A DNA stretch of 64,000 bases from Selenomonas sp. AB3002 (GTDB lineage: Bacteria; Bacillota; Negativicutes; Selenomonadales; Selenomonadaceae): assembly GCF_000702545.1 (NCBI RefSeq), contig NZ_JNIO01000002.1:372001-436000 (forward strand). Direction: 5' to 3'. Of the stretch, positions 1 through 64,000 are shown piece after piece. Positions within the stretch are counted from its first letter, which is position 1; each line of letters starts with the position of its first letter. Made by a program: the position numbers and the translations under genes. The notes below the pieces were generated by a model. It made no database searches and was not told where the DNA came from. It saw nothing but the letters and a program-made list of their open reading frames with translations.

Positions 1-195
1 GAGCTTGCGGCCCATGTCGTACTCGGCACCGCCTCTGCCCTTCACTTTCACGCTGGCAATGAGGTCGCTGATGGAGAGGGGCTCCATGGTCACAGCCTTG
101 CGCAGGGCAGAGAAGCCCCCGATTTTCATATAGGAACCAATGGAGCTGGTGTCATACTTGCCGAAATTGCTGGTAAGGAAACTTATTCTTTCCAT
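1..195 (-). CDS. NADH oxidoreductase NuoF/HndC-like subunit, N-terminal part (cut by window edge)
   Basis: The first 65 codons are present; the gene runs off the left edge. The visible residues end in a KGRGGAEYDMGRKL stretch, which resembles the GRGGAGFPTG glycine-rich FMN/NADH loop of NuoF-type 51-kDa subunits. Such subunits pass electrons between NADH and iron-sulfur clusters. There is no N-terminal thioredoxin-like domain; that part is supplied by the separate NuoE-like gene 15 bases upstream. The ATG at 195 follows a perfect AGGAGGTGA ribosome site. It is the fifth gene of an operon with iorA, iorB and paaK, so it probably links that ferredoxin chemistry to NAD(H). The E-Y-D in place of the usual G-F-P after GRGGA is a deviation. 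The C-terminal half, with its 4Fe-4S cysteines, cannot be seen. Confidence 0.7.
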   Translation of the reverse strand, partial: MERISFLTSNFGKYDTSSIGSYMKIGGFSALRKAVTMEPLSISDLIASVKVKGRGGAEYDMGRKL

Positions 196-210
196 GAAAC
201 TCTCACCTCC

Positions 211-717
211 TCAGGGCAGGGAGCGCAGCAGCGCCTCTATTTTCTCACGGCTGTCCAGATGGTCATATATCTTGCCATTGATGCGCACAGCAGGCGCCCT
301 GTCGCAGGCGCCGAAGCAGCTGATGGTCTCCAGGGTAAACCTGCCGTCATAGGTGGTCTCCCCTATCTTGATATCCAGCAGCTGCTCCAAAGTGCCCAGA
401 AGTCGCTTGGTGTCAATGACATTCACCCGGCAGGCAGGAGAATTGCACACCTGGATGGGATATTTAGCCCTGGGCTTGGCCGAAAGCTGGGCATAGAAAT
501 TCAGGCAGTCAAAGATATTGGTAATGGGCATGGAGAGCTTCTCAGCCAGATAATAAGCAGTAGGCTCCGGCACATAATGCCGCTCGTCCAGGTCCTGCAC
601 CTCCAGCAGGATGCCCACAATCTGGGTAGGGTCATAGTCATGGGATTCCAGCACAAGGTCAATCCTCTCCTGCAACTCGGAAGAGAGGGGATAGTCTTTC
701 GTCAAAGCGGTAAGCAT
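211..717 (-). CDS. NuoE-like [2Fe-2S] thioredoxin-fold subunit
   Basis: A 168-residue protein of the 24-kDa NuoE/HndA family, which carries one [2Fe-2S] cluster next to the NADH-oxidising flavoprotein. The four cluster ligands are visible as Cys91, Cys96, Cys134 and Cys138 (C-x4-C then C-x3-C), the standard family spacing. The N-terminal 80 residues form the usual helical domain. I chose the ATG at 717 because it has AAGGAGGG directly upstream. An open frame continues to 753 but would overlap the end of paaK and lacks a good ribosome site. The gene lies 15 bases before the NuoF-like gene and 16 bases after paaK. It therefore belongs to the aryl-2-oxoacid operon rather than to a full respiratory complex I, of which nothing else is visible. 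Confidence 0.85.
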   Translation of the reverse strand: MLTALTKDYPLSSELQERIDLVLESHDYDPTQIVGILLEVQDLDERHYVPEPTAYYLAEKLSMPITNIFDCLNFYAQLSAKPRAKYPIQVCNSPACRVNVIDTKRLLGTLEQLLDIKIGETTYDGRFTLETISCFGACDRAPAVRINGKIYDHLDSREKIEALLRSLP

Positions 718-733
718 AAGAACCCTCCTTGCC

Positions 734-1969
734 TCAGTCATACCTCTCATCAATGACCCGCTTCGTCTTCTTCTCGCTGCGGGGCAGGATGCCGATTTCC
801 ACGATTTTCACCAGCGGCGTGAAGCCAATCTTGCTCTTGACCGCCGCCGCAATCTTGCCTGCCATTTCCTGAAAGTTCACGCTGCCATTGGTTTCCACAT
901 AGATTCGCATGGTGTCCTTGCCGTCCAGATGGGACAGGCGGATCTGGTACTCGCTGGAAAGTTCAGGGAAACCTTCCAGCACTTCCTCGATCTGCTTTGG
1001 AAATACATTGACGCCCTTGATCTTGATCATGTCGTCGCTGCGGCCGGAGATGATGTCGATGCGGGGGAACTTGCTGCCGCAGGGGCACTCCCCGGGAATG
1101 ATGCGGGAAATATCATGGGTGCGGTAGCGGATGAGGGGCGCACCTTCCTTGACCAGGGTCGTGATGACAATCTCGCCGAATTCCCCGTCAGGCACATTTT
1201 CCCCGGTCTTGGGGTCGATGATTTCCAAGTACACATAATCATCCCAGATGTGCATGCCCGTGTCGTACTTGCAGTTGATGCCGATGCCAGGCCCGTAGAT
1301 TTCCGTAAGGCCATAGATGTCATAGAGCTCAATGCCCAGCTCAGAAGAAATCCTGTCGCGGATCTTCTTGCCCCAGCGCTCAGAGCCGATGACGCCCTTC
1401 TTCAGATGCACCTTGTCCTTGATGCCGCGCTTCTCGATTTCTTCCGCCAAAAGCAGCGCATAGGAAGACGTAGCGGTGATGACCGTGGACTTCATATCCA
1501 TCATCATCTGAATCTGCTTGTTGGTATTGCCGGGGCCCATGGGGACTACCATAGCCCCAAGCTTCTCCGCTCCGTTCTGGAAGCCGATGCCTGCCGTCCA
1601 GAGGCCGTAGCCCGGCGTGATCTGGATGCGGTCACGATTCGTGATGCCGGCAAACTCATAGCAGCGCTTGAACATCTCCGCCCAGTCATCCACATCCTTG
1701 GCCGTATAGGGAATGATGACAGGAGTACCCGTGGTACCCGATGAAGAATGGATGCGCACCACCTCTTCCTCCGGCACTGCCATCAGTCCCAGGGGATAAG
1801 CGTCCCGGAGGTCCTGCTTCTGGGAAAAGGGCAGCTGCTGGAATTCCTCCACGCTCTTGACCCCCTGAATCCCTGCTTCCCTCAGTTTCTGACCGTAAAA
1901 ATTGTTGACCTGAAGGAGCCTCTGTATCTGCTTGTCTACCTGCTGCAATTGCTTTTCATTGATTTTCAT
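734..1969 (-). CDS. paaK: phenylacetate-CoA ligase family protein (AMP-forming)
   Basis: A 411-residue adenylate-forming enzyme of the PaaK family, joining an aryl acetate (phenylacetate, indoleacetate or similar) to CoA via an acyl-adenylate. Visible motifs are the phosphate loop HSSSGTTGTPVI near residues 73-84, the Y-R-T-H-D segment near 285, and the C-terminal GRSDDMIKIKGVNVFP hinge and lysine region near 311-326. Length is close to the usual 430 of the family. Its ATG overlaps the iorB stop as ATGA, so translation is probably coupled. Next to IorAB it would either use or supply the arylacetyl-CoA that IorAB interconverts with arylpyruvate. The exact aryl substrate cannot be read from sequence. 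Confidence 0.85.
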   Translation of the reverse strand: MKINEKQLQQVDKQIQRLLQVNNFYGQKLREAGIQGVKSVEEFQQLPFSQKQDLRDAYPLGLMAVPEEEVVRIHSSSGTTGTPVIIPYTAKDVDDWAEMFKRCYEFAGITNRDRIQITPGYGLWTAGIGFQNGAEKLGAMVVPMGPGNTNKQIQMMMDMKSTVITATSSYALLLAEEIEKRGIKDKVHLKKGVIGSERWGKKIRDRISSELGIELYDIYGLTEIYGPGIGINCKYDTGMHIWDDYVYLEIIDPKTGENVPDGEFGEIVITTLVKEGAPLIRYRTHDISRIIPGECPCGSKFPRIDIISGRSDDMIKIKGVNVFPKQIEEVLEGFPELSSEYQIRLSHLDGKDTMRIYVETNGSVNFQEMAGKIAAAVKSKIGFTPLVKIVEIGILPRSEKKTKRVIDERYD

Positions 1970-2553
1970 GACAACTTCTTCCCTTCCGTGTACCTGAGCG
2001 CCTTCTCATTGAGTTCATGGAATCTGGCAGGAACCTTTTCATGCAGGGCGGCTCCGATATCCTCAAGCTCCAGCCCCAGTTCCCCCGTCCGCACCGCTGC
2101 TCCCAGCAGCAGCACGTTGAGCACCTTCATGGACCCCAGTTCTTTAGCAGCAGCCTCGCTGTCAATGAGAGTGAGGTTCTTAACAGACTTCTTCAGCTGC
2201 TGCAAGACTTCCTCCAGCGGATAAGATGAATCCCCAATCATGGTGCTTACGGGGAAAATGGGAGCAAGACTTGCCACCACCGTCCCCCCCTCCTTGAGGA
2301 AGGGCAAATGCCGCACGGCCTCTGCCGGCTCGAAGGCGATGATGATATCTGCCTTGCCCGGTGCAATCATGGGAGACTTCAAGCCTTCCCCAATACGCAC
2401 ATGGGAAAAAACGCTGCCTCCCCGCTGTGCCATACCGATGGTTTCAGCCGTCTTCACCTCGAAGCCCTTACTCATGGCAGCAGCCGCCATAAGCTTGGAG
2501 GCCAGAATGGTTCCCTGCCCCCCAACACCGCAAAGGATGATGTTTTTATGCAT
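1966..2553 (-). CDS. iorB: indolepyruvate oxidoreductase beta subunit
   Basis: A 195-residue protein of the IorB / pyruvate-ferredoxin oxidoreductase gamma family. It starts with MHKNIILCGVGGQGTILASK, whose GVGGQG glycine loop is diagnostic for the CoA-handling gamma-type subunit. Together with IorA it interconverts aryl-2-oxoacids (indolepyruvate, phenylpyruvate), CoA and oxidised ferredoxin with arylacetyl-CoA, CO2 and reduced ferredoxin. The ATG at 2553 sits behind GGAGGTGATAGGA and overlaps the last codons of iorA by eight bases; an open frame upstream to 2628 lies wholly inside iorA and is not needed. The stop overlaps the paaK start. Cytoplasmic. Confidence 0.9.
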   Translation of the reverse strand: MHKNIILCGVGGQGTILASKLMAAAAMSKGFEVKTAETIGMAQRGGSVFSHVRIGEGLKSPMIAPGKADIIIAFEPAEAVRHLPFLKEGGTVVASLAPIFPVSTMIGDSSYPLEEVLQQLKKSVKNLTLIDSEAAAKELGSMKVLNVLLLGAAVRTGELGLELEDIGAALHEKVPARFHELNEKALRYTEGKKLS

Positions 2554-4432
2554 TCCTATCACCTCCGACGCGCAGGGAAGCGCTAGTGCGGGGACAGTCG
2601 CTGGATGCGACTGTTTTGTCCCCGCCACTAATGGCTCCTACAGGACATATCTGCTCACACAGGGTGCAGCCTGTACAGAGTGATGCATCGATAAAGGCTT
2701 TGCCATCCTTCAGAATAAGGGCCGGGCAGCCCAGTTCCCGGATGCACTTCTTGCAGCCAACACACTTTTCCGCCGCTACAGCAGAATGGCCCGCCGGCTT
2801 GGTGACGGCAATGCAGGGAGAACGGAAGATCACGGCCTTGACACCGGGTTCCTCAGCCACCCTTTGAATAGTATCCCGTGCCTGCTTGAAGTCCAGGGGG
2901 TTCACAGTCTCCACTACGGTAAGGCCGATGGCCCGCAGGACCTTCTCGATGCTGACCTTCTCCACCACCTGCCCCATGACGGTGCGCCCTGTGCCCGGAT
3001 GTGGCTGATGCCCCGTCATGGCTGTAGTGGAATTGTCCAGAACCACCAGGGTCATATCAGCCTGATTGTAGAAGGCGTTGACTACCCCTGTCAGCCCTGC
3101 GGCAAAGAAGGTTGAATCTCCCACAAAGGCAAAGCATTTCGTTTCCTTGTCCAGATGCCCCACCCCTTGGGCAATGTTGATGCCCGCCCCCATGCATAGG
3201 CAGGTATCGCACATATCCAGAGGCATGGCATTGCCCAAGGTATAGCAGCCGATGTCACCGCAATAGATGGTCTTCTTCCCCTTCATGGCCTGCTTAACCG
3301 CATAGAAGGAAGCCCGGTGCGGACAGCCCGCACAGAGCACGGGAGGACGCACAGGCAAGGGAATATCTGCCGGCTTGGGCAAAGACTCCTCTGACAGCCC
3401 CAGGAAGGAACTTATGGCCCTGCCCACGGACAGCATAGTGTTCTCGCCTGCTGCGGCCATATCCCCTGTCAGCTTGCCACGGATTCTGACGTTTAAATGA
3501 TGCTTGCCGCAAATCTGCAACAGTGCCCGCTCGATGACGGGATCAAGTTCCTCGATGCAGAGCACTTCGTCCAGGCCCTCCAGGAACTGCAAAGCCAGTT
3601 CCTCCGGGAAAGGGAAGGGCGTAGCCACCTTCAGCAGGCGCACGTGGTTTTCCTCGTCCAGGGAATCCAGGGCATACATATAGCTGATGCCATGGGAAGC
3701 AATGCCTTTCCTGGCTGCGTTATCGCCATAGCTGCCGTTTTCCCTTTGGATTGCGTTGCGGGGATACTCCGACAGCACAGCTGTCAGTTCCTGGTTGCGC
3801 TTTTCAATAAGACCGTGGTTCTTCAAGGACAGGCGCGGGAAAATCACCCAGCGGGAGGAATCTTTCACAAAGCCCTCCATGGGCACGTTTTTGTACTCCT
3901 CTGCGTCTTTGACCTGGATGGCCTCATAGCCGTGGTCCACCCGGGTGGTGCAGCGGAAAAAGACAGGCGTATGATACTTCTCGGAAAAATCAAAAGCTTC
4001 CTGTATCATCTCATAGGCTTCCGCCACGGAAGAAGGGTCAAAGACAGGCACCTTGGCAAACTGGGCAAAGGTCCTTGTGTCCTGCTCTGTCTGAGAAGAG
4101 ATAGGACCGGGGTCATCTGCCACCATCACCACCAGGCCGCCTTTGACACCCACGTATTCCAAACTCATCAGGGGGTCAGAAGCGACGTTCAGCCCAACCT
4201 GCTTCATGGTCACCATGGCCCGGGCGCCGCTGTAAGCCGCCCCTGCCGCCAGTTCCATGGCCGCTTTCTCATTGACTGACCATTCCACATAGATGTTGCC
4301 GGGATTGCGCTTCGCCACAGTTTCCAGCACCTCAGTGGAGGGAGTGCCCGGGTACCCCGCCACCAACCTCACACCTGCGGCCATGGCCCCCAGGGCAATT
4401 GCTTCATTGCCCATCAAAAATTCTCTGTGCAT
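2546..4432 (-). CDS. iorA: indolepyruvate ferredoxin oxidoreductase alpha subunit
   Basis: A 628-residue subunit with the standard IorA order. The pyrimidine-type domain is at about 1-180 (GNEAIALGAMAAGVRLVAGYPGTPS). A middle domain follows, then a TPP pyrophosphate-binding domain at about 360-540 with GDIGCYTLG, GDSTFFAAGL and VVLDNSTTAMTG. At about 570-620 is a C-terminal ferredoxin domain with two cluster motifs, C-x2-C-x2-C (CVGCKKC) and CTGCTLCEQICP. It is the first gene of the leftward operon. The upstream 230-base gap to the divergent Rpn gene must hold its promoter, but I cannot place one securely. In anaerobes this enzyme can run oxidatively (aromatic amino acid breakdown) or reductively (making arylpyruvates from arylacetyl-CoA and CO2). 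Confidence 0.93.
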   Translation of the reverse strand: MHREFLMGNEAIALGAMAAGVRLVAGYPGTPSTEVLETVAKRNPGNIYVEWSVNEKAAMELAAGAAYSGARAMVTMKQVGLNVASDPLMSLEYVGVKGGLVVMVADDPGPISSQTEQDTRTFAQFAKVPVFDPSSVAEAYEMIQEAFDFSEKYHTPVFFRCTTRVDHGYEAIQVKDAEEYKNVPMEGFVKDSSRWVIFPRLSLKNHGLIEKRNQELTAVLSEYPRNAIQRENGSYGDNAARKGIASHGISYMYALDSLDEENHVRLLKVATPFPFPEELALQFLEGLDEVLCIEELDPVIERALLQICGKHHLNVRIRGKLTGDMAAAGENTMLSVGRAISSFLGLSEESLPKPADIPLPVRPPVLCAGCPHRASFYAVKQAMKGKKTIYCGDIGCYTLGNAMPLDMCDTCLCMGAGINIAQGVGHLDKETKCFAFVGDSTFFAAGLTGVVNAFYNQADMTLVVLDNSTTAMTGHQPHPGTGRTVMGQVVEKVSIEKVLRAIGLTVVETVNPLDFKQARDTIQRVAEEPGVKAVIFRSPCIAVTKPAGHSAVAAEKCVGCKKCIRELGCPALILKDGKAFIDASLCTGCTLCEQICPVGAISGGDKTVASSDCPRTSASLRVGGDRNA

Positions 4433-4660
4433 AATGCTCTCCTAAAATAATCACTTTCCTGAAAGGCAGGAAAAATTTCACATTGCACTTCATTTATGTA
4501 AACTTAACACATACGATGTTTTCAGTATACCATTGATGACGAACTTTTGCACCTTTTCTTTACAGGATACAAAGACGCTCCTACTTTGTGTGTGCCATTA
4601 TTTTCCCGCCTTTCTTGCCTATTAAATTCGTGGTATAATCACCATAGGAGGCGACAAGCC

Positions 4661-5527
4661 ATGAAGCCTAAGCGTACATACAAGGATTCACTCTTCCGCG
4701 ATATTTTCAATGACAAGCGACGCCTGCAACGAATCTATCATGCCTTGACAGGGAAACTTATTCCCCTCAACGAAATCAAGATCACCACTTTGCGCGGTAC
4801 TTTCTTTGAGGACATCAAAAACGACATCAGCTTTATGGCTGGCAATGATTTCATCATACTCATGGAGCACCAGTCAACCCTGTCAGAGAATCTCCCCTTG
4901 CGTATGCTTTGGTATATCTCCAAACTCTACAGGCAACGGGTTACGCCTGATGCGCCTTACAAGAAAACCCGCATCACCCTGCCCGCCCCACATTTCTACG
5001 TATTCTACAACGGCACCGACGATGCCCCGGAAAAGTGGACCATGCGTCTTTCCGATGCCTTTAAAGAAAACAACCGCACTCTGGAGCTTGAAGTCACAGC
5101 CTTTAACATCAACTACGCCAAAAACGGCGAACTGCTGCAAAAATGTCACGACCTCAAATGCTACAGCATTTTCGTCAATCAAGTTCGCATCGAAGTAGCC
5201 GCAGGAAAAACGCTCCGCCAAGCCATCACCTCGGCTATCCGCTATTGCAAGAAACATGACCTTCTGGCCGACTACTTTGCCAGCAAGGAACAGAAGGAGG
5301 TTTTCGATATGGTCAATTTCAAATGGGATTGGAACAGAGCCATGGAGGTTAGGGCTGAAGAAGCTGCAGAAAAGGCCAGTGCTGAAACTGCTGATGCAAA
5401 AACCACTGAATTCGTAATCAATATGTTACGAGAACATGAACCCTACGAAAGAATTTCCCGCCTAGCCTCCACTTCTTTGGAGAACGTCAAAAAAATCGCT
5501 CACAATAATAACCTCGCCTATAACTAA
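4661..5527 (+). CDS. Rpn family recombination-promoting nuclease / putative transposase
   Basis: A 288-residue protein of the Rpn (PD-(D/E)XK nuclease transposase) family. The first half carries the typical KDSLFRDIFND opening, an acidic residue in FFEDIKNDISF and the core strand DFIILMEHQST with the catalytic E-x-Q, then LRMLWYISKLYRQRV. The last 60 residues are charged and helical (RAEEAAEKASAETADAKTT), followed by a short helix-turn segment common at the C terminus. ATG at 4661 follows ATAGGAGGCGACAAGCC; an upstream TATAAT at 4634 may be its -10. A strong hairpin terminator follows. This is the intact member of three Rpn-family loci here (the others are broken near 19.0 and 23.3-24.2 kb). 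Rpn proteins promote RecA-independent recombination in E. coli; the role here is unknown. Confidence 0.85.
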   Translation: MKPKRTYKDSLFRDIFNDKRRLQRIYHALTGKLIPLNEIKITTLRGTFFEDIKNDISFMAGNDFIILMEHQSTLSENLPLRMLWYISKLYRQRVTPDAPYKKTRITLPAPHFYVFYNGTDDAPEKWTMRLSDAFKENNRTLELEVTAFNINYAKNGELLQKCHDLKCYSIFVNQVRIEVAAGKTLRQAITSAIRYCKKHDLLADYFASKEQKEVFDMVNFKWDWNRAMEVRAEEAAEKASAETADAKTTEFVINMLREHEPYERISRLASTSLENVKKIAHNNNLAYN

Positions 5528-5541
5528 TTCCAGTAAGCAAA

Positions 5542-5572
5542 AAGCCCGTCGGTTAATCACTCCGACGGGCTT
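5542..5572 (+). terminator. rho-independent terminator after the Rpn gene
   Basis: An 11-bp perfect stem AAGCCCGTCGG / CCGACGGGCTT with a 9-base loop, followed by a T-rich run. It lies 15 bases past the stop of the Rpn gene and faces the end of ndh, so it may act on both strands. Confidence 0.85.
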
Positions 5573-5695
5573 CTTGTTGTGCACTGCACGAATTACTTTT
5601 CTGTTATGGCTATATCATAACACCAACTGAAAACTAAAACAACATTTTTAAATTTTCTGCGCCAGTATATCCGCTACCGGCCTGACTGTTGTTTT

Positions 5696-6961
5696 TCAAT
5701 TCTCCGGGTCCAGTTTGATATTGGTAATGATGCGTCCCAGGCGGATGCCGGCAATCCAGTTCCAGATCCACTTGATGGCCACCGTGAAGTTCGTGTAAGG
5801 CCCGGCCAGGCGGATAAGGTGGACGAACAGCCAGGCGCACCAGGCGAAGAAGCCGCTCATGGTGTGGCCCTTCCAGGACATGACCGCATCACCCTTGCCG
5901 ATGGTGGCCATGGTGCCCAGGTCCTTGTAGTGCAGGGGCTCCAGATTGGTCTCTCCACGCACCAGCTTCATGATGTTCACCGCGCAGGCGGCTGCCTGCT
6001 GGGTAGCCACGGGAGCGATGGTGGGCAGGGGACGCTCCGTGCCGTGGCAGTAGTTGGCGCAGTCGCCGATGGCGAAGACACAGTCGCTGCCCTTCACACG
6101 CATATATTCATCCACGATAATGCGTCCTGCCCTGTCTACCTCGCCGCCACAGTTGGCGATGAAGGGCACAGCCTTGACCCCGGCTCCCCAGATAACTGTG
6201 GAGGAGGGAATCTCCGTGCCGTCCTTCAGCTTCAGCACCTCTCCGTCGTAGCCGCTCACCTGAGCTTCCAGCCGCACATCCACGCCCTTTTTCCTGAGCA
6301 CCCGCACGGTTTCCTGCTGCATATCCTCGGGCATCATGGCCAGCAGCTTGTTGGTGCCCTCCAGGAGAATGACCTTCACCTCATTGAAATCAAGATTGTG
6401 GAACTCCTTCTTCTGGATATTGATGAGCTCGATGAGCGCCCCTGCTTCCTCTACGCCAGTGGGGCCGCCCCCCACCACCACGAAGGTGAGCATCTTGCGG
6501 CGGGTTGCTTCATCATCCTCATGCTTGTTGGCACGCTCAAACATATGGAGCACATGATTCCTGATATGCAGGGCCTCCTGCAGGGACTTCATGCCGTAGG
6601 CGTGCTCTGCCACTTCCTTCATGCCAAAGAAATTGTTGGTGGCGCCGGCTGCCAGCACCAGATAGTCATAGCTGATCTCCCCGTGGTTGGTGAGGAGCAC
6701 TTTGCGCTCCTGGTCTACCCCCTGGGCCTTGGCCATGAAGAACTCCACATTCTTGTTCTCACGGAAGAAGTTGCGGATGGGATAGGCGATCTCCTCAGTG
6801 CCCAGCATGGCAGTGGAAAGCTGATACAGCAGGGGCTGGAACAGATGGTAATTGTGACGATCCACCAGGAGCACATCCACGTCCTCCCTGGCCAGATCCT
6901 TAGCCAGCTTGATGCCGCCGAAGCCGCCGCCTACTATAACTACTTTTTTCCTGTCTGCCAT
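5696..6961 (-). CDS. ndh: type II NADH:quinone oxidoreductase
   Basis: A 421-residue NDH-2 flavoprotein, which oxidises NADH and reduces quinone at the inner face of the membrane without pumping protons. The first Rossmann motif VVIVGGGFGGIKLAKDL is near residues 7-23 (FAD), and the second, FVVVGGGPTGVEEAGAL, near 160-176 (NADH). The late FAD motif GSDCVFAIGDCAN is near 293-305. The C-terminal 60 residues contain an aromatic stretch (GFFAWCAWLFVHLIRLAGPY) suited to membrane docking. The ATG at 6961 has GGAGG upstream. It is monocistronic: an A+T-rich 305-base region with a good promoter precedes it and a terminator follows rpoN on the far side. A single half-site TTGTGAA near 7110 could bind the redox regulator Rex, but the second half is poor. 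Confidence 0.92.
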   Translation of the reverse strand: MADRKKVVIVGGGFGGIKLAKDLAREDVDVLLVDRHNYHLFQPLLYQLSTAMLGTEEIAYPIRNFFRENKNVEFFMAKAQGVDQERKVLLTNHGEISYDYLVLAAGATNNFFGMKEVAEHAYGMKSLQEALHIRNHVLHMFERANKHEDDEATRRKMLTFVVVGGGPTGVEEAGALIELINIQKKEFHNLDFNEVKVILLEGTNKLLAMMPEDMQQETVRVLRKKGVDVRLEAQVSGYDGEVLKLKDGTEIPSSTVIWGAGVKAVPFIANCGGEVDRAGRIIVDEYMRVKGSDCVFAIGDCANYCHGTERPLPTIAPVATQQAAACAVNIMKLVRGETNLEPLHYKDLGTMATIGKGDAVMSWKGHTMSGFFAWCAWLFVHLIRLAGPYTNFTVAIKWIWNWIAGIRLGRIITNIKLDPEN

Positions 6962-7061
6962 GAAAAAAACCTCCCAAACACCTACACAATCCAGAGAGTA
7001 TACAAAAGTGAAAAAATTAACTTTAATATGTGAAAAATATTACTTACTCTGCTTGCTATAT

Positions 7062-7089
7062 ATAATATCATGTTTATGGCTTATTGCAA
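7062..7089 (-). promoter_or_regulatory. sigma-70-type promoter for ndh
   Basis: On the minus strand, TTGCAA (7089-7084) and TATTAT (7067-7062) are separated by 16 bases, about 100 bases upstream of the ndh start. Fit to consensus is good at both boxes. Confidence 0.55.
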
Positions 7090-7190
7090 GAGGTAATTAA
7101 CATATTTTCACAAATTTATTACTTTTTCCCACAAAAGCGTAACATTTCTACAGATTACTATTATTGGTTTATTTAACAACACAAATTGAA

Positions 7191-7222
7191 AAATCGTAGC
7201 AGATTTGCCTCTGCTACGATTT
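7191..7222 (-). terminator. rho-independent terminator after rpoN
   Basis: A 12-bp perfect stem AAATCGTAGCAG / CTGCTACGATTT with an 8-base loop. On the minus strand it is followed by a T run, 45 bases past the rpoN stop. Confidence 0.8.
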
Positions 7223-7266
7223 CAAACAGGTTAATTGTATTTAATTGTAGTAAAACTAACTAAAAT

Positions 7267-8628
7267 TCAATAGCGTTTTCGCTTGACGGAGGAAGGATAG
7301 CCCAGTTGTTCCCGGTACTTCATAACTGTGCGGCGGGAAATATCCATGTCCTTGGCCTTCAAAAGCTCGCAGAGCTTCTGGTCGCTCAGAGGCTTTCGGG
7401 GGTCCTCTCCCTTGATCAGCCGCTCCAGTTCTGCTTTCGCCTGGCTGGCCAGGAAATCCTCCCCGCTGCCTGCCTTGCCCAGGCCCGTCTGGAAGAATCC
7501 CTTGAGGGGCATAAGCCCTCCGGGAATCTCCGCGTACTTGTTGGCTACGGCCCGGCTGACGGTGCTCTCATGGACCTCGATGGCCTCCGCCACTTCCTTC
7601 ATGGTCAAAGGCTTCAGATAAGCGGGGCCTTTGTCCAGGAACTCCCGCTGCACCCGCACCAGTTCCTCCACCACCTTGCGGATGGTTTCCCGCCGCTGCT
7701 CGATGCTGTTGATGAGCCAAGTAGCAGCGCTCAGACGCTTCTTGATGTATTTCTGGGTATCATCATCGAAGGAAGCCGCCTGGCGGTAAAGATTGGTGAT
7801 GTGTAGCTTGGGCACATAGCTGTCATTGAGACGCACCTCATAGCCCCCGTCCACCTTCTCGATGGTCACATCCGGGGTGATGTAGCTGGCATTTTCCGTG
7901 CCGTAGGTGCTGCCCGGCTTGGGATTCAAGGTCTTGACGATATCCACCGCCAGCTGCACATCCTCAGGGCTGGCCTTTTCGGCAGCAGCGATTTCCCTAA
8001 TACCCAATTCCGCCACCAGAGACAGATGCTTGTCTATGACAGCGGCCACCAGTCCCTCGTAGATGCCCTGGGCCTTTGCCTGTATGCGCAGGCATTCAGC
8101 CAGATCCCTGGCCCCCACCCCCAAGGGCTCAAAGGCCTGAACTCTTTCCAGCACCGCTAAGACTTGCTCCACTTTGGTGCCCGTGGCCCTGGCGATTTCC
8201 TCCACCGGCAGGGTGAGATACCCACGGCTGTCAATGGACCCCACCATAAAGGTGGCAATAGAACGGCCAGCCTCGTCTTCCGGGGCAAAGGCAAACTCCA
8301 CCTGCTGCAGCAGTTCCTGCTCCAGGGTCAGCCCCAAGGGAGCCGCTGCTTCCAGGCCGTGGTCCACATCGTCCGTGAAGTAGGCAGGTTCGCCCCCTCC
8401 CTCGTAGAGATAATCCGCCAAAGCGGAAATATCCTCCACGCTGAAGATATCTTCCTTGCTCTCAGCCCCCGCCCCATATTCCATTTCCAAGGTCGGGTTG
8501 TCAAGGTACTCCTGTTCCACCAGACTTCTGAGGTCCTGGGCGGAGAGCTGGAGTATCTTGATAGCCTGCTGCATCTCAAAAGTCATGGCGAGATGCTGGG
8601 ATAAATTCATTTGCAGTGACTGTTCCAT
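7267..8628 (-). CDS. rpoN: RNA polymerase sigma-54 factor
   Basis: A 453-residue RpoN. The N-terminal activator-interacting region is rich in Gln and Leu (MEQSLQMNLSQHLAMTFEMQ). An acidic linker follows, then the core-binding domain (about 110-300) and the HTH plus RpoN box. The box is read as SRRTVMKYREQLG near the C terminus, close to the ARRTVAKYRE consensus. I place the start at the ATG at 8628 behind AGGAGGTACTTG; an in-frame ATG at 8649 is upstream of that ribosome site. Sigma-54 needs enhancer-binding ATPases, none of which is in this window. The gene is flanked by its own terminator and, upstream, by a dense palindromic repeat region. Confidence 0.95.
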   Translation of the reverse strand: MEQSLQMNLSQHLAMTFEMQQAIKILQLSAQDLRSLVEQEYLDNPTLEMEYGAGAESKEDIFSVEDISALADYLYEGGGEPAYFTDDVDHGLEAAAPLGLTLEQELLQQVEFAFAPEDEAGRSIATFMVGSIDSRGYLTLPVEEIARATGTKVEQVLAVLERVQAFEPLGVGARDLAECLRIQAKAQGIYEGLVAAVIDKHLSLVAELGIREIAAAEKASPEDVQLAVDIVKTLNPKPGSTYGTENASYITPDVTIEKVDGGYEVRLNDSYVPKLHITNLYRQAASFDDDTQKYIKKRLSAATWLINSIEQRRETIRKVVEELVRVQREFLDKGPAYLKPLTMKEVAEAIEVHESTVSRAVANKYAEIPGGLMPLKGFFQTGLGKAGSGEDFLASQAKAELERLIKGEDPRKPLSDQKLCELLKAKDMDISRRTVMKYREQLGYPSSVKRKRY

Positions 8629-8713
8629 CAAGTACCTCCTTCTCTCCAAGTTAATGTTATACTCATGAGCAGTGAATTTTTACATTTAGAAAAACTACGC
8701 TCCTAGCAGTTTT

Positions 8714-8905
8714 TACCTCCACCGCTTGCGGGGGGCGCTTAAGCGCGGGAGCCCGGTGGGCTCCCTGGAGGGGGACCGGCGGAGCCGGTGGAAGGGGGGG
8801 AATCGAAGCCGTCACGTTTCCTTCGCCCCTTCCACCACCTTCGGCCTAAAATATGCCACTGGCATATTTTAACCTTCCCCGTTTCACGGGGCAGGTAAGG
8901 CCTAC
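8714..8905. repeat. compound palindromic repeat region (two facing copies of an interspersed element)
   Basis: The region between rpoN and the hexokinase gene is packed with perfect dyads: GCGCTTAAGCGC (8735-8746), GGGAGCCC-GGT-GGGCTCCC (8747-8765), ACCGGC-GGA-GCCGGT (8775-8789) and AAAATATGCC-ACT-GGCATATTTT (8848-8870). The segment 8826-8905 begins with CCCCTTCCACC and ends with ACGGGGCAGGTAAGGCCTAC. Both ends recur at 39944-40004 inside a glycosyltransferase gene. The segment 8714-8798 carries the CCCCTTCCACC-GG start in the opposite direction. This makes it a mobile or propagated intergenic palindromic element, not a coding sequence. Its function is unknown; it could also act as an RNA hairpin at transcript ends. 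Confidence 0.75.
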
Positions 8906-8957
8906 GATTTACGGAGTAATTCTAAAAATCAGCTGTACCCACTGGTATTTCTAATCC

Positions 8958-10250
8958 TTACTTTTCAACAGACATGGCAGCAGCAAGGGCTGCTCCCAAC
9001 CCGGATCCGCCGTTATCCAGCACCGTATCAACCTTAGCCGCATCCTCGCCCAAGAGCTCGGACAGGGCGCGCATGATATTCTCCTTCACGAAGGGCATCT
9101 TCTCATAGACAGAACCGTCCACGGCAATATGCTGCTGCTGCACGCCGTCCTTGCCGGACAGCTGCCAGATAATGCCAACGAAGGAAGCCGTCACCAGACG
9201 GGCGGAACGCACTACCACGGTCATGACCAGGTCGCGGACCTGCTCAGCTTCCTCGGCGGTGAGCTCACGGCCGGTCCTTTCCTTGACGATTTCCTGCACC
9301 TTCGTGCGGCCTGCGCTCTCGTCCTCCAGCATGCCGCTCATGTCGATGCTGGTGAAGCCATAGGCCTTGCCCTTCTCGTCCAAGAGTTCTGCCAGAGCCA
9401 TGCCGAAGAGCTCGCCCATATAGCGGCCGGAAACCATCTTCTCCAGACGCTGCTCGCCGGGCTTCTCAGAAGCTTCGTCAAAGGCCGTGTCAAAGCGGTT
9501 GGGCACCAGCTTCATGAAGCCGCCGGACTCCAGATTGAGGATCATGGCCTTGTCTGCGCTGTCTGCGTAAGGCTCCAGATAGCAGGTATTGTGGCCCGTA
9601 GCGTAAATGGAGCCGATGTAGGTGCCCCCCTGCTTGTAGGCAGCGGAAAGAAGCACAGCCACCGTGTCGTTGATGACAGCGGCGGGCTTCACGTTCTCGA
9701 TGCCGCGGCGGTGCAGGGCCTCCAGCAGCAGGTCGTTCACCACCTTGCCCTCCACGCCCGGGGTGGCAAATTCCTTAGTCCAGATGATGAGTTTGGCATT
9801 GTTGAGATCAGTCTGCTCGGAGGGGAAAGAGAAGGTGTGGCCCAGCAGGTACTGCTGCTCATGGTTACCCTCGATAGCCTCGTCGATGAGCTCTGCCAGC
9901 AGGTCAAACATCTGCTCGGCAGTGGAATCAGCGCCGATATAATCGTACTGCCCCTCCACCTTCAGAGGCTTGGCCACCTTCTTCAGGATTTCAAACTTGC
10001 CCTCGCCCTCCAGGCGGATAAGCAGCACGCGCACATTGGTGCCGCCGAAATCCAGTGCCAGGTACTCACCCTTCTCCTTGCCGGAGGGCAGGCCCAGATA
10101 GGATTTCAGCATGCGCAGGGAGGATTCATCAGGATCTACCAGGCCTTTTTTCAGGTCATAGCGGAAGTCAGCCGCAATCATCTGCAGCTGCTCCTTGTCC
10201 ACAGTGAATTCCTTGATGATGCTGTCATACAAATGCTTGTCAAATGCCAT
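8958..10250 (-). CDS. hexokinase (eukaryotic-type actin-like fold)
   Basis: A 430-residue protein matching the hexokinase_1/hexokinase_2 family rather than the ROK or Glk types usual in bacteria. Motifs: phosphate-1 loop LALDFGGTNVRVLLIRL (about 43-59), sugar-binding HTFSFPSEQ followed by IIWTKEF, connect-1 INDTVAVLLSAAY (about 193-206), and C-terminal IAVDGSVYEKMPF and DNGGSGLGAALAAAM. It phosphorylates glucose and perhaps other hexoses with ATP, feeding glycolysis and the hexose-phosphate pool used by the glycan genes further right. The ATG at 10250 has a GGGGATAGAAATC ribosome region. A 39-base gap separates it from the ABC-F gene upstream, so the two may be co-transcribed. Confidence 0.88.
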   Translation of the reverse strand: MAFDKHLYDSIIKEFTVDKEQLQMIAADFRYDLKKGLVDPDESSLRMLKSYLGLPSGKEKGEYLALDFGGTNVRVLLIRLEGEGKFEILKKVAKPLKVEGQYDYIGADSTAEQMFDLLAELIDEAIEGNHEQQYLLGHTFSFPSEQTDLNNAKLIIWTKEFATPGVEGKVVNDLLLEALHRRGIENVKPAAVINDTVAVLLSAAYKQGGTYIGSIYATGHNTCYLEPYADSADKAMILNLESGGFMKLVPNRFDTAFDEASEKPGEQRLEKMVSGRYMGELFGMALAELLDEKGKAYGFTSIDMSGMLEDESAGRTKVQEIVKERTGRELTAEEAEQVRDLVMTVVVRSARLVTASFVGIIWQLSGKDGVQQQHIAVDGSVYEKMPFVKENIMRALSELLGEDAAKVDTVLDNGGSGLGAALAAAMSVEK

Positions 10251-10289
10251 GATTTCTATCCCCTTTTTAATATTCTATAAAAACAAGGC

Positions 10290-12194
10290 TCAGCCCTGCT
10301 CTTCGGCAATTTCTTCCAGATAAGCCCAGCGCTCCATCAGATGCTCAAGCTCCTGCTGCAGGCGGCTTTCTTCCTTGCTGAGCTCATTCAGCCTGCCATA
10401 ATCCGCCGCATTCTGGGCCATCTGCAGCTGGGTCACTTTCAGTTCCCCTTCCTTGCTGGCAATGAGCCCCTCAATCTCGGCGTATTCCTTCTGCTCCTTG
10501 AAGGTCAGCTTGCGGGCAGCCTTGGGCTTCTCCGGCTTTGGTTCAGCTTCCTGCTTTTCTTTCGGCTTGAAAACTGCTGCTGCTTCCTGCGCCGCTTCCA
10601 TTTCCAGCTGCTTTTCCTTCCAGTAGCTATAGCCCCCCGGATACATGGTGAGGGTGCCGTCTTCCCCGTAGGCAAAGACCTTGTCAGCCAGCCTGTCCAC
10701 AAAGAAGCGGTCATGGGAAACAAAGATAATGGCGCCGTTGAAGTCGTCAATGAAGCTTTCCAGCACCGCCAGAGTCTCCAAGTCAAGGTCATTGGTAGGC
10801 TCGTCCAGCAGCAGCACATTAGGCGCCTCCATCAAGATGCGCAAGAGATAAAGCCTGCGCCGCTCCCCTCCAGAAAGCCGGGAAATAGGCGTCCACTGCA
10901 AATCTCCCGGGAACAGGAACCGCTCCATCAGCTGGGTGGCAGAAATCCTGCTGCCATCTGCCAGCGTCAGGTAGTGCGCCCCTTCCTTGATGTACTCGAT
11001 GGCCCGCAGACGCTCGTCCATATCCCGAGCCTGCTGGGTGAAGTAGCCAATCTTCACTGTCTGGCCGATGGTCACAGTGCCGGATGTGGGCTGCAGCCGC
11101 CCTGAGATGATATCCAGCAGGGTGGTCTTGCCCTGGCCATTGCGGCCCAAGATGCCCACCCGGTCATTTCGAAGCACCGTATAGGAAAAGTCCTTGATAT
11201 AGGTGACGCCCTCGAACTCGTGGTGGATATGCTCCAGCTCAATCACTGTGCGGCCCAGGCGGCTGCCTGCCAGCCCTATCTGCACCTCGCCCCTGTCCAG
11301 ATCAACTTTCTGGTTCTTGACCTCTTCGTAGCGCTCGATGCGGGCTTTTTGCTTGGTGGAGCGGGCCTGTGCTCCCCGGCGCAGCCATTTCAGCTCATTC
11401 CTGAGGAAGTTCTGCCGCTTTTGCTCGCTGGCTTCCTCCCGCTGCAGGCGGGCTTCCTTCTGCTCCAGGTAGTCGGAGTAGTTGCCGGTGTAGGTGTAGG
11501 CCCTGCCCTTGTCCAGTTCCAGTATCTTGGTGGCTGTATGGTCAAGGAAGTACCTGTCATGGGTCACCATCAAGAGCGCCCCCTTGCGGGACTTCAGATA
11601 CTCCTCCAGCCAGGCAATGGTCTCGCTGTCCAGATGGTTGGTAGGCTCGTCCAAAAGCAGCAAGTCACAGGGCTGGATCAGCGCCGAAGCCAGCGCCAGC
11701 CGTTTCTGCTGTCCCCCGGAAAGGTTGCCTGCCTTTTCACGATAATCCGTAATTCCCAGCTTCGTGAGCACCGTCTTGGCTGCCGCCTCCAGCCCCCAGC
11801 CTTCCTCGGCATCGATGACAGCGCTGTACCTGGCCAGCCGTTCCTGTATGGTCTTATTCTCCGGCTGTTCCTCGATTTCCTTCAAAGCCAGCTCATAGCC
11901 ACGCAGAGCCTCCATCAGCGGCGTATAGCCCCGGAAGACCTCCGTCAGAACCGTATTCTCCGGCGTCAGTTCCTTATCCTGGGCCAGATACTCCAAGCGC
12001 AGCCCCTTCATGGTGGTCATGGTGCCATCGTCCACAGGCAGGAGCCCCGCCACCGCTTTCAGAAAAGTGGACTTGCCAGTGCCATTTACCCCCACAATGC
12101 CTACTTTATCGCCCTCATCCAGGCTGAAATCAATTCCCGTGAAGAGCTCTTTCTCCCCGTAGGACTTGGTGAAATTCTCTACTGTAATGACCAT
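10290..12194 (-). CDS. ABC-F family ATPase
   Basis: A 634-residue soluble protein with two ABC ATPase domains and no membrane segments. Domain 1 has Walker A GVNGTGKST near 36-44 and signature LSGGQQKRLALASAL. A charged inter-domain linker (about 230-310) follows. Domain 2 has GRNGQGKTT near 351-359 and LSGGERRRLYLLRIL. The last 90 residues form a charged coiled coil (EYAEIEGLIASKEGELK). This is the Uup/YfmR-type layout; such proteins act on the ribosome or on DNA intermediates. The function is not a transporter. ABC-F proteins can give antibiotic resistance, but nothing here shows that. The ATG at 12194 gives MVITVENFTKSYGEKELF. Confidence 0.9.
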   Translation of the reverse strand: MVITVENFTKSYGEKELFTGIDFSLDEGDKVGIVGVNGTGKSTFLKAVAGLLPVDDGTMTTMKGLRLEYLAQDKELTPENTVLTEVFRGYTPLMEALRGYELALKEIEEQPENKTIQERLARYSAVIDAEEGWGLEAAAKTVLTKLGITDYREKAGNLSGGQQKRLALASALIQPCDLLLLDEPTNHLDSETIAWLEEYLKSRKGALLMVTHDRYFLDHTATKILELDKGRAYTYTGNYSDYLEQKEARLQREEASEQKRQNFLRNELKWLRRGAQARSTKQKARIERYEEVKNQKVDLDRGEVQIGLAGSRLGRTVIELEHIHHEFEGVTYIKDFSYTVLRNDRVGILGRNGQGKTTLLDIISGRLQPTSGTVTIGQTVKIGYFTQQARDMDERLRAIEYIKEGAHYLTLADGSRISATQLMERFLFPGDLQWTPISRLSGGERRRLYLLRILMEAPNVLLLDEPTNDLDLETLAVLESFIDDFNGAIIFVSHDRFFVDRLADKVFAYGEDGTLTMYPGGYSYWKEKQLEMEAAQEAAAVFKPKEKQEAEPKPEKPKAARKLTFKEQKEYAEIEGLIASKEGELKVTQLQMAQNAADYGRLNELSKEESRLQQELEHLMERWAYLEEIAEEQG

Positions 12195-12413
12195 TCTCGA
12201 CCTCTAACGCACATTTAACATTCCCTACTATTTTAACTGTTTGCCTTTCATGGCGCAAGATAAACCCGCACCAATGCAACAAGTTACAGCATTTGTAATA
12301 TATCTCCGTTAAAATGAAACAATTTTTGCCCTTGCAGCAGGAAAAAAGCCTTGTGCTCAAGAATAAAAAGCTGATAGTTTCGCTAAACTTTCTATTCCCT
12401 AAGGAGGATTATC

Positions 12414-12929
12414 ATGGACTTTCTGAAACTGGCCCAGGAGCGCTACTCCTGCAAGAAGTATGATCCTGCCAAAGCCGTGCCCCAGGAGATACTTGACAAG
12501 ATTCTCAAGGCAGGACAGCTGGCTCCTACCGCCAAGAACAGCCAGCCCCAACATGTCTACGTCATGCAGAGTGAGGAAGCCCTGCAGCTGGTAGACAGCC
12601 TGACCCCCTGCCGCTACGGCGCCCCTGTAGTGATGGCAGTGACCTACGACAGCACCCATTGCTTTACCTATCCCGGCGACAAATACAACTCCGGCGCCGA
12701 AGATGCCAGCATCGTCGCCACCCATATGATGCTGGCAGCCAAAGCCGAAGGGGTGGACAGCTGCTGGCTGAACTTCTTCGACCCCGACAAGGCCGCCGAG
12801 GCCATGAAGCTGCCGGAGAATGAGACTGTAGTGCTCCTGATGGATTTCGGCTACGCTGCCGAGGGCGTGCGCCCCACTCCCACCCATGAGAAAACCAAGC
12901 CTATAGAGGAACTTGTTTCCTACCGCTGA
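12414..12929 (+). CDS. nitroreductase family FMN oxidoreductase
   Basis: A 171-residue flavoprotein of the nitroreductase superfamily. The N-terminal FLKLAQERYSCKKYDPAKAVP (arginine or serine contacts to FMN phosphate) and the following LAPTAKNSQPQHVYV segment are typical. A later glycine segment FGYAAEGVRPTPTHEKTKP closes the FMN site. The short length suggests a compact homodimeric enzyme. The ATG at 12414 follows AAGGAGGATTATC. It stands alone, divergent from the ABC-F gene and convergent with the DUF1232 gene, with a shared terminator. The substrate cannot be deduced. Confidence 0.88.
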   Translation: MDFLKLAQERYSCKKYDPAKAVPQEILDKILKAGQLAPTAKNSQPQHVYVMQSEEALQLVDSLTPCRYGAPVVMAVTYDSTHCFTYPGDKYNSGAEDASIVATHMMLAAKAEGVDSCWLNFFDPDKAAEAMKLPENETVVLLMDFGYAAEGVRPTPTHEKTKPIEELVSYR

Positions 12930-12942
12930 TAATCTGCACGAC

Positions 12943-12975
12943 AAAAGCCCGGAGTCAATTGCGCTCCGGGCTTTT
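12943..12975. terminator. bidirectional terminator between nitroreductase and DUF1232 genes
   Basis: A 12-bp perfect stem AAAAGCCCGGAG / CTCCGGGCTTTT with A and T tracts on both sides, located between two convergent genes. Confidence 0.85.
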
Positions 12976-12998
12976 GCTATGCCTGATATGATTTGTCA

Positions 12999-13379
12999 TC
13001 AGCCAAAAATATGCGCTATCAGGCTGAACAGTCCCCAGATAAGCAGGATAAACCAGCTGGCGATGAAAAAGGTAGCCAGTCCCAGCGCCCAGGGCATATA
13101 CCTGGCAAAACCCGCCGCCTTGGCCTCGCTGTCACGCAGCACATGATAGGGCAGCAGCTTCCGCAGCCCCTCCACCGCCATGGGCACAATGACCAGATCA
13201 TCCATCATGCCAGCCAAAGGCAGGGCATCCGGCACCAGGTCCACAGGGCTGATAAAGTAAAGCAGCGCAGCCACCAGAAGCCCCTTGACAGACTTGGGGG
13301 TATCCTTGTTCCTCAGGGCAATGAGCATCACGATAAAATCATGTCGAAACAGCTTCAGCAAATTAAATATGCGTCCCAT
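12999..13379 (-). CDS. DUF1232 (YkvA-like) small membrane protein
   Basis: A 126-residue protein of the DUF1232 family. The diagnostic segment is ALLYFISPVDLVPDALPLAGMMDDLVIV near residues 38-65 (Y-x-x-SPxDLxPD). Hydrophobic stretches around 36-50 and 98-124 indicate membrane association. The molecular role of the family is not established. It lies 12 bases downstream of the AAA-like/PD-(D/E)XK gene and probably shares its transcript. Confidence 0.85.
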   Translation of the reverse strand: MGRIFNLLKLFRHDFIVMLIALRNKDTPKSVKGLLVAALLYFISPVDLVPDALPLAGMMDDLVIVPMAVEGLRKLLPYHVLRDSEAKAAGFARYMPWALGLATFFIASWFILLIWGLFSLIAHIFG

Positions 13380-13391
13380 AGTGTGTATTCA

Positions 13392-14966
13392 TCACTCTCC
13401 CACCAGCCACTCCTTCAGGCTCCGCTCCCTCGAATCAAAGGATACCCCGATTTTGAAAATTTGACGGGAATCTGCCCCGTAAGGCTTAGCATAACCTTTT
13501 TCATCAATCTGGGCGAGCGCCTCGGCGGCCGGCTTATCCAGCTTGAACTCGAAAATGTAAACGAAAGCATCTGTCTCTATTATGCAGTCAGCCCTTCCCC
13601 GGCTGCTGTGTGCTTCACATGTGACAAACTGCCCCAACAAGGTGAATATTATGTAAAGCACAGACTGGAAATAATGCTCGAAAGGGGCATCGTCCGTGGT
13701 ATAGGGAATACCTGCAAATAGTGCCGTAAGAATCTCACGGACACTTTCCACATCACCTTCCTCAATCCGACGACGCAGGGAAAGAATATCCTTGCCGGAG
13801 CCTGGGTAGGTCTGGGGCGCATATTCAGGAAGCAGGCTCTCCATGAAGCCAAACTTCACCTCTTCATTCGGAAAACTCAACAGATACAGTTTCCCCCTGC
13901 GCTCGTAATCCGATATGGTAAGGTAACCTGTCTGATACAGCAAAGGCACAAGGTTAGGATTATCCGCCCGATAGTCCGTGAGCGTAGCAGCATTAGCGCA
14001 TAAGCTACCATCAGCGAACTGGCGCAGATCAAAGTGCAGGTTCTTCAAGCGCCGCACCATAAAAGTAGGGGTGCCAGTAGAAAACCAGTAGGGATTGTAA
14101 TCTTTATCTGCCAGAGCGTTCAACAGGCTGAAGGGATTATATACGCCTTCGCTTCGTGGGTAGAAATGGTAACCATCATATTGTCTTCTCAGCTCTGCCA
14201 AACACTCTTCCTCACTAATGTCCTGAGCCTTGGCAAAATCAGAGATTTCCGGGGCGAAGCAAGAAGTAAGTTCTTGCTCCGTGATGCCACAAATGCCGGC
14301 AAATTCCGAAGTAAGGGAAATGTCCCTAAGCTGGTTTAGATCACTAAAGATGCTAACCTTGCTGAATTTGGTCCCCCCAGTAATGAAGACGAACTGCAGA
14401 TATTCGTCGTAGCTTTTCAACGTACTGAAGAAGCCCTTGAATACAGCTTTGTTGTGCTCCTCCCTGGCCTCATTTTCCAACACCTCCAGAAGTGGCTTGT
14501 CATACTCATCCACCAGCACCACGCAGCGGCGCCCGGTTTTCTCCACTGCCAGCCTTAAAAGCTGTTGAAATCTATCCTCCAACGGACGGTCATTGCTTCC
14601 ACCGTATTCGGCCTCCCAGTTAAGAAGCATTTTATCCAGCACATCTTCCAAGGCCGTATCTTGCTGATAGTTCTTGCCGTTGAAATCAAAGTAAAACACC
14701 GGATAGGATGGCCAGTCGTTCTTTTGATACACCTCAAGCTCCATGATTTCCAGCCCATCAAAGAGTTCCTTCCTACCCTCCCAGTAAGCCTTGAGCGTTG
14801 AAAGGAACAGACTTTTGCCAAAGCGACGGGGGCGGCTCAGGAAATACTGCTTGCTGCCTGTGACCAGTTCATGTATATAGCGGGTCTTGTCCACATAGAC
14901 ATAACCATCCTCCCGCATGCTCCGAAAGCTCTGCACCCCAATGGGGAGCCGCCTCAAATCCTCCAT
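13392..14966 (-). CDS. AAA-ATPase-like / PD-(D/E)XK nuclease domain protein (DUF1703 type)
   Basis: A 524-residue protein with the two-domain layout of the AAA-ATPase_like plus PDDEXK_9 family. The N-terminal domain begins PIGVQSFRSMREDGYVYVDK and has Walker A SRPRRFGKSLFLST (about 41-54) and Walker B-like CVVLVDEYDKPLLE (about 150-163). The C-terminal nuclease-like domain ends with GRADCIIETDAFVYIFEFKLDKPA, giving the D-x(n)-E-x-K signature. These proteins are common in anaerobes and have no proven function; a role in mobile-element biology or defence has been suggested. I use the ATG at 14966, with GGGAGGTCAGTGTC upstream; the frame stays open to 15092 without a better site. Confidence 0.85.
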   Translation of the reverse strand: MEDLRRLPIGVQSFRSMREDGYVYVDKTRYIHELVTGSKQYFLSRPRRFGKSLFLSTLKAYWEGRKELFDGLEIMELEVYQKNDWPSYPVFYFDFNGKNYQQDTALEDVLDKMLLNWEAEYGGSNDRPLEDRFQQLLRLAVEKTGRRCVVLVDEYDKPLLEVLENEAREEHNKAVFKGFFSTLKSYDEYLQFVFITGGTKFSKVSIFSDLNQLRDISLTSEFAGICGITEQELTSCFAPEISDFAKAQDISEEECLAELRRQYDGYHFYPRSEGVYNPFSLLNALADKDYNPYWFSTGTPTFMVRRLKNLHFDLRQFADGSLCANAATLTDYRADNPNLVPLLYQTGYLTISDYERRGKLYLLSFPNEEVKFGFMESLLPEYAPQTYPGSGKDILSLRRRIEEGDVESVREILTALFAGIPYTTDDAPFEHYFQSVLYIIFTLLGQFVTCEAHSSRGRADCIIETDAFVYIFEFKLDKPAAEALAQIDEKGYAKPYGADSRQIFKIGVSFDSRERSLKEWLVGE

Positions 14967-15094
14967 GACACTGACCTCCCGTTTGTGAATACGGTCTCTG
15001 CTAATCCGCTGACAACAATCTTCGTCATAGCCTGCACGTTTGCATATCACTTGCCTATATTCTATGGCTTCGGCATAGAAAAAGCAAGGCATAA

Positions 15095-15140
15095 AAAACG
15101 GCCTTGCATGAGATGTAAATCATCACATGCAGGGCCGTTT
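15095..15140 (-). terminator. rho-independent terminator after the HTH pair
   Basis: The stem AAACGGCC-TTGCATG pairs with CATGC-AGGGCCGTTT with one bulge. On the minus strand it is followed by six T. It begins just past the stop at 15142. Confidence 0.8.
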
Positions 15141-15141
15141 G

Positions 15142-15510
15142 TCATGTAGAGCAGCCGTTGTCTCTGTCGCGCATTTGGAAATGCTTTGCCAACGCCATCA
15201 GATCCTCCTTGCGTTCGGAGCTGATGCTTCGATATATCTGCAGCATGACCTGCTCGTCCTGGTGGAGTTCATTTTTATCAAAGTGCCTTTCATCCCCCAG
15301 CAACCAGGACAGGCTGACATTTTCTGTGCTGGCAATGCGGACAAGACCGTCTGTATCCGGCTGCCCCACGCCCCGCAGCCAGCCCATAAAAGCATTTCTT
15401 GTGACCCCCAGGCGCCTGGCATACTCAGTCTGCGTCAATTTTCGGTCTTGCTCTTTGGCCCGTTCCCACAATTCGTTGATCCGTTCATGGAACTTATTCT
15501 TCCAAACCAT
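15142..15510 (-). CDS. XRE-family helix-turn-helix protein
   Basis: A 122-residue protein with an N-terminal XRE-type HTH (about residues 15-65). It reads KLTQTEYARRLGVTRNAFMGWLRG, followed by SLSWLLGDE, a common ending of lambda-repressor-like domains. The C-terminal half is charged and helical. I use the ATG at 15510 (AAGGATTGTT upstream) rather than an earlier in-frame codon that would overlap the upstream gene by 34 bases. It is co-transcribed with the HTH gene eight bases upstream and followed by a terminator. Its targets are unknown. Confidence 0.75.
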   Translation of the reverse strand: MVWKNKFHERINELWERAKEQDRKLTQTEYARRLGVTRNAFMGWLRGVGQPDTDGLVRIASTENVSLSWLLGDERHFDKNELHQDEQVMLQIYRSISSERKEDLMALAKHFQMRDRDNGCST

Positions 15511-15518
15511 AACAATCC

Positions 15519-15983
15519 TTACTCCGCCGCCCCTTCCCGGGTCTCCTTCCACCGCTTCACCAGCCTGGAGGCCAGATTCACAGATGCCTCGATGCCGAAC
15601 TTCTCCTTCAGCATATCTGCCACGGCCTTATTGGTACTGTAGTTGCCGGTATCCAGTTCCGCCCACACCTGTTCCTCGATGCCCTCGGTCTTTTTCTTTC
15701 GCCCGGAGCCGGGCTTGATAGCAAAAAGCTCAGCGGTGGGCTCCTGCTCCTCCATGGTCTTCCGCAAAGCCCGGACACTACGGATGCACATGCCAGTGAG
15801 GTCCACGATCTCCTCATTGCCCATGCCAGCCACCAGCAAGAGCATGGCCGCCGCCCGCTTGGAAAGGGTGGGCGGCATCAATGTGCCCATGTACTCCATG
15901 GTAGCATCCACCCAACCATCGAACTGCCCAGTATATCTGTATTCGATTCTATGGCGTCCGACTTTGGTTTTGTATTTCTCCAT
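15519..15983 (-). CDS. helix-turn-helix protein resembling an IS630-type transposase N-terminus
   Basis: A 154-residue protein with two apparent DNA-binding segments. The first (about 44-80) is KRAAAMLLLVAGMGNEEIVDLTG followed by RSVRALRK. The second, C-terminal and winged-helix-like, is about 105-150: EEQVWAELDTGNYSTNKAVADMLKEKFGIEASVNLASRLVKRW, written here in parts for residues 105-120 and 130-150. The arrangement recalls the N-terminal half of IS630-family transposases, but no DDE catalytic domain follows; the next gene is an XRE regulator. It is either a domesticated regulator or a truncated transposase. The ATG at 15983 follows GGGAGGAGATT. Confidence 0.6.
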   Translation of the reverse strand: MEKYKTKVGRHRIEYRYTGQFDGWVDATMEYMGTLMPPTLSKRAAAMLLLVAGMGNEEIVDLTGMCIRSVRALRKTMEEQEPTAELFAIKPGSGRKKKTEGIEEQVWAELDTGNYSTNKAVADMLKEKFGIEASVNLASRLVKRWKETREGAAE

Positions 15984-16156
15984 AATCTCCTCCCATCTTA
16001 TTTTATTTTGCGATATTGCGTTTATCACATAGCGTTATTGGCCTCTTAACCCACTATGTCTATAGCTACTCAGTTATTAGCCTATTCGTAATATACGTTC
16101 TTAAAGCTTGTTTTTAAACCATGGTTCGATCATCTATAACGAGGAAGAAGATAGCC

Positions 16157-16272
16157 CCCACCTCTGCAGGTGGGTGTGGCGAATATCATAACAGGCAATG
16201 AGTACATGTCTCCCGCCTCGTTGAAACGCCAAGAGGAAGTTTTGCCTACGGCAAAACTGGAACAACGGCGTT
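16157..16272. repeat. hairpin cluster downstream of rfbB
   Basis: Between the HTH gene and rfbB lie CCCACCT-CTGC-AGGTGGG (16157-16174) and AGTTTTGCC-TAC-GGCAAAACT (16238-16258). The second is enclosed by AACGCC (16225-16230) and GGCGTT (16267-16272). There is no T tract, so these are not simple terminators. The pattern could be an insertion-sequence end remnant (IS200/IS605-type ends carry such subterminal hairpins) or an interspersed palindrome. No transposase is adjacent. The rest of the 16034-16277 gap shows no gene. Confidence 0.45.
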
Positions 16273-16277
16273 ATAAT

Positions 16278-17309
16278 TCAACCAATAACCTGACGGCTGC
16301 CGTACATGTTCTCATAGTAGTTCTGGTACTCGCCTGAGACGATATCCTGCCACCAGCCTTCGTGCTCTTTGTACCACTCAACCGTAGCCTTGATGCCTAC
16401 CTCAGGGCTGGTGGTGGGCTCCCAGCCCAATTCCTCACGGATCTTGGTGGGGTCAATGGCATAGCGGCGATCATGACCCTTTCTATCGGTGACATGCTCG
16501 ATAAGCTCCTCGCCCTTGCCCAGCTCTTTCAGGATGGCCTTCACCACCTGGATGTTCTGCCTCTCGTTATGTCCGCCGATATTGTAGACCTCTCCTACCT
16601 TGCCCTTGCGCAGGATGATTTCGATAGCGGCGCAGTGATCCTTCACAAAGAGCCAGTCACGGACATTGAGGCCATCGCCGTAAACGGGCAGCTTCTTATC
16701 GTGCATGGCGTTGATGATCATGAGGGGAATGAGCTTCTCCGGGAAGTGGAAGGGGCCGTAGTTGTTGGAGCAGCGGGAGATGGTCACCGGCAGGCCAAAG
16801 GTGCGGTGATAAGCCATGACCAACAGGTCTGCAGAAGCCTTAGAAGCAGAGTAAGGGCTGCTGGTATGCAGCGGCGTCTCCTCGGTGAAGAAGAGGTCGG
16901 GACGGTCAAGAGGCAGGTCGCCATAAACCTCATCTGTGGACACCTGATGGTAGCGCTTGATGCCATACTTGCGACAGGCATCCATGAGCACACTGGTGCC
17001 GATGACATTGGTCTGGAGGAAAACTTCCGGGTTCTCAATGGAGCGGTCCACATGGGACTCAGCGGCAAAATTCACGATGACGTCCGGCTTTTCTTCCTCG
17101 AACATCTTGTAGACAGCCTCACGGTCTGCGATATCACCCTTGATGAATTTGAACTGCTCATTCTTCTGAGCCTCTTCCAAAGTAGCCAGATTACCTGCAT
17201 AAGTCAGCTTGTCATAGCAGATGATCCTGTCCTCGGGACGGTTCTCCAGCATATAGTAGACAAAGTTGGCACCGATGAAACCGGCGCCACCGGTTACAAC
17301 AATATTCAT
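16278..17309 (-). CDS. rfbB: dTDP-glucose 4,6-dehydratase
   Basis: A 343-residue short-chain dehydrogenase-type enzyme that converts dTDP-glucose to dTDP-4-keto-6-deoxyglucose. The NAD loop is VTGGAGFIGANFVYYML (about 5-21). The catalytic Y-x-x-x-K is in SPYSASKASADLL (about 152-164), preceded by the STDEVYG segment with the active-site D-E pair. Length is normal for RfbB/RmlB. It is the third gene of rfbA-rfbC-rfbB, with 12-14-base gaps, so one transcript is likely. The product feeds deoxysugar synthesis for the surface glycan made by the genes to the right. Confidence 0.95.
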   Translation of the reverse strand: MNIVVTGGAGFIGANFVYYMLENRPEDRIICYDKLTYAGNLATLEEAQKNEQFKFIKGDIADREAVYKMFEEEKPDVIVNFAAESHVDRSIENPEVFLQTNVIGTSVLMDACRKYGIKRYHQVSTDEVYGDLPLDRPDLFFTEETPLHTSSPYSASKASADLLVMAYHRTFGLPVTISRCSNNYGPFHFPEKLIPLMIINAMHDKKLPVYGDGLNVRDWLFVKDHCAAIEIILRKGKVGEVYNIGGHNERQNIQVVKAILKELGKGEELIEHVTDRKGHDRRYAIDPTKIREELGWEPTTSPEVGIKATVEWYKEHEGWWQDIVSGEYQNYYENMYGSRQVIG

Positions 17310-17321
17310 GATTCCGCTCCC

Positions 17322-17897
17322 TTACTTCATTTCCTCATAGACAAAGTTGATTTCATTCTTCTCCATACGCTCAGCCAGGGTAGGTGCCTTCTCGTCCTTG
17401 TCGGAGAGAATCAGCGGCTGGATGGGCCACTCCACCCCTATCTCCGGGTCATCCCAGCGCACATTGCCATCGCACTCAGGCGCGTAGTAGTTATCTGCCT
17501 TGTACTGCACTTCCACATCATCTGTGAGGGTGATGAAGCCATGGGCAAAGCCACGGGGAATAAAGAGCTGCTTCTTATTCTCAGCAGAGAGCTCCACCCC
17601 AACCCACTGAGCGTACTGGGGAGACCCCTTGCGGATATCTACTGCCACATCAAAGATCCGGCCTCTGGTGCAGCGGACCATCTTGGCCTGGCACATAGGG
17701 TTCTGCTGATAGTGCAGGCCACGCAGTATTCCCTTCTGGGAGGAGAAGGACTGGTTGTCCTGCAGGAACTCCACCTCAAGCCCTGCCTCTGTCAGTTTTC
17801 TTTTTGACCAGCTCTCCATGAACCAGCCACGGGCATCACCAAAAACCTGCGGCTCCACTACATAAACACCCTTAAGTTTTGTTTCTGTAACTTTCAT
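17322..17897 (-). CDS. rfbC: dTDP-4-dehydrorhamnose 3,5-epimerase
   Basis: A 191-residue cupin of the RfbC/RmlC family, which epimerises dTDP-4-keto-6-deoxyglucose at C3 and C5. The catalytic His lies in GILRGLHYQQNP (about 56-67). The segments VRCTRGRIFDVAVDIRKGSP and IPRGFAHGFITLTDDVEVQYK are typical, with the active-site Tyr near YYAPECD. Its place between rfbA and rfbB supports the call. The final reductase RfbD is not visible in the window, so the end sugar (rhamnose or another 6-deoxyhexose) is undecided. Confidence 0.95.
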   Translation of the reverse strand: MKVTETKLKGVYVVEPQVFGDARGWFMESWSKRKLTEAGLEVEFLQDNQSFSSQKGILRGLHYQQNPMCQAKMVRCTRGRIFDVAVDIRKGSPQYAQWVGVELSAENKKQLFIPRGFAHGFITLTDDVEVQYKADNYYAPECDGNVRWDDPEIGVEWPIQPLILSDKDEKAPTLAERMEKNEINFVYEEMK

Positions 17898-17911
17898 TCT
17901 CTCTGCGCCCC

Positions 17912-18787
17912 TTACTTTTCTTTAGCCAGCTGCTGCAAATACTTGCCGTAAGCATTCTTCTTCATAGGCTCCGCCAGCCTCAGCAGCTGCTCGCTGTCAA
18001 TATACCCCATGCGATAGGCAATCTCCTCGATGCAGGCCACCTTCAGCCCCTGACGGGCCTGAATGGTCTGGACGAACTGGGCTGCCTGCAGCAGGGACTC
18101 ATGGGTTCCCGTATCCAGCCAGGCATAGCCGCGGCGCATCTTTTCCACCCGCAACTTGCCCGCCTCAAGGTAAGCCTTGTTCACATCAGTGATTTCCAAC
18201 TCTCCACGGGGCGAGGGCTTCACTTCCTTGGCTATATCCACGATGTCCTTATCGTAGAAATACAGGCCAGTCACTGCATAATTAGACTTAGGCTCCTTCG
18301 GCTTTTCCTCCAAGCTGGTAGCGCGTCCTTCCTTGTCAAAAGACACTACGCCATAACGCTCAGGGTCAGATACATAATAGGCAAAGACCGTCGCGCCATC
18401 ATTGCAGGCAGCAGCCCGCTGCATGGCCTTGGCCAGATCAGAGCCATAGAAGATATTGTCACCCAATACCAATGCACAGGCTTCTCCATCAATAAATTTC
18501 TCACCAATGAGAAACGCTTGTGCCAATCCATCTGGGCTAGGTTGCACCGCATAACTGATACTGATACCCAGCTGGCTGCCATCTCCCAAAAGCAGCCTAA
18601 ACGCTTCCTGGTCATTGGTCGTAGTGATGATCAAGATATCATTGATGCCCGCCAGAAGCAAAGTGCTCAAGGGATAATAAATCATAGGCTTGTCGTACAC
18701 AGGCATCAACTGCTTCGACACCACTTCCGTCAAAGGATAAAGACGGGTGCCAGAACCGCCTGCCAGGATAATGCCTTTTTTAATCAA
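17912..18787 (-). CDS. rfbA: glucose-1-phosphate thymidylyltransferase
   Basis: A 291-residue nucleotidyltransferase that makes dTDP-glucose from dTTP and glucose 1-phosphate. The N-terminus [16 protein letters not shown], then [20 protein letters not shown], is the RfbA/RmlA signature; [11 protein letters not shown] carries the metal-binding Asp. The start is a TTG at 18787, seven bases after AGGAGG; no ATG or GTG nearby fits as well. It is the first gene of the rfbACB set. Length and motifs are those of the standard enzyme. Confidence 0.95.
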
Positions 18788-18844
18788 AAATATTCCTCCT
18801 CACAACTCGGTTGTCAATTCAAACTATATTGTATATCCTTATTT

Positions 18845-19066
18845 AGTATTTGTTGAAATAATAGCAAGAAGATTCCCCAAAAATACGTTGCCTCATGCGC
18901 TACGAAAGTTTATTCGATACCATGAAACAGAAAAAAGACAACCTTAAAAGCCATGCTGAACAATCTAAACGAAATGCTTGCCAAACTAAAAGCATACACC
19001 GAGGACACATATCAGTGGGACACCTACACCGATCTACTGAACCTGAATACACCTACAGGTGAGTGA
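18845..19066 (+). pseudogene. decayed remnant of an Rpn-family gene
   Basis: This stretch aligns with pieces of the Rpn-family gene at 23284-24237. GAAATAATAGCAAGAA corresponds to the leader of that gene. Next comes CATGCGCTACGAA (M-R-Y-E, as in its VMRYEKQ segment). Then, after a frame change, an open stretch from 18953 reads MLNNLNEMLAKLKAYTED and, a few residues on, DTYTDLLNLN. These compare with MLNELQEMNIRLAE and DAYADLVNLI of the other copy. Most of the catalytic half is missing and the frame is broken, so it is a dead, internally deleted copy. The remainder of the 430-base gap (19067-19217) shows no gene. Confidence 0.75.
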
Positions 19067-19217
19067 TATAGCCGCAAAACCAATATCATCGTAACACAGG
19101 AGGTTTTGCATTTTCTGGCACTCTGGGCAACGTTTCAGCTTATTCCATTCTCTCCATCTCAGATGGAGGATTAAAATTCTTGTTCATTCAATTTGATGTC
19201 AATACAGCCACATTACC

Positions 19218-20162
19218 TCAGGTATTCCTGCCCAGATACAAGCATACTTCCTGCTTCAAAATCACCTTGGCACTGGCAAAAATTTCCCTAATGGTGGCCC
19301 CAGCCGATTCCCTATGTCCTCCGCCGCCCAAAGCATAGGCCAAGCCTGACACATCCAGCCTTTCAGACCTTAGGCGCACCCGGCAGGATTTATCATCCTC
19401 TGCCTTCAGCAACACTGCCAGGTCTATGCCATCAATAAAGCGAACCATATCTATCAGCGCGTCGGTAAGCTCCAAATCCCGAAAGCTTTCATCCAAGAAA
19501 ATCCCTACAACCTTGCCCCCGGCGAAGAGTTCCATGGTGCCTAATCCTCTGGCCAGTTCCTCTACCTCATGGAAGGTTTTCCGTGACACAGCCGCAGCCA
19601 AAGCCGCAGACTTCGCCCCTCCCCGCATGAGATTGGCACAAATTTCCAATGTCTCAGGACGGGTATTGGGAAAGGAGAAGAACCCTGTATCCGTGGCTAT
19701 CCCCAGATAGAGACATGAGGCGATCTCCTCAGTGAGTGCCACGCCCCACTCCCTGAAGATGCCGTATAGTATCTCCGCCGTAGCTGAAGCCTCCGGCTCC
19801 ACGTAGGCGTAGTCGGCGCTCATATCATTGAAAGCATGATGGTCTATATTCAGAACCGGAGCAGAGACAGCCTGGCAAACTCTTCCCTCCCTGCCAGGAC
19901 GGGCATCCAGCAGCACGACCAGATCAGCCTCCAAGGGCTGCCCCTCATATCTCTGTATCTCCCCAAAGCCTGGGAGGATATCAAATATCTCCGGCACATG
20001 GTCATCCATCACCACCTGCACCTCTTTGCCCATGCCCTTCAGTACGTGATAAAGGGCCAGGCATGAACCGATGGCATCGCCGTCAGGATGGATGTGAGAG
20101 GTAATAATTAATTTGTCTGCTTTTTCCAACTGTGCCTGAATGTCTTTCAAATCAATCTGCAA
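19218..20162 (-). CDS. nrnA: DHH family phosphoesterase, nanoRNase / pAp phosphatase
   Basis: A 314-residue DHH/DHHA1 protein of the NrnA type, which degrades 2-5-mer RNAs and also removes the 3'-phosphate from pAp. DHH motifs: IITSHIHPDGDAIGS (about 20-34), the Asp in VVLLDARPG, NIDHH (about 110-114) and IATDTGFFSF. The C-terminal DHHA1 motif is LGGGGHRESAG. I choose the TTG at 20162 (ribosome site AGGTGGGGA), overlapping the stop of the cytidylyltransferase gene by 11 bases. Starting there gives the normal family length; the frame is open further upstream but entirely inside the previous gene. Its position at the end of a cluster with a CysC-like kinase raises the idea that its pAp activity is used there. 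Confidence 0.88.
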   Translation of the reverse strand: MQIDLKDIQAQLEKADKLIITSHIHPDGDAIGSCLALYHVLKGMGKEVQVVMDDHVPEIFDILPGFGEIQRYEGQPLEADLVVLLDARPGREGRVCQAVSAPVLNIDHHAFNDMSADYAYVEPEASATAEILYGIFREWGVALTEEIASCLYLGIATDTGFFSFPNTRPETLEICANLMRGGAKSAALAAAVSRKTFHEVEELARGLGTMELFAGGKVVGIFLDESFRDLELTDALIDMVRFIDGIDLAVLLKAEDDKSCRVRLRSERLDVSGLAYALGGGGHRESAGATIREIFASAKVILKQEVCLYLGRNT

Positions 20163-20937
20163 ACAGTCCCCACCTTTTACCTTTTTGCTGTCCCAGCTCA
20201 TTTTTCCACATAACATAGCCAGCAAAGAAATCCAAATCTTCCTTCCGAGTGATCTTGATGTTTGCCTGGGAGCCAAGAGAGAAATACATGGTCTTGCCCA
20301 AGGCATACAGCATGGAGGTTGTATGCTCCTCAATTTCGTCAAGTATGCCCTTATCCAAAGCTTCCTGATATGCATCCCTGATGAAGCCATATTGAAATCC
20401 GTAAGGCGTTCTCATGATAGCCACGGAATCCCTATCTATCATCTCTGCTGTATAATTATCCTTATCCCCGACAGATGAACCGTTCTTCTTTCTTCCGCTA
20501 ATGTCGTAAAAGTCAATGGCAGAAATAGCATTACCCTTTTCTTTGGTCACCTTGATGCAGTCAGAGATAATCTCCTGGGAAACTATTGGATTCACACCAA
20601 AATTCACCAGGACAACATCTTCTTCATTTGCCTTTCTCTCCAGCGCCATCACGCCGTTCAACACAGATTCCTGAAAGTTCTTGCCCCCAGGAGTAATCCA
20701 CCTTATCTTGGAAAAGCCATATTTTTCCTTTATGGACTGAAGATGCTCCTTGTACCCTTCCACACAAACAATCTCAATGGCATCTATGTCAGGGTGGTTC
20801 TGAAACACTTCTATGGTGTAGGCAATGACAGGCTTGCCGAAGACTTCTACAAACTGCTTCGGCACCGCCTGCCCCTCAGCATCGACGGCTCCAAATCTGG
20901 TACCTTTACCTCCAGCAAGTATTATGGCTATATTCAT
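20152..20937 (-). CDS. IspD-like cytidylyltransferase
   Basis: A 261-residue nucleotidyltransferase of the IspD/TarI family. The N-terminus IAIILAGGKGTRFGAV, then VPKQFVEVFGKPVIAYTI, forms the CTP site; VLVNFGVNPIVS replaces the usual HDAARP segment. The family activates methylerythritol, ribitol or related polyol phosphates with CTP. The altered segment, the extra C-terminal 30 residues and the location behind choline-kinase-like and LicC-like genes argue for a surface-polymer enzyme rather than isoprenoid IspD. The substrate is unknown. The ATG at 20937 follows AAGGGGGAATGG; it overlaps nrnA at its 3' end. Confidence 0.8.
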   Translation of the reverse strand: MNIAIILAGGKGTRFGAVDAEGQAVPKQFVEVFGKPVIAYTIEVFQNHPDIDAIEIVCVEGYKEHLQSIKEKYGFSKIRWITPGGKNFQESVLNGVMALERKANEEDVVLVNFGVNPIVSQEIISDCIKVTKEKGNAISAIDFYDISGRKKNGSSVGDKDNYTAEMIDRDSVAIMRTPYGFQYGFIRDAYQEALDKGILDEIEEHTTSMLYALGKTMYFSLGSQANIKITRKEDLDFFAGYVMWKNELGQQKGKRWGLFAD

Positions 20938-20953
20938 TCTGCACCATTCCCCC

Positions 20954-21685
20954 TTATGAAACAGACAAGATGGAGTTCATGTGTATCTCTCTGGCCCGGA
21001 GCAGGTCATCTACACTGTTGACCTCACTCCAGCCATAATCCTTGATGTCCACACAGTTTACTTGGAAGTTATGAAACATAATCATCTGCACCAGAGCATC
21101 TTCAAAATACTGATCATGCATATCCGAGTGAATCATCTCATCAATCTCGGTCTTCAATAGACGGCTGGATACAGGATCAAGCTTGACCAGTGAGCAATAC
21201 TTGGCATCAAAATGTTCCAGCTTCTTGCTCATAACCTGTATCCTATCGTCCTTGATGACACAGTTATAAGCCCCAGGTTTTTGCACCGAGCTGTCAACCA
21301 GAACATAGGGATAATCCGTGGTCTTTACCAAATGCTCCTTAATCAGATTATCTTCAAATACAGTATCCGCGTGGATAATGGACACATTTTCTCTTTCCAG
21401 ATAATTTCTAGCAAACCACAGCGACGAGATGGAGTTTGTCACTTCATAGAACGGATTGACGACAAATTTCACATTATCATCGTGAAGCTCTGCCTTGATA
21501 GTCTCGGCCATATAGCCGAGTACAACTACAATTTCCGCATTCCTGTCAAATTTTCTTATGCCCCGTACTTGACGTTGCAAGACCGTAGTCTGCTCATCAA
21601 GCCTGTAGGACGTTTTGGGATATTTTAATGTCAAGGGCTCCAAGTTTCGCCCCTTTCCCGCCGCCAGGATAATATAGGTATTCAT
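20954..21685 (-). CDS. LicC-like nucleotidyltransferase
   Basis: A 243-residue NTP transferase of the LicC type (CTP:phosphocholine cytidylyltransferase and relatives). The N-terminal AAGKGRNLEPLTLKYPKTSYRL resembles the AAGxGSRLxPLTxxxPK signature, with R-N for the usual R-L. Later segments VVLGYMAETIK, NPFYEVTNSISSLWFA and IIHADTVFED match the metal- and substrate-binding regions of this group. It lies between a choline-kinase-like gene (32 bases upstream) and the IspD-like gene (16 bases downstream). A kinase plus cytidylyltransferase pair of this kind makes a CDP-activated small phosphate ester for a surface glycan. Whether that is choline cannot be told from sequence. Confidence 0.75.
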   Translation of the reverse strand: MNTYIILAAGKGRNLEPLTLKYPKTSYRLDEQTTVLQRQVRGIRKFDRNAEIVVVLGYMAETIKAELHDDNVKFVVNPFYEVTNSISSLWFARNYLERENVSIIHADTVFEDNLIKEHLVKTTDYPYVLVDSSVQKPGAYNCVIKDDRIQVMSKKLEHFDAKYCSLVKLDPVSSRLLKTEIDEMIHSDMHDQYFEDALVQMIMFHNFQVNCVDIKDYGWSEVNSVDDLLRAREIHMNSILSVS

Positions 21686-21717
21686 AGATTCTGCCTCCTA
21701 ATTCTCCAGCTAGAGAA

Positions 21718-22644
21718 TTATCTCTCATACATCTCCAGAGCCAAGCGACTGTAATCCTCAGCATATTTGTGCCACCTTTCCATGTGCGGTGCAGTGGCCT
21801 GTCCCTTGGACTCCTTCAGCATTGCCCAGTGCATATAGAACCAGCCAGACAAGGCAATGTAGGCATAGAAATGCCGTTTTTGCAGTTTAGTAGGTTGGTG
21901 CCGATAGTAAGTGAACAGGATTCTGTCTACTTCCTCACGAGTATGGATGCCACCCGCTACATAGGAACCTATATCAAAGCCAGGGTCACCGTAACCGCCA
22001 TACTCCCAGTCAATCAGGTAAATTTCTTCTTTGTTGATGAGGAAATTCACATCCCTGGCGTCCCCATGGACATTGCACCAGCGAATGCCGTCTGTCTTGG
22101 CCAACTCATGCAGTTTGTAGCAGCGCTCCCGCAGTTCTGCAAAACCTGGGAAATTGCCATATTGCTCCTTGGGAATCTTGGCTTCTATCCCCTCAGCTTT
22201 TTCTATAACATCGAAGTTGTACCTGACCCGGCAGGGAGCTTCATGAAGGCGACGAAAGAGCATTATGGCCCGCACCATATCGTTGAGATCATGATAATCA
22301 AAGTCACGGTGCTCTATGTACCTGGCAATCTTCCAGCCTTCGTCCACATCCATGGCCACCAGCGTAGTATCTATGCCTACATCTTCGACAATCTTCTGCA
22401 TAAGGGTTTCCCTGCCCCTATCCACCAAAGCATTGGAGCCAAGACCCGGATGCCTGTAGATGTACTTGCCACCATTATATTTGAATGAGAGGACTATGTT
22501 CGTCATGCCAGCCTGCACGGGACTTAGTTTTTCTATCTCCTCCTGGCTGCAGTCAAATACCCGGCAGATGTTCCTGATAACCAAGGATTTTATCTCTTCA
22601 GTATAGACACCGCCTGTAGTCTGTATAGATTTCACGTTGCACAC
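21718..22644 (-). CDS. choline/ethanolamine kinase-like (LicA-type) phosphotransferase
   Basis: A 308-residue protein kinase-like fold enzyme. The Brenner motif is NVHGDARDVNFL (about 190-201), and the metal Asp is in LIDWEYGGYGDPGFDIG, both typical of choline kinases such as LicA. The N-terminal half has the nucleotide-binding IYRHPG segment. It likely phosphorylates a small amino alcohol or related group for transfer to a surface glycan by the neighbouring cytidylyltransferase. The start is GTG at 22644 with GAGAGGACGGT upstream; the frame offers no better ATG. It sits 12 bases after the CysC-like gene. Confidence 0.8.
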   Translation of the reverse strand: MCNVKSIQTTGGVYTEEIKSLVIRNICRVFDCSQEEIEKLSPVQAGMTNIVLSFKYNGGKYIYRHPGLGSNALVDRGRETLMQKIVEDVGIDTTLVAMDVDEGWKIARYIEHRDFDYHDLNDMVRAIMLFRRLHEAPCRVRYNFDVIEKAEGIEAKIPKEQYGNFPGFAELRERCYKLHELAKTDGIRWCNVHGDARDVNFLINKEEIYLIDWEYGGYGDPGFDIGSYVAGGIHTREEVDRILFTYYRHQPTKLQKRHFYAYIALSGWFYMHWAMLKESKGQATAPHMERWHKYAEDYSRLALEMYER

Positions 22645-22656
22645 ACCGTCCTCTCT

Positions 22657-23163
22657 CTAATCAGACAGAATCATCTCCACAATCTTCTCCGGTGCCAAAG
22701 TGCCATCATTGACTACCTTAATGTCAGGTGCCTTAGGAAAAGCCAGTTTCATATCCATACCTGCAACATCCTTGCACTCCCCATTTTGCACCTTAGTATA
22801 AAGCCCCTTTTGGTCGCGCTTGATAAGCACTTCCATAGGCACTTCGAGGTATATTTCCTTGTAATTCTCGATATTCGCCCTGTTCCAGTCGCGTACTTCA
22901 TCGAACATACTGATAGTAGAACAGATGACATCAATGCCCTGGTCGGCTATCATCTTGCATACCCGCGCATTACGGTAAGCCCCATCCAGCCTTTCCTCCC
23001 TGCTGTAGCCGCACTTGTCATTGAAGACTATCCTCCCAGCATCACTGTCCAAGAAGAATACATTGGGCTTCTTTGCACGGATCCTCTCATACAAAATTTT
23101 CCCCACAGTAGTCTTCCCTGCCCCAGAAAGGCCGGTGATCCAGTAAACTGTACCTTTATTCAT
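22657..23163 (-). CDS. adenylylsulfate kinase-like protein (CysC family)
   Basis: A 168-residue P-loop kinase of the CysC family. Walker A is GLSGAGKTTVGK (about 11-22). LDSDAGRIVFN stands where APS kinases have LDGDNVR, followed by the CGYSREERLDGAYRN segment. RDQKGLYTKVQNGECKDVAG matches the APS-kinase lid, but STISMFDEVRDWNR replaces the usual ISPF-RxDR segment. Two roles are possible: making PAPS for the sulfotransferase-like protein encoded at 26626-28278, or phosphorylating another nucleotide-linked intermediate. From memory, CysC-like kinases occur in this way in Campylobacter phosphoramidate capsule loci. No ATP sulfurylase is present in the window. The ATG at 23163 follows GGAGTGATC. 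It is first in the set leading to nrnA. Confidence 0.75.
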   Translation of the reverse strand: MNKGTVYWITGLSGAGKTTVGKILYERIRAKKPNVFFLDSDAGRIVFNDKCGYSREERLDGAYRNARVCKMIADQGIDVICSTISMFDEVRDWNRANIENYKEIYLEVPMEVLIKRDQKGLYTKVQNGECKDVAGMDMKLAFPKAPDIKVVNDGTLAPEKIVEMILSD

Positions 23164-23220
23164 TAAAAAGATCACTCCATATTCAAATCTGTTATCTCTC
23201 TCGGTTTTGTTATTACGATA

Positions 23221-23248
23221 TTGACATCAGCTTCCAATTTGCTAAAAT
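23221..23248 (+). promoter_or_regulatory. sigma-70-type promoter of the broken Rpn gene
   Basis: TTGACA (23221-23226) and TAAAAT (23243-23248) are separated by 16 bases, followed by GAAAGGAG (23270-23276) and the ATG at 23284. The same region is partly preserved in the remnant at 18845. Confidence 0.65.
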
Positions 23249-23283
23249 AATAGTAAGAAAATTTCCATGAAAGGAGTTACCCT

Positions 23284-24237
23284 ATGCCGGGAAGAAACAA
23301 GAAAGCACTTACTACTCAGCCCAGCACCATATTCGATGACGTTTACCGAACCATCGTCTAAAAGCTCCCCTTCCTCGTCATCCCCCTTATCAACGAAGCC
23401 TTTGGCACTCATTACAACATGGACACATCTCTCGACCAACTTCGCAATGAGCATCTGGAGATGGCTGGGAAAATCATCACCGACTCCATCTTCCGAATTG
23501 GCGATATGCTATACCACATCGAGTGCCAGAGCACTCCTGACGGCACCATGGCTATGCGCATGTTTGAGTACGATATTGCCATTGCTCTAGAAAAAGCATA
23601 CAAGGGCAAGTCTCCTTACTGTGTCAAGTTCCCTATGTCCGCAGTAATCTATCTGCGCCCCGACAGCAGCGTGAAAGACTTTCTCTCCCTGCAGGTATAT
23701 TTCCCCGATGGGCAGGCGCTCACATACAAAGTCCCTGTTATCAACGTTCAGGAATACTCGCTGGACGGAATCTTTGATAAACAGCTATGGCTTTTTCTCC
23801 CCTTCTATGTCATGAGGTATGAAAAACAACTCAAGCAATTGAAGGGAATCAAAAATAGTCGACAAGCCATGAAACCCATGCTCAATGAACTGCAAGAGAT
23901 GAATATCCGTCTTGCAGAATGTGCAGAGAAAAACCAAAAATTCGATGCTTATGCTGATTTAGTCAACCTGATAATCAAAATCACCAATTACCTATTGAAT
24001 GATAAATCAACCCTAAAAAAGGAGGTTCGAAAGATCATGGGCGGTAAGATACTTGAACTGCATTCCGAAAAAATATCTAAAAAGGTACGGGCCGAAGAAC
24101 GCAAAAGTGCTATCAGCACCCTCATCATTACCTTAAAGGATTTGTCCATAGACCAATCAAAAGCCGTAGAGCAGGTCATGAAAAAATACTCCCTCACCCG
24201 AAGCCAGGCCCAGGCCGTTGTACAGGCTAACTGGTAA
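23284..24237 (+). pseudogene. Rpn-family nuclease/transposase gene with one in-frame stop
   Basis: From the ATG at 23284, with its own ribosome site, the frame encodes MPGRNKKALTTQPSTIFDDV and five more residues, then a TAA at 23359-23361 (codon 26). The same frame continues KLPFLVIPLINEAFGTHYNM and runs to the stop at 24237, giving all family landmarks. These are SIFRIGDMLYHIECQST with the catalytic core, MAMRMFEYDIAIALE, a helical C-terminal half and a terminal HTH-like SLTRSQAQAVVQ. The stop replaces what is normally a charged residue before the LPxLVIPLINE segment. Reinitiation at an internal ATG (23419) could still give a protein lacking the first 45 residues. All other positions look intact, so the mutation is recent, or a sequencing error. 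Confidence 0.8.
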
Positions 24238-24242
24238 TTCCA

Positions 24243-24273
24243 AAACTCCCGCCTCCTATAAAGGCGGGAGTTT
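24243..24273 (+). terminator. rho-independent terminator after the broken Rpn gene
   Basis: Stem AAACTCCCGCC / GGCGGGAGTTT with a 9-base loop, followed by TTATTTTT, directly after the stop at 24237. Confidence 0.85.
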
Positions 24274-24351
24274 TTATTTTTCTGCGACCAAACCAAACAG
24301 AAAAATAAGTCTTTAATAACCACTTTTATATGGTAAACTCATCAAAAAATT

Positions 24352-26514
24352 TCATCCTTTTTCACACTCCTCAACTAACATTGAATCAGATAGAAGTCCC
24401 CTTTCACGAAGAACTGGGAAGGTGAGCTCCACTAAGGCATACATCAGTCCTATCACATACGACACGCTATCAACGGCTTCCGTAGTGTAGCTGACAGCAT
24501 AACAACCCGAAGTAAGTACTCCATTAAAAAATTTTTGATGGATTTTCTCCTTTTTTTCAAGCCCTTCAAAGATGCTGCCATGCTCCTTCCAGTGAGCCTC
24601 CATATGCAAACAGATGCAGACTTCCTCGGCGTTCAATAGAATTTCATAGTGAAGCATCTTGTCATCAGACAATGGAAGATAGGCCCAACGGCAATCCTTT
24701 TGATAAATAGGCTCTATCCGGCACTTGAGTACCTCTTTCTGCAATGTCTCCATATAGCGGTGCAACAGATATTTTCTTTTCTCTGCTTCGATTTCGCTTT
24801 TCCCCTCGCGAAAAAGCCTCAGATAATAAGGGCTGTTGACGCCATGACAGAAGCCGTAGCGTCCCGCGTTCCAACGAATGGCCTGTCGTGCTGCGCCACA
24901 GATTGTTGAGTAGATCAAGTCATCACAAATAGACAGACATTTAAGCACTGTTATGTATCTACGCGCAAGTTCCATGCCTCCCAGTTTACCCTCCAATAAA
25001 TAGACCACCTCCCTATACTCCTTCTGATAGTCCAACACAACCCGAGGCTGCTCGACACAAATAAGCCTGTCCCCGAACTCCCGTTCGAAGGCCCGGAAAC
25101 ACTGAGCATCCTCAGTGGCCAAAAAAAGATGCCGATAGTCTTGCCGCTGCATTAGTTTGCGGCAGTGAAACAACGTCATCTCCAATGACTGATCAGCATT
25201 GGAAGCATTTTTATAGAAATCTGTACCACGCATTACAACCCCCAATGTAGAGGTTTTAGATACACTTGCCCCCCCCTCGTGGCCCCCCTGCTGTTCCCGG
25301 ATACGTTCCTCCTGCAAGGCTGCGCGTATGGCTTCAGGTGAATGAACACACACATACTCCCATGTTGCGTCATTCAGGCGCGTCTTTTCATTGTAATATT
25401 TGCCGACTTCCGTATCGGGATGGTCGGCACAGTGCCAGCTGTAACGAAAATGAGGATGCCACCATGCCTGCGACATAACCCAGCTGCCACTGTCGCTGGC
25501 CTTCAAGAGATTCCTGGCTACTCTGGCTTGTTTCACTCCGACCTGGTTCAAGGGCAAAAACAGTTCCTCCCAAACATTTTTCCCCTCTTCCCAATACTGA
25601 CAGCAATTGTCAGTGGATAAATCTGCCACAGGCAGCCAGCCGTTCCTTTCGGCATGATAAGCACAGCTGCATATACTCTGGATAATATCCACCAATCCAG
25701 CTCTAGGGTGCCGTGAATCAATCAGCAAAACAGTCTTCTGTGGCAGGAAATCGCCGGGATGCGATACCTTGCTACCCCAAAGCATGCTATACATGACATT
25801 GATGGAGTTGTAGCAGCACATCTCGTAGTCTTCCAGTGAAGGGACGTGAGCATTCATGTTTGAGGATAGGATAAACATATACTTGAAGCCTACAGGCAAC
25901 ATTGTCAAATCCTTGACGACCTGAGGTCTGATTCCGCCCATATCAGGCCATATCGGCCATGCAGCCTTCTCATCCCGAAAGAAAACAGGACGTTCAGGAA
26001 AATGTTGCATGACATAGGTAGCAATAGCGAAAGTATATTCCTCTAGTTGCATAAAAACATACGCAGAAGCTTGATTCAGAACATTCTCCACCAAAGGGTA
26101 TCGATATTCATAATCCCAGAACTCGTTGAACCCGGAATCGTTTGTTTTATTCTCTATCAAATTTGACTGCCAACCAAGCCTGGCCACAAATTGTCCTTGT
26201 TCATTTAGAACAAGAAATTCATTTCCACGCGCATCTGGATGTGCATGAAAATAATCACGTGCTTTCAGAAAAATCCCTGGCTCGAGGCGAAACATCACCT
26301 TCGTCAGCACCCTGTCTTCACTAAGCGCGGTGTATGTTGTCGTACCAATAACCTTACGACCCTTGGTGCAAACATAGTAGCTCTCTCCATCCTGCTCTTC
26401 CAAGACATATAAATCCCGAGAATCTGATATTGACTTCCTTGCCCGCTCCAAATCCTCCTTGGTATCTCCATGTACCGGCAGCAACTCCACCTGGCATTTT
26501 TCGATCGTTACCAT
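24352..26514 (-). CDS. fucosyltransferase-like glycosyltransferase, 720 aa
   Basis: A 720-residue protein without signal peptide or clear membrane helices. The segment STLGVVMRGTDFYKNASNA (about 425-443) is a form of the H-x-R-R-T-D-like GDP-fucose site of NodZ/FUT8-type fucosyltransferases. It is followed by LFLATEDAQCFRAFEREFGD and later GGMELARRYITVLKCLSICD, as in that superfamily. The N-terminal 300 residues are similar, segment by segment, to those of the 1560-residue protein encoded at 30814-35496: NSINVMYSMLWGSKVSHPG, GLVDIIQS, PVADLSTDNCCQYWEEG. The two are therefore paralogues. It probably adds a deoxyhexose to a surface glycan or protein; donor and acceptor are unknown. The ATG at 26514 follows AAAGGGGTGG. 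Confidence 0.65.
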   Translation of the reverse strand: MVTIEKCQVELLPVHGDTKEDLERARKSISDSRDLYVLEEQDGESYYVCTKGRKVIGTTTYTALSEDRVLTKVMFRLEPGIFLKARDYFHAHPDARGNEFLVLNEQGQFVARLGWQSNLIENKTNDSGFNEFWDYEYRYPLVENVLNQASAYVFMQLEEYTFAIATYVMQHFPERPVFFRDEKAAWPIWPDMGGIRPQVVKDLTMLPVGFKYMFILSSNMNAHVPSLEDYEMCCYNSINVMYSMLWGSKVSHPGDFLPQKTVLLIDSRHPRAGLVDIIQSICSCAYHAERNGWLPVADLSTDNCCQYWEEGKNVWEELFLPLNQVGVKQARVARNLLKASDSGSWVMSQAWWHPHFRYSWHCADHPDTEVGKYYNEKTRLNDATWEYVCVHSPEAIRAALQEERIREQQGGHEGGASVSKTSTLGVVMRGTDFYKNASNADQSLEMTLFHCRKLMQRQDYRHLFLATEDAQCFRAFEREFGDRLICVEQPRVVLDYQKEYREVVYLLEGKLGGMELARRYITVLKCLSICDDLIYSTICGAARQAIRWNAGRYGFCHGVNSPYYLRLFREGKSEIEAEKRKYLLHRYMETLQKEVLKCRIEPIYQKDCRWAYLPLSDDKMLHYEILLNAEEVCICLHMEAHWKEHGSIFEGLEKKEKIHQKFFNGVLTSGCYAVSYTTEAVDSVSYVIGLMYALVELTFPVLRERGLLSDSMLVEECEKG

Positions 26515-26625
26515 CTTCCACCCCTTTCCCTATAATCACTGAAATAACTATCTTGTTCTTTAATCACAATACACAGCCTACTGCTCTCGGTGTCAGTTAC
26601 TGTTGCAAGGTCACCGAACACTATT

Positions 26626-28278
26626 TCACTCATACATCTTTTGTCCCTCCTGCAAGTCTGGGAATAAACATTCCACCAATTTCATCGGTTTTCCATCCTT
26701 GTCAAGATGCGGATCCTGTCCATGCTCCATCACATAGCAAGCCTTGTTATAGGCGTATTCATGCCACACCTTGATTTTTGCTTCATCGGGCCAATCCGGC
26801 CGACCCTCCATCTTCACGCTTTCCAGCTTCCAGGGGATAGCGAATAAATGCTTCAATTCCTCCTTCGTGAACTTTCTTCCATCATAATACTGGTGCTTGT
26901 ATCCCCAAAGGCACCAATCCTCGCCATTCAGAAGTTCCATGCGGTAGTAATCCAAGCGGGAAAAGACCTCAAGATGCTCCCGATAAACCGGCGCTGTGTC
27001 AAATCCGTCCGTGCCATCCACTATCCCGCTGGGATCCCCGTTCACCGTCGTGGACAGGAGCGTGTCCGACCATGGAAGCCTGAGAAATTCACAACATTTC
27101 TCCAATGTTTCCCGAGGATAGAGCTTCAAGTCTTCAAAGCGCACCATCCTGGCAATGGGCAATCTTGGATCATGGTTCACCAAATGTCTCCCATAATTAC
27201 TATTGAGATCAAGATCTGTTTCCAATGTTCTAACTGGATTAAATCCCGATTTTGCAAATACCTTCATGGCGAACCTCATCGCGCTTCCAAAGCGACGCAC
27301 AGGTTTCCTGGCAATGGCAATGTATTTAAGATAAGTAAACGATTGCAGCATCTCATCTATATCCAAATCTATCTGCTGACGTCCGATTCCAAAATCCTTC
27401 AAGTAGGGATAGCTCGAACCATGAATGTCAAAAAAAATGGCAGGGGCAATCCTTTGCCGGAACCTGCGGCCTACGGCTTCGTTGCTGGCAAGGAAAAACG
27501 CTTTGAACCATTCCAGCATGCTGCAAGTCCTGTCCTCTGGAAGGAAATGCTGCAAGGCGGCATAGAACAGGTCAATTCTCTCACGGAACTTATATTTCAG
27601 CATATCCGGCAAATTGTGCTTTAAAACAGCAACTTCTGCATCAGTTCGAGGTGCCCTCATGTGCGCCACCGCTTCGGTGACGCTCTTTCCATCGCAAAAG
27701 ACCCGGTATATCACGGAAAAGCTCACCAAGGAGTGAAAGCCCACGGTCAGCAGCGATGGATGATTATCGAAAATCATGACAAGAAAATCTGATCCAGAAA
27801 AGGATCTCGGAAAAGTCTTGATGATCTCATTGATTTCCTCGACTGCCAAAGGCATAACATGAGCTGCAGGTGCTTCATCCCTGTCTTTCGGGTAATGCTG
27901 CTTCTTTTGCTCCTCCGAAAACAGGAATACCACTTTGCCAGTGGCCAGCACCTTGCGCCAATCCCATTCCCCAAGGCTTGACCGGAATTCGTCCCATGAC
28001 GTGTACTGCAAATATAGCCGGTTGTCCGCTCCATACTTTTCTGATGTGCGCAAGCGTGTACACATCCAGACCAGTTCTTCCGTATCATAGGCATCTATGA
28101 GCAGGATGGGCATAGGTGACTCCACTTGCTCCAAAAACTGGCGTGCTTTGGACTTCACCTCCGGCAGTTTGTTCCCGTCAAATTCCCCTCCGGTAAGTTT
28201 TCCATGAAACCATGGATACCCATCAATAGCCCGACGATTTTCCTCAAATATGGCCTGGCATTTCGTCATTTTCTCCAT
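26626..28278 (-). CDS. sulfotransferase-like protein, 550 aa
   Basis: A 550-residue protein whose C-terminal half fits the sulfotransferase superfamily. YIAIARKPVRRFGSAM (about 318-333) matches the 3'-phosphate-binding R-x-P-x-x-R-x-x-S motif. MVRFEDLKLYPRETLEKCCE (about 380-399) matches the R-x-EDL-x(4)-P-x-ETL-x-K motif of Sulfotransfer_3-type enzymes. A clear N-terminal PAPS loop (P-K-S-G-T) is not visible, and the first 250 residues, including FLVMIFDNHPSLLTVGFHS, are unusual. Such enzymes move a sulfate from PAPS to a sugar. In context it may modify the glycan built by its neighbours, with the CysC-like kinase supplying the donor. The ATG at 28278 follows GGAGGAAAGACA; it lies 25 bases after the double GT4 gene. 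Confidence 0.6.
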   Translation of the reverse strand: MEKMTKCQAIFEENRRAIDGYPWFHGKLTGGEFDGNKLPEVKSKARQFLEQVESPMPILLIDAYDTEELVWMCTRLRTSEKYGADNRLYLQYTSWDEFRSSLGEWDWRKVLATGKVVFLFSEEQKKQHYPKDRDEAPAAHVMPLAVEEINEIIKTFPRSFSGSDFLVMIFDNHPSLLTVGFHSLVSFSVIYRVFCDGKSVTEAVAHMRAPRTDAEVAVLKHNLPDMLKYKFRERIDLFYAALQHFLPEDRTCSMLEWFKAFFLASNEAVGRRFRQRIAPAIFFDIHGSSYPYLKDFGIGRQQIDLDIDEMLQSFTYLKYIAIARKPVRRFGSAMRFAMKVFAKSGFNPVRTLETDLDLNSNYGRHLVNHDPRLPIARMVRFEDLKLYPRETLEKCCEFLRLPWSDTLLSTTVNGDPSGIVDGTDGFDTAPVYREHLEVFSRLDYYRMELLNGEDWCLWGYKHQYYDGRKFTKEELKHLFAIPWKLESVKMEGRPDWPDEAKIKVWHEYAYNKACYVMEHGQDPHLDKDGKPMKLVECLFPDLQEGQKMYE

Positions 28279-28303
28279 TGTCTTTCCTCCATATCAAATG
28301 ATT

Positions 28304-30673
28304 CTACACGTTAGCCTCATAAGCTTTCACGATGTCTTTCTCAATATTCTTCCAATCCCTTTTGCGTGCCGTCTCGATGCCTCCCGCAATCAACCTGTCA
28401 CGCAGCGCCTTGTCCTCTACCGCGCGGTAGATGCATCGTATGGCTGTGCGCAGATCCATTGGATCATAGACAAGACAATTTTCTCCGTCGGAAATATACT
28501 CCTGATTTCCTTCGTTCGCCCTTAAGACTACTAGGCCACCGGTTGCCATCATCTCCAGAGGAGGGTATGAAAAGCTCTCCAATTTACTCGTTTTGAGCAG
28601 GATGTGGCACGCTTTGTAAACCTCGGGCATCTCGTCATAACTCACCTGATTAAGGACACGATCCACACGATGCCAAGGCATGGACTGCACGTTATAAGAC
28701 ACATACCAGACTTCAAATTCTTTTCTTGGCAGCACAGATGCAATATAAAATGCCTCTTCGATGTTCTTATGTTCCGAAGCATCCCCTTCGATCAACACTC
28801 TGATTTTGCCGTTCCAGCTACGTTCTGCTGGACGAAATGCCTCCACATCGAGGCCATTTGAAACAAATGCGGCGTGCTTGCCAAACCTATTTTCCAACCA
28901 GTCCTTGCACCATCTGGAAATGGTGATATATGCAAGATCCTCCCGACAATATGTGGAATACGCTTCCAGACGCTCTACATTGTCATAATGATAGAATCCT
29001 GGCTCATAATTCTGTACCAGATATCTTCTATCCTTGTCCGTCAAAGCGCCAAGGCGTTTCACCGTCGCCCAGAACGTAGCCACCGCAGTATCAAATTTAG
29101 ACAGGAATTCTGTTTTTTTATATTCCAACCTACCGAAGTATGGGAACATCTCCTGCAGCAAATCAAGAGGGTCCTCACGCCAATCATCATTAATAAGCGT
29201 CACATCCGCCCCATGCTTCCACAGGGTTTGGGCATGTTGGAGCGCCACCATGATTCCACCGCTCCACGTAGTAAAGCTAGGAAGGACAAAGGCAACGCTT
29301 CTTGGCATGTGGCTTGCCAGGAAATTTTTCAGCTTCAATCCCGTATTGCAAGCCAAGCAATTCTTCATAACGTATTCCCGTGCCTGATCTCCTATGCGTT
29401 CCCTGAACTCCACGTCTTCAACCAGCCTGGAAATGGCATCCTCCCATTCGCCGGCATCTCCGCACAGCAGTCCTGTCTCGCCTTGAATGATCATCTTCGC
29501 AAAGGCCCCCACGTTGCTGGCTACAGTAGGAACACCCACCAAGCTTGCTTCCATCCATTTGTTCTCTGACTTGGCTGCATTGAACAGGGTATCCTGCAAT
29601 GGCGCAAGATTGATATCCGCCATGGCGATAAGCTCCGGCAACTTCGTCCAATCGACAAAGTCGAGTTGCTTAATGCGCTGTTTATACTTTTTCAATTTCT
29701 CCGGGAGATCAATTTCACCAACCAGCAAAAATTCCAGGGAATCGTATTTCTCAAACAAATGCTCCAGCGGGGCAATCAACATCTCCAAATCATCAATATG
29801 GGTAGAACTCCCGCTGAAATATCCAATGGTAACTTTATCAGATCCTATCTGATCCTTGCCCCGCCTTGCCGCTTGACGCGATAGCTCAACCATGGTTCCA
29901 GATGCAACGTTTCTGTTTATGAATACAACTGGGACGTAGTTCTTCAGTTCCTCGGCTAAAGCCTCCGTGGTGGTAATTGCACCATCACACAACCGCAATA
30001 CCCTTCCATTTCGTCTCACGCCGTCATCATAATTTCTTCTTACCCTCCGATTCAACCCCTTGATGTAAGGTATGTTGTCCGTATACTTAGTGTCGATTAC
30101 TAAATCATCGATATCATAAAAGACAGGCTTATGCCGTTTTTTTGCTGCATCAATCAGCTCTTGTATATCCCATGTCCAAGGACATCTGTATAGCACCACG
30201 CATTTGCAGAAATGAATCATTTCATTGGTAACATCCCTCCAGTTCACGACAAAAGAAGTCATGCCAACCGAGTATAATTGCTCAGTCGCATGACTGACGC
30301 GATAACGGGAAGGGTAGCTGATGTCGCAGCCATTGATGAATAATACGTCCACAAAGCTTGTCAGGGATGTCTGTTGTTTTGCCGTATCAACAACGCCATA
30401 TAGCTCGTCAATGTTCCTGCATCTCAATCCGGGGTTTATCGTCTGGATTTCATCCTTGATTTCCCCATAGTATCGGATGGCAGACACGAATACCTCCGTT
30501 CCTTCTTTCAATTTACTTAGTTTTTCCGGCGCTTCGACCAGAATGTCCAGCCCATCGACTTTCTTTCCGATCTTCCTTTTATCCTTATCAAAGATCCTAT
30601 CGATTTTACTTGCCAGCTCCTTGTGCCATCCAAGCATGTCGAATAGATGGTCGCCCACTCCATAAATAATCAT
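28304..30673 (-). CDS. tandem GT4 glycosyltransferase with N-terminal Rossmann-like domain
   Basis: A 789-residue cytoplasmic protein in three parts. Residues 1-95 form a small nucleotide-binding-type domain (MIIYGVGDHLFDMLGWHKEL, then DRIFDKDKRKIGKKVDG and FVSAIRYYGEIKDEIQ). It is closely similar to the N-terminus of the 294-residue protein at 35512-36396. Residues 110-475 are a GT4 domain with the C-terminal signature EASLVGVPTVASNVGAFAKM and GETGLLCGD. Residues 483-789 form a second GT4 domain, opening VAFVLPSFTTWSGGIMVALQ and ending SFSYPPLEMMATGGLVVLRA; this resembles the WsaF-type rhamnosyltransferases. Two GT4 units in one chain suggest successive transfers. The sugars are unknown. ATG behind GAAGGAGAATTAC. 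Confidence 0.78.
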   Translation of the reverse strand: MIIYGVGDHLFDMLGWHKELASKIDRIFDKDKRKIGKKVDGLDILVEAPEKLSKLKEGTEVFVSAIRYYGEIKDEIQTINPGLRCRNIDELYGVVDTAKQQTSLTSFVDVLFINGCDISYPSRYRVSHATEQLYSVGMTSFVVNWRDVTNEMIHFCKCVVLYRCPWTWDIQELIDAAKKRHKPVFYDIDDLVIDTKYTDNIPYIKGLNRRVRRNYDDGVRRNGRVLRLCDGAITTTEALAEELKNYVPVVFINRNVASGTMVELSRQAARRGKDQIGSDKVTIGYFSGSSTHIDDLEMLIAPLEHLFEKYDSLEFLLVGEIDLPEKLKKYKQRIKQLDFVDWTKLPELIAMADINLAPLQDTLFNAAKSENKWMEASLVGVPTVASNVGAFAKMIIQGETGLLCGDAGEWEDAISRLVEDVEFRERIGDQAREYVMKNCLACNTGLKLKNFLASHMPRSVAFVLPSFTTWSGGIMVALQHAQTLWKHGADVTLINDDWREDPLDLLQEMFPYFGRLEYKKTEFLSKFDTAVATFWATVKRLGALTDKDRRYLVQNYEPGFYHYDNVERLEAYSTYCREDLAYITISRWCKDWLENRFGKHAAFVSNGLDVEAFRPAERSWNGKIRVLIEGDASEHKNIEEAFYIASVLPRKEFEVWYVSYNVQSMPWHRVDRVLNQVSYDEMPEVYKACHILLKTSKLESFSYPPLEMMATGGLVVLRANEGNQEYISDGENCLVYDPMDLRTAIRCIYRAVEDKALRDRLIAGGIETARKRDWKNIEKDIVKAYEANV

Positions 30674-30813
30674 TGTAATTCTCCTTCAAACTTTCCTTGA
30701 TGACATCATTTATGTGAATTAGAAAACCCAAAGTTCACTATTCACTCTCATTAAAACATGCACATTTTTCAATGTACAAAACCTCATCCACCAACAGCTC
30801 AATCAAGAGCATA

Positions 30814-33800
30814 TCATATAACAAATCTTTCCACCTCTTCTTCACACATTTCATTTGACTTTATAATCAAATATTCTTCCTTCTCCTTAAGATACAAGTT
30901 GCTATAATAATCTTGACAACCTGTTTCAGACAATACAATTATTCGAGGAAGGCTTAATATATTTGCCAAGTGCGTCACCCAGGAGTCTGTGCTTACAACC
31001 AACTCGGCTTCATCGAATACAGAGCGCCAAAAACCTACTGTCCCCATCTCAAGCACATATCCTTCACAACCTGATATGCATTCAGATTTAAGATTTCCAA
31101 TCTGCACCACACGAAATCCTGCTTCATGCAAAATCTTCAAGATTCTGATAGCCACGTCTTTTGACATCACATTATCACTTGATTCCCCATCAACACATAA
31201 CAACGCAGTCTTTCCAACCAGCACAGACTTAGTTTTTTCATCTAATTCTCGTGCCTCTGGCAAAAGTGGCATTACCTTCTCCCTAACGGGCAGCCTTAGC
31301 TGGCATAGAAGATACTCAGCCATATTTAACTTGCAATCCTGCTCAGATGTTTTTGTAGGAACAGCTCCAACTATAAGACCAGATGAATCTGGCAAAACAG
31401 ATACCTGTTCTAACACCTTATCGTAAACAATCTCACGTTCCGAATCAGGCGATGCAGGAATCAACATTGGCCTAACCGAAAATGGTAATCGAAAATCCGA
31501 AAGCCAGGGCATATATTCTGCCAGCACATGTAATCGCAGCTTCACTCCATGCCTGTAAGCATGATTAGCAATTTGAACTCCCATAAGAATACCACCAGGC
31601 GAAACAGGACAAACAACCTCTATCCAAGATCGCCATGGCTTCGACGCAGCTGGAAACTTAGCTATGCTATAGTCTGGCTCCTGCCACGTCAAATTAGGAT
31701 TATAGAAGGGGTCACTAAACAATTCTTTGGCGTGACGCTGAATTATCAAGGATCCAGCCCTTCTCGCCATATCACTTTTGACTTTATGCTTGGATTCATT
31801 TCTATAATTAATCCTTGAAATATGCCCAGTATTATATAAAACAGCTTGAGCATCAAAAACAACATGCCAGCCTTTTTCCCTGGCTCTAAGACAAAGATCT
31901 ATATCACCATATATTCCCGGAAAATCATCATCCCACCCTCGCACAGCCTCAAAAGTTTCACGTCTGATCAACAAGCATTGACCTGTCACTGCAGCACACT
32001 GCCTGGTCATCTTCAGGATATTCCTATAACCTGCAGCCTTCCCCATCATCCCTGCGCCTGGGTTATGTGCAATCATTGGACCTCGCAGTGCAATCCCAGC
32101 ATGCTGAATCTTACCATCTTCACATAAAATCTTTGCCCCCACTACACCAACTCTGTTTCTAGACAATTCTCTAACCATGCTGGTAAGCCAGCCAGGCTCT
32201 ATTATCTTCAAACCACAGTTCAGGAAAAGAAAGCTGTCCCCCCTAGCCTTATCTGCACCAAAATTACATATGGCAGAGTGATTTGATGCCTCATCAAACT
32301 TATGAACATGCACGTTAGCCCTTTTGTACATCTCACCTAAGCAATTCTTTAATTCCTGTTCTTCGCTGCCTGTATCGATAACGATGATTTCATAGTTACT
32401 ATAATCTGTCAGAGAGAAAAAACTATCCAAGCATTCCCTCAAAACATCAACGTCTTCGTTGCCAATAATTACTGAAACCATCGGTGCAGGCACAGGCAAC
32501 TTAGGTTTAGCTTGTATATTGACGAGCTTAACAACCTCCATACTGTCATCATCCGCATAAAAATCTTTCACAGCACGAAACGCTGCATCCTGTGCCTTTG
32601 ACAAGCCAGCAGCTGCAGATACGGTCGCATATCCTGCAAACCTACGCCAGCTATAACATATGTGTGGGATGTGATGTATCCTTCCAATGTCTGTATGCTT
32701 AAAAAAACGCCATGTCAGATCATAGTCCTGACTACCTTCGTAACCGGGACGGAATCCTCCAATTTCCTTTAAAATCTGAGTCCTATACACCTCCAGATGA
32801 GCCACATTATTCCATGATGCAAAAATAACAGGGTCAAAATCACCACCGAAGCGAGGATTTGACCTGTGCCCTTCCCCATCAACATAATCCATATCCGTAT
32901 AAATCATATCAACCGCACCACTGGATGTATTTATCTCCTTGGCTATGCAGTAAAGCGCCTCGGGGTACAGAATATCATCATGGTCCATCAAGGCGGTAAA
33001 CTCCCCGGACGCCAATTCCAGGGCGCTGTTCTCTGCTTTGCAGATATGGCCATTTTCCTTGCGATAGATTACCTTTATACGAGCATCTTTCTGCCTGTAT
33101 TCCTCAATGACTTTCTTGACATAAGGTTCACTGGAAGCATCATCTGCTATACAAAGTTCCCATCGTGTATAAACCTGAGCCAATACAGAATCCAGAGCCT
33201 GCCTGAAAAACTTCTCCTGAGGATTATAAACAGGCATGATAATAGATATAAGTGGGTTACTGGCAAAAGAAGCAATATCTTTTGCCATCTCCATCCTGTC
33301 TAATTCCGTCACCTGACCGTAGCGCCGCAGATACTCATCATAAGGACTGGCTCTTTGTCGTTTTTCACCTTGAACTTCGGTAGTTTTTCCTTCCTTTGCC
33401 TCACTGATATCAGTATCATCCCAGCCATAAAAATCTCCCCCTTCCACATAGCCATAGGAGAGAAGTATCTTCCTGGCCCTGCTGTCATCATCAAGGAGGA
33501 GCAACACTACCGGCTTCTCTTCAAAATTTTGCAACGCCTCAGGTCTGCAGACCGGCGCTCCATACACAAAACTGCCGCACATCGTCTCACTGGAAGTTAT
33601 AAAGAAATCTCCCTTCCTGAGCAGCTCCGGCTTCTTCAGATGAGGCAGGTTACCCTCTACCCACCAGGCTCTACGCCTGTCGCTCAACAAAGACTGATAA
33701 TTTGCTGTCACCACCGAAGCAACATTCATTTTCATCGGAGGTTCTCCCTTTATCACTTCTCGCTTAGACGCTTCCACTTTGTTTTCAGTCGTTATCCCAT

Positions 33801-35496
33801 TCTTGTTGGCAGCCACCTTGGCACTTACAGGCAATGCTTCCTCGTCCTTTACGATCTTGGCCAAGCTATATCGGCCTGCATTCCATCTCAGCACCTGACG
33901 ATAAGTGCCATTATCCATGGAAGATATAATGTCATCACAGACCACCAAGCACTTCATTGCGGTCAAGTACAACTTAGCCAGCTCTAATCCTGCAGCTTCT
34001 TTTTCCTTGAAGAGCACATCTGTGGTAATATGTTGCCCCATAGAAAGATCCATATGAACCCTTGGCTGATCTACATACAGCAGCTTATCCACTGGAAAAG
34101 ATTCTTTGAATGAACGGAAATAATCCTCATCCTCTGTTGCCAGAAAAAGATAATCATATCTGCCTATTGCCATCAGATCTTTGCACCAGCCAAGCATCTG
34201 TTCTACACTGGCGTTGCTTGCATTCTTTTCATTGCTAATGCCAATTTCCTTACGATAATCCGTCCCCCGGATTATCACCCCCAGTATGTGCATATCATCC
34301 TGATTCAAAGCAAATGCTTTTTCCTTCTCCTCAGCGGCGGCCAAATCATTTATGCGCCCCTGCAAAGGAACAGGAGCATGTCTTTTCACAAAGTCCCAAG
34401 CTTTGCTGCTGAGATAAGGCTGTCCTTCCCACTCCCCCTGAGCAAGAGCGCGATAATCTGCTTCACGCCACATAGGATTCGAACGCCAATCTCTTACTAA
34501 CCAGCCTCTTTCCTCTTTACGGGCACTAATCAGATTAGCGCATGCTTCCGTTTCCTCAGGCCGTATATCGCTAAGAGGCCTAAACAGTTCCTCCCATACG
34601 TTGACCCCCGGCTCCCAATACTGGCAACAGCCTTCTTGTGAAAGGTCTGCCACAGGCACATACCCCTGCATCTTTGCCTGGTAGGCGATGTTCATGGTCA
34701 CCTTGATAATATCTACCAGACCAACGCTTGCAAACTTATTATCAATCCTAACAACCACTTTATCAGGATATTTGCAGCCCGGATGCGAGATATGACTTCC
34801 CCAAAGCATGCTATACATGATATTCACAGAGTTATAGATGAGATTCTTTGACTCAGGAGCATGGTCACTATAGGCATTGTATTCAGAGGTTATAATCTGC
34901 ATACAATTGCGTCTGTAATTCTCTGGCAAGTCGTAGAAGGAACCAATCACCTTCACACGTTCCTGCGCTTTTCCCCAGATGGCCAATTCTGCCATATAAT
35001 CGTTAAAATATACAATCCTATCTGGGAACTTGTCCAATATATATCTGGCTATGGCGTAGGTATATTCTTCCAACTGGGAAAAAACATAACACCGAGCCCA
35101 ATTCAGGACAAAATCATTTACAGGCCTGCCTTTAAAGTCGTAATCCCAAAAATCTTCAGCGGGAATCCCCGGATAAATGCTGTTATCACGAAGACGGTTG
35201 CGAACCCAATAGAGATATCCCACCACATTCCCATCATCATCAAAGACTGAGACAAGATCTTCCCTATGATTGAAATTTGCATGAAAATAATCTCTGGCTT
35301 CCTCAAACAAGGAAGGTGACAGCCTAAAGCTTGTCTCAGAATGGAAACGCTTATAAACTTCTTGTGGTTTCGCACCATGCTCTAAAATTTGCCTACTCTT
35401 TTCACAGAATATACAAAAAGCTTTTCCATCCTTTTTTACTTTCCTGTCAGAAAACATTGCCTCTATCTGAGAATTCGCCGCGATAATCTTTATCAT
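30814..35496 (-). CDS. giant multidomain glycosyltransferase, 1560 aa
   Basis: At least four enzyme-like parts in one chain. Residues 1-570: fucosyltransferase-like, with MHILGVIIRGTDYRKEIG near 402-419 and LFLATEDEDYFRSFKESF; paralogous to the 720-residue protein. Residues 585-695: a module ending GYVEGGDFYGWD, similar to the C-terminal half of the 294-residue protein at 35512-36396. Residues 745-1000: a GT2 domain, SIIMPVYNPQEKFFRQALDS and FTALMDHDDILYPEAL. Residues 1003-1260: a second GT2 domain, VSVIIGNEDVDVLRECLDSF. Residues 1290-1560: a GT9/heptosyltransferase-like end, ELVVSTDSWVTHLANILSLP. A linker rich in Lys, Glu and Ala lies near 555-590. No signal peptide or membrane helices are seen. 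It probably assembles several residues of one repeat unit. The ATG at 35496 follows AGGAGCAAAGCC. Confidence 0.75.
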   Translation of the reverse strand: MIKIIAANSQIEAMFSDRKVKKDGKAFCIFCEKSRQILEHGAKPQEVYKRFHSETSFRLSPSLFEEARDYFHANFNHREDLVSVFDDDGNVVGYLYWVRNRLRDNSIYPGIPAEDFWDYDFKGRPVNDFVLNWARCYVFSQLEEYTYAIARYILDKFPDRIVYFNDYMAELAIWGKAQERVKVIGSFYDLPENYRRNCMQIITSEYNAYSDHAPESKNLIYNSVNIMYSMLWGSHISHPGCKYPDKVVVRIDNKFASVGLVDIIKVTMNIAYQAKMQGYVPVADLSQEGCCQYWEPGVNVWEELFRPLSDIRPEETEACANLISARKEERGWLVRDWRSNPMWREADYRALAQGEWEGQPYLSSKAWDFVKRHAPVPLQGRINDLAAAEEKEKAFALNQDDMHILGVIIRGTDYRKEIGISNEKNASNASVEQMLGWCKDLMAIGRYDYLFLATEDEDYFRSFKESFPVDKLLYVDQPRVHMDLSMGQHITTDVLFKEKEAAGLELAKLYLTAMKCLVVCDDIISSMDNGTYRQVLRWNAGRYSLAKIVKDEEALPVSAKVAANKNGITTENKVEASKREVIKGEPPMKMNVASVVTANYQSLLSDRRRAWWVEGNLPHLKKPELLRKGDFFITSSETMCGSFVYGAPVCRPEALQNFEEKPVVLLLLDDDSRARKILLSYGYVEGGDFYGWDDTDISEAKEGKTTEVQGEKRQRASPYDEYLRRYGQVTELDRMEMAKDIASFASNPLISIIMPVYNPQEKFFRQALDSVLAQVYTRWELCIADDASSEPYVKKVIEEYRQKDARIKVIYRKENGHICKAENSALELASGEFTALMDHDDILYPEALYCIAKEINTSSGAVDMIYTDMDYVDGEGHRSNPRFGGDFDPVIFASWNNVAHLEVYRTQILKEIGGFRPGYEGSQDYDLTWRFFKHTDIGRIHHIPHICYSWRRFAGYATVSAAAGLSKAQDAAFRAVKDFYADDDSMEVVKLVNIQAKPKLPVPAPMVSVIIGNEDVDVLRECLDSFFSLTDYSNYEIIVIDTGSEEQELKNCLGEMYKRANVHVHKFDEASNHSAICNFGADKARGDSFLFLNCGLKIIEPGWLTSMVRELSRNRVGVVGAKILCEDGKIQHAGIALRGPMIAHNPGAGMMGKAAGYRNILKMTRQCAAVTGQCLLIRRETFEAVRGWDDDFPGIYGDIDLCLRAREKGWHVVFDAQAVLYNTGHISRINYRNESKHKVKSDMARRAGSLIIQRHAKELFSDPFYNPNLTWQEPDYSIAKFPAASKPWRSWIEVVCPVSPGGILMGVQIANHAYRHGVKLRLHVLAEYMPWLSDFRLPFSVRPMLIPASPDSEREIVYDKVLEQVSVLPDSSGLIVGAVPTKTSEQDCKLNMAEYLLCQLRLPVREKVMPLLPEARELDEKTKSVLVGKTALLCVDGESSDNVMSKDVAIRILKILHEAGFRVVQIGNLKSECISGCEGYVLEMGTVGFWRSVFDEAELVVSTDSWVTHLANILSLPRIIVLSETGCQDYYSNLYLKEKEEYLIIKSNEMCEEEVERFVI

Positions 35497-35511
35497 GGCT
35501 TTGCTCCTAAT

Positions 35512-36396
35512 CTAAGTCATCAACGTATTATTCTTATCCATAGAGGTTCCATCAAGGAATCCGTTCTCATCTTCCCCAAGAAGCCTCCGGCCTTCAATGA
35601 AATCAACATTTTCAATATAGCCATAATCCTTCAGCCTTGCACTAATCCTCATATAGTCATGAGACAAAACTATAATCTTAAATCTGCCATCTATATCCTT
35701 AAGTACATCTGGCAAACAGATTGGCATTCCAGCTTTGACCATTCCCCTAAGGTTCACATCATCATCTATAAAAAAGTCTTCTCTTCCCATAAAGGGCCTG
35801 AATTCCCTTATGAGGAAATTTGCACGAACACCTTGTACTCCCCAAAACACCTTGCGCATATTGGCAGACTCGATAAGGAATCTACGACGCCATCTTTCAG
35901 CAGCTTCCTTGCCACGTATTCTCTGTTTATACAGATCACTAGGGGCTTGCTGTACTTTTACAGCAGGCTCAGACTTTTTTTCAACAGGGGATTGGCCCCT
36001 ACTTGAAGCCAGCTTGCTTATAGCTATGTCAGCATAGGCTTCGTCAATATCCAAGCAAATCAAACCAGGATTCAATGCATGTATTTCTTTCGCAATCTCT
36101 TCATAATAACGTATAGCAGAAATAGCAATCTTTGTACCTGGCGCTATGCTTTTCAAAGCTTCAGGGCTTTCAATATCACATTCCGTACCTGGAACCTTTT
36201 GCCCCATTCTTTTATCATCCTTGTCAAACACTCTGGTAATATTCTCTTTGAGGTCAGGATACCACTCAATCATATCTGCTAAATGAGCCCCTGCGCCATA
36301 TACCAGTATTCCCTTTGGCTCAGCATATCTTCTAATTGCTGTTTCTTTCTTTTTGCCATATTCTTTCAAATTTATCTTTCCGCCAAATCTGCTCAT
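35512..36396 (-). CDS. two-module Rossmann-like protein of the glycan cluster
   Basis: A 294-residue protein that I cannot assign to a named enzyme. Residues 30-125 (GILVYGAGAHLADMIEWYPD, RVFDKDDKRMGQKVPG, KIAISAIRYYEEIAKEIHAL) repeat the N-terminal domain of the double GT4 protein. Residues 180-275 (RKVFWGVQGVRANFLIREF, GREDFFIDDDVNLRGMVKAG, MPICLPDVL, YGYIENVDFIEGR) resemble the middle module of the giant protein. Both look like PglD-N/CoA-binding-type nucleotide folds. A spacer rich in Lys, Pro and Glu joins them. There is no catalytic motif, so it may be a scaffold or sugar-nucleotide-binding partner for the fused glycosyltransferases. It lies 15 bases before the giant gene. Confidence 0.6.
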   Translation of the reverse strand: MSRFGGKINLKEYGKKKETAIRRYAEPKGILVYGAGAHLADMIEWYPDLKENITRVFDKDDKRMGQKVPGTECDIESPEALKSIAPGTKIAISAIRYYEEIAKEIHALNPGLICLDIDEAYADIAISKLASSRGQSPVEKKSEPAVKVQQAPSDLYKQRIRGKEAAERWRRRFLIESANMRKVFWGVQGVRANFLIREFRPFMGREDFFIDDDVNLRGMVKAGMPICLPDVLKDIDGRFKIIVLSHDYMRISARLKDYGYIENVDFIEGRRLLGEDENGFLDGTSMDKNNTLMT

Positions 36397-36424
36397 CTCT
36401 CAATATCTTCCCTATTAAAAGTCC

Positions 36425-37741
36425 TCAGCAGCCATCCGCTACAATGGTTCTTCTCCCCATAGACACATAAGTCAAGCCCGCAGTTTCTGCCTCATCCAAA
36501 CCATAGCAATTTCTTCCATCTAACACTATAGGCCGCTTCATATTAATCTTAAATCCTTCTAAGGGATATTCTTTGATGTTCTTCCAGTCAGTAAGGATCA
36601 AACATAAATCCGCATCCTTGATAGCCGTATCTATGTCATTGCAATACTGAACCTGAGTAGGAAAATACTCTTTAAAATTTTCCATTCCAACAGGGTCATA
36701 AACTTTCACAACGGCCCCATCTTCTAAAAGCAAAGGTATATTCACAAGAGAAGGTGCCCCCCTCAAATCAGCAGTCTCCGGCTTGAAGGTGAGCCCCAGC
36801 ACTGCCACGGTAAGCCCTTCCAAATCCTCATAGTATTTATGAGCCTTGCGGATAAGCTTCAGCTTCTGATGGTCGTTGACCTCAATGGCCGCCTTGACGA
36901 TCTTCAATTCCTGCTCATGATAGTCCGACAACCAGTGCAATGCTTTCGTATCCTTTGGGAAGCATGACCCACCATAGCCAATCCCAGCCTTCAGGAACTT
37001 GCTTCCGATGCGCTTGTCATAGCCCATACCCTTGGCCACATCCTCGATATCCGCCCCTATTTCCTCACAGAGGTTGGCAATCTCGTTGATATAGCTAATC
37101 TTCAGAGCCAGGAAATCATTGGAGGCGTACTTGATCATCTCCGCGCTGCGGCGGTTGGTGATGAGCTTCGGTGCAGCGAAGTCCTTGTAGAGTTCCGTGA
37201 GCTTTGCCTTGGCATAGTCATCCTCCACACCGATGACAATCCTCGAAGCATGGAGAGTATCATGGACTGCCGTGCCCTGGGCCAGGAATTCCGGGTTGGA
37301 GGCCACATGGATGGGAGCCGCCCCCTCTGGCCTGTTATCTTTGATTATCTTCTCTATGCGCTCATTGGTGCCGATGGGGACGGTGGACTTCACTACCACC
37401 ACGCATTCCCTTTCCGCTGTTTCTGCTATCTGCATGGCCACGGCATAGACATAGTTCAGATTGGCAGAGCCATCCCTCTTCTCCGGGGTGCCCACGCCGA
37501 TGAAGATGATTTCTGCATCCTTGTAGGCGCTGGCATAGTCTGTAGTATATGAGAGGCGCTCCTTGTTCTTTTCCATCAAGGCATCCAGGTCTTTTTCGTA
37601 GATCAGGGCCTTGCCGTATCGGTTCAAACTGTCTATTATCTTTTTGTCCACGTCCACGCAGGTGACATTGTGGCCGTGCTCGGCCAGGCAGACGGCAGTA
37701 ACAAAACCCACGTAGCCGGTGCCGGCGATGGCAATTTTCAT
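36425..37741 (-). CDS. ugd: UDP-glucose 6-dehydrogenase
   Basis: A 438-residue enzyme oxidising UDP-glucose to UDP-glucuronate with two NAD+. N-terminal MKIAIAGTGYVGFVTAVCLAEHG is the NAD loop; the catalytic Cys is in GIGYGGSCFPKDTKALHW (about 256-273). The central helix and C-terminal domain (VLGLTFKPETADLRGAPSL) are standard. I use the ATG at 37741 (AAGGAGCAATCATA upstream), since the family begins with MKIA; an open frame continues 15 codons upstream. Its product could be a glycan component or a precursor of other acidic sugars. It stands 28 bases before the 294-residue gene. Confidence 0.95.
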   Translation of the reverse strand: MKIAIAGTGYVGFVTAVCLAEHGHNVTCVDVDKKIIDSLNRYGKALIYEKDLDALMEKNKERLSYTTDYASAYKDAEIIFIGVGTPEKRDGSANLNYVYAVAMQIAETAERECVVVVKSTVPIGTNERIEKIIKDNRPEGAAPIHVASNPEFLAQGTAVHDTLHASRIVIGVEDDYAKAKLTELYKDFAAPKLITNRRSAEMIKYASNDFLALKISYINEIANLCEEIGADIEDVAKGMGYDKRIGSKFLKAGIGYGGSCFPKDTKALHWLSDYHEQELKIVKAAIEVNDHQKLKLIRKAHKYYEDLEGLTVAVLGLTFKPETADLRGAPSLVNIPLLLEDGAVVKVYDPVGMENFKEYFPTQVQYCNDIDTAIKDADLCLILTDWKNIKEYPLEGFKINMKRPIVLDGRNCYGLDEAETAGLTYVSMGRRTIVADGC

Positions 37742-37829
37742 TATGATTGCTCCTTTGAAGGGACAAGCGATGGGAACCTCATCCACCGCCTTCCTCAGAG
37801 GGGAAGGCTTTTTGTTTTGCCTTGCTCTT

Positions 37830-39221
37830 TTATTTTCTCCCCAATATTGGGAAGTAGTAATTACTGAAATAGTCTTCTATGGGATAGTATTTGCCGTCCC
37901 AGAGGATTTTTTCTTCCGAGATGCCTTTGGCTTTCAGCTCGGATTTTATTTCTTCTGCTACTAATTTGTTCACTACGGTTATCAGCAGGTAGTCATAATC
38001 CCACTTGGTTAGATTATCTATGGGTTTTGCGGGGATGCCCTGCATGCCGGTCTTGCCTGCCTGCTTGTCTACTATGCCCACCAACTCTATATAGGGAAAG
38101 CGCAGAGCTTGTTCGTAGAAACCTTTGCCTACTTCTCCGGCTCCGTAGAGAACAACTTTATCCCCCTGCTTGAACAAGTGCCAAGGAAACATGTAGTTCA
38201 TGCGGAGACCCCATTCTGCTACATCTCCTACTTGCTTCTTGTGGCTGGCGTGGAAAAAATGCTCAGCGAAATAAGCATGCTGCCCAAAGATGTTCTTGAA
38301 TGCCTGATGCACTGGCTCGATGTCTCCTGCAACTGTGCCATCTGGCAGATAGCAGTCCTGAGCAAAGAAAGAGTCTGTGTCTGCAATGGCGAAATTTCGC
38401 ACTTTGTCTTGCAATTCGGGGTGCTCCTGCAGGTAGGGAATGCCTGCCATATAGCGTTCAAGGCTTTCTATCTTCCTCACCATGCAGTGCACCAGCTTGG
38501 CAAGGAACTTGCCGTCACGCTTGCTGCGGGTCACTGCCGAGGCGGGCCTGCGGTAGATGTATACACAATCAGGTATCCTTACAAAGGTGTGGGCATGGAA
38601 AACGCAACGGAACATGAAGATGCCATCCTGTCCCGGCACGATATCCTCTTCAAACCAGATATCATGCTCTGCCAGAAAATCCCTGCGGAAAAGATTGCTC
38701 CATACAACCGTGGAAATACCTTTGTCTGCCCAGGCCTGCACCCTGCCAGCTTTCTCTGAACACAGCAGCTGGATTTCAGTGCCAAGAGGAAGCTTGTCCA
38801 GCCGCAGCTTGCGGAATTCGTCCTCCGTCCTGATATGCTCCACATTCCCATTGGGTAAGAAGCAATCCGGGGAATGAACCACCTCTGCCTGATAGGCCTC
38901 TGCCGCCTTGTACAGTTCTTCCAGGGCATAGGGCATATAGAGGTCATCGCTGTCCAGGAACGCGATGTATTTGCCCTTGGATGCCTTCAGTCCGGTGTTC
39001 CTGGCGGTGCCTACGGTGCCATTCTGCTCATGGTGGATGATTGTTACCTTGCTGTTGTTCCCGTACAGCTTCCGACATAGAGCCATACTGCCATCAGTGG
39101 AGCAGTCATCTACGATGATGATTTCAAAGTCCTGAAACGTTTGTGACAGGACGCTGTCCACGCACTCCTGCAGATAAGCAGATGTGTTGTAAACTGGTAT
39201 GATAACTGAAATCTCCGGCAT
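37830..39221 (-). CDS. GT2 glycosyltransferase with C-terminal Rossmann-like domain
   Basis: A 463-residue protein. Residues 1-250 are a GT2 (GT-A) domain: MPEISVIIPVYNTSAYLQEC, IIVDDCSTDGS, and AFLDSDDLYMPYALEEL with the D-x-D metal site. Residues 350-445 form a second domain opening GDKVVLYGAGEVGKGFYEQA, then GIVDKQAGKTGMQGIPA and YLLITVVNK. This is the same YGAG-type module found fused to other proteins of the cluster. The ATG at 39221 has GAAGGGAATTTT in front; an upstream open frame overlaps the end of the DUF4422 gene and is not needed. It probably transfers a hexose or similar residue to the growing glycan. Confidence 0.85.
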   Translation of the reverse strand: MPEISVIIPVYNTSAYLQECVDSVLSQTFQDFEIIIVDDCSTDGSMALCRKLYGNNSKVTIIHHEQNGTVGTARNTGLKASKGKYIAFLDSDDLYMPYALEELYKAAEAYQAEVVHSPDCFLPNGNVEHIRTEDEFRKLRLDKLPLGTEIQLLCSEKAGRVQAWADKGISTVVWSNLFRRDFLAEHDIWFEEDIVPGQDGIFMFRCVFHAHTFVRIPDCVYIYRRPASAVTRSKRDGKFLAKLVHCMVRKIESLERYMAGIPYLQEHPELQDKVRNFAIADTDSFFAQDCYLPDGTVAGDIEPVHQAFKNIFGQHAYFAEHFFHASHKKQVGDVAEWGLRMNYMFPWHLFKQGDKVVLYGAGEVGKGFYEQALRFPYIELVGIVDKQAGKTGMQGIPAKPIDNLTKWDYDYLLITVVNKLVAEEIKSELKAKGISEEKILWDGKYYPIEDYFSNYYFPILGRK

Positions 39222-39231
39222 AAAATTCCCT

Positions 39232-40515
39232 TCAAATCTCTTGCAGTAATTCATAATCTATATGCGCTGTCTTCCACTTATCGCGATGATAAGAAAAGTA
39301 CACCGTAGTCAGCAGTTCCCCCACATACCCAAGATATCTGTCCGGACGGAGTATCTCCTCTCGCTTGCAATGCTCCTGCATGCCCTGCAGCACCTTGAAC
39401 ATGAAGCGACAATAATCAAGATAAATATCTCTCTTTGCAATAACCATGTTGTTTGGGAAGTGAACCTGCCCTTCCAGGAATTCCTTGGAAAAATTTGCCA
39501 GCTCAGAATCTTCACGCTCAATCAATCTCAGCATGAGGCTGTAATCCTGCTCGTCCATGGTAGTGACAGGAAGATTGGCGAAATATTTATGGACATTTGG
39601 GAAGGTCAATCTTGGGGTTGTCAGCAGAACATCCACCTTCCCCTCAGCCATTGCTTTCTTTATTTCTTCTGTCAGCACGAAATGACGCCGATAGTGACAA
39701 AGTCCCAGGTATTTGGCCCTGGGAGCTTTCTTCCATAGCCAGTGGGCAACTGTCAATTCGGAATATAGACTGTTATAACCAGAAAGGCTGTCTGCTACCT
39801 CATCGTCATACGCCATTTCCGCTGTGCGGGGGCCATCATAACCTGCTGCGCCGCCCATAACGGGATGGACGTAATCTGGCAGGTTTTCCAGGCTGACTCT
39901 GGCATCTTTTAGGGATGTTGCCATTGCTAAATATAGTCGGCATCCCCCCCCTTCCACCGCTTGCGCGGTCCCCCTTCCCCGTAAACGGGGCAGGTAAGGC
40001 CTACTTGTTACGCTACCATTACTAAATTTACTTACGGTTTGTTGTAAGTTTCTGATGTCCGTTTGTGACAGGGGCACCTGGGTCATAGGGTAGAAGGTGA
40101 ACCTGGCTTCTGGGTGCTCCTTGGGGGAGATTTCCAACATGGAGTAGTCGTGGGAGTTGCGCTTTACTGTCAGGTTGGGGCAGGCCTCACTGATTTCTTT
40201 AATGCCCTGCTCCCCCAGCAGCTGCGTCATGCGGTGGAGGCCGATTATTTCCTTTGGCTCCCTGCCAAATTCTGCCAGCAAGCAAATAACTTCTTCATGA
40301 TATTTTTCCTGCAGAGCCAAGTGTATTTCCGCTTTTGGGAATATCTTTAAAGCGTCTTCTATCTCCAGACAGGGGCGGCCGCAGTATTTTTCTCCCTGAC
40401 CGTTCATCTTCGTGACAGCGAAAGCAGCTATGTCTGCCCCACGCCCCTGCCCCTCCAAATAGCGCGCATATTCTTCGGCAATGAGTCCTCGTCCGTAAAG
40501 TATCAGCTGGCCCAC
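39232..40515 (-). CDS. DUF4422 glycosyltransferase interrupted in frame by a palindromic repeat
   Basis: A 427-residue protein in three parts. Residues 1-95: MGQLILYGRGLIAEEYARYL and following, a YGAG-type nucleotide-binding module. Residues 185-427: a DUF4422 domain, beginning LYLAMATSLKDA, with YNSLYSELTVAHWLWKKAP and YLGLCHYRRHF, a GT-A-like glycosyltransferase family of capsule loci. Between them, at about residues 171-190, lies YLPRLRGRGTAQAVEGG, which is the translation of an interspersed palindromic DNA repeat (39944-40004). The frame remains open, so a protein with an added linker is probably made. The start is GTG at 40515 with AGGGAGCG upstream. Confidence 0.75.
   Translation of the reverse strand: MGQLILYGRGLIAEEYARYLEGQGRGADIAAFAVTKMNGQGEKYCGRPCLEIEDALKIFPKAEIHLALQEKYHEEVICLLAEFGREPKEIIGLHRMTQLLGEQGIKEISEACPNLTVKRNSHDYSMLEISPKEHPEARFTFYPMTQVPLSQTDIRNLQQTVSKFSNGSVTSRPYLPRLRGRGTAQAVEGGGCRLYLAMATSLKDARVSLENLPDYVHPVMGGAAGYDGPRTAEMAYDDEVADSLSGYNSLYSELTVAHWLWKKAPRAKYLGLCHYRRHFVLTEEIKKAMAEGKVDVLLTTPRLTFPNVHKYFANLPVTTMDEQDYSLMLRLIEREDSELANFSKEFLEGQVHFPNNMVIAKRDIYLDYCRFMFKVLQGMQEHCKREEILRPDRYLGYVGELLTTVYFSYHRDKWKTAHIDYELLQEI
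39944..40004 (-). repeat. palindromic repeat inserted in frame in the DUF4422 gene
   Basis: About 61 bases containing CCCCTTCCACCGC and ending ACGGGGCAGGTAAGGCCTAC, with internal dyads ACCGC-TTGC-GCGGT (39956-39969) and CCCCGT-AA-ACGGGG (39977-39990). Its two ends match those of the intergenic element at 8826-8905. In the gene it reads as Y-L-P-R-L-R-G-R-G-T-A-Q-A-V-E-G-G without a stop. Confidence 0.8.
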
Positions 40516-40569
40516 TCATCCACGCTCCCTGCAAATTTTTTCAAACACGAGTTTTCCCTCTACGATTAT

Positions 40570-40586
40570 ATAACGTAATGCGTTAT
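40570..40586. promoter_or_regulatory. candidate operator, ATAACG-TAATG-CGTTAT
   Basis: A 6-bp perfect inverted repeat with a 5-base spacer in the divergent promoter region between the DUF4422 gene and the XRE gene. It is a plausible binding site for the XRE regulator and could couple it to the glycan genes. There is no experimental support. Confidence 0.35.
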
Positions 40587-40681
40587 TATTCAACAAAATC
40601 CACCCTCTTTTCTCAAATATCGTTAGTTTAAGCCGCTGCCAGGTCCTTTTAAGATATAATTCCTCTTAGAGGTGATACATT

Positions 40682-41044
40682 ATGTCCATAGGCGACAAGA
40701 TTCGTCAGAGGCGAAAGGAACTGGGCATGACTCAGACGGAACTAGGAAAGCGCGTGCACAAATCTTCACAGGTCATTTCCAACTGGGAACGGGGCTACAC
40801 CACTGGCATCGCCGCTGATGATCTGCGTCAGCTGGCTATAGCCCTGGACACCGATGTGCATTTCTTCGTCCCGGCTTCCCCTGAGCATCTCCCCTGGGGT
40901 TTTATGACCGCAGAAAGCAACAGCGACTATTTACAGAAATCCCCCACTGACAACCGCCTGGAGACCTTGATAGAAGCCTATCCCCACCTGGACGAGAAAT
41001 CAAAAGACATCATTGAAGCTATCATAAAGCTTTCCAATAACTGA
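40682..41044 (+). CDS. XRE-family transcriptional regulator
   Basis: A 120-residue regulator with an N-terminal lambda-repressor-like HTH (about 5-60): IGDKIRQRRKELGMTQTELG, then KSSQVISNWERGYTTGI and the DDLRQLAIALDTDVHFF closing helix. The C-terminal half is short and lacks a peptidase or ligand domain. TATAAT at 40655-40660 and AGAGGTGATACATT lead to the ATG at 40682. It is divergent from the glycan cluster and followed by a strong terminator, so it is a monocistronic gene. It may control the neighbouring DUF4422-led transcript. Confidence 0.85.
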   Translation: MSIGDKIRQRRKELGMTQTELGKRVHKSSQVISNWERGYTTGIAADDLRQLAIALDTDVHFFVPASPEHLPWGFMTAESNSDYLQKSPTDNRLETLIEAYPHLDEKSKDIIEAIIKLSNN

Positions 41045-41053
41045 TAACTGAAA

Positions 41054-41086
41054 AAATGCCTCCGGCCAACTCAGCCGGAGGCATTT
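41054..41086. terminator. bidirectional terminator between the XRE and CNNM/CorC genes
   Basis: Stem AAATGCCTCCGGC / GCCGGAGGCATTT (13 bp, 7-base loop) with A and T tracts on either side, between convergent genes. Confidence 0.85.
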
Positions 41087-41100
41087 CCTTTTTCAGGCTA

Positions 41101-42444
41101 TCAGACTATCTCCTCATGTTCTTCCGTAAGTTCCTTGTCAAGGCGTATGAGCACCCGGGTAATCCTGGCGCCTTCCACTTCCTCCACATAGAACACATTG
41201 CCCTCCCAGGCCGCCATCATGCCCACCTTCGGGTCGCCGCCTATGGTGTCGTTGAGCCAGCCGCCTATGCTGTCCACATCCTCGTCCTCTATCCCGATTT
41301 CCAGGATGTCTTCCATTTCCTCCAGCAGCATCTTGGCATCTACTGAGTAGACGCCATAGCCGCGGGACTCTGCCACGGGGCGCTCTTCATCGAACTCGTC
41401 CTGGATATCTCCCACGATTTCCTCTACGATATCCTCGATGGTCACCATGCCGGAAGTGCCGCCGAACTCGTCCACTACGATAGCCAGCTGGCTGCGGCCT
41501 TTCTGCATGGTCTTTAATAGCACGCTGACATCCATGCTCTCGGGCACCACCAGGGCGCGGCGGGCCATTTTCCTGAGGTTCACCTTCTGGCCCTTATGCA
41601 AGTATTTCAAGAGGTCCTTGATATGCAGGAAACCGATGATATGGTCCTTGTCCTCCCGGCAGATGGGATAGCGGGTCATCTGCTCGGTGAAGACCGTCTC
41701 CAGATTTTCCTCCAGACTGTCCTCCAGATAAAGGCAGATCATGTCCGTGCGGGGAGTCATGATCTCACGCACATTGCGCTCGGTGAAATCGAACACATTA
41801 TCCACGAAGTCGGCTTCCGTATCATCCACCAGCCCCTGCTTGTGGCTCTCCTCCATGAGCAGGCGGATTTCTTCTTCCGTGTGTGCCAGCTCGCCGTTGC
41901 CCTCCACCTCTATGCCAAAGCGGGCCGCCACCCAGTTGGCCACATGGTTCAGGAACCAGACAAAGGGATAGAAGAGCTTCTGGAAAATCAGCATGGGCAG
42001 GGCCACCCCCAGCATGATGCTCTCCACCCTTTGGATGGCAAAGGTCTTGGGGGTCAGCTCGCCTAAAATGATATGCATGGAAGTGATGATGGCAAAGCCC
42101 AGAGCCAGGGCAATGGTGTGCCCAGCTGACAGGTCAAGGCCCATCATCTCCGTCACAGGCAGGATGAGCTTGGCCACCGCAGGCTCGCCCACCCAGCCCA
42201 GTCCCAGTGAGGCCAGGGTAATGCCCAACTGGGTCACGGACAGGGAAGTATCCAGATGGTCAGTGAGTTCCTTGGCATAGCGGGCCCGCCTGTTGCCCTC
42301 CTGTATCAGCATTTCCAGCCGGGAAGGACGGATCTTCACGCAGGCAAACTCCGAAGCCACGAAAAAGCCGTTCATGAAAACCAGGAACGCCACCAAGAAC
42401 AGGTCAAATAATATAGGCACTATGTCCACTAAGAATTCCTCCAT
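41101..42444 (-). CDS. CNNM / CorC-HlyC family membrane protein
   Basis: A 447-residue protein. The N-terminal DUF21/CNNM transmembrane domain spans about residues 1-190, with several hydrophobic helices (ILFDLFLVAFLVFMNGFFVA, ITLASLGLGWVGEPAVA, TIALALGFAIITSMHIILGE). A CBS-domain pair follows at about 215-335 (MTPRTDMICLYLEDSLEENL). The C-terminal CorC_HlyC domain is at about 350-435 (DAKMLLEEMEDILEIGIEDED). Family members are Mg2+/Co2+ transporters or efflux modulators; older names call them hemolysins. Its ATG shares one base with the stop of the upstream helicase gene (TGATG), so expression is coupled. Inner membrane. Confidence 0.9.
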   Translation of the reverse strand: MEEFLVDIVPILFDLFLVAFLVFMNGFFVASEFACVKIRPSRLEMLIQEGNRRARYAKELTDHLDTSLSVTQLGITLASLGLGWVGEPAVAKLILPVTEMMGLDLSAGHTIALALGFAIITSMHIILGELTPKTFAIQRVESIMLGVALPMLIFQKLFYPFVWFLNHVANWVAARFGIEVEGNGELAHTEEEIRLLMEESHKQGLVDDTEADFVDNVFDFTERNVREIMTPRTDMICLYLEDSLEENLETVFTEQMTRYPICREDKDHIIGFLHIKDLLKYLHKGQKVNLRKMARRALVVPESMDVSVLLKTMQKGRSQLAIVVDEFGGTSGMVTIEDIVEEIVGDIQDEFDEERPVAESRGYGVYSVDAKMLLEEMEDILEIGIEDEDVDSIGGWLNDTIGGDPKVGMMAAWEGNVFYVEEVEGARITRVLIRLDKELTEEHEEIV

Positions 42445-43694
42445 CAGCTATGTTTACGGGCAGAAGGCTTCTTCTCCTCTGCTGCCTTGCCCTGCTTCCT
42501 GCCTCTGGCAGGAGCACGGTGGCCTGCAGCCCGTCCCTTTTGGGGTGCCCCCTTGGGCAGGGCCTTGCCTCCCGGCTCCAGGGGCTTCAAGGCAATCTTG
42601 AGCTGCTTCTCCAGGAGTTCCAGCTTATAGGCTTCCTTGATATCTGCCAGAGTGATGACCGTGCCGTGAGCGCCTGCCCGGGCAGTGCGCCCAGCCCTGT
42701 GCAGATAGGCCTGGGCATTTTCCGGCACATCCAGGTTCACCACATAGTCAATGCCGGGAATATCCAGACCCCGGGCCGCCACATCCGTGGCCAGCAAGAG
42801 CCGCACCTTGCCCTTGCTGAAGGCGGAGACTGCATGCTGCCGCTCCTGCTTGCCCCCGGCGCTGATCAGGGATTCCACGGAAAGCCCCTCATAGCGCAGA
42901 TGGGAAAGGGTCTTTTCCACATCGAATCTCTTGTTGATAAAGACCAGCCCCCGGGTGATATTCAGGCGGCGGGTGAGCTTCCGCAGGACTTCAATCTTCT
43001 CCCGGAAAGGAGTGATGCGGTAATAGTCATCCCGGAAGCCGCTTTTGACCGCCGTGTCCTCTACCACTATATGCTCGGGATTACCCAGGAAAGAAGCCCG
43101 CTCCAAGGCCTTGCGGGAAGTAGTGGCTGAGAAAAGCAGGATCTGCATTTCCTCCCGGGGCGGCATGAGCCGCACCACATCGGCGGTGTTCTGCAGGTTC
43201 TGGTCATCCAGCATCCTGTCAAACTCGTCCAGCACCAGCACCTTGGCCTTGTTCAGCTGCAATTTCTTGCGGCGGGCCAGTTCCAGCAGCCGCCCTGCCG
43301 AGCCAATGATCAGCTGGGGCTTCTCCTTCAGCTTGTCAATCTGGCGGGCAATATTGGCCCCGCCAATAAGGCCCTGCACCCTGATTCCCAATTCCGCCTG
43401 CTGGCTGAGGTCCCGGGCAGTATTGGTTATCTGCATGGCAAGCTCATAGGTAGGGGCAAGAATCACTGCCTGCACCTCTTTGGCTTCTGCATCCAGCTGC
43501 ATAAGAGTGGGCAGGAGGTAAGCCAAAGTCTTGCCTGTCCCCGTGGGGGCCTCCCCCAAAAGGCTCTGCCCCTCCAGGGCCTTGGGCAAGATTTCCATCT
43601 GAATAGCCGTAGGCTTGGTTATATCCTGTTTTGCAAGGGCTTCGCAAAGGGGTTCGTCTACGCCCAACTGTGCAAAATCCTTTACCTCATTCAT
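42444..43694 (-). CDS. DEAD-box-like RNA helicase (DEFD variant)
   Basis: A 416-residue superfamily 2 helicase. Motifs in order: a Q-motif-like TKPTAIQMEILPKALEGQ, Walker A GEAPTGTGKTLAYLLPT (about 52-68), motif II as VLVLDEFDRMLDD (DEFD instead of DEAD), motif III LLFSATTS, motif V LLATDVAARGLDIPG, and motif VI HRAGRTARAG. The C-terminal 35 residues are rich in Lys, Arg and Ala (GRAAGHRAPARGRKQGKAAE), a typical RNA-binding tail. It unwinds RNA, perhaps in ribosome assembly or RNA decay. It lies 19 bases after topB and overlaps the CNNM/CorC start. Confidence 0.9.
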   Translation of the reverse strand: MNEVKDFAQLGVDEPLCEALAKQDITKPTAIQMEILPKALEGQSLLGEAPTGTGKTLAYLLPTLMQLDAEAKEVQAVILAPTYELAMQITNTARDLSQQAELGIRVQGLIGGANIARQIDKLKEKPQLIIGSAGRLLELARRKKLQLNKAKVLVLDEFDRMLDDQNLQNTADVVRLMPPREEMQILLFSATTSRKALERASFLGNPEHIVVEDTAVKSGFRDDYYRITPFREKIEVLRKLTRRLNITRGLVFINKRFDVEKTLSHLRYEGLSVESLISAGGKQERQHAVSAFSKGKVRLLLATDVAARGLDIPGIDYVVNLDVPENAQAYLHRAGRTARAGAHGTVITLADIKEAYKLELLEKQLKIALKPLEPGGKALPKGAPQKGRAAGHRAPARGRKQGKAAEEKKPSARKHS

Positions 43695-43713
43695 TTCGTC
43701 TCTCTCCTATATA

Positions 43714-46164
43714 TCAATTAAGCAAGGGCGCTCCCTTGTCATCGTCGAAAGTAGCTGTACACCTGGGGTAATTGGAACATCCCCAGAAGGGCCCGTTCTT
43801 CCCCCTGTGCAGGTGCAGATGACCCTCACGGCAGCGGGGGCAAAGGTACTTGTCCTTGTCCGCCCCCTTATCCAGGGTCCCCGCCTTCTTGCTCTGCTCC
43901 ATAGGGCTGGCGGAATAGCGCGGTTTGTCCTGAAAGCCGCCCCAACTGTTCCTGGCAGGCGGCGCACCGTAGAGCTCCCCTCCTGCCAGCAGGGCATCAA
44001 TCTCTGCCATATCCGCAGCTGAGGGGGCACCGCCCCTGCGGCTGGAGTAACTGCCATAGCCGGCAGGATTCATGGGAGCGGCAGCTCCCCTTGCCTGGCC
44101 GGCGGCAGCACTGCCCACGAAGGAGCGCCCTGCTGCCCGGCTTTTGGCATCCTCCATATCCGGCTGGCCCTCCTTGTCATTGCAGGTCAGGCGGCACTTG
44201 GGATAGTTGGAGCAGCCCCAGAAAAGGCCGTTCTTGCCCTTGCGCTGCTGCAGGACACCCTGGCCGCAACGGGGGCAGACATTATCCCCCGTGACCTCCA
44301 TCTTCACATGGCCCGCCTTGGCGCAGAGCTGCTTCGTGAACTCAATCTGTCCCGCCAGGAACTCGGAAAGGGTTCCCTCCCCCTCTGCCATGGAATGGAG
44401 CCTGTCCTCCCAGATAGCCGTGGAATCAGGATAGGTCATCTCATCAGGCAGGGCATCTACCAGGATATAGGCGGCAGGAGTGGGCACCAGATATTTCTTC
44501 TTGCCCGTGGGCTTCATGAACTTCCTTTTGATGAGGTCGTCTATGATAGTAGCGCGGGTAGCCTCGGTGCCGATGCCGTACACGTCCTTCAACTGCTTCT
44601 TGGCTTCCTGGTTCTTCACATACTTGTGGATTTCCTTCATGCCCGCCAAAAGGGTGGAGGGAGTGAAGCGCACGGGAGGCTTGGTGGTGCTGGTCTTCAT
44701 TTCCCCCTTCTGCCAGGTAACGCCGTCCTTTTTCTTCATGGCCGGCAGTGTCTTGGCGCTTTCGTCCTCTTCCTTCTCCGGCTCATCTTCGTCCCTGGCC
44801 TTGCCCCGCACCTGAGCCTGATACATGACCTTCCAGCCCAAATCCCGCTCCGTGCGGCCGCTGGCAGTGAAGAGCTCCTCATGATAGGTGACCTCCACCT
44901 TGGTCTGGTCGTACTGGTGGACGGGGTAGAACTGGGCCATATAGCCCCGGGCTATGAGGTGGTAGAGATTCCTTTCCTCCTCCGTCATCTGCAGGACATT
45001 GGCCTTCACCGTGGTGGGAATGATGGCGTGGTGGGCAGAAATCTTCTTGTCATTCCAGGCCCGGCTCTCTATCTTCAGATTAGCCCCGGGCACCCAGCTG
45101 GCCAGCTGCTCATCCCCTGCCACCGCCAGATTGCCCAGGATAGTTGCCGCATCCTTCCTCTGGTTGGTGGGCAGATACTCACAGTCAGAACGGGGATAGG
45201 TGGTGAGCTTCTTCTCATAGAGCTTCTGGGCCGTATCCAGCACCAACTGGGGCGCATAGCCGTAGCGCTTGCCCGCCAGCACCTGCAGCGTAGAGAGGGA
45301 AAAGGGCAGGGGCTGCGGCTCCTGCTTCTTGGTCTTCTGGTAGCTGCTGATGACGCCCTCCAAAGGCTCCTCACCGAACTCCCTGAGCTTCGCCTCTGCC
45401 ACGGCCTTGTCCACCAGCCGGTTCTCGCTATCCAGTCCCGCCTGGGTATCCTCCGGCTTCCACTGGGCAGTGAAGCTGCCATTCTCATGCTGGAAAACGC
45501 CCCGGATAGTATAATAGTCCACCGGCTTGAAATTCTCTATCTCCCGCTCACGGCGCACCACCAGGGAAAGGGTCGGGGTCTTCACCCGGCCGATGGGCAG
45601 CACCAGCTTGTCATGACCTGCCCTGCGGGCCGCCAGTGTGTAAGCCCGGGAAAGGTTCATACCAATGAGCCAGTCAGCTCTGGCACGAGCCAGCGCCGAT
45701 TGCTTCAGATTGAAGAAATCCTTGTTGTCCCTGAGGTCTGCGTTAGCTTCTTTGATGCTCTTTTCGTCCAGGGCGTTCAGCAGGATTCTCCGCACAGGCT
45801 TCTTGTTCCCCAGATAATCAAGCACCTCGTCCACCAATAGCTGCCCCTCACGGTCAGGGTCGCCGCCGTGGACAATCTCGTCTGCCTTTTCGATGAGGCC
45901 CTTCACAATGGCAAACTGCTTCTCGCAGTCCTTGGCCACATAGAGCTGCCACTTCCCGGGGATAATGGGCAGGTCTTCGGCCCGCCAGCGCTTGTAACGC
46001 TCATCGTATTCCTCCGGCTCCGCCTGCCTGAGGATATGGCCAAAGAGCCAGGTCACTACCCCGCCTTTGGTCACCAGATACCCGTCTCTCCGCTCCACGG
46101 GCCCCGGCAGGCATTTGGCGATTTCCCGGCCCATGCTGGGCTTCTCGGCAATATATAGACGCAA
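43714..46164 (-). CDS. topB: DNA topoisomerase III (type IA)
   Basis: An 816-residue type IA topoisomerase. The TOPRIM domain comes first (MRLYIAEKPSMGREIAKCLP, then GGDPDREGQLLVDEVL with D-x-D-x-E). The catalytic Tyr lies in LTTYPRSDCEYLP (about 314-326), and ARADWLIGMNLSRAYT is the family signature. Two C-terminal zinc ribbons, CPRCGQGVLQQRKGKNGLFW (about 650) and CPRCREGHLHLHRGKNGPFW (about 780), each end C-x4-C (GCSNYPKC or GCSNYPRC). They are separated by a Gly/Ala/Ser-rich linker. Start TTG at 46164 behind GGAGGAAGTATT. The enzyme relaxes or decatenates DNA. It precedes the helicase gene, with which it may be co-expressed. Confidence 0.93.
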   Translation of the reverse strand: MRLYIAEKPSMGREIAKCLPGPVERRDGYLVTKGGVVTWLFGHILRQAEPEEYDERYKRWRAEDLPIIPGKWQLYVAKDCEKQFAIVKGLIEKADEIVHGGDPDREGQLLVDEVLDYLGNKKPVRRILLNALDEKSIKEANADLRDNKDFFNLKQSALARARADWLIGMNLSRAYTLAARRAGHDKLVLPIGRVKTPTLSLVVRREREIENFKPVDYYTIRGVFQHENGSFTAQWKPEDTQAGLDSENRLVDKAVAEAKLREFGEEPLEGVISSYQKTKKQEPQPLPFSLSTLQVLAGKRYGYAPQLVLDTAQKLYEKKLTTYPRSDCEYLPTNQRKDAATILGNLAVAGDEQLASWVPGANLKIESRAWNDKKISAHHAIIPTTVKANVLQMTEEERNLYHLIARGYMAQFYPVHQYDQTKVEVTYHEELFTASGRTERDLGWKVMYQAQVRGKARDEDEPEKEEDESAKTLPAMKKKDGVTWQKGEMKTSTTKPPVRFTPSTLLAGMKEIHKYVKNQEAKKQLKDVYGIGTEATRATIIDDLIKRKFMKPTGKKKYLVPTPAAYILVDALPDEMTYPDSTAIWEDRLHSMAEGEGTLSEFLAGQIEFTKQLCAKAGHVKMEVTGDNVCPRCGQGVLQQRKGKNGLFWGCSNYPKCRLTCNDKEGQPDMEDAKSRAAGRSFVGSAAAGQARGAAAPMNPAGYGSYSSRRGGAPSAADMAEIDALLAGGELYGAPPARNSWGGFQDKPRYSASPMEQSKKAGTLDKGADKDKYLCPRCREGHLHLHRGKNGPFWGCSNYPRCTATFDDDKGAPLLN

Positions 46165-46274
46165 AATACTTCCTCCCTATACAATCTTGAACTTTATTCT
46201 ACCATATTTCCCGCAAACTCTCGACCAGAATATCAAGGAAAGTTATGCCTATTATGCAATATTATATATAGTAT

Positions 46275-46304
46275 TTGACATCAGTATAACAATGGCGTTA
46301 TAAT
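46275..46304 (+). promoter_or_regulatory. sigma-70 promoter of the decarboxylase gene
   Basis: TTGACA (46275-46280) and TATAAT (46299-46304), both perfect, with an 18-base spacer, 39 bases upstream of the ATG at 46343. Confidence 0.8.
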
Positions 46305-46342
46305 CAATTTACAAGATTACAATTCGCAAGGAGGAGCTGTCC

Positions 46343-47599
46343 ATGGCAGAGAAGAATTTTCCCCTTTCCCAGGAAAGACTTGAAGAGGTTATCAAGGATC
46401 ATCCCACGCCCTTCCATCTCTATGATGAAAAGGGCATCCGGGAAAATATCCGCCGCCTGAAGAAGGCCTTTGCCTGGGCGCCGGAATTCCGTGAGCACTT
46501 CGCCGTGAAGGCCACCCCCAATCCCCGCATCGTGCAGATCCTGGCCGAGGAAGGTGCCGGCACCGACTGCAGCAGCCTGCCGGAGCTCCTGATTTCTGAG
46601 GCCGCCGGGGTCACGGGGGAGAAGATCATGCTCACCTCCAATGACACCCCTGCCGACGAGTTCCAGAAGGCCATCGAGCTGGGGGCCATCATCAACCTGG
46701 ACGACCTTTCCCATCTGGACTATCTGGAAAAGAATGCAGGCCTGCCCTCCTGCCTTTCCTTCCGCTTCAATCCCGGCAACCTCATTGAAGGCAATGACAT
46801 CATCGGCCGCCCCACGGAGGCCAAATACGGCCTGCCCCACGACCAGCTGCTGGAAGGCTACAAGCGGGCCAAGGAAAAGGGCGTGAAGCGCTTCGGCCTC
46901 CACACCATGGTCATTTCCAACGAACTCAGGAGCGAGGGCCTCATCTACACAGCCGAGCTCATGTTCAAGCTGGCGGTGGAAATCAAGGAAAAGCTGGGCA
47001 TTGCCCTGGAATTCGTCAATCTGGGCGGCGGCATCGGCATTCCCTACCGTCCCGAGGAAGAACCTGTCAACCTGGAAGAGGTGGGACAGGGCATCAAGGC
47101 CCTCTACGAACAGTACATGATCCCGAACGGCCTGGGCCACGCCGCCATTGCCATGGAAAGCGGCCGCGCCATGACCGGTCCCTCCGGCTGGCTGGTATCC
47201 ACAGTGCTCCATGAGAAGAAGACCTACAAGGACTACATCGGCCTTGACTCCTGCATGTCCAACCTTATGCGCCCCGCACTTTATGGAGCTTACCACCATA
47301 TCACAGTGGTAGGCAAAGAGAAGGCCCACCCGGACCACCTCTACGACATCACCGGCTCTCTCTGCGAGAACAATGACAAATTCGCCATCGACCGCCGCCT
47401 GCCGGAAATCGCCATTGGTGACCGCCTCATCATCCACGACACCGGCGCCCACGGCCACGCCATGGGCTTCAACTACAACGGCAAGCTCTGGAGCGCCGAG
47501 CTGCTGCTGCGTGAGGACGGCAACATAGAGCTTATCCGCCGTGCCCAGACCATTGATGACTACTTCGCTACTTTGCGCTATCCCGGCTCTCTCCTCTGA
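46343..47599 (+). CDS. lysA: diaminopimelate decarboxylase-like PLP enzyme
   Basis: A 418-residue fold-III PLP decarboxylase. The PLP lysine is in HFAVKATPNPRIVQIL (about 52-67), the glycine loop in FVNLGGGIGIPYRP (about 230-243), and the phosphate-binding AMESGRAMTGPSGWLV has S in place of the usual P of EPGR. DSCMSNLMRPALYGAYHHI is the LysA-type signature, and DITGSLCENNDKFAIDRRLP carries the catalytic Cys. It makes L-lysine from meso-diaminopimelate. An alternative is another basic amino-acid decarboxylase of this fold, but the RPALYGAYH segment favours LysA. It is monocistronic, with a perfect promoter and a strong terminator. Confidence 0.85.
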   Translation: MAEKNFPLSQERLEEVIKDHPTPFHLYDEKGIRENIRRLKKAFAWAPEFREHFAVKATPNPRIVQILAEEGAGTDCSSLPELLISEAAGVTGEKIMLTSNDTPADEFQKAIELGAIINLDDLSHLDYLEKNAGLPSCLSFRFNPGNLIEGNDIIGRPTEAKYGLPHDQLLEGYKRAKEKGVKRFGLHTMVISNELRSEGLIYTAELMFKLAVEIKEKLGIALEFVNLGGGIGIPYRPEEEPVNLEEVGQGIKALYEQYMIPNGLGHAAIAMESGRAMTGPSGWLVSTVLHEKKTYKDYIGLDSCMSNLMRPALYGAYHHITVVGKEKAHPDHLYDITGSLCENNDKFAIDRRLPEIAIGDRLIIHDTGAHGHAMGFNYNGKLWSAELLLREDGNIELIRRAQTIDDYFATLRYPGSLL

Positions 47600-47637
47600 A
47601 GAAAGCCTGGCATATCTTAATAAATTCCCCCATGAAC

Positions 47638-47672
47638 AAGCAGGGGGCAGACCTCGCGTCTGCCCCCTGCTT
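47638..47672. terminator. terminator after lysA
   Basis: A 14-bp perfect stem AAGCAGGGGGCAGA / TCTGCCCCCTGCTT with a 7-base loop followed by six T. It lies between convergent lysA and the chemoreceptor gene. Confidence 0.9.
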
Positions 47673-47692
47673 TTTTGCTTTATCTTCTTAAA

Positions 47693-49402
47693 TCAAAGCT
47701 TGAATCTTGCCACCTGCTTCAGGAGTTTCTGCGTGCCCTCCAGAGAAGCGGTGACCCTTTCCATGATGGTATTGGCATTGCCTGCCATATCCGTGACTTT
47801 CTCCGCTATGCGGGTATTGCCCATGGCCCCTTCATGGGCGGCCTTGGCAATCTCGTCCATGGCATTGCCCATGGTCTCGATATCTGCATTGAGCCTGTCG
47901 GCAGATTCTGCACTCTGGCGGGTGAAGTCATTGAGGTAGGCCGCATCCTGCTTGTAGCGCTCAGCGGTCTTGCCCATGGCATCATAGTCCACATGGACCG
48001 TGCCGTCAATGAAGTTCAGTATGTCGAAAGCCCCCTTGGAGAGATTCTCCACCGCCAGAGTCACCTGGCTGGTGAGGCCCTTGATGGTATCTGCCGTACG
48101 GGTGGACTGCTCAGCCAGCTTCCTGACCTCGTCTGCCACCACGGCAAAGCCCCTGCCTGCCTCGCCGGCCCGGGCCGACTCGATGGCGGCGTTCAGGGCC
48201 AAGAGATTCGTCTGCTCGGCAATCTCGCTGATGTCCCCTGTGAGCTCCTCAATCTTGCCCACCACCTTGGAGGATTCGATGGCGTCCTCCAGTGAGTTCT
48301 TGCTGTCAGCATAGAGCTTTTCTGCCGCCGCAATGGACTTGGCTGTGCTTTCCTGGAGCTTGCCCGCCCGCTTGTCTATCTCCTCCGTGTACTTCTGGCT
48401 CTTCCTGGCCTCGGCGGAGTTTGCTTCAATAGCGGCTTTCAGCTGGTCGCTGAGGGTCTGCATATTCACGGTAGAAGCAGCTGTTTCCTCCATGCCGGCG
48501 GCCATTTCCTCGGTGACAGCAGACATATCCTGGGCGCTGTCATTGAGGCTGGCTATGAGCTGCTGGATTTCCTCCACCATTTCCGCATTGCTTTCCGACT
48601 CCTGCTTCACATCCTTCAGCACGGTGCGCAGGGCGGCCTGCATCCTGGACACTGCCTGCACCACCTGGCCTATCTCATCCTGGCGGCGGGTGAGGGTCTC
48701 GGGAATCTCCTGAGTGAGGTCGCCATCTGCCACATTGTTCAGCTCTCCCACCGTGCGCTTCAAGGGACTGACGATATCCTTGGCAATGTAGAGGGCAATG
48801 CCCGTGCCCAAAGCCAGCCCCAGCACGATGATGACCAGGAAGATCTTGATGGAGCGGTCATAGGCCTCATTGTTGGCGGCAAAGAGGAGCTTGCCCTGGA
48901 ACACATTGTCCGGGGTCAGCACGCTCATATGTCCCGAAATGCTGCCCACGCTGCCCAGGGCTTCAAAAGTCTTGATGCGGTCTTCCGGTGAATTAGAAAG
49001 GCTCTCTGTGCTCTTGACTTTACCCTTCACCTCTGCCAGAGCTTTTTCCAGCTGGCCGATGGCCTGCTGAGCTCTCTCGCTGTCGTCTATCTCCTTGACC
49101 TTGGCAATATCCCCCTCGATGGCGGCCAAAGCCCCTTCCATATCCCCCACCAGGATCTTCTTTTCCTCCGGGGAATAATTCTTCAGGAGCAGATAAGCAA
49201 CATCGGCATCCAGGGTCCGAAGCTGATTATTGGCATCATTGAGGTACTGGGTAGTCATGAGGTTGGAGCTGTAGAGGTCATCCACTGCCTGCTTGGACTG
49301 GCCGTTGTAGTAGATGCCAACCCCTGCTATGATGACGATGATGAAGAGCATCACTGTAGTCAGGAGCAGGATCTTTATTCTGACTGATAAATTCTCAAGC
49401 AT
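47693..49402 (-). CDS. methyl-accepting chemotaxis protein
   Basis: A 569-residue chemoreceptor. TM1 is about residues 9-30 ([20 protein letters not shown]). A periplasmic 4-helix-bundle-type sensor domain spans about 31-185 and TM2 about 187-210 ([20 protein letters not shown]). HAMP follows (about 211-265), then the long coiled-coil signalling domain. Its conserved hairpin tip includes [20 protein letters not shown] and [20 protein letters not shown]. It senses a ligand outside the membrane and controls CheA. It lies 14 bases downstream of a sugar-binding lipoprotein gene, so it may sense through that protein. No other chemotaxis genes are in the window. Confidence 0.93.
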
Positions 49403-49416
49403 GATTGCAGCCCCCC

Positions 49417-50346
49417 TTATTTAGCAAACTGGGAGACATTCTCCCTGGTGATGGCCGTAAAGGGCACCAGCACGTTTTCAGGCTTCTGCCCCTGCATAGC
49501 TTGCTGTACCAGAGTGAAGACCCCCTTGGCCTGTCCTGCTGCATCCTGCTTCACAGTCTGTGCCATCTCCCCAGCCTTGATAGCTTTCAAGGCATCATCC
49601 GAGGCATCCACCCCGGAAACCAGGCACCCCTGGAGGCGGCCTGCTCCCTTCAGGGCAGCGATGGCTCCCATGGCCATGCCGTCATTGCCGCAGATGACTG
49701 CGTCAATCTGGGGGAACATATCAAGCCACAGGGACATATCCTTCATAGCTACGGCAGTGCTCCACTGGGCATCGGCAAAGGCCAGCAGCTTCACATCGGA
49801 ACGCTGATCCAGGCAGTATTTCTTGAAGCCTTCCCAGCGGCCCTCGGCGGCTGCATTGCCGCTGGCCCCTTTCAGATACACCACTTTGGCTCCCTGGGGC
49901 AATGCTTTCGCCATGAACTCCCCCTGCATCCTGCCTGCTTCCAGGTCATCAGAGTAGGACTTCAGGTATTCGCCCCCCTCCGGGAAGCGATTCACGCAGA
50001 CAATGGGAATGCCCATTTCATTGGCCTTCTGCACCGTGGGCACGATAGAGGCGCTGTCAGCCGGCAAGAGGACTATGGCTGAAGGCTTCTGCTCCAGAGC
50101 CTCATTCAGCTGATCGATCTGGAAATTGCCGTCATTCTTGCCATCCAGATACTCCACCTGCCAGCCGGTGCTGCCTGCCTGGGCCTTGAATTCATCCCGG
50201 AGGGTATCCGTGAAACCGTCCCCATCTTTGTAGTTGGCATAGATTACCGTACCGCTGCCGCCCCCGGAGGAACCGCCGCAACCTGCCAGGGCCATAGCAG
50301 CTATCACAGCTCCTGCCACAGCCCCCAACGCTTTTTTCTTTACCAT
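49417..50346 (-). CDS. sugar-binding lipoprotein (Peripla_BP_4 / ribose-type)
   Basis: A 309-residue lipoprotein. It has a signal peptide with a lipobox ([11 protein letters not shown], acylated Cys near 24), then a type I periplasmic binding fold ([73 protein letters not shown]). The family binds ribose, galactose, rhizopine or similar sugars. No ABC permease or ATPase is adjacent; instead the next gene is a chemoreceptor. A role in taxis rather than uptake is therefore likely. I use the ATG at 50346 (GGGGGTATATCC upstream), which puts the basic residues directly before the hydrophobic core. Confidence 0.9.
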
Positions 50347-50443
50347 GGATATACCCCCTATCAAAGCTAAATGCCTATCATCTCCATAATTTTTTCATCT
50401 TTGGATAATTCGCCACTCAACCTCCATAATCCTATCGGGACAC

Positions 50444-50476
50444 AAAAAAAAGCAGGAAAGGACTGCCCCTTCCTGC
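50444..50476 (-). terminator. rho-independent terminator after the histidine kinase
   Basis: The stem GCAGGAAAGG / CCCTTCCTGC (50452-50476, one mismatch or wobble) is followed on the minus strand by eight T, close to the stop at 50484. Confidence 0.8.
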
Positions 50477-50483
50477 CTTGTTC

Positions 50484-51956
50484 CTATATTTCTGCCTTTT
50501 TTCCTTCGCTGTCTTCAGCCAGAGGCACCAGCAGATGCATCCTGGTTCCCCGGCCCAGGGCACTGTCCATGGAGATGACAATGCCGTGCTGCTCCGCGAT
50601 CCACTTGGCAATGGAGAGCCCCAGCCCCGTGCCGCCTGCTCCCGTCCCCTTGGTGCGGGAGCTGTCCACCCGGTAGAAGCGCTCGAAGATTTTTTGCTGG
50701 TCCTCCTTGGCGATGCCGATGCCATCGTCCGCCAGGATAATCTCCAGCGTCCTGCCATCCGGCAATCTCCTGCAGGAAGCCGTTATATGGCCGCCGGCAG
50801 GAGTGTATTTGATACTGTTTTCCAGGAAGATGCGCAGCAGCTGCCGCAGGGTGACCTTGTCTCCGTACACCAGCCCCTCGCAGCATTCCAGCAGCTCCAC
50901 GCTATGGGTCTTAGTCACCAGCTTCATCTTGCTCATGACCTCTTCCAGCAGCTGCCCCATATCCAATATTTCCTTATGGAGCACCTGACGCTTCTGGTCA
51001 GCCCGGGCCAGAAACAGCAGTTTTTCGATGAGCTCCTGCATATTTTCTGCCTCAGACCTGATGGAGGCAATGCCCTCATCCAGCACCTTGGCATCCTCCC
51101 GGCCCCAGCGGGAAAGGAGGTCAGAATACCCCAGGATAACCGTCACAGGTGTCCTCAGCTCATGGGAGGCATCGGACACAAAGCGCTTCTGCTGCTCGAA
51201 TCCCCGCTCCAGCCTTTCCAACATGTGGTTGAAAGTCTCCGCCAGCACTGCCAGCTCATCCCTGGTCTGGGGCACCTCCAGCCTCCGTCCCAGCTGGGAA
51301 ACCTCAATCTCCCGGGCAGAGTCCGTGATGTTCCTGATGGGGCTCAGTATCCTCTTGCTGACAAAGTAGCCCACCACCAGAGCCAGGATACAGCCCACCA
51401 GCGTGGTGATGAAGAGGAACTTCTGCAATGTGGCCAGGAAATTCCTCTCCGCCGTGATGGTGCGGAAAAAGTGCAGCTGGTAAATCTGCCCCTGATAATC
51501 CACCGTAGCCTTGGCATGGTAGATGGAGAAATTCTTCAGCTCCGACACCCGCATGTTCTGGTCAGCCCAAAAGGGCGGATCGCCGATTTCATTGGCCTCG
51601 ATTATCTCTATGGACGGATAGTGGTCATCGTTCTGGTAGACCATCTGTCCCGCAATGTCGGTGATGCGGAGCACCACCCCGGGCATGACCGGGCTCTTCC
51701 GCCAGAAGGCCGGATTCTGCATCCTGCCGCTTTGGAAATCCTCCAGCATGTGCTGCATGCTCATCTCGATTTCCACCTCAGCCTGATGGTAGAAGGAGAA
51801 AAACACCCCCAGCCCCGTCACCACGCTGGAGAGGATCAGCACCACCATGAGGATAGCAGCATAGAGGAAGGTTATCTTGGTAGATATCCTCATGCGCAGG
51901 GCCGCCCTGATTATGACCCGGCCCCGGCGAAATTGCCGCCTAATCCCTGATAACAT
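50484..51956 (-). CDS. sensor histidine kinase
   Basis: A 490-residue membrane sensor kinase. TM1 is about 27-57 (ITFLYAAILMVVLILSSVVT), an extracytoplasmic loop spans about 58-185, and TM2 about 188-208 (LFITTLVGCILALVVGYFVS). HAMP follows. The HisKA phospho-acceptor is in RFVSDASHELRTPVTVILGY, then HATPase_c with the N box (FLENSIKYTPAGGHI), G1 (LADDGIGIA) and G2 (GTGAGGTGLGLSIAK). The first 25 residues are basic. Its ATG overlaps the end of the response regulator gene by 17 bases, so the two form one operon and a cognate pair. The signal is unknown. Confidence 0.93.
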   Translation of the reverse strand: MLSGIRRQFRRGRVIIRAALRMRISTKITFLYAAILMVVLILSSVVTGLGVFFSFYHQAEVEIEMSMQHMLEDFQSGRMQNPAFWRKSPVMPGVVLRITDIAGQMVYQNDDHYPSIEIIEANEIGDPPFWADQNMRVSELKNFSIYHAKATVDYQGQIYQLHFFRTITAERNFLATLQKFLFITTLVGCILALVVGYFVSKRILSPIRNITDSAREIEVSQLGRRLEVPQTRDELAVLAETFNHMLERLERGFEQQKRFVSDASHELRTPVTVILGYSDLLSRWGREDAKVLDEGIASIRSEAENMQELIEKLLFLARADQKRQVLHKEILDMGQLLEEVMSKMKLVTKTHSVELLECCEGLVYGDKVTLRQLLRIFLENSIKYTPAGGHITASCRRLPDGRTLEIILADDGIGIAKEDQQKIFERFYRVDSSRTKGTGAGGTGLGLSIAKWIAEQHGIVISMDSALGRGTRMHLLVPLAEDSEGKKAEI

Positions 51957-52632
51957 AACCTACTCCCCGGACGGTGTAGATGTATTTCTTGCCAAAACGG
52001 TCATCGATCTTTGCCCTGAGATAGCGGATATAGACATCCACCACATTGGTGTCGCCGGAATAGTCATAACCCCAGACCTGCTCCAGTATCTGGTCGCGGG
52101 TAAGCACCGTGCGCTTGTTCCGCATGAGGAATTCCAGGAGGTCATACTCCCTGCGGGTGAGCTGCACAGGAACATCTCCCACCTCCACCTCATAGGTGTT
52201 GGGATAGAGCACCAGCTCACCCACCTGGTAGCTCTCTCTCTGGTTCTGGCTGGGATTCCCCTGTGATTTTCTCAGGACATTCCTCACCCGGGCAAAGAGC
52301 TCCTGAATGGCAAAGGGCTTGGTCATGTAGTCATCAGCCCCGATGTCAAGGCCGTTTACCTTATCCTCCACATCGTCCCTGGCCGTGAGCATGATGATGG
52401 GCACCTGGGAGAACTCCCGCACCCGCTGGCAGATGGTCATGCCATCCATCCCCGGCAGCATGAGGTCCAGGAGAATCAGGTCGTAATTCTCCGTCTTGAT
52501 AAGCTCAAAGGCCTTTGCCCCGTTTTCCTCGGTGGTGACCTTGAAGCCCTCATGCTCCATCTCAATCTGCAGGAACCTGGCAATGCGCAGCTCATCCTCC
52601 ACAATGAGAATATGTACATTATTGTTGTTCAT
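51940..52632 (-). CDS. OmpR/PhoB-family response regulator
   Basis: A 230-residue regulator. The receiver domain at 1-120 has the acidic pair in IVEDELRIARF, phospho-acceptor Asp in LILLDLMLPGMDG, Thr in IIMLTARDD and Lys in YMTKPF. The C-terminal winged helix at about 130-228 contains PVQLTRREYDLLEFLMRNKR and VDVYIRYLRAKIDDRFGKK. It is transcribed ahead of the histidine kinase. The A+T-rich upstream gap (52633-52781) contains repeated TAAATTTAA-like stretches that may hold its promoter; the end of the LysR gene lies on the other side. Confidence 0.95.
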   Translation of the reverse strand: MNNNNVHILIVEDELRIARFLQIEMEHEGFKVTTEENGAKAFELIKTENYDLILLDLMLPGMDGMTICQRVREFSQVPIIMLTARDDVEDKVNGLDIGADDYMTKPFAIQELFARVRNVLRKSQGNPSQNQRESYQVGELVLYPNTYEVEVGDVPVQLTRREYDLLEFLMRNKRTVLTRDQILEQVWGYDYSGDTNVVDVYIRYLRAKIDDRFGKKYIYTVRGVGYVIRD

Positions 52633-52781
52633 GGAATCCTTACCTCCGCAATCAAAACCCTGGCCAGCATAGTCAAAAAGGGTATGGCCAAGCCTATACC
52701 CTTACTATATACCGTAACGAAATTCTTGAAAAGATATTTGATGAAAATCTAACCTAAATTTAATCCAATTTTAATTTAAAT

Positions 52782-53684
52782 TTAATACTGGCTGGACGCA
52801 GTCCGCTCCCCCAGATACATCTCCCGGAAGAGGCGGATAAGATGCGCGCTGGAAGTGGAAAGAGTGCGGTTCTTGAGCCAGGCAATCACCGTATGGGTGC
52901 TCATCTCAGGCTCCACCAGTTTTTTGTAGATGAGATTGCCGTCCGTCAGAAGCGTCTTGGAAGACACGGGCAGGAGCGCCATGCCCATGCCCATTTTCGT
53001 CAGGAGCAGGTCCTGCACTATGCTGTCGCTGACGCAGACGATGTTGGGCGTAAAGCCCTGCTTCTTGCAGTTGGCCGTAAAGACAGACTGCCAGCGCAGG
53101 GGCACCAGCAGGGGCACATCCTTCAATTCTGACAGCTGCACTTCATGTGCCTTTTCCCCAATCTCCTGCTCCCGGTTCATGATGACCACCAGAGGCTCAT
53201 TGGGCAGCACGATGGATTCATAGACCTTGGCGTCAACCTGGGTGCGGGTAATGCCGATCTCGATGACCCGGTTGTCCAAAAGTTCCAGGATGCGGGCTCC
53301 CTCTGCCTCCCAAATCTGATAGGTAACCTGGGGATAACGGCGGTGGAACTCAGCCAGGAGCTCCGGCACCAGCATGGCCCCGGAGGTGGTGATGGTGCCC
53401 AAGCGCACTGCCCCTGCCACCCCGGAGCCCATCTCCGTGATTTCCCGCACAGCTCCGTCCACAATGCCCAGGATATGCTCCACCCGGGCATACATGACCT
53501 TGCCTGCATCCGTCAGGCGTATGCGGCGGCTGCCACGCTCAAAGAGCTGCACTCCCAAAGAGGTCTCCAGCCGCTTCATCTGCCTGGAAAGCGCAGGCTG
53601 GGCAATATCCAGCCGCTGGGCAGCGTGACTGATATTTCCTTCCTCTACAATGGCATAGAAGGCCCGCATGTCCTTTATTTCCAT
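52782..53684 (-). CDS. LysR-family transcriptional regulator
   Basis: A 300-residue LTTR. The N-terminal winged HTH (MEIKDMRAFYAIVEEGNISH, AAQRLDIAQPALSRQMKRLE) is typical. The effector-binding domain at about 90-295 resembles the CbbR/CysB-like periplasmic fold (VRLGTITTSGAMLVPELLAE). It is divergent from dhaL with a 307-base gap containing a T-N11-A-type dyad. This is the usual LTTR arrangement, so dhaL and lysR itself are likely targets. The inducer is unknown. Confidence 0.93.
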   Translation of the reverse strand: MEIKDMRAFYAIVEEGNISHAAQRLDIAQPALSRQMKRLETSLGVQLFERGSRRIRLTDAGKVMYARVEHILGIVDGAVREITEMGSGVAGAVRLGTITTSGAMLVPELLAEFHRRYPQVTYQIWEAEGARILELLDNRVIEIGITRTQVDAKVYESIVLPNEPLVVIMNREQEIGEKAHEVQLSELKDVPLLVPLRWQSVFTANCKKQGFTPNIVCVSDSIVQDLLLTKMGMGMALLPVSSKTLLTDGNLIYKKLVEPEMSTHTVIAWLKNRTLSTSSAHLIRLFREMYLGERTASSQY

Positions 53685-53727
53685 AATAATATAGCACCCT
53701 TTCCAACAAAGCCTAGTATAAGGATAG

Positions 53728-53744
53728 GTTATATTTTCTATAAC
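53728..53744. promoter_or_regulatory. candidate LysR-box GTTATA-TTTTC-TATAAC
   Basis: A perfect 6-bp inverted repeat with a 5-base spacer, fitting the T-N11-A LTTR pattern, 44 bases upstream of the lysR start. Such sites usually bind the divergent regulator. Confidence 0.5.
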
Positions 53745-53896
53745 GCAAGTCTATTATTATGGCTATTATACTTTTTTCAGCAAAAAAGTGCAATAGAAAC
53801 AGGCACTTTTGCATAGTAAGTAGTGATACTCTTCACTACAAAAATATGACAAATGCAACTTTGTGTCTCTGCTCTTATATTTCTGTCAATTCACAC

Positions 53897-53924
53897 TTGT
53901 ACTCTAGCTTATATGTGGTATAAT
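53897..53924 (+). promoter_or_regulatory. promoter of dhaL
   Basis: TTGTAC (53897-53902) and a perfect TATAAT (53919-53924) with a 16-base spacer. The ribosome site AAGGAG and the ATG at 53992 lie downstream. Confidence 0.6.
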
Positions 53925-53991
53925 GAATTAACATATAACCTTAGTCAAAAGGTGTGCAAGAGTATAGTATATAGAAGGAGAAAGATTTTTC

Positions 53992-54615
53992 ATGACCAGA
54001 ATCAAAGACGCCCTGGATGCTGTAGCAGCTGCCATCATTGCCCAGAAGGATTACCTCTGCAGTTTGGACGCCAAGACAGGTGACGGCGATCACGGCCTCA
54101 ACATGGCCCGCGGCTTCTCTGCCGTGCAGGACGCCGTAGACGAAATGGCAGACACCACCAAGCCCGGTCCGGTGCTGGAGACCATTGGCCAGACCCTGAT
54201 CGAGAACGTGGGCGGTGCCGCCGGCCCCCTCTATGGCACCGGCTTCCTGAAGGCTGCCAAAGCCTGTGATGATGATACTGCCATGAACATCAAGAGCTTT
54301 GAGAAGCTCCTGGGTGCTGCCATCAAGGGCATCCAGACCCGCGGCCGCGCCGAGAAGGGCGACAAGACCATGCTGGACGTGCTGATTCCCATCCATCAGT
54401 GCTTCCTGCCGGAAAACGCCGAAGGCAAGAGCCTCTTTGCCGTATTGGAAGAAGCCAGCCGCGCTGCCAAGGCCGGTGTGGACTACACCAAGACCATCGC
54501 CGCCAAGAAGGGCCGCGCAAGTCTCGTAGGCGAGCGCAGCATTGGCTACGAGGATCCCGGTGCTGTCAGCTCCATGCTCATGTACCGCGCCCTCTACGCT
54601 TTCCTGAAAAAGTAA
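53992..54615 (+). CDS. dhaL: dihydroxyacetone kinase L-subunit (DhaL)-like protein
   Basis: A 207-residue DhaL-family protein, the nucleotide-binding half of PTS-type dihydroxyacetone kinase. The metal-binding DAKTGDGDHGLNMARG (about 27-42), ENVGGAAGPLYGTGFLKAA (about 77-95) and KGDKTMLDVL motifs are intact. DhaL normally works with DhaK, which holds the substrate, and DhaM, which regenerates ADP to ATP. Neither is next to it here. So it either pairs with a DhaK elsewhere or serves another phosphorylation. It is preceded by its own promoter and followed by a terminator. Confidence 0.88.
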   Translation: MTRIKDALDAVAAAIIAQKDYLCSLDAKTGDGDHGLNMARGFSAVQDAVDEMADTTKPGPVLETIGQTLIENVGGAAGPLYGTGFLKAAKACDDDTAMNIKSFEKLLGAAIKGIQTRGRAEKGDKTMLDVLIPIHQCFLPENAEGKSLFAVLEEASRAAKAGVDYTKTIAAKKGRASLVGERSIGYEDPGAVSSMLMYRALYAFLKK

Positions 54616-54632
54616 TTTCCAAGGAATCCCCT

Positions 54633-54660
54633 TCCTCCCCCAAAATGCCTTGGGGGAGGA
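54633..54660 (+). terminator. rho-independent terminator after dhaL
   Basis: An 11-bp perfect stem TCCTCCCCCAA / TTGGGGGAGGA with a 6-base loop, then TTTTAA, 17 bases past the dhaL stop. Confidence 0.85.
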
Positions 54661-54702
54661 TTTTAATGTCCTTTTCTTTTACATTATCATGTAGTATACT
54701 TT

Positions 54703-54864
54703 AGGAACCGCTGATAAATTCAGCAGCCCATCTTGACGCATCTTGCTTGTCCTCACTGCGTTAACAAATCCTCGACATAGCGTTGCTATGCCTGCGGTTT
54801 GTCGCCTTGTGAAGAACAAGCAATCTACGCCAATCTGGACAACTTCATTTTATCAGCGGTTCCT
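54703..54864. mobile_element. 162-bp palindromic MITE-like element
   Basis: The element starts AGGAACCGCTGATAAA and ends with its exact complement TTTATCAGCGGTTCCT (16-bp perfect terminal inverted repeats). The interior is imperfectly palindromic: left CATCTTGCTTGT faces right ACAAGCAATCTA, and the centre holds CATAGCGTTGCTATG. It has no coding capacity, so it would need a transposase in trans. It lies between dhaL and gltX, just upstream of the gltX ribosome site, where it could act on gltX expression. Flanking T/A bases could be a short target duplication, but that is not clear. Confidence 0.8.
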
Positions 54865-54914
54865 TTATTAAGTTAAACGAAAATGAACGTGTCTTATTTA
54901 TAGGAGGAAGAAAA

Positions 54915-56375
54915 TTGACTGAGAAACAAGTCCGCACCCGTTTCGCTCCCAGCCCCACGGGTTATATGCACATCGGCAACCTGCGCACCGCCCTCTACGG
55001 CTACCTGTTCGCCAAGAGCCAGAAGGGCACCTTCATCCTGCGCATCGAGGACACGGACCGTGCCCGTTACGTGGCTGACGCCGTGGACTTCATCGTCCGC
55101 ACCCTGGACGCTGCCCGCATCGTGCCGGACGAAGGCCCGGACATCGGCGGCGACTTTGGTCCCTATGTCCAGAGCGAGCGCATGGAGATCTACAAGGAAT
55201 ACGCTGAGAAGCTGGTAGAGCTGGGCCATGCCTACTACTGCTTCTGCAACCCGGACGAGAACCACTCCACCGGCGAGTTCGGCGGCTATGACCGCACCTG
55301 CCGCGACCTTTCCCAGGAGGAAATCAAGGCTCATCTGGACAATGGCGATCCCTACGTCATCCGCCAGAAGATGCCTCTCACCGGCGAAACCACCTACTTT
55401 GACGTGCTTCACGGCAACATCACCATCCCCAACAGCGAGCTGGAGGATCAGGTGCTCCTGAAGCGTGACGGCATGCCCACCTACAACTTCGCCAATGTCA
55501 TCGACGACCACCTCATGGGCGTCACCCACATCATCCGCGGGGCAGAGTTCATCACCTCCACCCCGAAGCACGTGCTGCTCTATCAGGGCTACGGCTGGGA
55601 ACTGCCCACCTTCATCCACCTGGCTCCCGTCATGGGCAAGAACGAGGACGGCAGCGTTTCCAAGCTCTCCAAGCGCCACGGCGCCACCAGCTTTGACGAT
55701 CTGGTGAAGATGGGCTATCTGCCTGAGGCCATCACCAACTATGTGGCACTTCTCGGCTGGAACCCCAAGACCACCAATCAGGAAATCTTCTCCATGGAAG
55801 AGCTCATCTCTGCCTTCTCCCTGGAAGGCCTGTCCAAGTCCCCTGCTGTCTTTGACTATGACAAGCTGGGCTGGCTCAACGGCGAGTACCTCAAGGCCAT
55901 GAGCGACGAGGAATTTGCCGAGCGCGCCAAGGGCTTTGTAGAAAATGTGCCCGACTACCTTGAGAAGAACTGGAACAAACTCTGCTCCCTGCTGCGCACC
56001 CGCGTGGCCCGCTTCGGCGAGATTGGCGAGCAGATTGCCTTCCTCATCGAGCAGCCTGCCTTTGATGCTTCTCTTTACGTGAACAAGCGCAACAAGGTCA
56101 CGGTGGAAAAGGCTCAGGAACTGCTGCCTGATATGATCGCCCTGCTGGAGACCATCGACGAGGACGGCTGGAACAACGACAATCTCTATGCCAGGCTGGA
56201 AGCCTACATCGCCGAAAAGGAACTGAAGAAGGGCCTGGCCATGTGGGTGCTGCGCATTGCCGTAGCAGGCCAGAGCGTCACCCCCGGTGGTGCTACGGAG
56301 CTGTTGGAAATGCTGGGCAGAAAAATTTCTTTGGAAAGATTGAAAAAAAGTCTTGCAAACCTCTCCACTTTGTAA
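54915..56375 (+). CDS. gltX: glutamyl-tRNA synthetase
   Basis: A 486-residue class I synthetase. The HIGH-type motif is in RFAPSPTGYMHIGNLRTALYG (about 9-29, here H-I-G-N). RIEDTDRARYV and the KMSKS-type loop VSKLSKRHGATSF (about 248-260) are typical. It charges tRNA-Glu (and possibly tRNA-Gln for later amidation). The start is TTG at 54915 behind AGGAGGAAGAAAA; no ATG fits. The downstream genes are three tRNA-Glu copies, so enzyme and substrate may be transcribed together. No T-box is visible upstream; the space is filled by the MITE-like element. Confidence 0.95.
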   Translation: MTEKQVRTRFAPSPTGYMHIGNLRTALYGYLFAKSQKGTFILRIEDTDRARYVADAVDFIVRTLDAARIVPDEGPDIGGDFGPYVQSERMEIYKEYAEKLVELGHAYYCFCNPDENHSTGEFGGYDRTCRDLSQEEIKAHLDNGDPYVIRQKMPLTGETTYFDVLHGNITIPNSELEDQVLLKRDGMPTYNFANVIDDHLMGVTHIIRGAEFITSTPKHVLLYQGYGWELPTFIHLAPVMGKNEDGSVSKLSKRHGATSFDDLVKMGYLPEAITNYVALLGWNPKTTNQEIFSMEELISAFSLEGLSKSPAVFDYDKLGWLNGEYLKAMSDEEFAERAKGFVENVPDYLEKNWNKLCSLLRTRVARFGEIGEQIAFLIEQPAFDASLYVNKRNKVTVEKAQELLPDMIALLETIDEDGWNNDNLYARLEAYIAEKELKKGLAMWVLRIAVAGQSVTPGGATELLEMLGRKISLERLKKSLANLSTL

Positions 56376-56428
56376 TATAATTATTTCTGTTCCTAAGGGC
56401 AACACCCTTAAGACTTAAATTGAATAGT

Positions 56429-56503
56429 GGCGCCTTCGTCAAGTGGTTAAGACACCGCCCTCTCACGGCGGGTTCATGGGTTCGAATCCCATAGGCGTCA
56501 CCA
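56429..56503 (+). tRNA. tRNA-Glu (CUC), copy 1
   Basis: A complete cloverleaf with encoded CCA: acceptor GGCGCCT / AGGCGTC, anticodon stem CCGCC / GGCGG with loop CTCTCAC (anticodon CTC), and T loop TTCGAAT. It begins 53 bases after gltX. Confidence 0.95.
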
Positions 56504-56506
56504 ACT

Positions 56507-56581
56507 GGCTCCTTCGTCAAGTGGTTAAGACACCGCCCTCTCACGGCGGGTTCATGGGTTCGAATCCCATAGGAGTCACCA
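56507..56581 (+). tRNA. tRNA-Glu (CUC), copy 2
   Basis: Identical to copy 1 except for a compensated acceptor pair (GGCTCCT / AGGAGTC). The anticodon is CTC and CCA is encoded. Only three bases separate it from copy 1. Confidence 0.95.
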
Positions 56582-56584
56582 ACC

Positions 56585-56659
56585 GGCGCCTTCGTCAAGT
56601 GGTTAAGACACCGCCCTCTCACGGCGGGTTCATGGGTTCGAATCCCATAGGCGTCACCA
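56585..56659 (+). tRNA. tRNA-Glu (CUC), copy 3
   Basis: Same sequence as copy 1, anticodon CTC, CCA encoded, three bases after copy 2. A terminator follows. Confidence 0.95.
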
Positions 56660-56668
56660 GTAAATTAC

Positions 56669-56691
56669 AGCCCGAAGCAATGCTTCGGGCT
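56669..56691 (+). terminator. terminator of the gltX-tRNA unit
   Basis: Stem AGCCCGAAG / CTTCGGGCT followed by T5, 10 bases past the third tRNA. Confidence 0.85.
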
Positions 56692-56773
56692 TTTTAGTGC
56701 GAAAATATGGATTGACACCACTTACCTGTGATAAAATCAATATAGAATCTTAAAAGAGACGGAGGGGTACACC

Positions 56774-57097
56774 ATGAAGCTATGGAACGCTGTAGCCAAG
56801 CCATTCAAGAACATACACAGGATTTTCCCCACTCAGCAGGCCGAAATAGCGAAAATGATTGACGTATGCAAGGAAATTCCCAATATCAAACGCATCATCA
56901 TCTTCGGCAGCAGCGTCACTGCCCAGTGCAACCCTTGGAGTGACATTGACATTTTCTTCGACCTCAGCCAAGAAATGACCAAACTCCCCGTGGTCAAGGA
57001 CACGGAAACCGTCTGGGACAAGTGGGATACCTTTTCCGTAGATAAAAACCTGCTGGACGAAATACTTAGTACGGGGGTAGTTGTTTATGAGCGATAA
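56774..57097 (+). CDS. minimal nucleotidyltransferase (MNT) domain protein
   Basis: A 107-residue protein of the MNT family. IIIFGSSVTAQCNPWSDIDI has the GS motif at about residues 45-46 and the metal Asp pair at 57 and 59. In MNT-HEPN pairs the MNT partner acts as antitoxin, in studied cases by adding AMP units to the HEPN toxin. The gene overlaps the HEPN gene by 11 bases, the usual coupled arrangement. The ATG follows GACGGAGGGGTACACC. Confidence 0.85.
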   Translation: MKLWNAVAKPFKNIHRIFPTQQAEIAKMIDVCKEIPNIKRIIIFGSSVTAQCNPWSDIDIFFDLSQEMTKLPVVKDTETVWDKWDTFSVDKNLLDEILSTGVVVYER

Positions 57098-57524
57098 TAA
57101 ACTGACCAATGACACCCTTCTCGGCATGGCCAGGAACAACCTGACCGTTGCCAAGGAAATGTACAAGCTCTATCCTGATGACAACGGCATCGTCAACCTC
57201 GTTGCCTATCATCTGCAACAAACCATCGAGCTGGCCTTAAAGCATTTTTTTGAAACTCACGGCATCAGATACGACCGCACCCACGACATCAGCGACCTGT
57301 GCTCCAAAATCCCAGATGAGCACTACGATATGTTCCGTGACATAGACATCTACGCTTCCAAATTGACGCAGATGGAGTCCAAGACCAGGTATCTGAAATC
57401 CTATTCCGTAGCAGTACGGGAAATCAAGCTGGGCTTTGACCTTGCCAATGGCATTATAGACAAGCTCACTAAACTAGAAGAGGCAGAAGACGCCCAAAAC
57501 GCCATTGAACATGAAGATTCCTAA
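57087..57524 (+). CDS. HEPN domain protein, probable RNase toxin of an MNT-HEPN pair
   Basis: A 145-residue all-helical HEPN protein. IRYDRTHDISDLC gives the R-x4-H active-site motif (Arg61 and His66), as in HEPN ribonucleases. LVAYHLQQTIELALKHFFET is the conserved helix. With the upstream MNT gene it forms a type VII-like toxin-antitoxin module; a phage-defence role is possible. The ATG at 57087 overlaps the MNT stop. A short in-frame stretch continues past the stop (see the next feature). Confidence 0.85.
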   Translation: MSDNKLTNDTLLGMARNNLTVAKEMYKLYPDDNGIVNLVAYHLQQTIELALKHFFETHGIRYDRTHDISDLCSKIPDEHYDMFRDIDIYASKLTQMESKTRYLKSYSVAVREIKLGFDLANGIIDKLTKLEEAEDAQNAIEHEDS

Positions 57525-57804
57525 ACAAGAAAGGCGGCAACAGAGCACAATGCGCTGTATGCTTATGTCACAGAGTTGAAGCAGGAAGCGCTTCTCAAAA
57601 ACTTCCTGGTATTACTGCCTCCCAATCTATAGTAGGAAGGCGTGTAAGAACCGGTAGAGTGACCATTACTATCATAAAATGTCATTTGAACACGGTGCGC
57701 CTCCGCATACATATTCAAATAAGTGCTCGCCTCTCACAGCAAGTTTTCATGATTTATGGACTCCCATTTTTCTTTCAGTGCCTACAACGAAATGCATCTC
57801 CCAT
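57525..57804. other. gap after the HEPN gene with a possible gene fragment
   Basis: The 280 bases have no full gene. In the same frame as HEPN, after its TAA, a stretch to 57632 could encode ATEHNALYAYVTELKQEA and a few more residues. It looks protein-like but has no start and may be a relic. The rest shows nothing I recognise. Confidence 0.3.
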
Positions 57805-58317
57805 TTATCTGCCGAGACGTTCGATAGCATCATTAATAGCATTGACGGTTATCTCCTGTTCTATGTAAGATATCATGTGGCACGACAAAACATCTTTATC
57901 ATATATGTCTTGGCACTTATTATCTCCATGTCTTTGATTTGCAATTTTATCTTCCCAACGTCTGCTATATACCCGCAGAGTATCCATAAGTGCAGATAGA
58001 CGGGTATAAGCCACCACTACGGATTGGATTGTATTTTCATCAAGCATACCTATTTTACTGGCATTCTCAGAAAATACGGTAGTATACTTAGACTGCAGAG
58101 AGATTACCTTTATATCCACACCATCATGTGGAGGTTCTGGTTTTATCTTCCGTGGTTCATAGATTTTAAGCAATGTCTCAAGCTCTGTTTTAAGAGCTTT
58201 CTTTATAGCGGTCACTTGGCGCTTTCTCTCGTTATGAGCCTTGTATTTAGTATGCAAAACATTTAATATGAAGGTAAGTATGCCAGCACTTACAACAGAA
58301 CCAGTCCAATCAGGCAT
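57805..58317 (-). CDS. hypothetical protein with N-terminal membrane helix
   Basis: A 170-residue protein I cannot assign. One hydrophobic segment comes directly after the start (TGSVVSAGILTFILNVLHTK, about 4-23). A basic helical stretch (KAHNERKRQVTAIKKALKTE) follows, then a mostly helical cytoplasmic domain. The layout is that of a small inner-membrane-anchored protein. I place the start at the ATG at 58317 behind AAAGGAGGCGATC; the frame is open to 58386. It is the last of a leftward series of A+T-rich, unrecognised genes and might be a phage- or island-derived component. Confidence 0.6.
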   Translation of the reverse strand: MPDWTGSVVSAGILTFILNVLHTKYKAHNERKRQVTAIKKALKTELETLLKIYEPRKIKPEPPHDGVDIKVISLQSKYTTVFSENASKIGMLDENTIQSVVVAYTRLSALMDTLRVYSRRWEDKIANQRHGDNKCQDIYDKDVLSCHMISYIEQEITVNAINDAIERLGR

Positions 58318-58387
58318 GAAATAGATCGCCTCCTTTGAACACCAGCATAAATTTACCAGAAAAATATCATACACACGTATTAACAAC

Positions 58388-58792
58388 CTACATACGACTT
58401 ACCTGACTGGAAACATAGTCCCATATTGCATCATCATATGATCCAGGTATTACTTCACTCCACCCCATCGAAAAATCTACAGAATCAATCATTTTACCTT
58501 TATTGGTATATAAAGTAATCTTAAGCAATGTATTCTCCTTTCCATTATTCCACCTAAACCCTTGCAATAAAATATCATAACTATCATCAGGCCTCACCTG
58601 CATTACCCATTGCTTAACTCCCGTGGAATATCTTGTTGGCTTTCTAGTAGATACAAAAAAGCCAATTTCATCATCAGAGCCAATCCAATGCCAAAGACGT
58701 GAATCTGGGGTTGCTTGAGCTTTTATCGGTATAAAAAACATTGTAATGAACATAATAGAAAACACCAATAAAATGCTACATTTACTCTTCAT
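58388..58792 (-). CDS. hypothetical secreted protein, 134 aa
   Basis: A signal peptide is clear (KSKCSILLVFSIMFITMFFI, then PIKAQATPDS with a likely cleavage after AQA, about residue 27). The mature part, about 107 residues, is rich in aromatic residues and probably beta-rich (WHWIGSDDEIGFFVSTRK, VKQWVMQVRPDD, LLKITLYTNKGKMIDSVDFS). I recognise no family. Its upstream neighbours also encode exported proteins, so an envelope role is likely. Confidence 0.6.
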   Translation of the reverse strand: MKSKCSILLVFSIMFITMFFIPIKAQATPDSRLWHWIGSDDEIGFFVSTRKPTRYSTGVKQWVMQVRPDDSYDILLQGFRWNNGKENTLLKITLYTNKGKMIDSVDFSMGWSEVIPGSYDDAIWDYVSSQVSRM

Positions 58793-58915
58793 TTAATTTC
58801 ACTCCTTTTCACATCTTGCCACTTCAATAAATCACTTTTATTTTTTCATACCGTTCAATTCTCCATGTTAATATGCCACCTTGCACACCAAAGACAATTT
58901 AGGTACAAAATCATT

Positions 58916-59470
58916 TCAATACCAACCTGTCTCATCAACAAAGCTACCTATACTGTGTTCTATGGCAGGTATGTATTTTTTCATGTCTCCTTGATTGGTA
59001 TAATATGTTATTAAGAAATATTTGTAGTTTGTTACAAAATGAAACATAATTACATCTTGATAGAATGTCATTGACGGATAAGTATGTTTCGCTGTCCATA
59101 GCTGAACTAATACTTTATGATTTGGTATGTTAATTATATCGCAATTGATAAATTTGTAGTAATCTGATGTCGTTTGGCTTAAGCTATCTTGATGTAACCA
59201 CAACAAAAAATCATCATCTGCCTCCTTTATCGCGGGGCTATTTTTAACCAGAACACTCATAATAAAATTTGATTTTGGCGTCGATGCAGTCATTTTAATA
59301 TTTGGGCCACGAGATTCTATGATATTCATAGCCGCAGGGATATCAAGACTAAATTGATATTCTTTGTTTCTGTATAAATTATACTCTTGAGCATCACAAA
59401 CGCCAATTCCAGCAAAAAGCATAATAATTATTAAATATATACTTAACAATATTGTTTTTATACGTGCCAT
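58916..59470 (-). CDS. hypothetical secreted protein, 184 aa
   Basis: An N-terminal signal peptide (MARIKTILLSIYLIIIMLFA, with GVCDAQ at the likely cleavage point near 28) is followed by YNLYRNKEYQFSLDIPAAMN. That opening resembles the start of small PsbP/DUF1795-like exported proteins. The rest is probably beta-sheet with a final helix. No catalytic motif is seen. It belongs to the unrecognised A+T-rich group; the 150-base gap upstream may hold its promoter. Confidence 0.6.
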   Translation of the reverse strand: MARIKTILLSIYLIIIMLFAGIGVCDAQEYNLYRNKEYQFSLDIPAAMNIIESRGPNIKMTASTPKSNFIMSVLVKNSPAIKEADDDFLLWLHQDSLSQTTSDYYKFINCDIINIPNHKVLVQLWTAKHTYPSMTFYQDVIMFHFVTNYKYFLITYYTNQGDMKKYIPAIEHSIGSFVDETGWY

Positions 59471-59620
59471 AAAGCGCCACCTTCAGCAATCAGTAACAAG
59501 GCAACCGTACTCATTCTCAATTCTTGTTATTATCTTTAATAGCAACTAGAATTCTTTTTGCCGACTTATTGTCAAGTTTTAAGAACTTAAATTTTTCCCC
59601 AGGGAAGGAAGTCCATTTCT

Positions 59621-60460
59621 CTAATTATCCGAAGCAGTAATGCTTATTTCAACAGTTCCTCCGCCTGATATTGTCCGTATTTCCACACATACTCTACGAT
59701 TCAATGACGAACACCATGCACTAGAATATCCATTTTGAGAATTAGTTATCATTTGATTACATTCATTATATGACATACCTAAAGCAGAAAATATTAATGT
59801 TAATTGTCCACAAATATTTCTTGTTAACATAGCATTCGCAGGTGCAGTTGAAACATCTATAGATTGTCGATAAAGATTTCCATAAAACTTAGCCACATTA
59901 TCATAATTAATTTCTTGTCCTATTAGCAAGAGAAGTTTAGATCCAAGAGAGTTTATTCGTCCATATCCATTCACACCATACAAATATAGCAATCCATCCA
60001 TCTTTTTTATCCTATCACGCTGATATCTTTCCGTACTCTGCTGTGCCAGTCTTTCTGCAGTATAAGTACTATGTTTTTGGTTAAGCAGCACATCATTGTA
60101 TTTTCTCCGATAATACTCATCTGAAGTCAAATCATTCTTTATATCATCAACAACAAGCATAGGTTCTAAACTAGTTGCATATATTTTTGAAACATATCCA
60201 TTTTCATTTATATCTAAACTTAGTTGCAATCTATTCTTTCCCTTCCATATAGCCATTCCATAGTAATTAACATTTCCACTTTTTTTATCAAGAGAACTAA
60301 TGTTATAATTTAATCTTGCAGAATTGTTAATTGAAACTATTCTCTCATGTAGATTATATGCTCCCATATTTGATAGTTGCACACTCTGTGCAAAGCATAC
60401 ATTAATTATTAGAAAATATACACTAAACATAAATATAAATCTAAGAACTAACTTCTTCAT
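59621..60460 (-). CDS. hypothetical secreted protein, 279 aa
   Basis: The signal peptide is KKLVLRFIFMFSVYFLIINV, then CFAQ (cleavage near 25). The mature protein has no family I know. It contains a Lys- and Tyr-rich middle (YYRRKYNDVLLNQKHSTYTA) and two Cys pairs near the end (ICGQLTLIF, EC, WCSSLNRRVC), which could form disulfides outside the membrane. It lies 46 bases downstream of the zinc-ribbon protein gene and may share its transcript. Confidence 0.6.
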   Translation of the reverse strand: MKKLVLRFIFMFSVYFLIINVCFAQSVQLSNMGAYNLHERIVSINNSARLNYNISSLDKKSGNVNYYGMAIWKGKNRLQLSLDINENGYVSKIYATSLEPMLVVDDIKNDLTSDEYYRRKYNDVLLNQKHSTYTAERLAQQSTERYQRDRIKKMDGLLYLYGVNGYGRINSLGSKLLLLIGQEINYDNVAKFYGNLYRQSIDVSTAPANAMLTRNICGQLTLIFSALGMSYNECNQMITNSQNGYSSAWCSSLNRRVCVEIRTISGGGTVEISITASDN

Positions 60461-60506
60461 TCTCTCGCCTCCTAAAATATTTTCAATAAAATTTAATAAT
60501 CTATAT

Positions 60507-61727
60507 TTACTTCAATAAATCACTTTTTATTCTTTCATACTGGTCAATAAACGAAGCATATTCATTCTGTACCTCCTTATCTATCCTATCTGCCTCATCC
60601 TTCTTCTGGGAAGCACTTCCATAATAACGATTAAAAGCCAAGTTAGCTCCCATTTTCATAACTTCACAGTATCGCACAGAATCATCCAACACTTGCAAGA
60701 AATCCTTTTTCAATTCCTCTGTCCCCTGCGGAGTCCTTATGTCTTTTACCTTATACCTAACTGACGTTCTTGCATCCTTAGCCTGATCAAGCACCTTAAA
60801 ATAATCTGCCCAAATCATCCCACCATTTCTGGAAGATTCCATCATGCTACCCAAATCCGTCTTAGCACTGTTATACCTGTCAATAGCATCGTCCATAGCA
60901 TTAAAGAACTCCCTAAGCTCACTCAGCCTGGCTTGTCTTTCCGCCTCTATCCTCTTGCGTTCCTCTTCCAGTTTTCTCTGCTCCGTTACATAAGCTTTTA
61001 GTTGCGCTGGCAGTACAGTGATATCATCATCCAGTGTCATAACTGTATTAGGCACACTGATTTGCCCAGACAGGCTCTTTATTTGCTGCACCGTATCCTT
61101 AGATTCTTCCAAGACACTATCCAATTCCTCATCAAGCGGGCTGCCAAGAATTTGAATTGCAGTTCCTAAAACCGAACTCTCCTTCTGCAACAATTCTGTT
61201 GTTGCCTCATGCTGTGCCGTATAGCCCTGGAATGGTTTTCTTGAAGAAAACTCTTTTGCCTCGGCATCAATTTCATTCTTCTCATTCTGCAGACGCTTCT
61301 TCAGTTCATCAACGTCCCCTGCCTTAACAGCCCCATTCTGCGTATTGGACACAACCACACTGTTGGCTTCATTTAGGACACGATGCGCCTCCGCATACAT
61401 CTTTAGGTAATTGCCCTCATTCATATTGTTGAAATAATAATAGGACCCAAAGCCCGTAGCCAGTAACAAGACTGCGCCAACAACAGCCTGCTTGAAATAT
61501 TTATGCTTTGTCCAATCGCCAGCAGCCTTGCTTTCAGCAACATAACAAGCCACTTCCTGCACCCTTGCGCTCCCGCAATTCTTACAGAATTTGGCTTCAT
61601 CGTCATTTATTGTCGAACACTTCTCACATTTCCAGTCACACTTCGGTATAGCAGCACCGCAATACGGGCAAAAACTGGCTTCAGTATCAGAAATTTGCTT
61701 TCCGCAACTATTACAGGTAATCCCCAT
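60507..61727 (-). CDS. zinc-ribbon membrane protein with coiled coil
   Basis: A 406-residue protein. Two zinc ribbons occupy residues 1-55: CNSCGKQISDTEASFCPYCG and CEKCSTINDDEAKFCKNCG, each C-x2-C...C-x2-C. One membrane helix is at about 80-100 (AVVGAVLLLATGFGSYYYF). The remaining 300 residues are charged and helical, with long coiled-coil stretches (EQRKLEEERKRIEAERQARL). The ribbons are cytoplasmic and the coil probably lies outside. The family is common in Firmicutes, without a proven role. It is the first gene of the row of secreted proteins. Confidence 0.7.
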   Translation of the reverse strand: MGITCNSCGKQISDTEASFCPYCGAAIPKCDWKCEKCSTINDDEAKFCKNCGSARVQEVACYVAESKAAGDWTKHKYFKQAVVGAVLLLATGFGSYYYFNNMNEGNYLKMYAEAHRVLNEANSVVVSNTQNGAVKAGDVDELKKRLQNEKNEIDAEAKEFSSRKPFQGYTAQHEATTELLQKESSVLGTAIQILGSPLDEELDSVLEESKDTVQQIKSLSGQISVPNTVMTLDDDITVLPAQLKAYVTEQRKLEEERKRIEAERQARLSELREFFNAMDDAIDRYNSAKTDLGSMMESSRNGGMIWADYFKVLDQAKDARTSVRYKVKDIRTPQGTEELKKDFLQVLDDSVRYCEVMKMGANLAFNRYYGSASQKKDEADRIDKEVQNEYASFIDQYERIKSDLLK

Positions 61728-61820
61728 ATAGCATCACTCCTAAGGAATCAGTCCGTTACCACTTCATTATGTTCATATCTATTCTACAAACATCCATCAT
61801 TTACCTGCCCAAAAACAAAA

Positions 61821-61845
61821 ACGCCTACGACTTTCACCGCAGACG
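61821..61845 (-). terminator. terminator overlapping the end of the phd-type gene
   Basis: On the minus strand, GCGTCTGCG pairs with CGTAGGCGT through G-C and G-U pairs, followed by TTTTTGTTTTT. The left arm overlaps the last codons of the antitoxin gene. Confidence 0.6.
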
Positions 61846-62043
61846 CTCCTCTCTTATAGATTTTGCCGTTATACCCGACGGCGCCCCCTTCAACAACCCT
61901 CTAAGCGAATCCACAACGCTTTCCTTGGGCTGCGTCATCTGGGCTACGATCTTCCCATTTGCCGTTATGAAAATATCTTCCTGGCTGACCATTGCCAAAT
62001 ATTTATCCATATCAGCCTGAAAATCCACGATTGTAACATACAT
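61834..62043 (-). CDS. Phd/YefM-family antitoxin-like protein, orphan
   Basis: A 69-residue protein of the prevent-host-death family. DFQADMDKYLAMVSQEDIFI, then TANGKIVAQMTQP, forms the DNA-binding fold, and the short tail SLRGLLKGAPSG ends with IREERLR. Such proteins repress their operon and neutralise a toxin encoded just downstream. Here a terminator follows at once and no toxin gene is adjacent on either side. It is either an orphan or the relic of a module. The ATG at 62043 follows GAGGAGGGAGCACT. Confidence 0.75.
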   Translation of the reverse strand: MYVTIVDFQADMDKYLAMVSQEDIFITANGKIVAQMTQPKESVVDSLRGLLKGAPSGITAKSIREERLR

Positions 62044-62137
62044 AGTGCTCCCTCCTCATGCAGTTCCGTCTTTCTTTGTCTATATTTTATGACTTTAGCT
62101 TTTGAAAGACAATACTTTATCCCCCATATATAAAAAC

Positions 62138-62166
62138 AGCGCAGACCTTTTTCTCCGGCCTGCGCT
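62138..62166 (-). terminator. terminator after the 69-residue gene at 62198
   Basis: On the minus strand AGCGCAGGCC pairs with GGTCTGCGCT (one G-U), followed by GTTTTTATA. It separates this gene from the phd-type gene. Confidence 0.75.
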
Positions 62167-62197
62167 ATTTCTTCTGGCAATGTTCGTCGTTATTCAT

Positions 62198-62407
62198 TTA
62201 TGCTACGCTTTCTGCGACCTGCTCGCATGCTCTATCCAGCCACTGTCCCACAGCAGCGCGTTCATCCACACATTTATCATGACCTGCGTCACTTGCATAG
62301 GCCACGAAGCTTTGACAGCCCATCAGCTTTGCTGCCTTGGTGAATTGTTTCACCCTTGCAGGAATAAATACATCCTCCATCCACTGGGAATAAATCTGTA
62401 TCTTCAT
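62198..62407 (-). CDS. small hypothetical protein, 69 aa
   Basis: The ATG at 62407 has AAGGAGGGACTTATC upstream. The protein MKIQIYSQWMEDVFIPARVK, then QFTKAAKLMGCQSFVAYAS, has a beta-alpha-beta pattern. It is faintly like HPr carriers (I-P-A-R-V in place of H-A-R-P-A), but it lacks the phospho-accepting His at that place. I would not call it HPr. It has an unusually long 5' leader of about 210 bases with a strong hairpin. Confidence 0.55.
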   Translation of the reverse strand: MKIQIYSQWMEDVFIPARVKQFTKAAKLMGCQSFVAYASDAGHDKCVDERAAVGQWLDRACEQVAESVA

Positions 62408-62621
62408 GATAAGTCCCTCCTTGAGCCTTGTTCGAATGACGCCAGCGCGTCTAAGTGTCCTCCTCGACACCAGTACGCTGGCCTGCTCCAGTTTCCTTTG
62501 CTGAAGCCTCTCACAAGTATTATCGTACAATCAATCCCAAAACTTAAGCATCCCAACCAACATTGCCAGAAAAAATGAAAATAAGTCCAGCAGGGTGGGT
62601 TTCTCCCCTCCCTCAATGTCT
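62408..62621 (-). promoter_or_regulatory. structured 5' leader of the 69-residue gene
   Basis: About 210 bases from the predicted transcription start to the ATG. It contains a two-tier perfect hairpin: GCCAGCG / CGCTGGC (62441-62447 with 62476-62482) enclosing GTGTC / GACAC (62455-62459 with 62466-62470). The flanking CTTGT and ACAAG could pair to close a larger domain. There is no T tract. It matches no riboswitch class I know. It may be a regulatory leader, a ribosomal-protein-like site or an sRNA. Confidence 0.4.
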
Positions 62622-62630
62622 GGACTTATT
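62570..62630 (-). terminator. long hairpin: probable terminator of the PHP gene, overlapping a promoter
   Basis: AATAAGTCCAG (62580-62590) and CTGGACTTATT (62620-62630) are exact 11-bp complements, with an inner GGGAGGG / CCCACCC pairing. On the minus strand a T-rich tract follows. It ends transcription from 62704-63552, and its right arm overlaps the -10 box of the next promoter. Confidence 0.6.
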
Positions 62631-62657
62631 ATACACTGTTTGGATGGAATTAGTCAA
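62628..62657 (-). promoter_or_regulatory. sigma-70 promoter for the 69-residue gene
   Basis: On the minus strand TTGACT (62657-62652) and TATAAT (62633-62628) with an 18-base spacer. Confidence 0.65.
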
Positions 62658-62703
62658 GAATTTAATTAATTTTCATTATTGTTTCATAAATCACTCAGAT
62701 TAG

Positions 62704-63552
62704 TTACACTAGTTCCACTGAAACCCTCTCCCGACGAGAAAAATTCCAGGCTTTTGTAAACCCGAAAGAACGGGCGTACTTCACTGCCTCCTCATGGTAG
62801 GCACCGCAGTCCTTGGGCTGGTGGGCATCAGAGGTGATGATCAGGGGCAGGTCGTATTTGGCTGCCACTTCCATGAAATCGGGATAGGGAGAGATTTCCT
62901 CAATGGGATAGCGGTAGTAGGTGCCTGTATTCACATCAATCCCCATGCCTGCCTTATGCAGCGCCCTGGCTACCCTCTCCAGATAGGGTGTCACATCGAA
63001 ATCAGGCAGGATCCTGAACAGGCGGATATTGAAGGGGTGTCCCAGCACATCATAGAGACCGGAGTCTGCCAGCTTCTCTGCTTCCTCCGTATACCACTCG
63101 TAGATTTCCCTCAGGTCATGGTTGTCCCACTCTGCCTTGATCTCTGCCGAATCATAAGCCCAGCCCCGCAGGAAGTGGACAGAGCCAATCAGGTAGTCAA
63201 AATCATAGTCCTTCAGTATATCTGCCACCTTGCCCTGGTCCTGGAAGTTGCAGACCTCCATGCCAATCTTCACCTGATGATCCTTCTGCAGCTCGTGCAT
63301 GAAGGCAAAGTATTCGTCTATGGTGTACTTGAACTTATTGCTCTTCAGCCACTGCTGCTGGAAGGAACCCACGAAGGAATCGTCCAGTATCAAATCCTCA
63401 TAGTAAAGCTCCTTGAACTCCGGGAAGGTGTGGGAGTGCTCGGAAATGCCGATTTCCTCCAGGCCCCTCTCTTTCGCCGCCTGAAAGAACCCTTCCACCC
63501 AGGCCTTGTCGTAGGAACCCTTCTCAAAATGCATATGGTAATCTGCCTTCAT
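62704..63552 (-). CDS. histidinol-phosphatase-like PHP-domain protein
   Basis: A 282-residue PHP metallophosphoesterase of the HisJ/HisK type. Metal-binding motifs: MKADYHMHFEKG (H-x-H), GISEHSHTFPEF, IGMEVCNFQDQGKVAD, YLIGSVHFLRGW, DVLGHPFNIRLF and IITSDAHQPKDCG. HisJ family enzymes remove phosphate from histidinol phosphate in histidine synthesis. No other his genes are nearby, so the substrate is not certain. The ATG at 63552 follows GGAGAAAGGC. It lies 63 bases downstream of a HAD phosphatase gene, with a terminator in between. Confidence 0.85.
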   Translation of the reverse strand: MKADYHMHFEKGSYDKAWVEGFFQAAKERGLEEIGISEHSHTFPEFKELYYEDLILDDSFVGSFQQQWLKSNKFKYTIDEYFAFMHELQKDHQVKIGMEVCNFQDQGKVADILKDYDFDYLIGSVHFLRGWAYDSAEIKAEWDNHDLREIYEWYTEEAEKLADSGLYDVLGHPFNIRLFRILPDFDVTPYLERVARALHKAGMGIDVNTGTYYRYPIEEISPYPDFMEVAAKYDLPLIITSDAHQPKDCGAYHEEAVKYARSFGFTKAWNFSRRERVSVELV

Positions 63553-63578
63553 GCCTTTCTCCTTTCCTATACAAGAAA

Positions 63579-63609
63579 GGCCCGCAGTCCCACAAAAGGA
63601 CCGCAGACC
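63579..63609 (-). terminator. terminator after the HAD gene
   Basis: On the minus strand GGTCTGCGGTCC and GGACTGCGGGCC pair fully when G-U pairs are counted, followed by TTTCTTG. The three wobble positions pair only in the minus-strand RNA, so it acts in that direction. Confidence 0.7.
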
Positions 63610-63615
63610 TTGATA

Positions 63616-64000
63616 TCAATTTTTCTTCTCGCCGCAGAGACCGCTCTTCAGAAGCTCGCGGATCTGCACCATGACGCCGTGCTCGGCGTTGCTCTTGGCC
63701 TCAAAGCGGGCCAGTTCCTTCACCTTGGGGTGGGCATTGGCCATAGCATAGCTGTAGTACACGGAGCTCATCATCTCCGCGTCATTCATGTAGTCGCCAA
63801 AGGCGGCGCACTCCTTGGGGGTGATCTTGAGCTTCTTCTGCACCTGCTGGATGGCGATGCCCTTATTGATGCCGAAGCCGATGATGTCCACCCAGTAGGC
63901 GCTGGCCAGCACCACCTGCAGGCGGCCATTGTACTTCTTCAGATAGGGATAGAGGGTCTTGTCCGCATTTGCCGTGGGGTCGAAGAAGGACACCTTGATG
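63616..64000 (-). CDS. HAD-superfamily (Cof-type) phosphatase, C-terminal part
   Basis: The gene enters from the right edge; only its last 128 or so codons are present. ASAYWVDIIGFGINKGIAIQ, then KLKITPKECAAFGDYMNDAE and MMSSVYYSYAMANAHPKVKE, match the Cof/Cof-subtype IIB HAD phosphatases. The Lys in PKE and the FGDYMNDAEM segment carry motif IV (G-D-x-x-N-D). These enzymes dephosphorylate sugar phosphates, FMN or similar. The frame is open up to the edge; the GTG at 63993 is not a real start. Confidence 0.8.
   Translation of the reverse strand, partial: IKVSFFDPTANADKTLYPYLKKYNGRLQVVLASAYWVDIIGFGINKGIAIQQVQKKLKITPKECAAFGDYMNDAEMMSSVYYSYAMANAHPKVKELARFEAKSNAEHGVMVQIRELLKSGLCGEKKN

Follow-up and report, generated by a model that had tools for sequence, protein, structure and literature searches.

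A palindromic repeat arm in frame in the linker of a DUF4422 gene of Selenomonas sp. AB3002

We found that in Selenomonas sp. AB3002 a modular palindromic repeat, otherwise mostly intergenic, contributes a single arm in frame to the linker of a DUF4422 gene. From the sequences compared, it is highly probable that the arm entered this linker in frame and persists there as a selfish or neutral insertion. The evidence comes from the copy number of the repeat, empty sites in homologues, the open frame across the insert, a second allele in a paralogue and similar in-frame insertions in other genes within the family. Coordinates are those of the window, the whole stretch of 64,000 nucleotides that was analysed (Table 1).

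Table 1. Repeat copies and host gene in the window
Feature	Position	Strand	Basis
Intergenic arm with extra inner hairpin, half of an inverted pair	8711..8801	minus	R1 45.9 bits, E 3.4e-9; tail 8665-8734 by nhmmer, copy in profile
Other arm of the intergenic pair	8822..8900	plus	R1 35.4 bits, E 1.2e-6; tail to 8944 by nhmmer, copy in profile
DUF4422 gene carrying the insert	39232..40515	minus	427 aa; ORF list
Linker segment aa 162-193 (SKFSNGSVTSRPYLPRLRGRGTAQAVEGGGCR)	39937..40032	minus	Alignment of 12 distinct homologous loci and their lengths
Palindromic arm with two hairpins	39944..39999	plus	Covariance model R1 71.9 bits, E 1.5e-15
Second hairpin and AT-rich tail	39977..40030	plus	nhmmer E 1.6e-10, profile of 40 copies excluding the window copy

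Results

The host gene and its repeat copy

In the encoded protein an N-terminal module is followed by the linker segment and then by DUF4422 (PF14393 at aa 216-409 of 427; 113 bits against a cut-off of 25, E 2.4e-32, Pfam), and the product is probably a surface-polysaccharide glycosyltransferase, an activity that we infer. The linker segment precedes this match and lies where the aligned homologues vary most in length, in agreement with the initial annotation, which had placed the insert at a domain linker. A structure prediction from four sequences (mean pLDDT 49.7) was too poor to read the linker. Elsewhere in the window, three tandem tRNA genes with nearly equal scores occupy 56429-56656.

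The in-gene copy is a single arm with its tail and not an inverted pair. The covariance model R1 was built for the 57-nt arm from 29 own-genome copies, the window copy included, so that the R1 score of this copy is partly by construction; the nhmmer match comes from a profile that leaves it out (Table 1). The ORF is unbroken through the insert, with only 2 of the 6 frames open across the 82-nt segment, and together with both matches this upholds the in-frame palindromic repeat that had been proposed at 39944-40004. The pattern CCCCGTnnnACGGGGCAGGTnAGGCC, with 3 mismatches allowed, gives 2 matches in the 64-kb window and 0 in 100 shuffles, and the closest genomic copies of the arm in an 83-nt BLAST search are 92% identical over 52-58 nt. 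RNA folding of the inserted segment was no better than that of shuffles (z -0.74; 44 of the 200 shuffles folded as well).

A direct repeat matching at 13 of 15 nt flanks the inserted arm (39920-39940 and 40012-40032); it was equalled or exceeded by 20 of 1984 random comparisons and by 30 of 1719 spaced ones, and could be a local duplication. Because the tail overlaps this repeat of the gene itself, the outer end of the insert past about 40010 is uncertain, and the sequence there may be a duplicated piece of the host gene instead of repeat tail. Among 33 other clusters, flanking direct repeats had mean scores of 6.24 versus a null of 6.36 (19 pairs) and 6.43 versus 6.34 (14 singles), on average not above the null, so that target-site duplication was rejected as a general feature and transposition itself is not supported. 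A Y1 transposase was likewise rejected as the mover, with 0 R1 matches in the stretches of about 3.4 kb round the four Y1_Tnp genes of this genome.

Filled and empty linkers

The alignment comprised 12 distinct homologous DUF4422 loci (L045 is the L086 locus and L046 the L082 locus); partial or distant homologues, of about 34% identity or less (for example in G031), and a fragment on C182 of G004 were omitted. G004 is a fragmented genome of about 320 contigs with 6% contamination. A repeat lies at the linker in five of the loci (the window gene, C8:152560 of the same genome, G002 C46, G004 C83 and G004 C101), with about three sequence types among them. Six have none (C8:344539 of the same genome, G005 C4 and C3, and G004 C260, C274 and C256), and the last, G004 C159, is cut at the linker by a contig end. 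Since homologues without the segment exist, L085, L086 and L089 (G004) among them, the possibility that all orthologues carry it does not hold. R1 does not match the linker of the third own paralogue, C8:344539.

Measured against the shortest linkers, the window gene has 28 extra residues, its C8 paralogue 40, G002 C46 and G004 C101 18 each, and G004 C83 13. The initial annotation had put the insert at about 61 bases and some 20 residues, and both figures are too small: the empty sites give 84 nt (28 codons) within 39937-40032. In G004 C83 the repeat in the same linker scores 20.6 bits with R1 (E 0.005), and G004 C101 (L087) has two repeat-derived segments, one at the linker and one after YDDE within the DUF4422 domain, the latter at 35.1 bits. 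The G002 C46 linker segment recurs, besides its counterpart in G004 C101, at five other near-identical places across three genomes, with 0 for the reversed control. The G002:C46 protein (L082/L046) is likely a fusion, in that the C-terminal third of the DUF4422 protein is replaced and resembles the C-terminus of the neighbouring glycosyltransferase.

Beside the insert, the paralogue at C8:152560-153876 differs from the window gene at 2 of 44 nt, and it carries a different, longer version of the arm (R1 22.3 bits, E 0.0019; nhmmer E 1.4e-7), whose 8-bp inner stem persists despite two double changes when compared with genomic copies. Because the flank is near-identical whereas the arms differ, the insertion probably preceded the divergence of the two genes, the arm having been remodelled later in one of them; separate entries at the same place are less likely. 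The three paralogous polysaccharide cassettes (window 36400-40600; G000:C8:152.5-156.8 kb; G000:C8:344.5-348.7 kb) are mosaics. Over most 150-nt windows of DUF4422 outside the insert, identity between the window and C8:152k is 82-93%; it is 75% in the final one, and the likeness extends to about 39400. Beyond that point C8:152k matches C8:344k at 82-99% until the last two windows, and at 87-99% through the next genes. The switch of identity lies near 39300-39600, away from the repeat at 39937-40032. Both C8 cassettes have the same repeat between their second and third genes, where the model found none in the window cassette.

The repeat family in the genome

Against the 3.67-Mb genome, the 83-nt BLAST search returned 71 matches at E<=10 and R1 gave at least 72 (150 of 2574 candidates scored). 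From 70 places we obtained at least 44 clusters, a count that combines 56 of the 71 BLAST rows (15 16-base self-reverse rows were dropped) with 14 listed model hits and includes two near-identical locus pairs, C6/C7 and C8:2074k/2137k, which may be assembly duplicates. The possibility that the segment has no other genomic copies therefore does not hold. Arms occur in both orientations in 21 of the 44 clusters, forming arm-loop-arm elements with AT-rich tails. Each arm is about 57 nt long with two hairpins; in an alignment of 29 copies both partners change in 2 of 13 pairs, and some arms, read by eye, have an additional hairpin. The element at 8826-8905, which had been offered as the matching intergenic copy, is indeed intergenic and of the same family, but it forms half of a larger inverted pair (about 8711-8905) that carries another hairpin inside, and the closest copies of the in-gene arm lie elsewhere. 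A second subfamily, of the GGCTGACGGATGAGG type, is found at G000:C2:140072 and C8:928661, G002:C30:40816 and C44:18711, and G004:C217:12330, and is the type present in the G002 DUF4422 linker. Adaptation of the element for coding was rejected, the arms averaging 4.34 of 6 open frames versus 4.04 in shuffles (sd 0.16, largest 4.41 of 200), a small excess.

In-gene insertion in this genome is rare and not distributed over many genes: according to ORF maps and to Pfam searches with 19 ORFs located at the other clusters or opposite them, made without a gene caller, only 2 of the 44 clusters lie clearly inside a gene and in frame, both in the DUF4422 gene family. Several possible cases were left uncounted. 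The repeat pair at C2:588808-588943 (L003) extends over the final 12 codons of a GT41-like ORF; at C2:140147, C2:756458 and C2:863117 the repeat reaches into N-terminal ends that precede M18, TIM-barrel and HycI domains, and the genes may in truth start further downstream; and at C2:754261 Pfam does not decide the frame on either strand. Several further frames at clusters have no family match.

In-gene copies in other genomes of the family

Searches with a peptide from the related subfamily matched 33 of 189 family genomes at E<=0.05, and those with the antisense peptide 35 of 189; only stretches with long open frames were read, so these figures support no rate. Two internal cases are firm, in DNA polymerase I and in a permease, both in one other genus (g25). 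The in-frame segment in DNA polymerase I is PPPLGEGDREAVERV in G029 (L136/L169), PPPMGEGDREAVERV in G207 (L152/L170) and an altered, longer form in G209 (L171); it lies upstream of the polymerase domain in 3 of 14 aligned genomes, and the other 11, including the congener G206, are without it. In the permease-like protein L155/L185 (G206:C25:4835-6385), 55 extra in-frame residues encode both arms. These residues are missing from 8 of 8 aligned homologues, and homologues of about 70% identity in G209, G208, G207 and G029 match both flanks with nothing between. A further homologue, L193 (G021), was omitted from the alignment; its matched pieces lie 18 nt apart, so that it too is without the segment. 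The G206 segment matches further places in G206, most of them with stops. The protein has no Pfam name and is a permease by our reading.

Three other possible cases were left uncounted: L137 (G010 C4; 405 aa, without a match in Pfam or NCBIfam), L139 (GmhB-like, repeat N-terminal) and L134 (G002:C30:45654-47057), a TnpB-like protein with a Cas12f1-like TNB domain in which the last 18 codons, directly before the stop, are repeat-derived. By eye, without a gene caller, other long frames through repeats were taken to be antisense to the likely gene or to lie upstream of it, and were discarded, at L114, L115, L116, L119, L125, L128, L135 (SufB-like), L138, L140-L151, L153, L154 and L156-L167. L118, an HflX-like protein, was a chance match.

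Discussion

The most plausible course is that a single arm of the multicopy palindromic repeat entered the DUF4422 linker in frame, before the split of the window gene and its C8:152k paralogue, and that the arm was then remodelled in one of the two. Its mover would be either an enzyme or some process of replication or repair. The insert would persist since it kept the frame and its extra residues are tolerated at a linker, and new linker sequence would have been made in this way; neutrality, linker tolerance and the order of events are what we infer.

That the segment is instead native linker, repeat-like by convergence or composition, is extremely improbable. The linker does vary in all homologues, and a direct repeat within the gene coincides with part of the tail, but the reading is strongly contradicted by copy number and empty sites, and the 92% identity to genomic copies over 52-58 nt, the left-out profile match and the lack of pattern matches in shuffles argue against it as well. 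A role of the hairpins in mRNA or DNA, such as transcript stability or attenuation within the cassette, would agree with the inner stem that the C8 in-gene copy keeps through two double changes and with the both-sided changes in 2 of 13 arm pairs. Yet folding of the window insert does not surpass that of shuffles, and template-switch correction can maintain palindromes without selection; we hold such a role to be quite unlikely.

Somewhat less remote, though still unlikely, is that the linker acts as a functional hot spot at which repeats land or recombine repeatedly, their hairpin modules varying linker length and helping to shuffle domains among surface-polysaccharide glycosyltransferase cassettes. 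Linker repeats of about three sequence types in 5 of 12 loci, the mosaic structure of the three own cassettes and the different C-terminus of L082 speak for it; against it, identity between cassettes switches near 39300-39600 and not at the repeat, the repeat types may descend from one insertion, and a tolerant linker would gather insertions anyway. A shorter and a longer allele of the linker repeat do coexist in this genome (window and C8:152k), but there is only a slim chance that different repeat types enter the same linker, swap hairpin modules in frame and tune linker length while cassettes recombine. Entry of one arm followed by neutral or selfish persistence is the reading that we prefer.

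Among known systems, Rickettsia palindromic elements (RPEs) and the coding palindromes of Wolbachia are alike in being multicopy palindromes, both intergenic and in frame within genes, which add tens of residues and are seen against shorter homologues. RPEs belong to another phylum and occur in many genes, whereas here one gene family is affected in the own genome (2 of 44 clusters clearly internal); the single arm of about 84 nt is below the RPE length of 105-146 bp quoted in PMC2229807; and the reading frame differs between cases here, with RGRGTAQAVEGG in the window and PSPLGKGDREAVDE in relatives. GTAG- and CGTC-tagged REPs, as described in PMC3733652, also form opposite-orientation pairs that are mostly intergenic and in some cases in frame within genes. 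Many intragenic REPs are reported there in replication and repair genes, which the DNA polymerase I case recalls, and linkers and loops are suggested to be tolerant. Unlike tagged REPs, the arms here have two or more hairpins and an AT-rich tail; CGTC is absent from both strands of 39943-40024, and GTAG is confined to the minus strand, where it lies within the tail instead of at a hairpin base. Some other arm variants contain CCGTCAGCC. REPs and REPINs mobilised by RAYTs share the pairing of hairpin units in opposite orientation (21 of 44 clusters here), but no repeat flanks the four own Y1_Tnp genes. MITEs with translated frames (ERIC, Correia, RU elements; PMC2229807, PMC10969869) are likewise small non-autonomous repeats fused in frame; here no target-site duplication above the null (33 clusters) and no parent transposase were found.

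The initial annotation had regarded such elements as well known from Rickettsia but not, to its knowledge, from this group. Our literature search returned no report of such a repeat for Selenomonas or Negativicutes, which is weak evidence given its poor coverage of subscription journals, and the main text of PMC3733652 mentions no Firmicutes, Clostridi-, Selenomonas or Veillonella; in-gene palindromes are, however, documented well beyond Rickettsia in PMC10969869, PMC3733652 and PMC2229807. The phenomenon is of a known kind, in an apparently new repeat family and host group. By analogy, the window repeat works like RPEs and intragenic REPs, and by the features tested it is neither an RPE nor a tagged REP.

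The present cases bring Selenomonas and its family into the range of in-frame palindromic insertion. They include conserved proteins, DNA polymerase I and a permease, in which filled and empty sites can be paired, and two alternative insert alleles in the paralogues of one genome. This provides a system outside Rickettsia-type bacteria for asking how selfish repeats turn into protein sequence.
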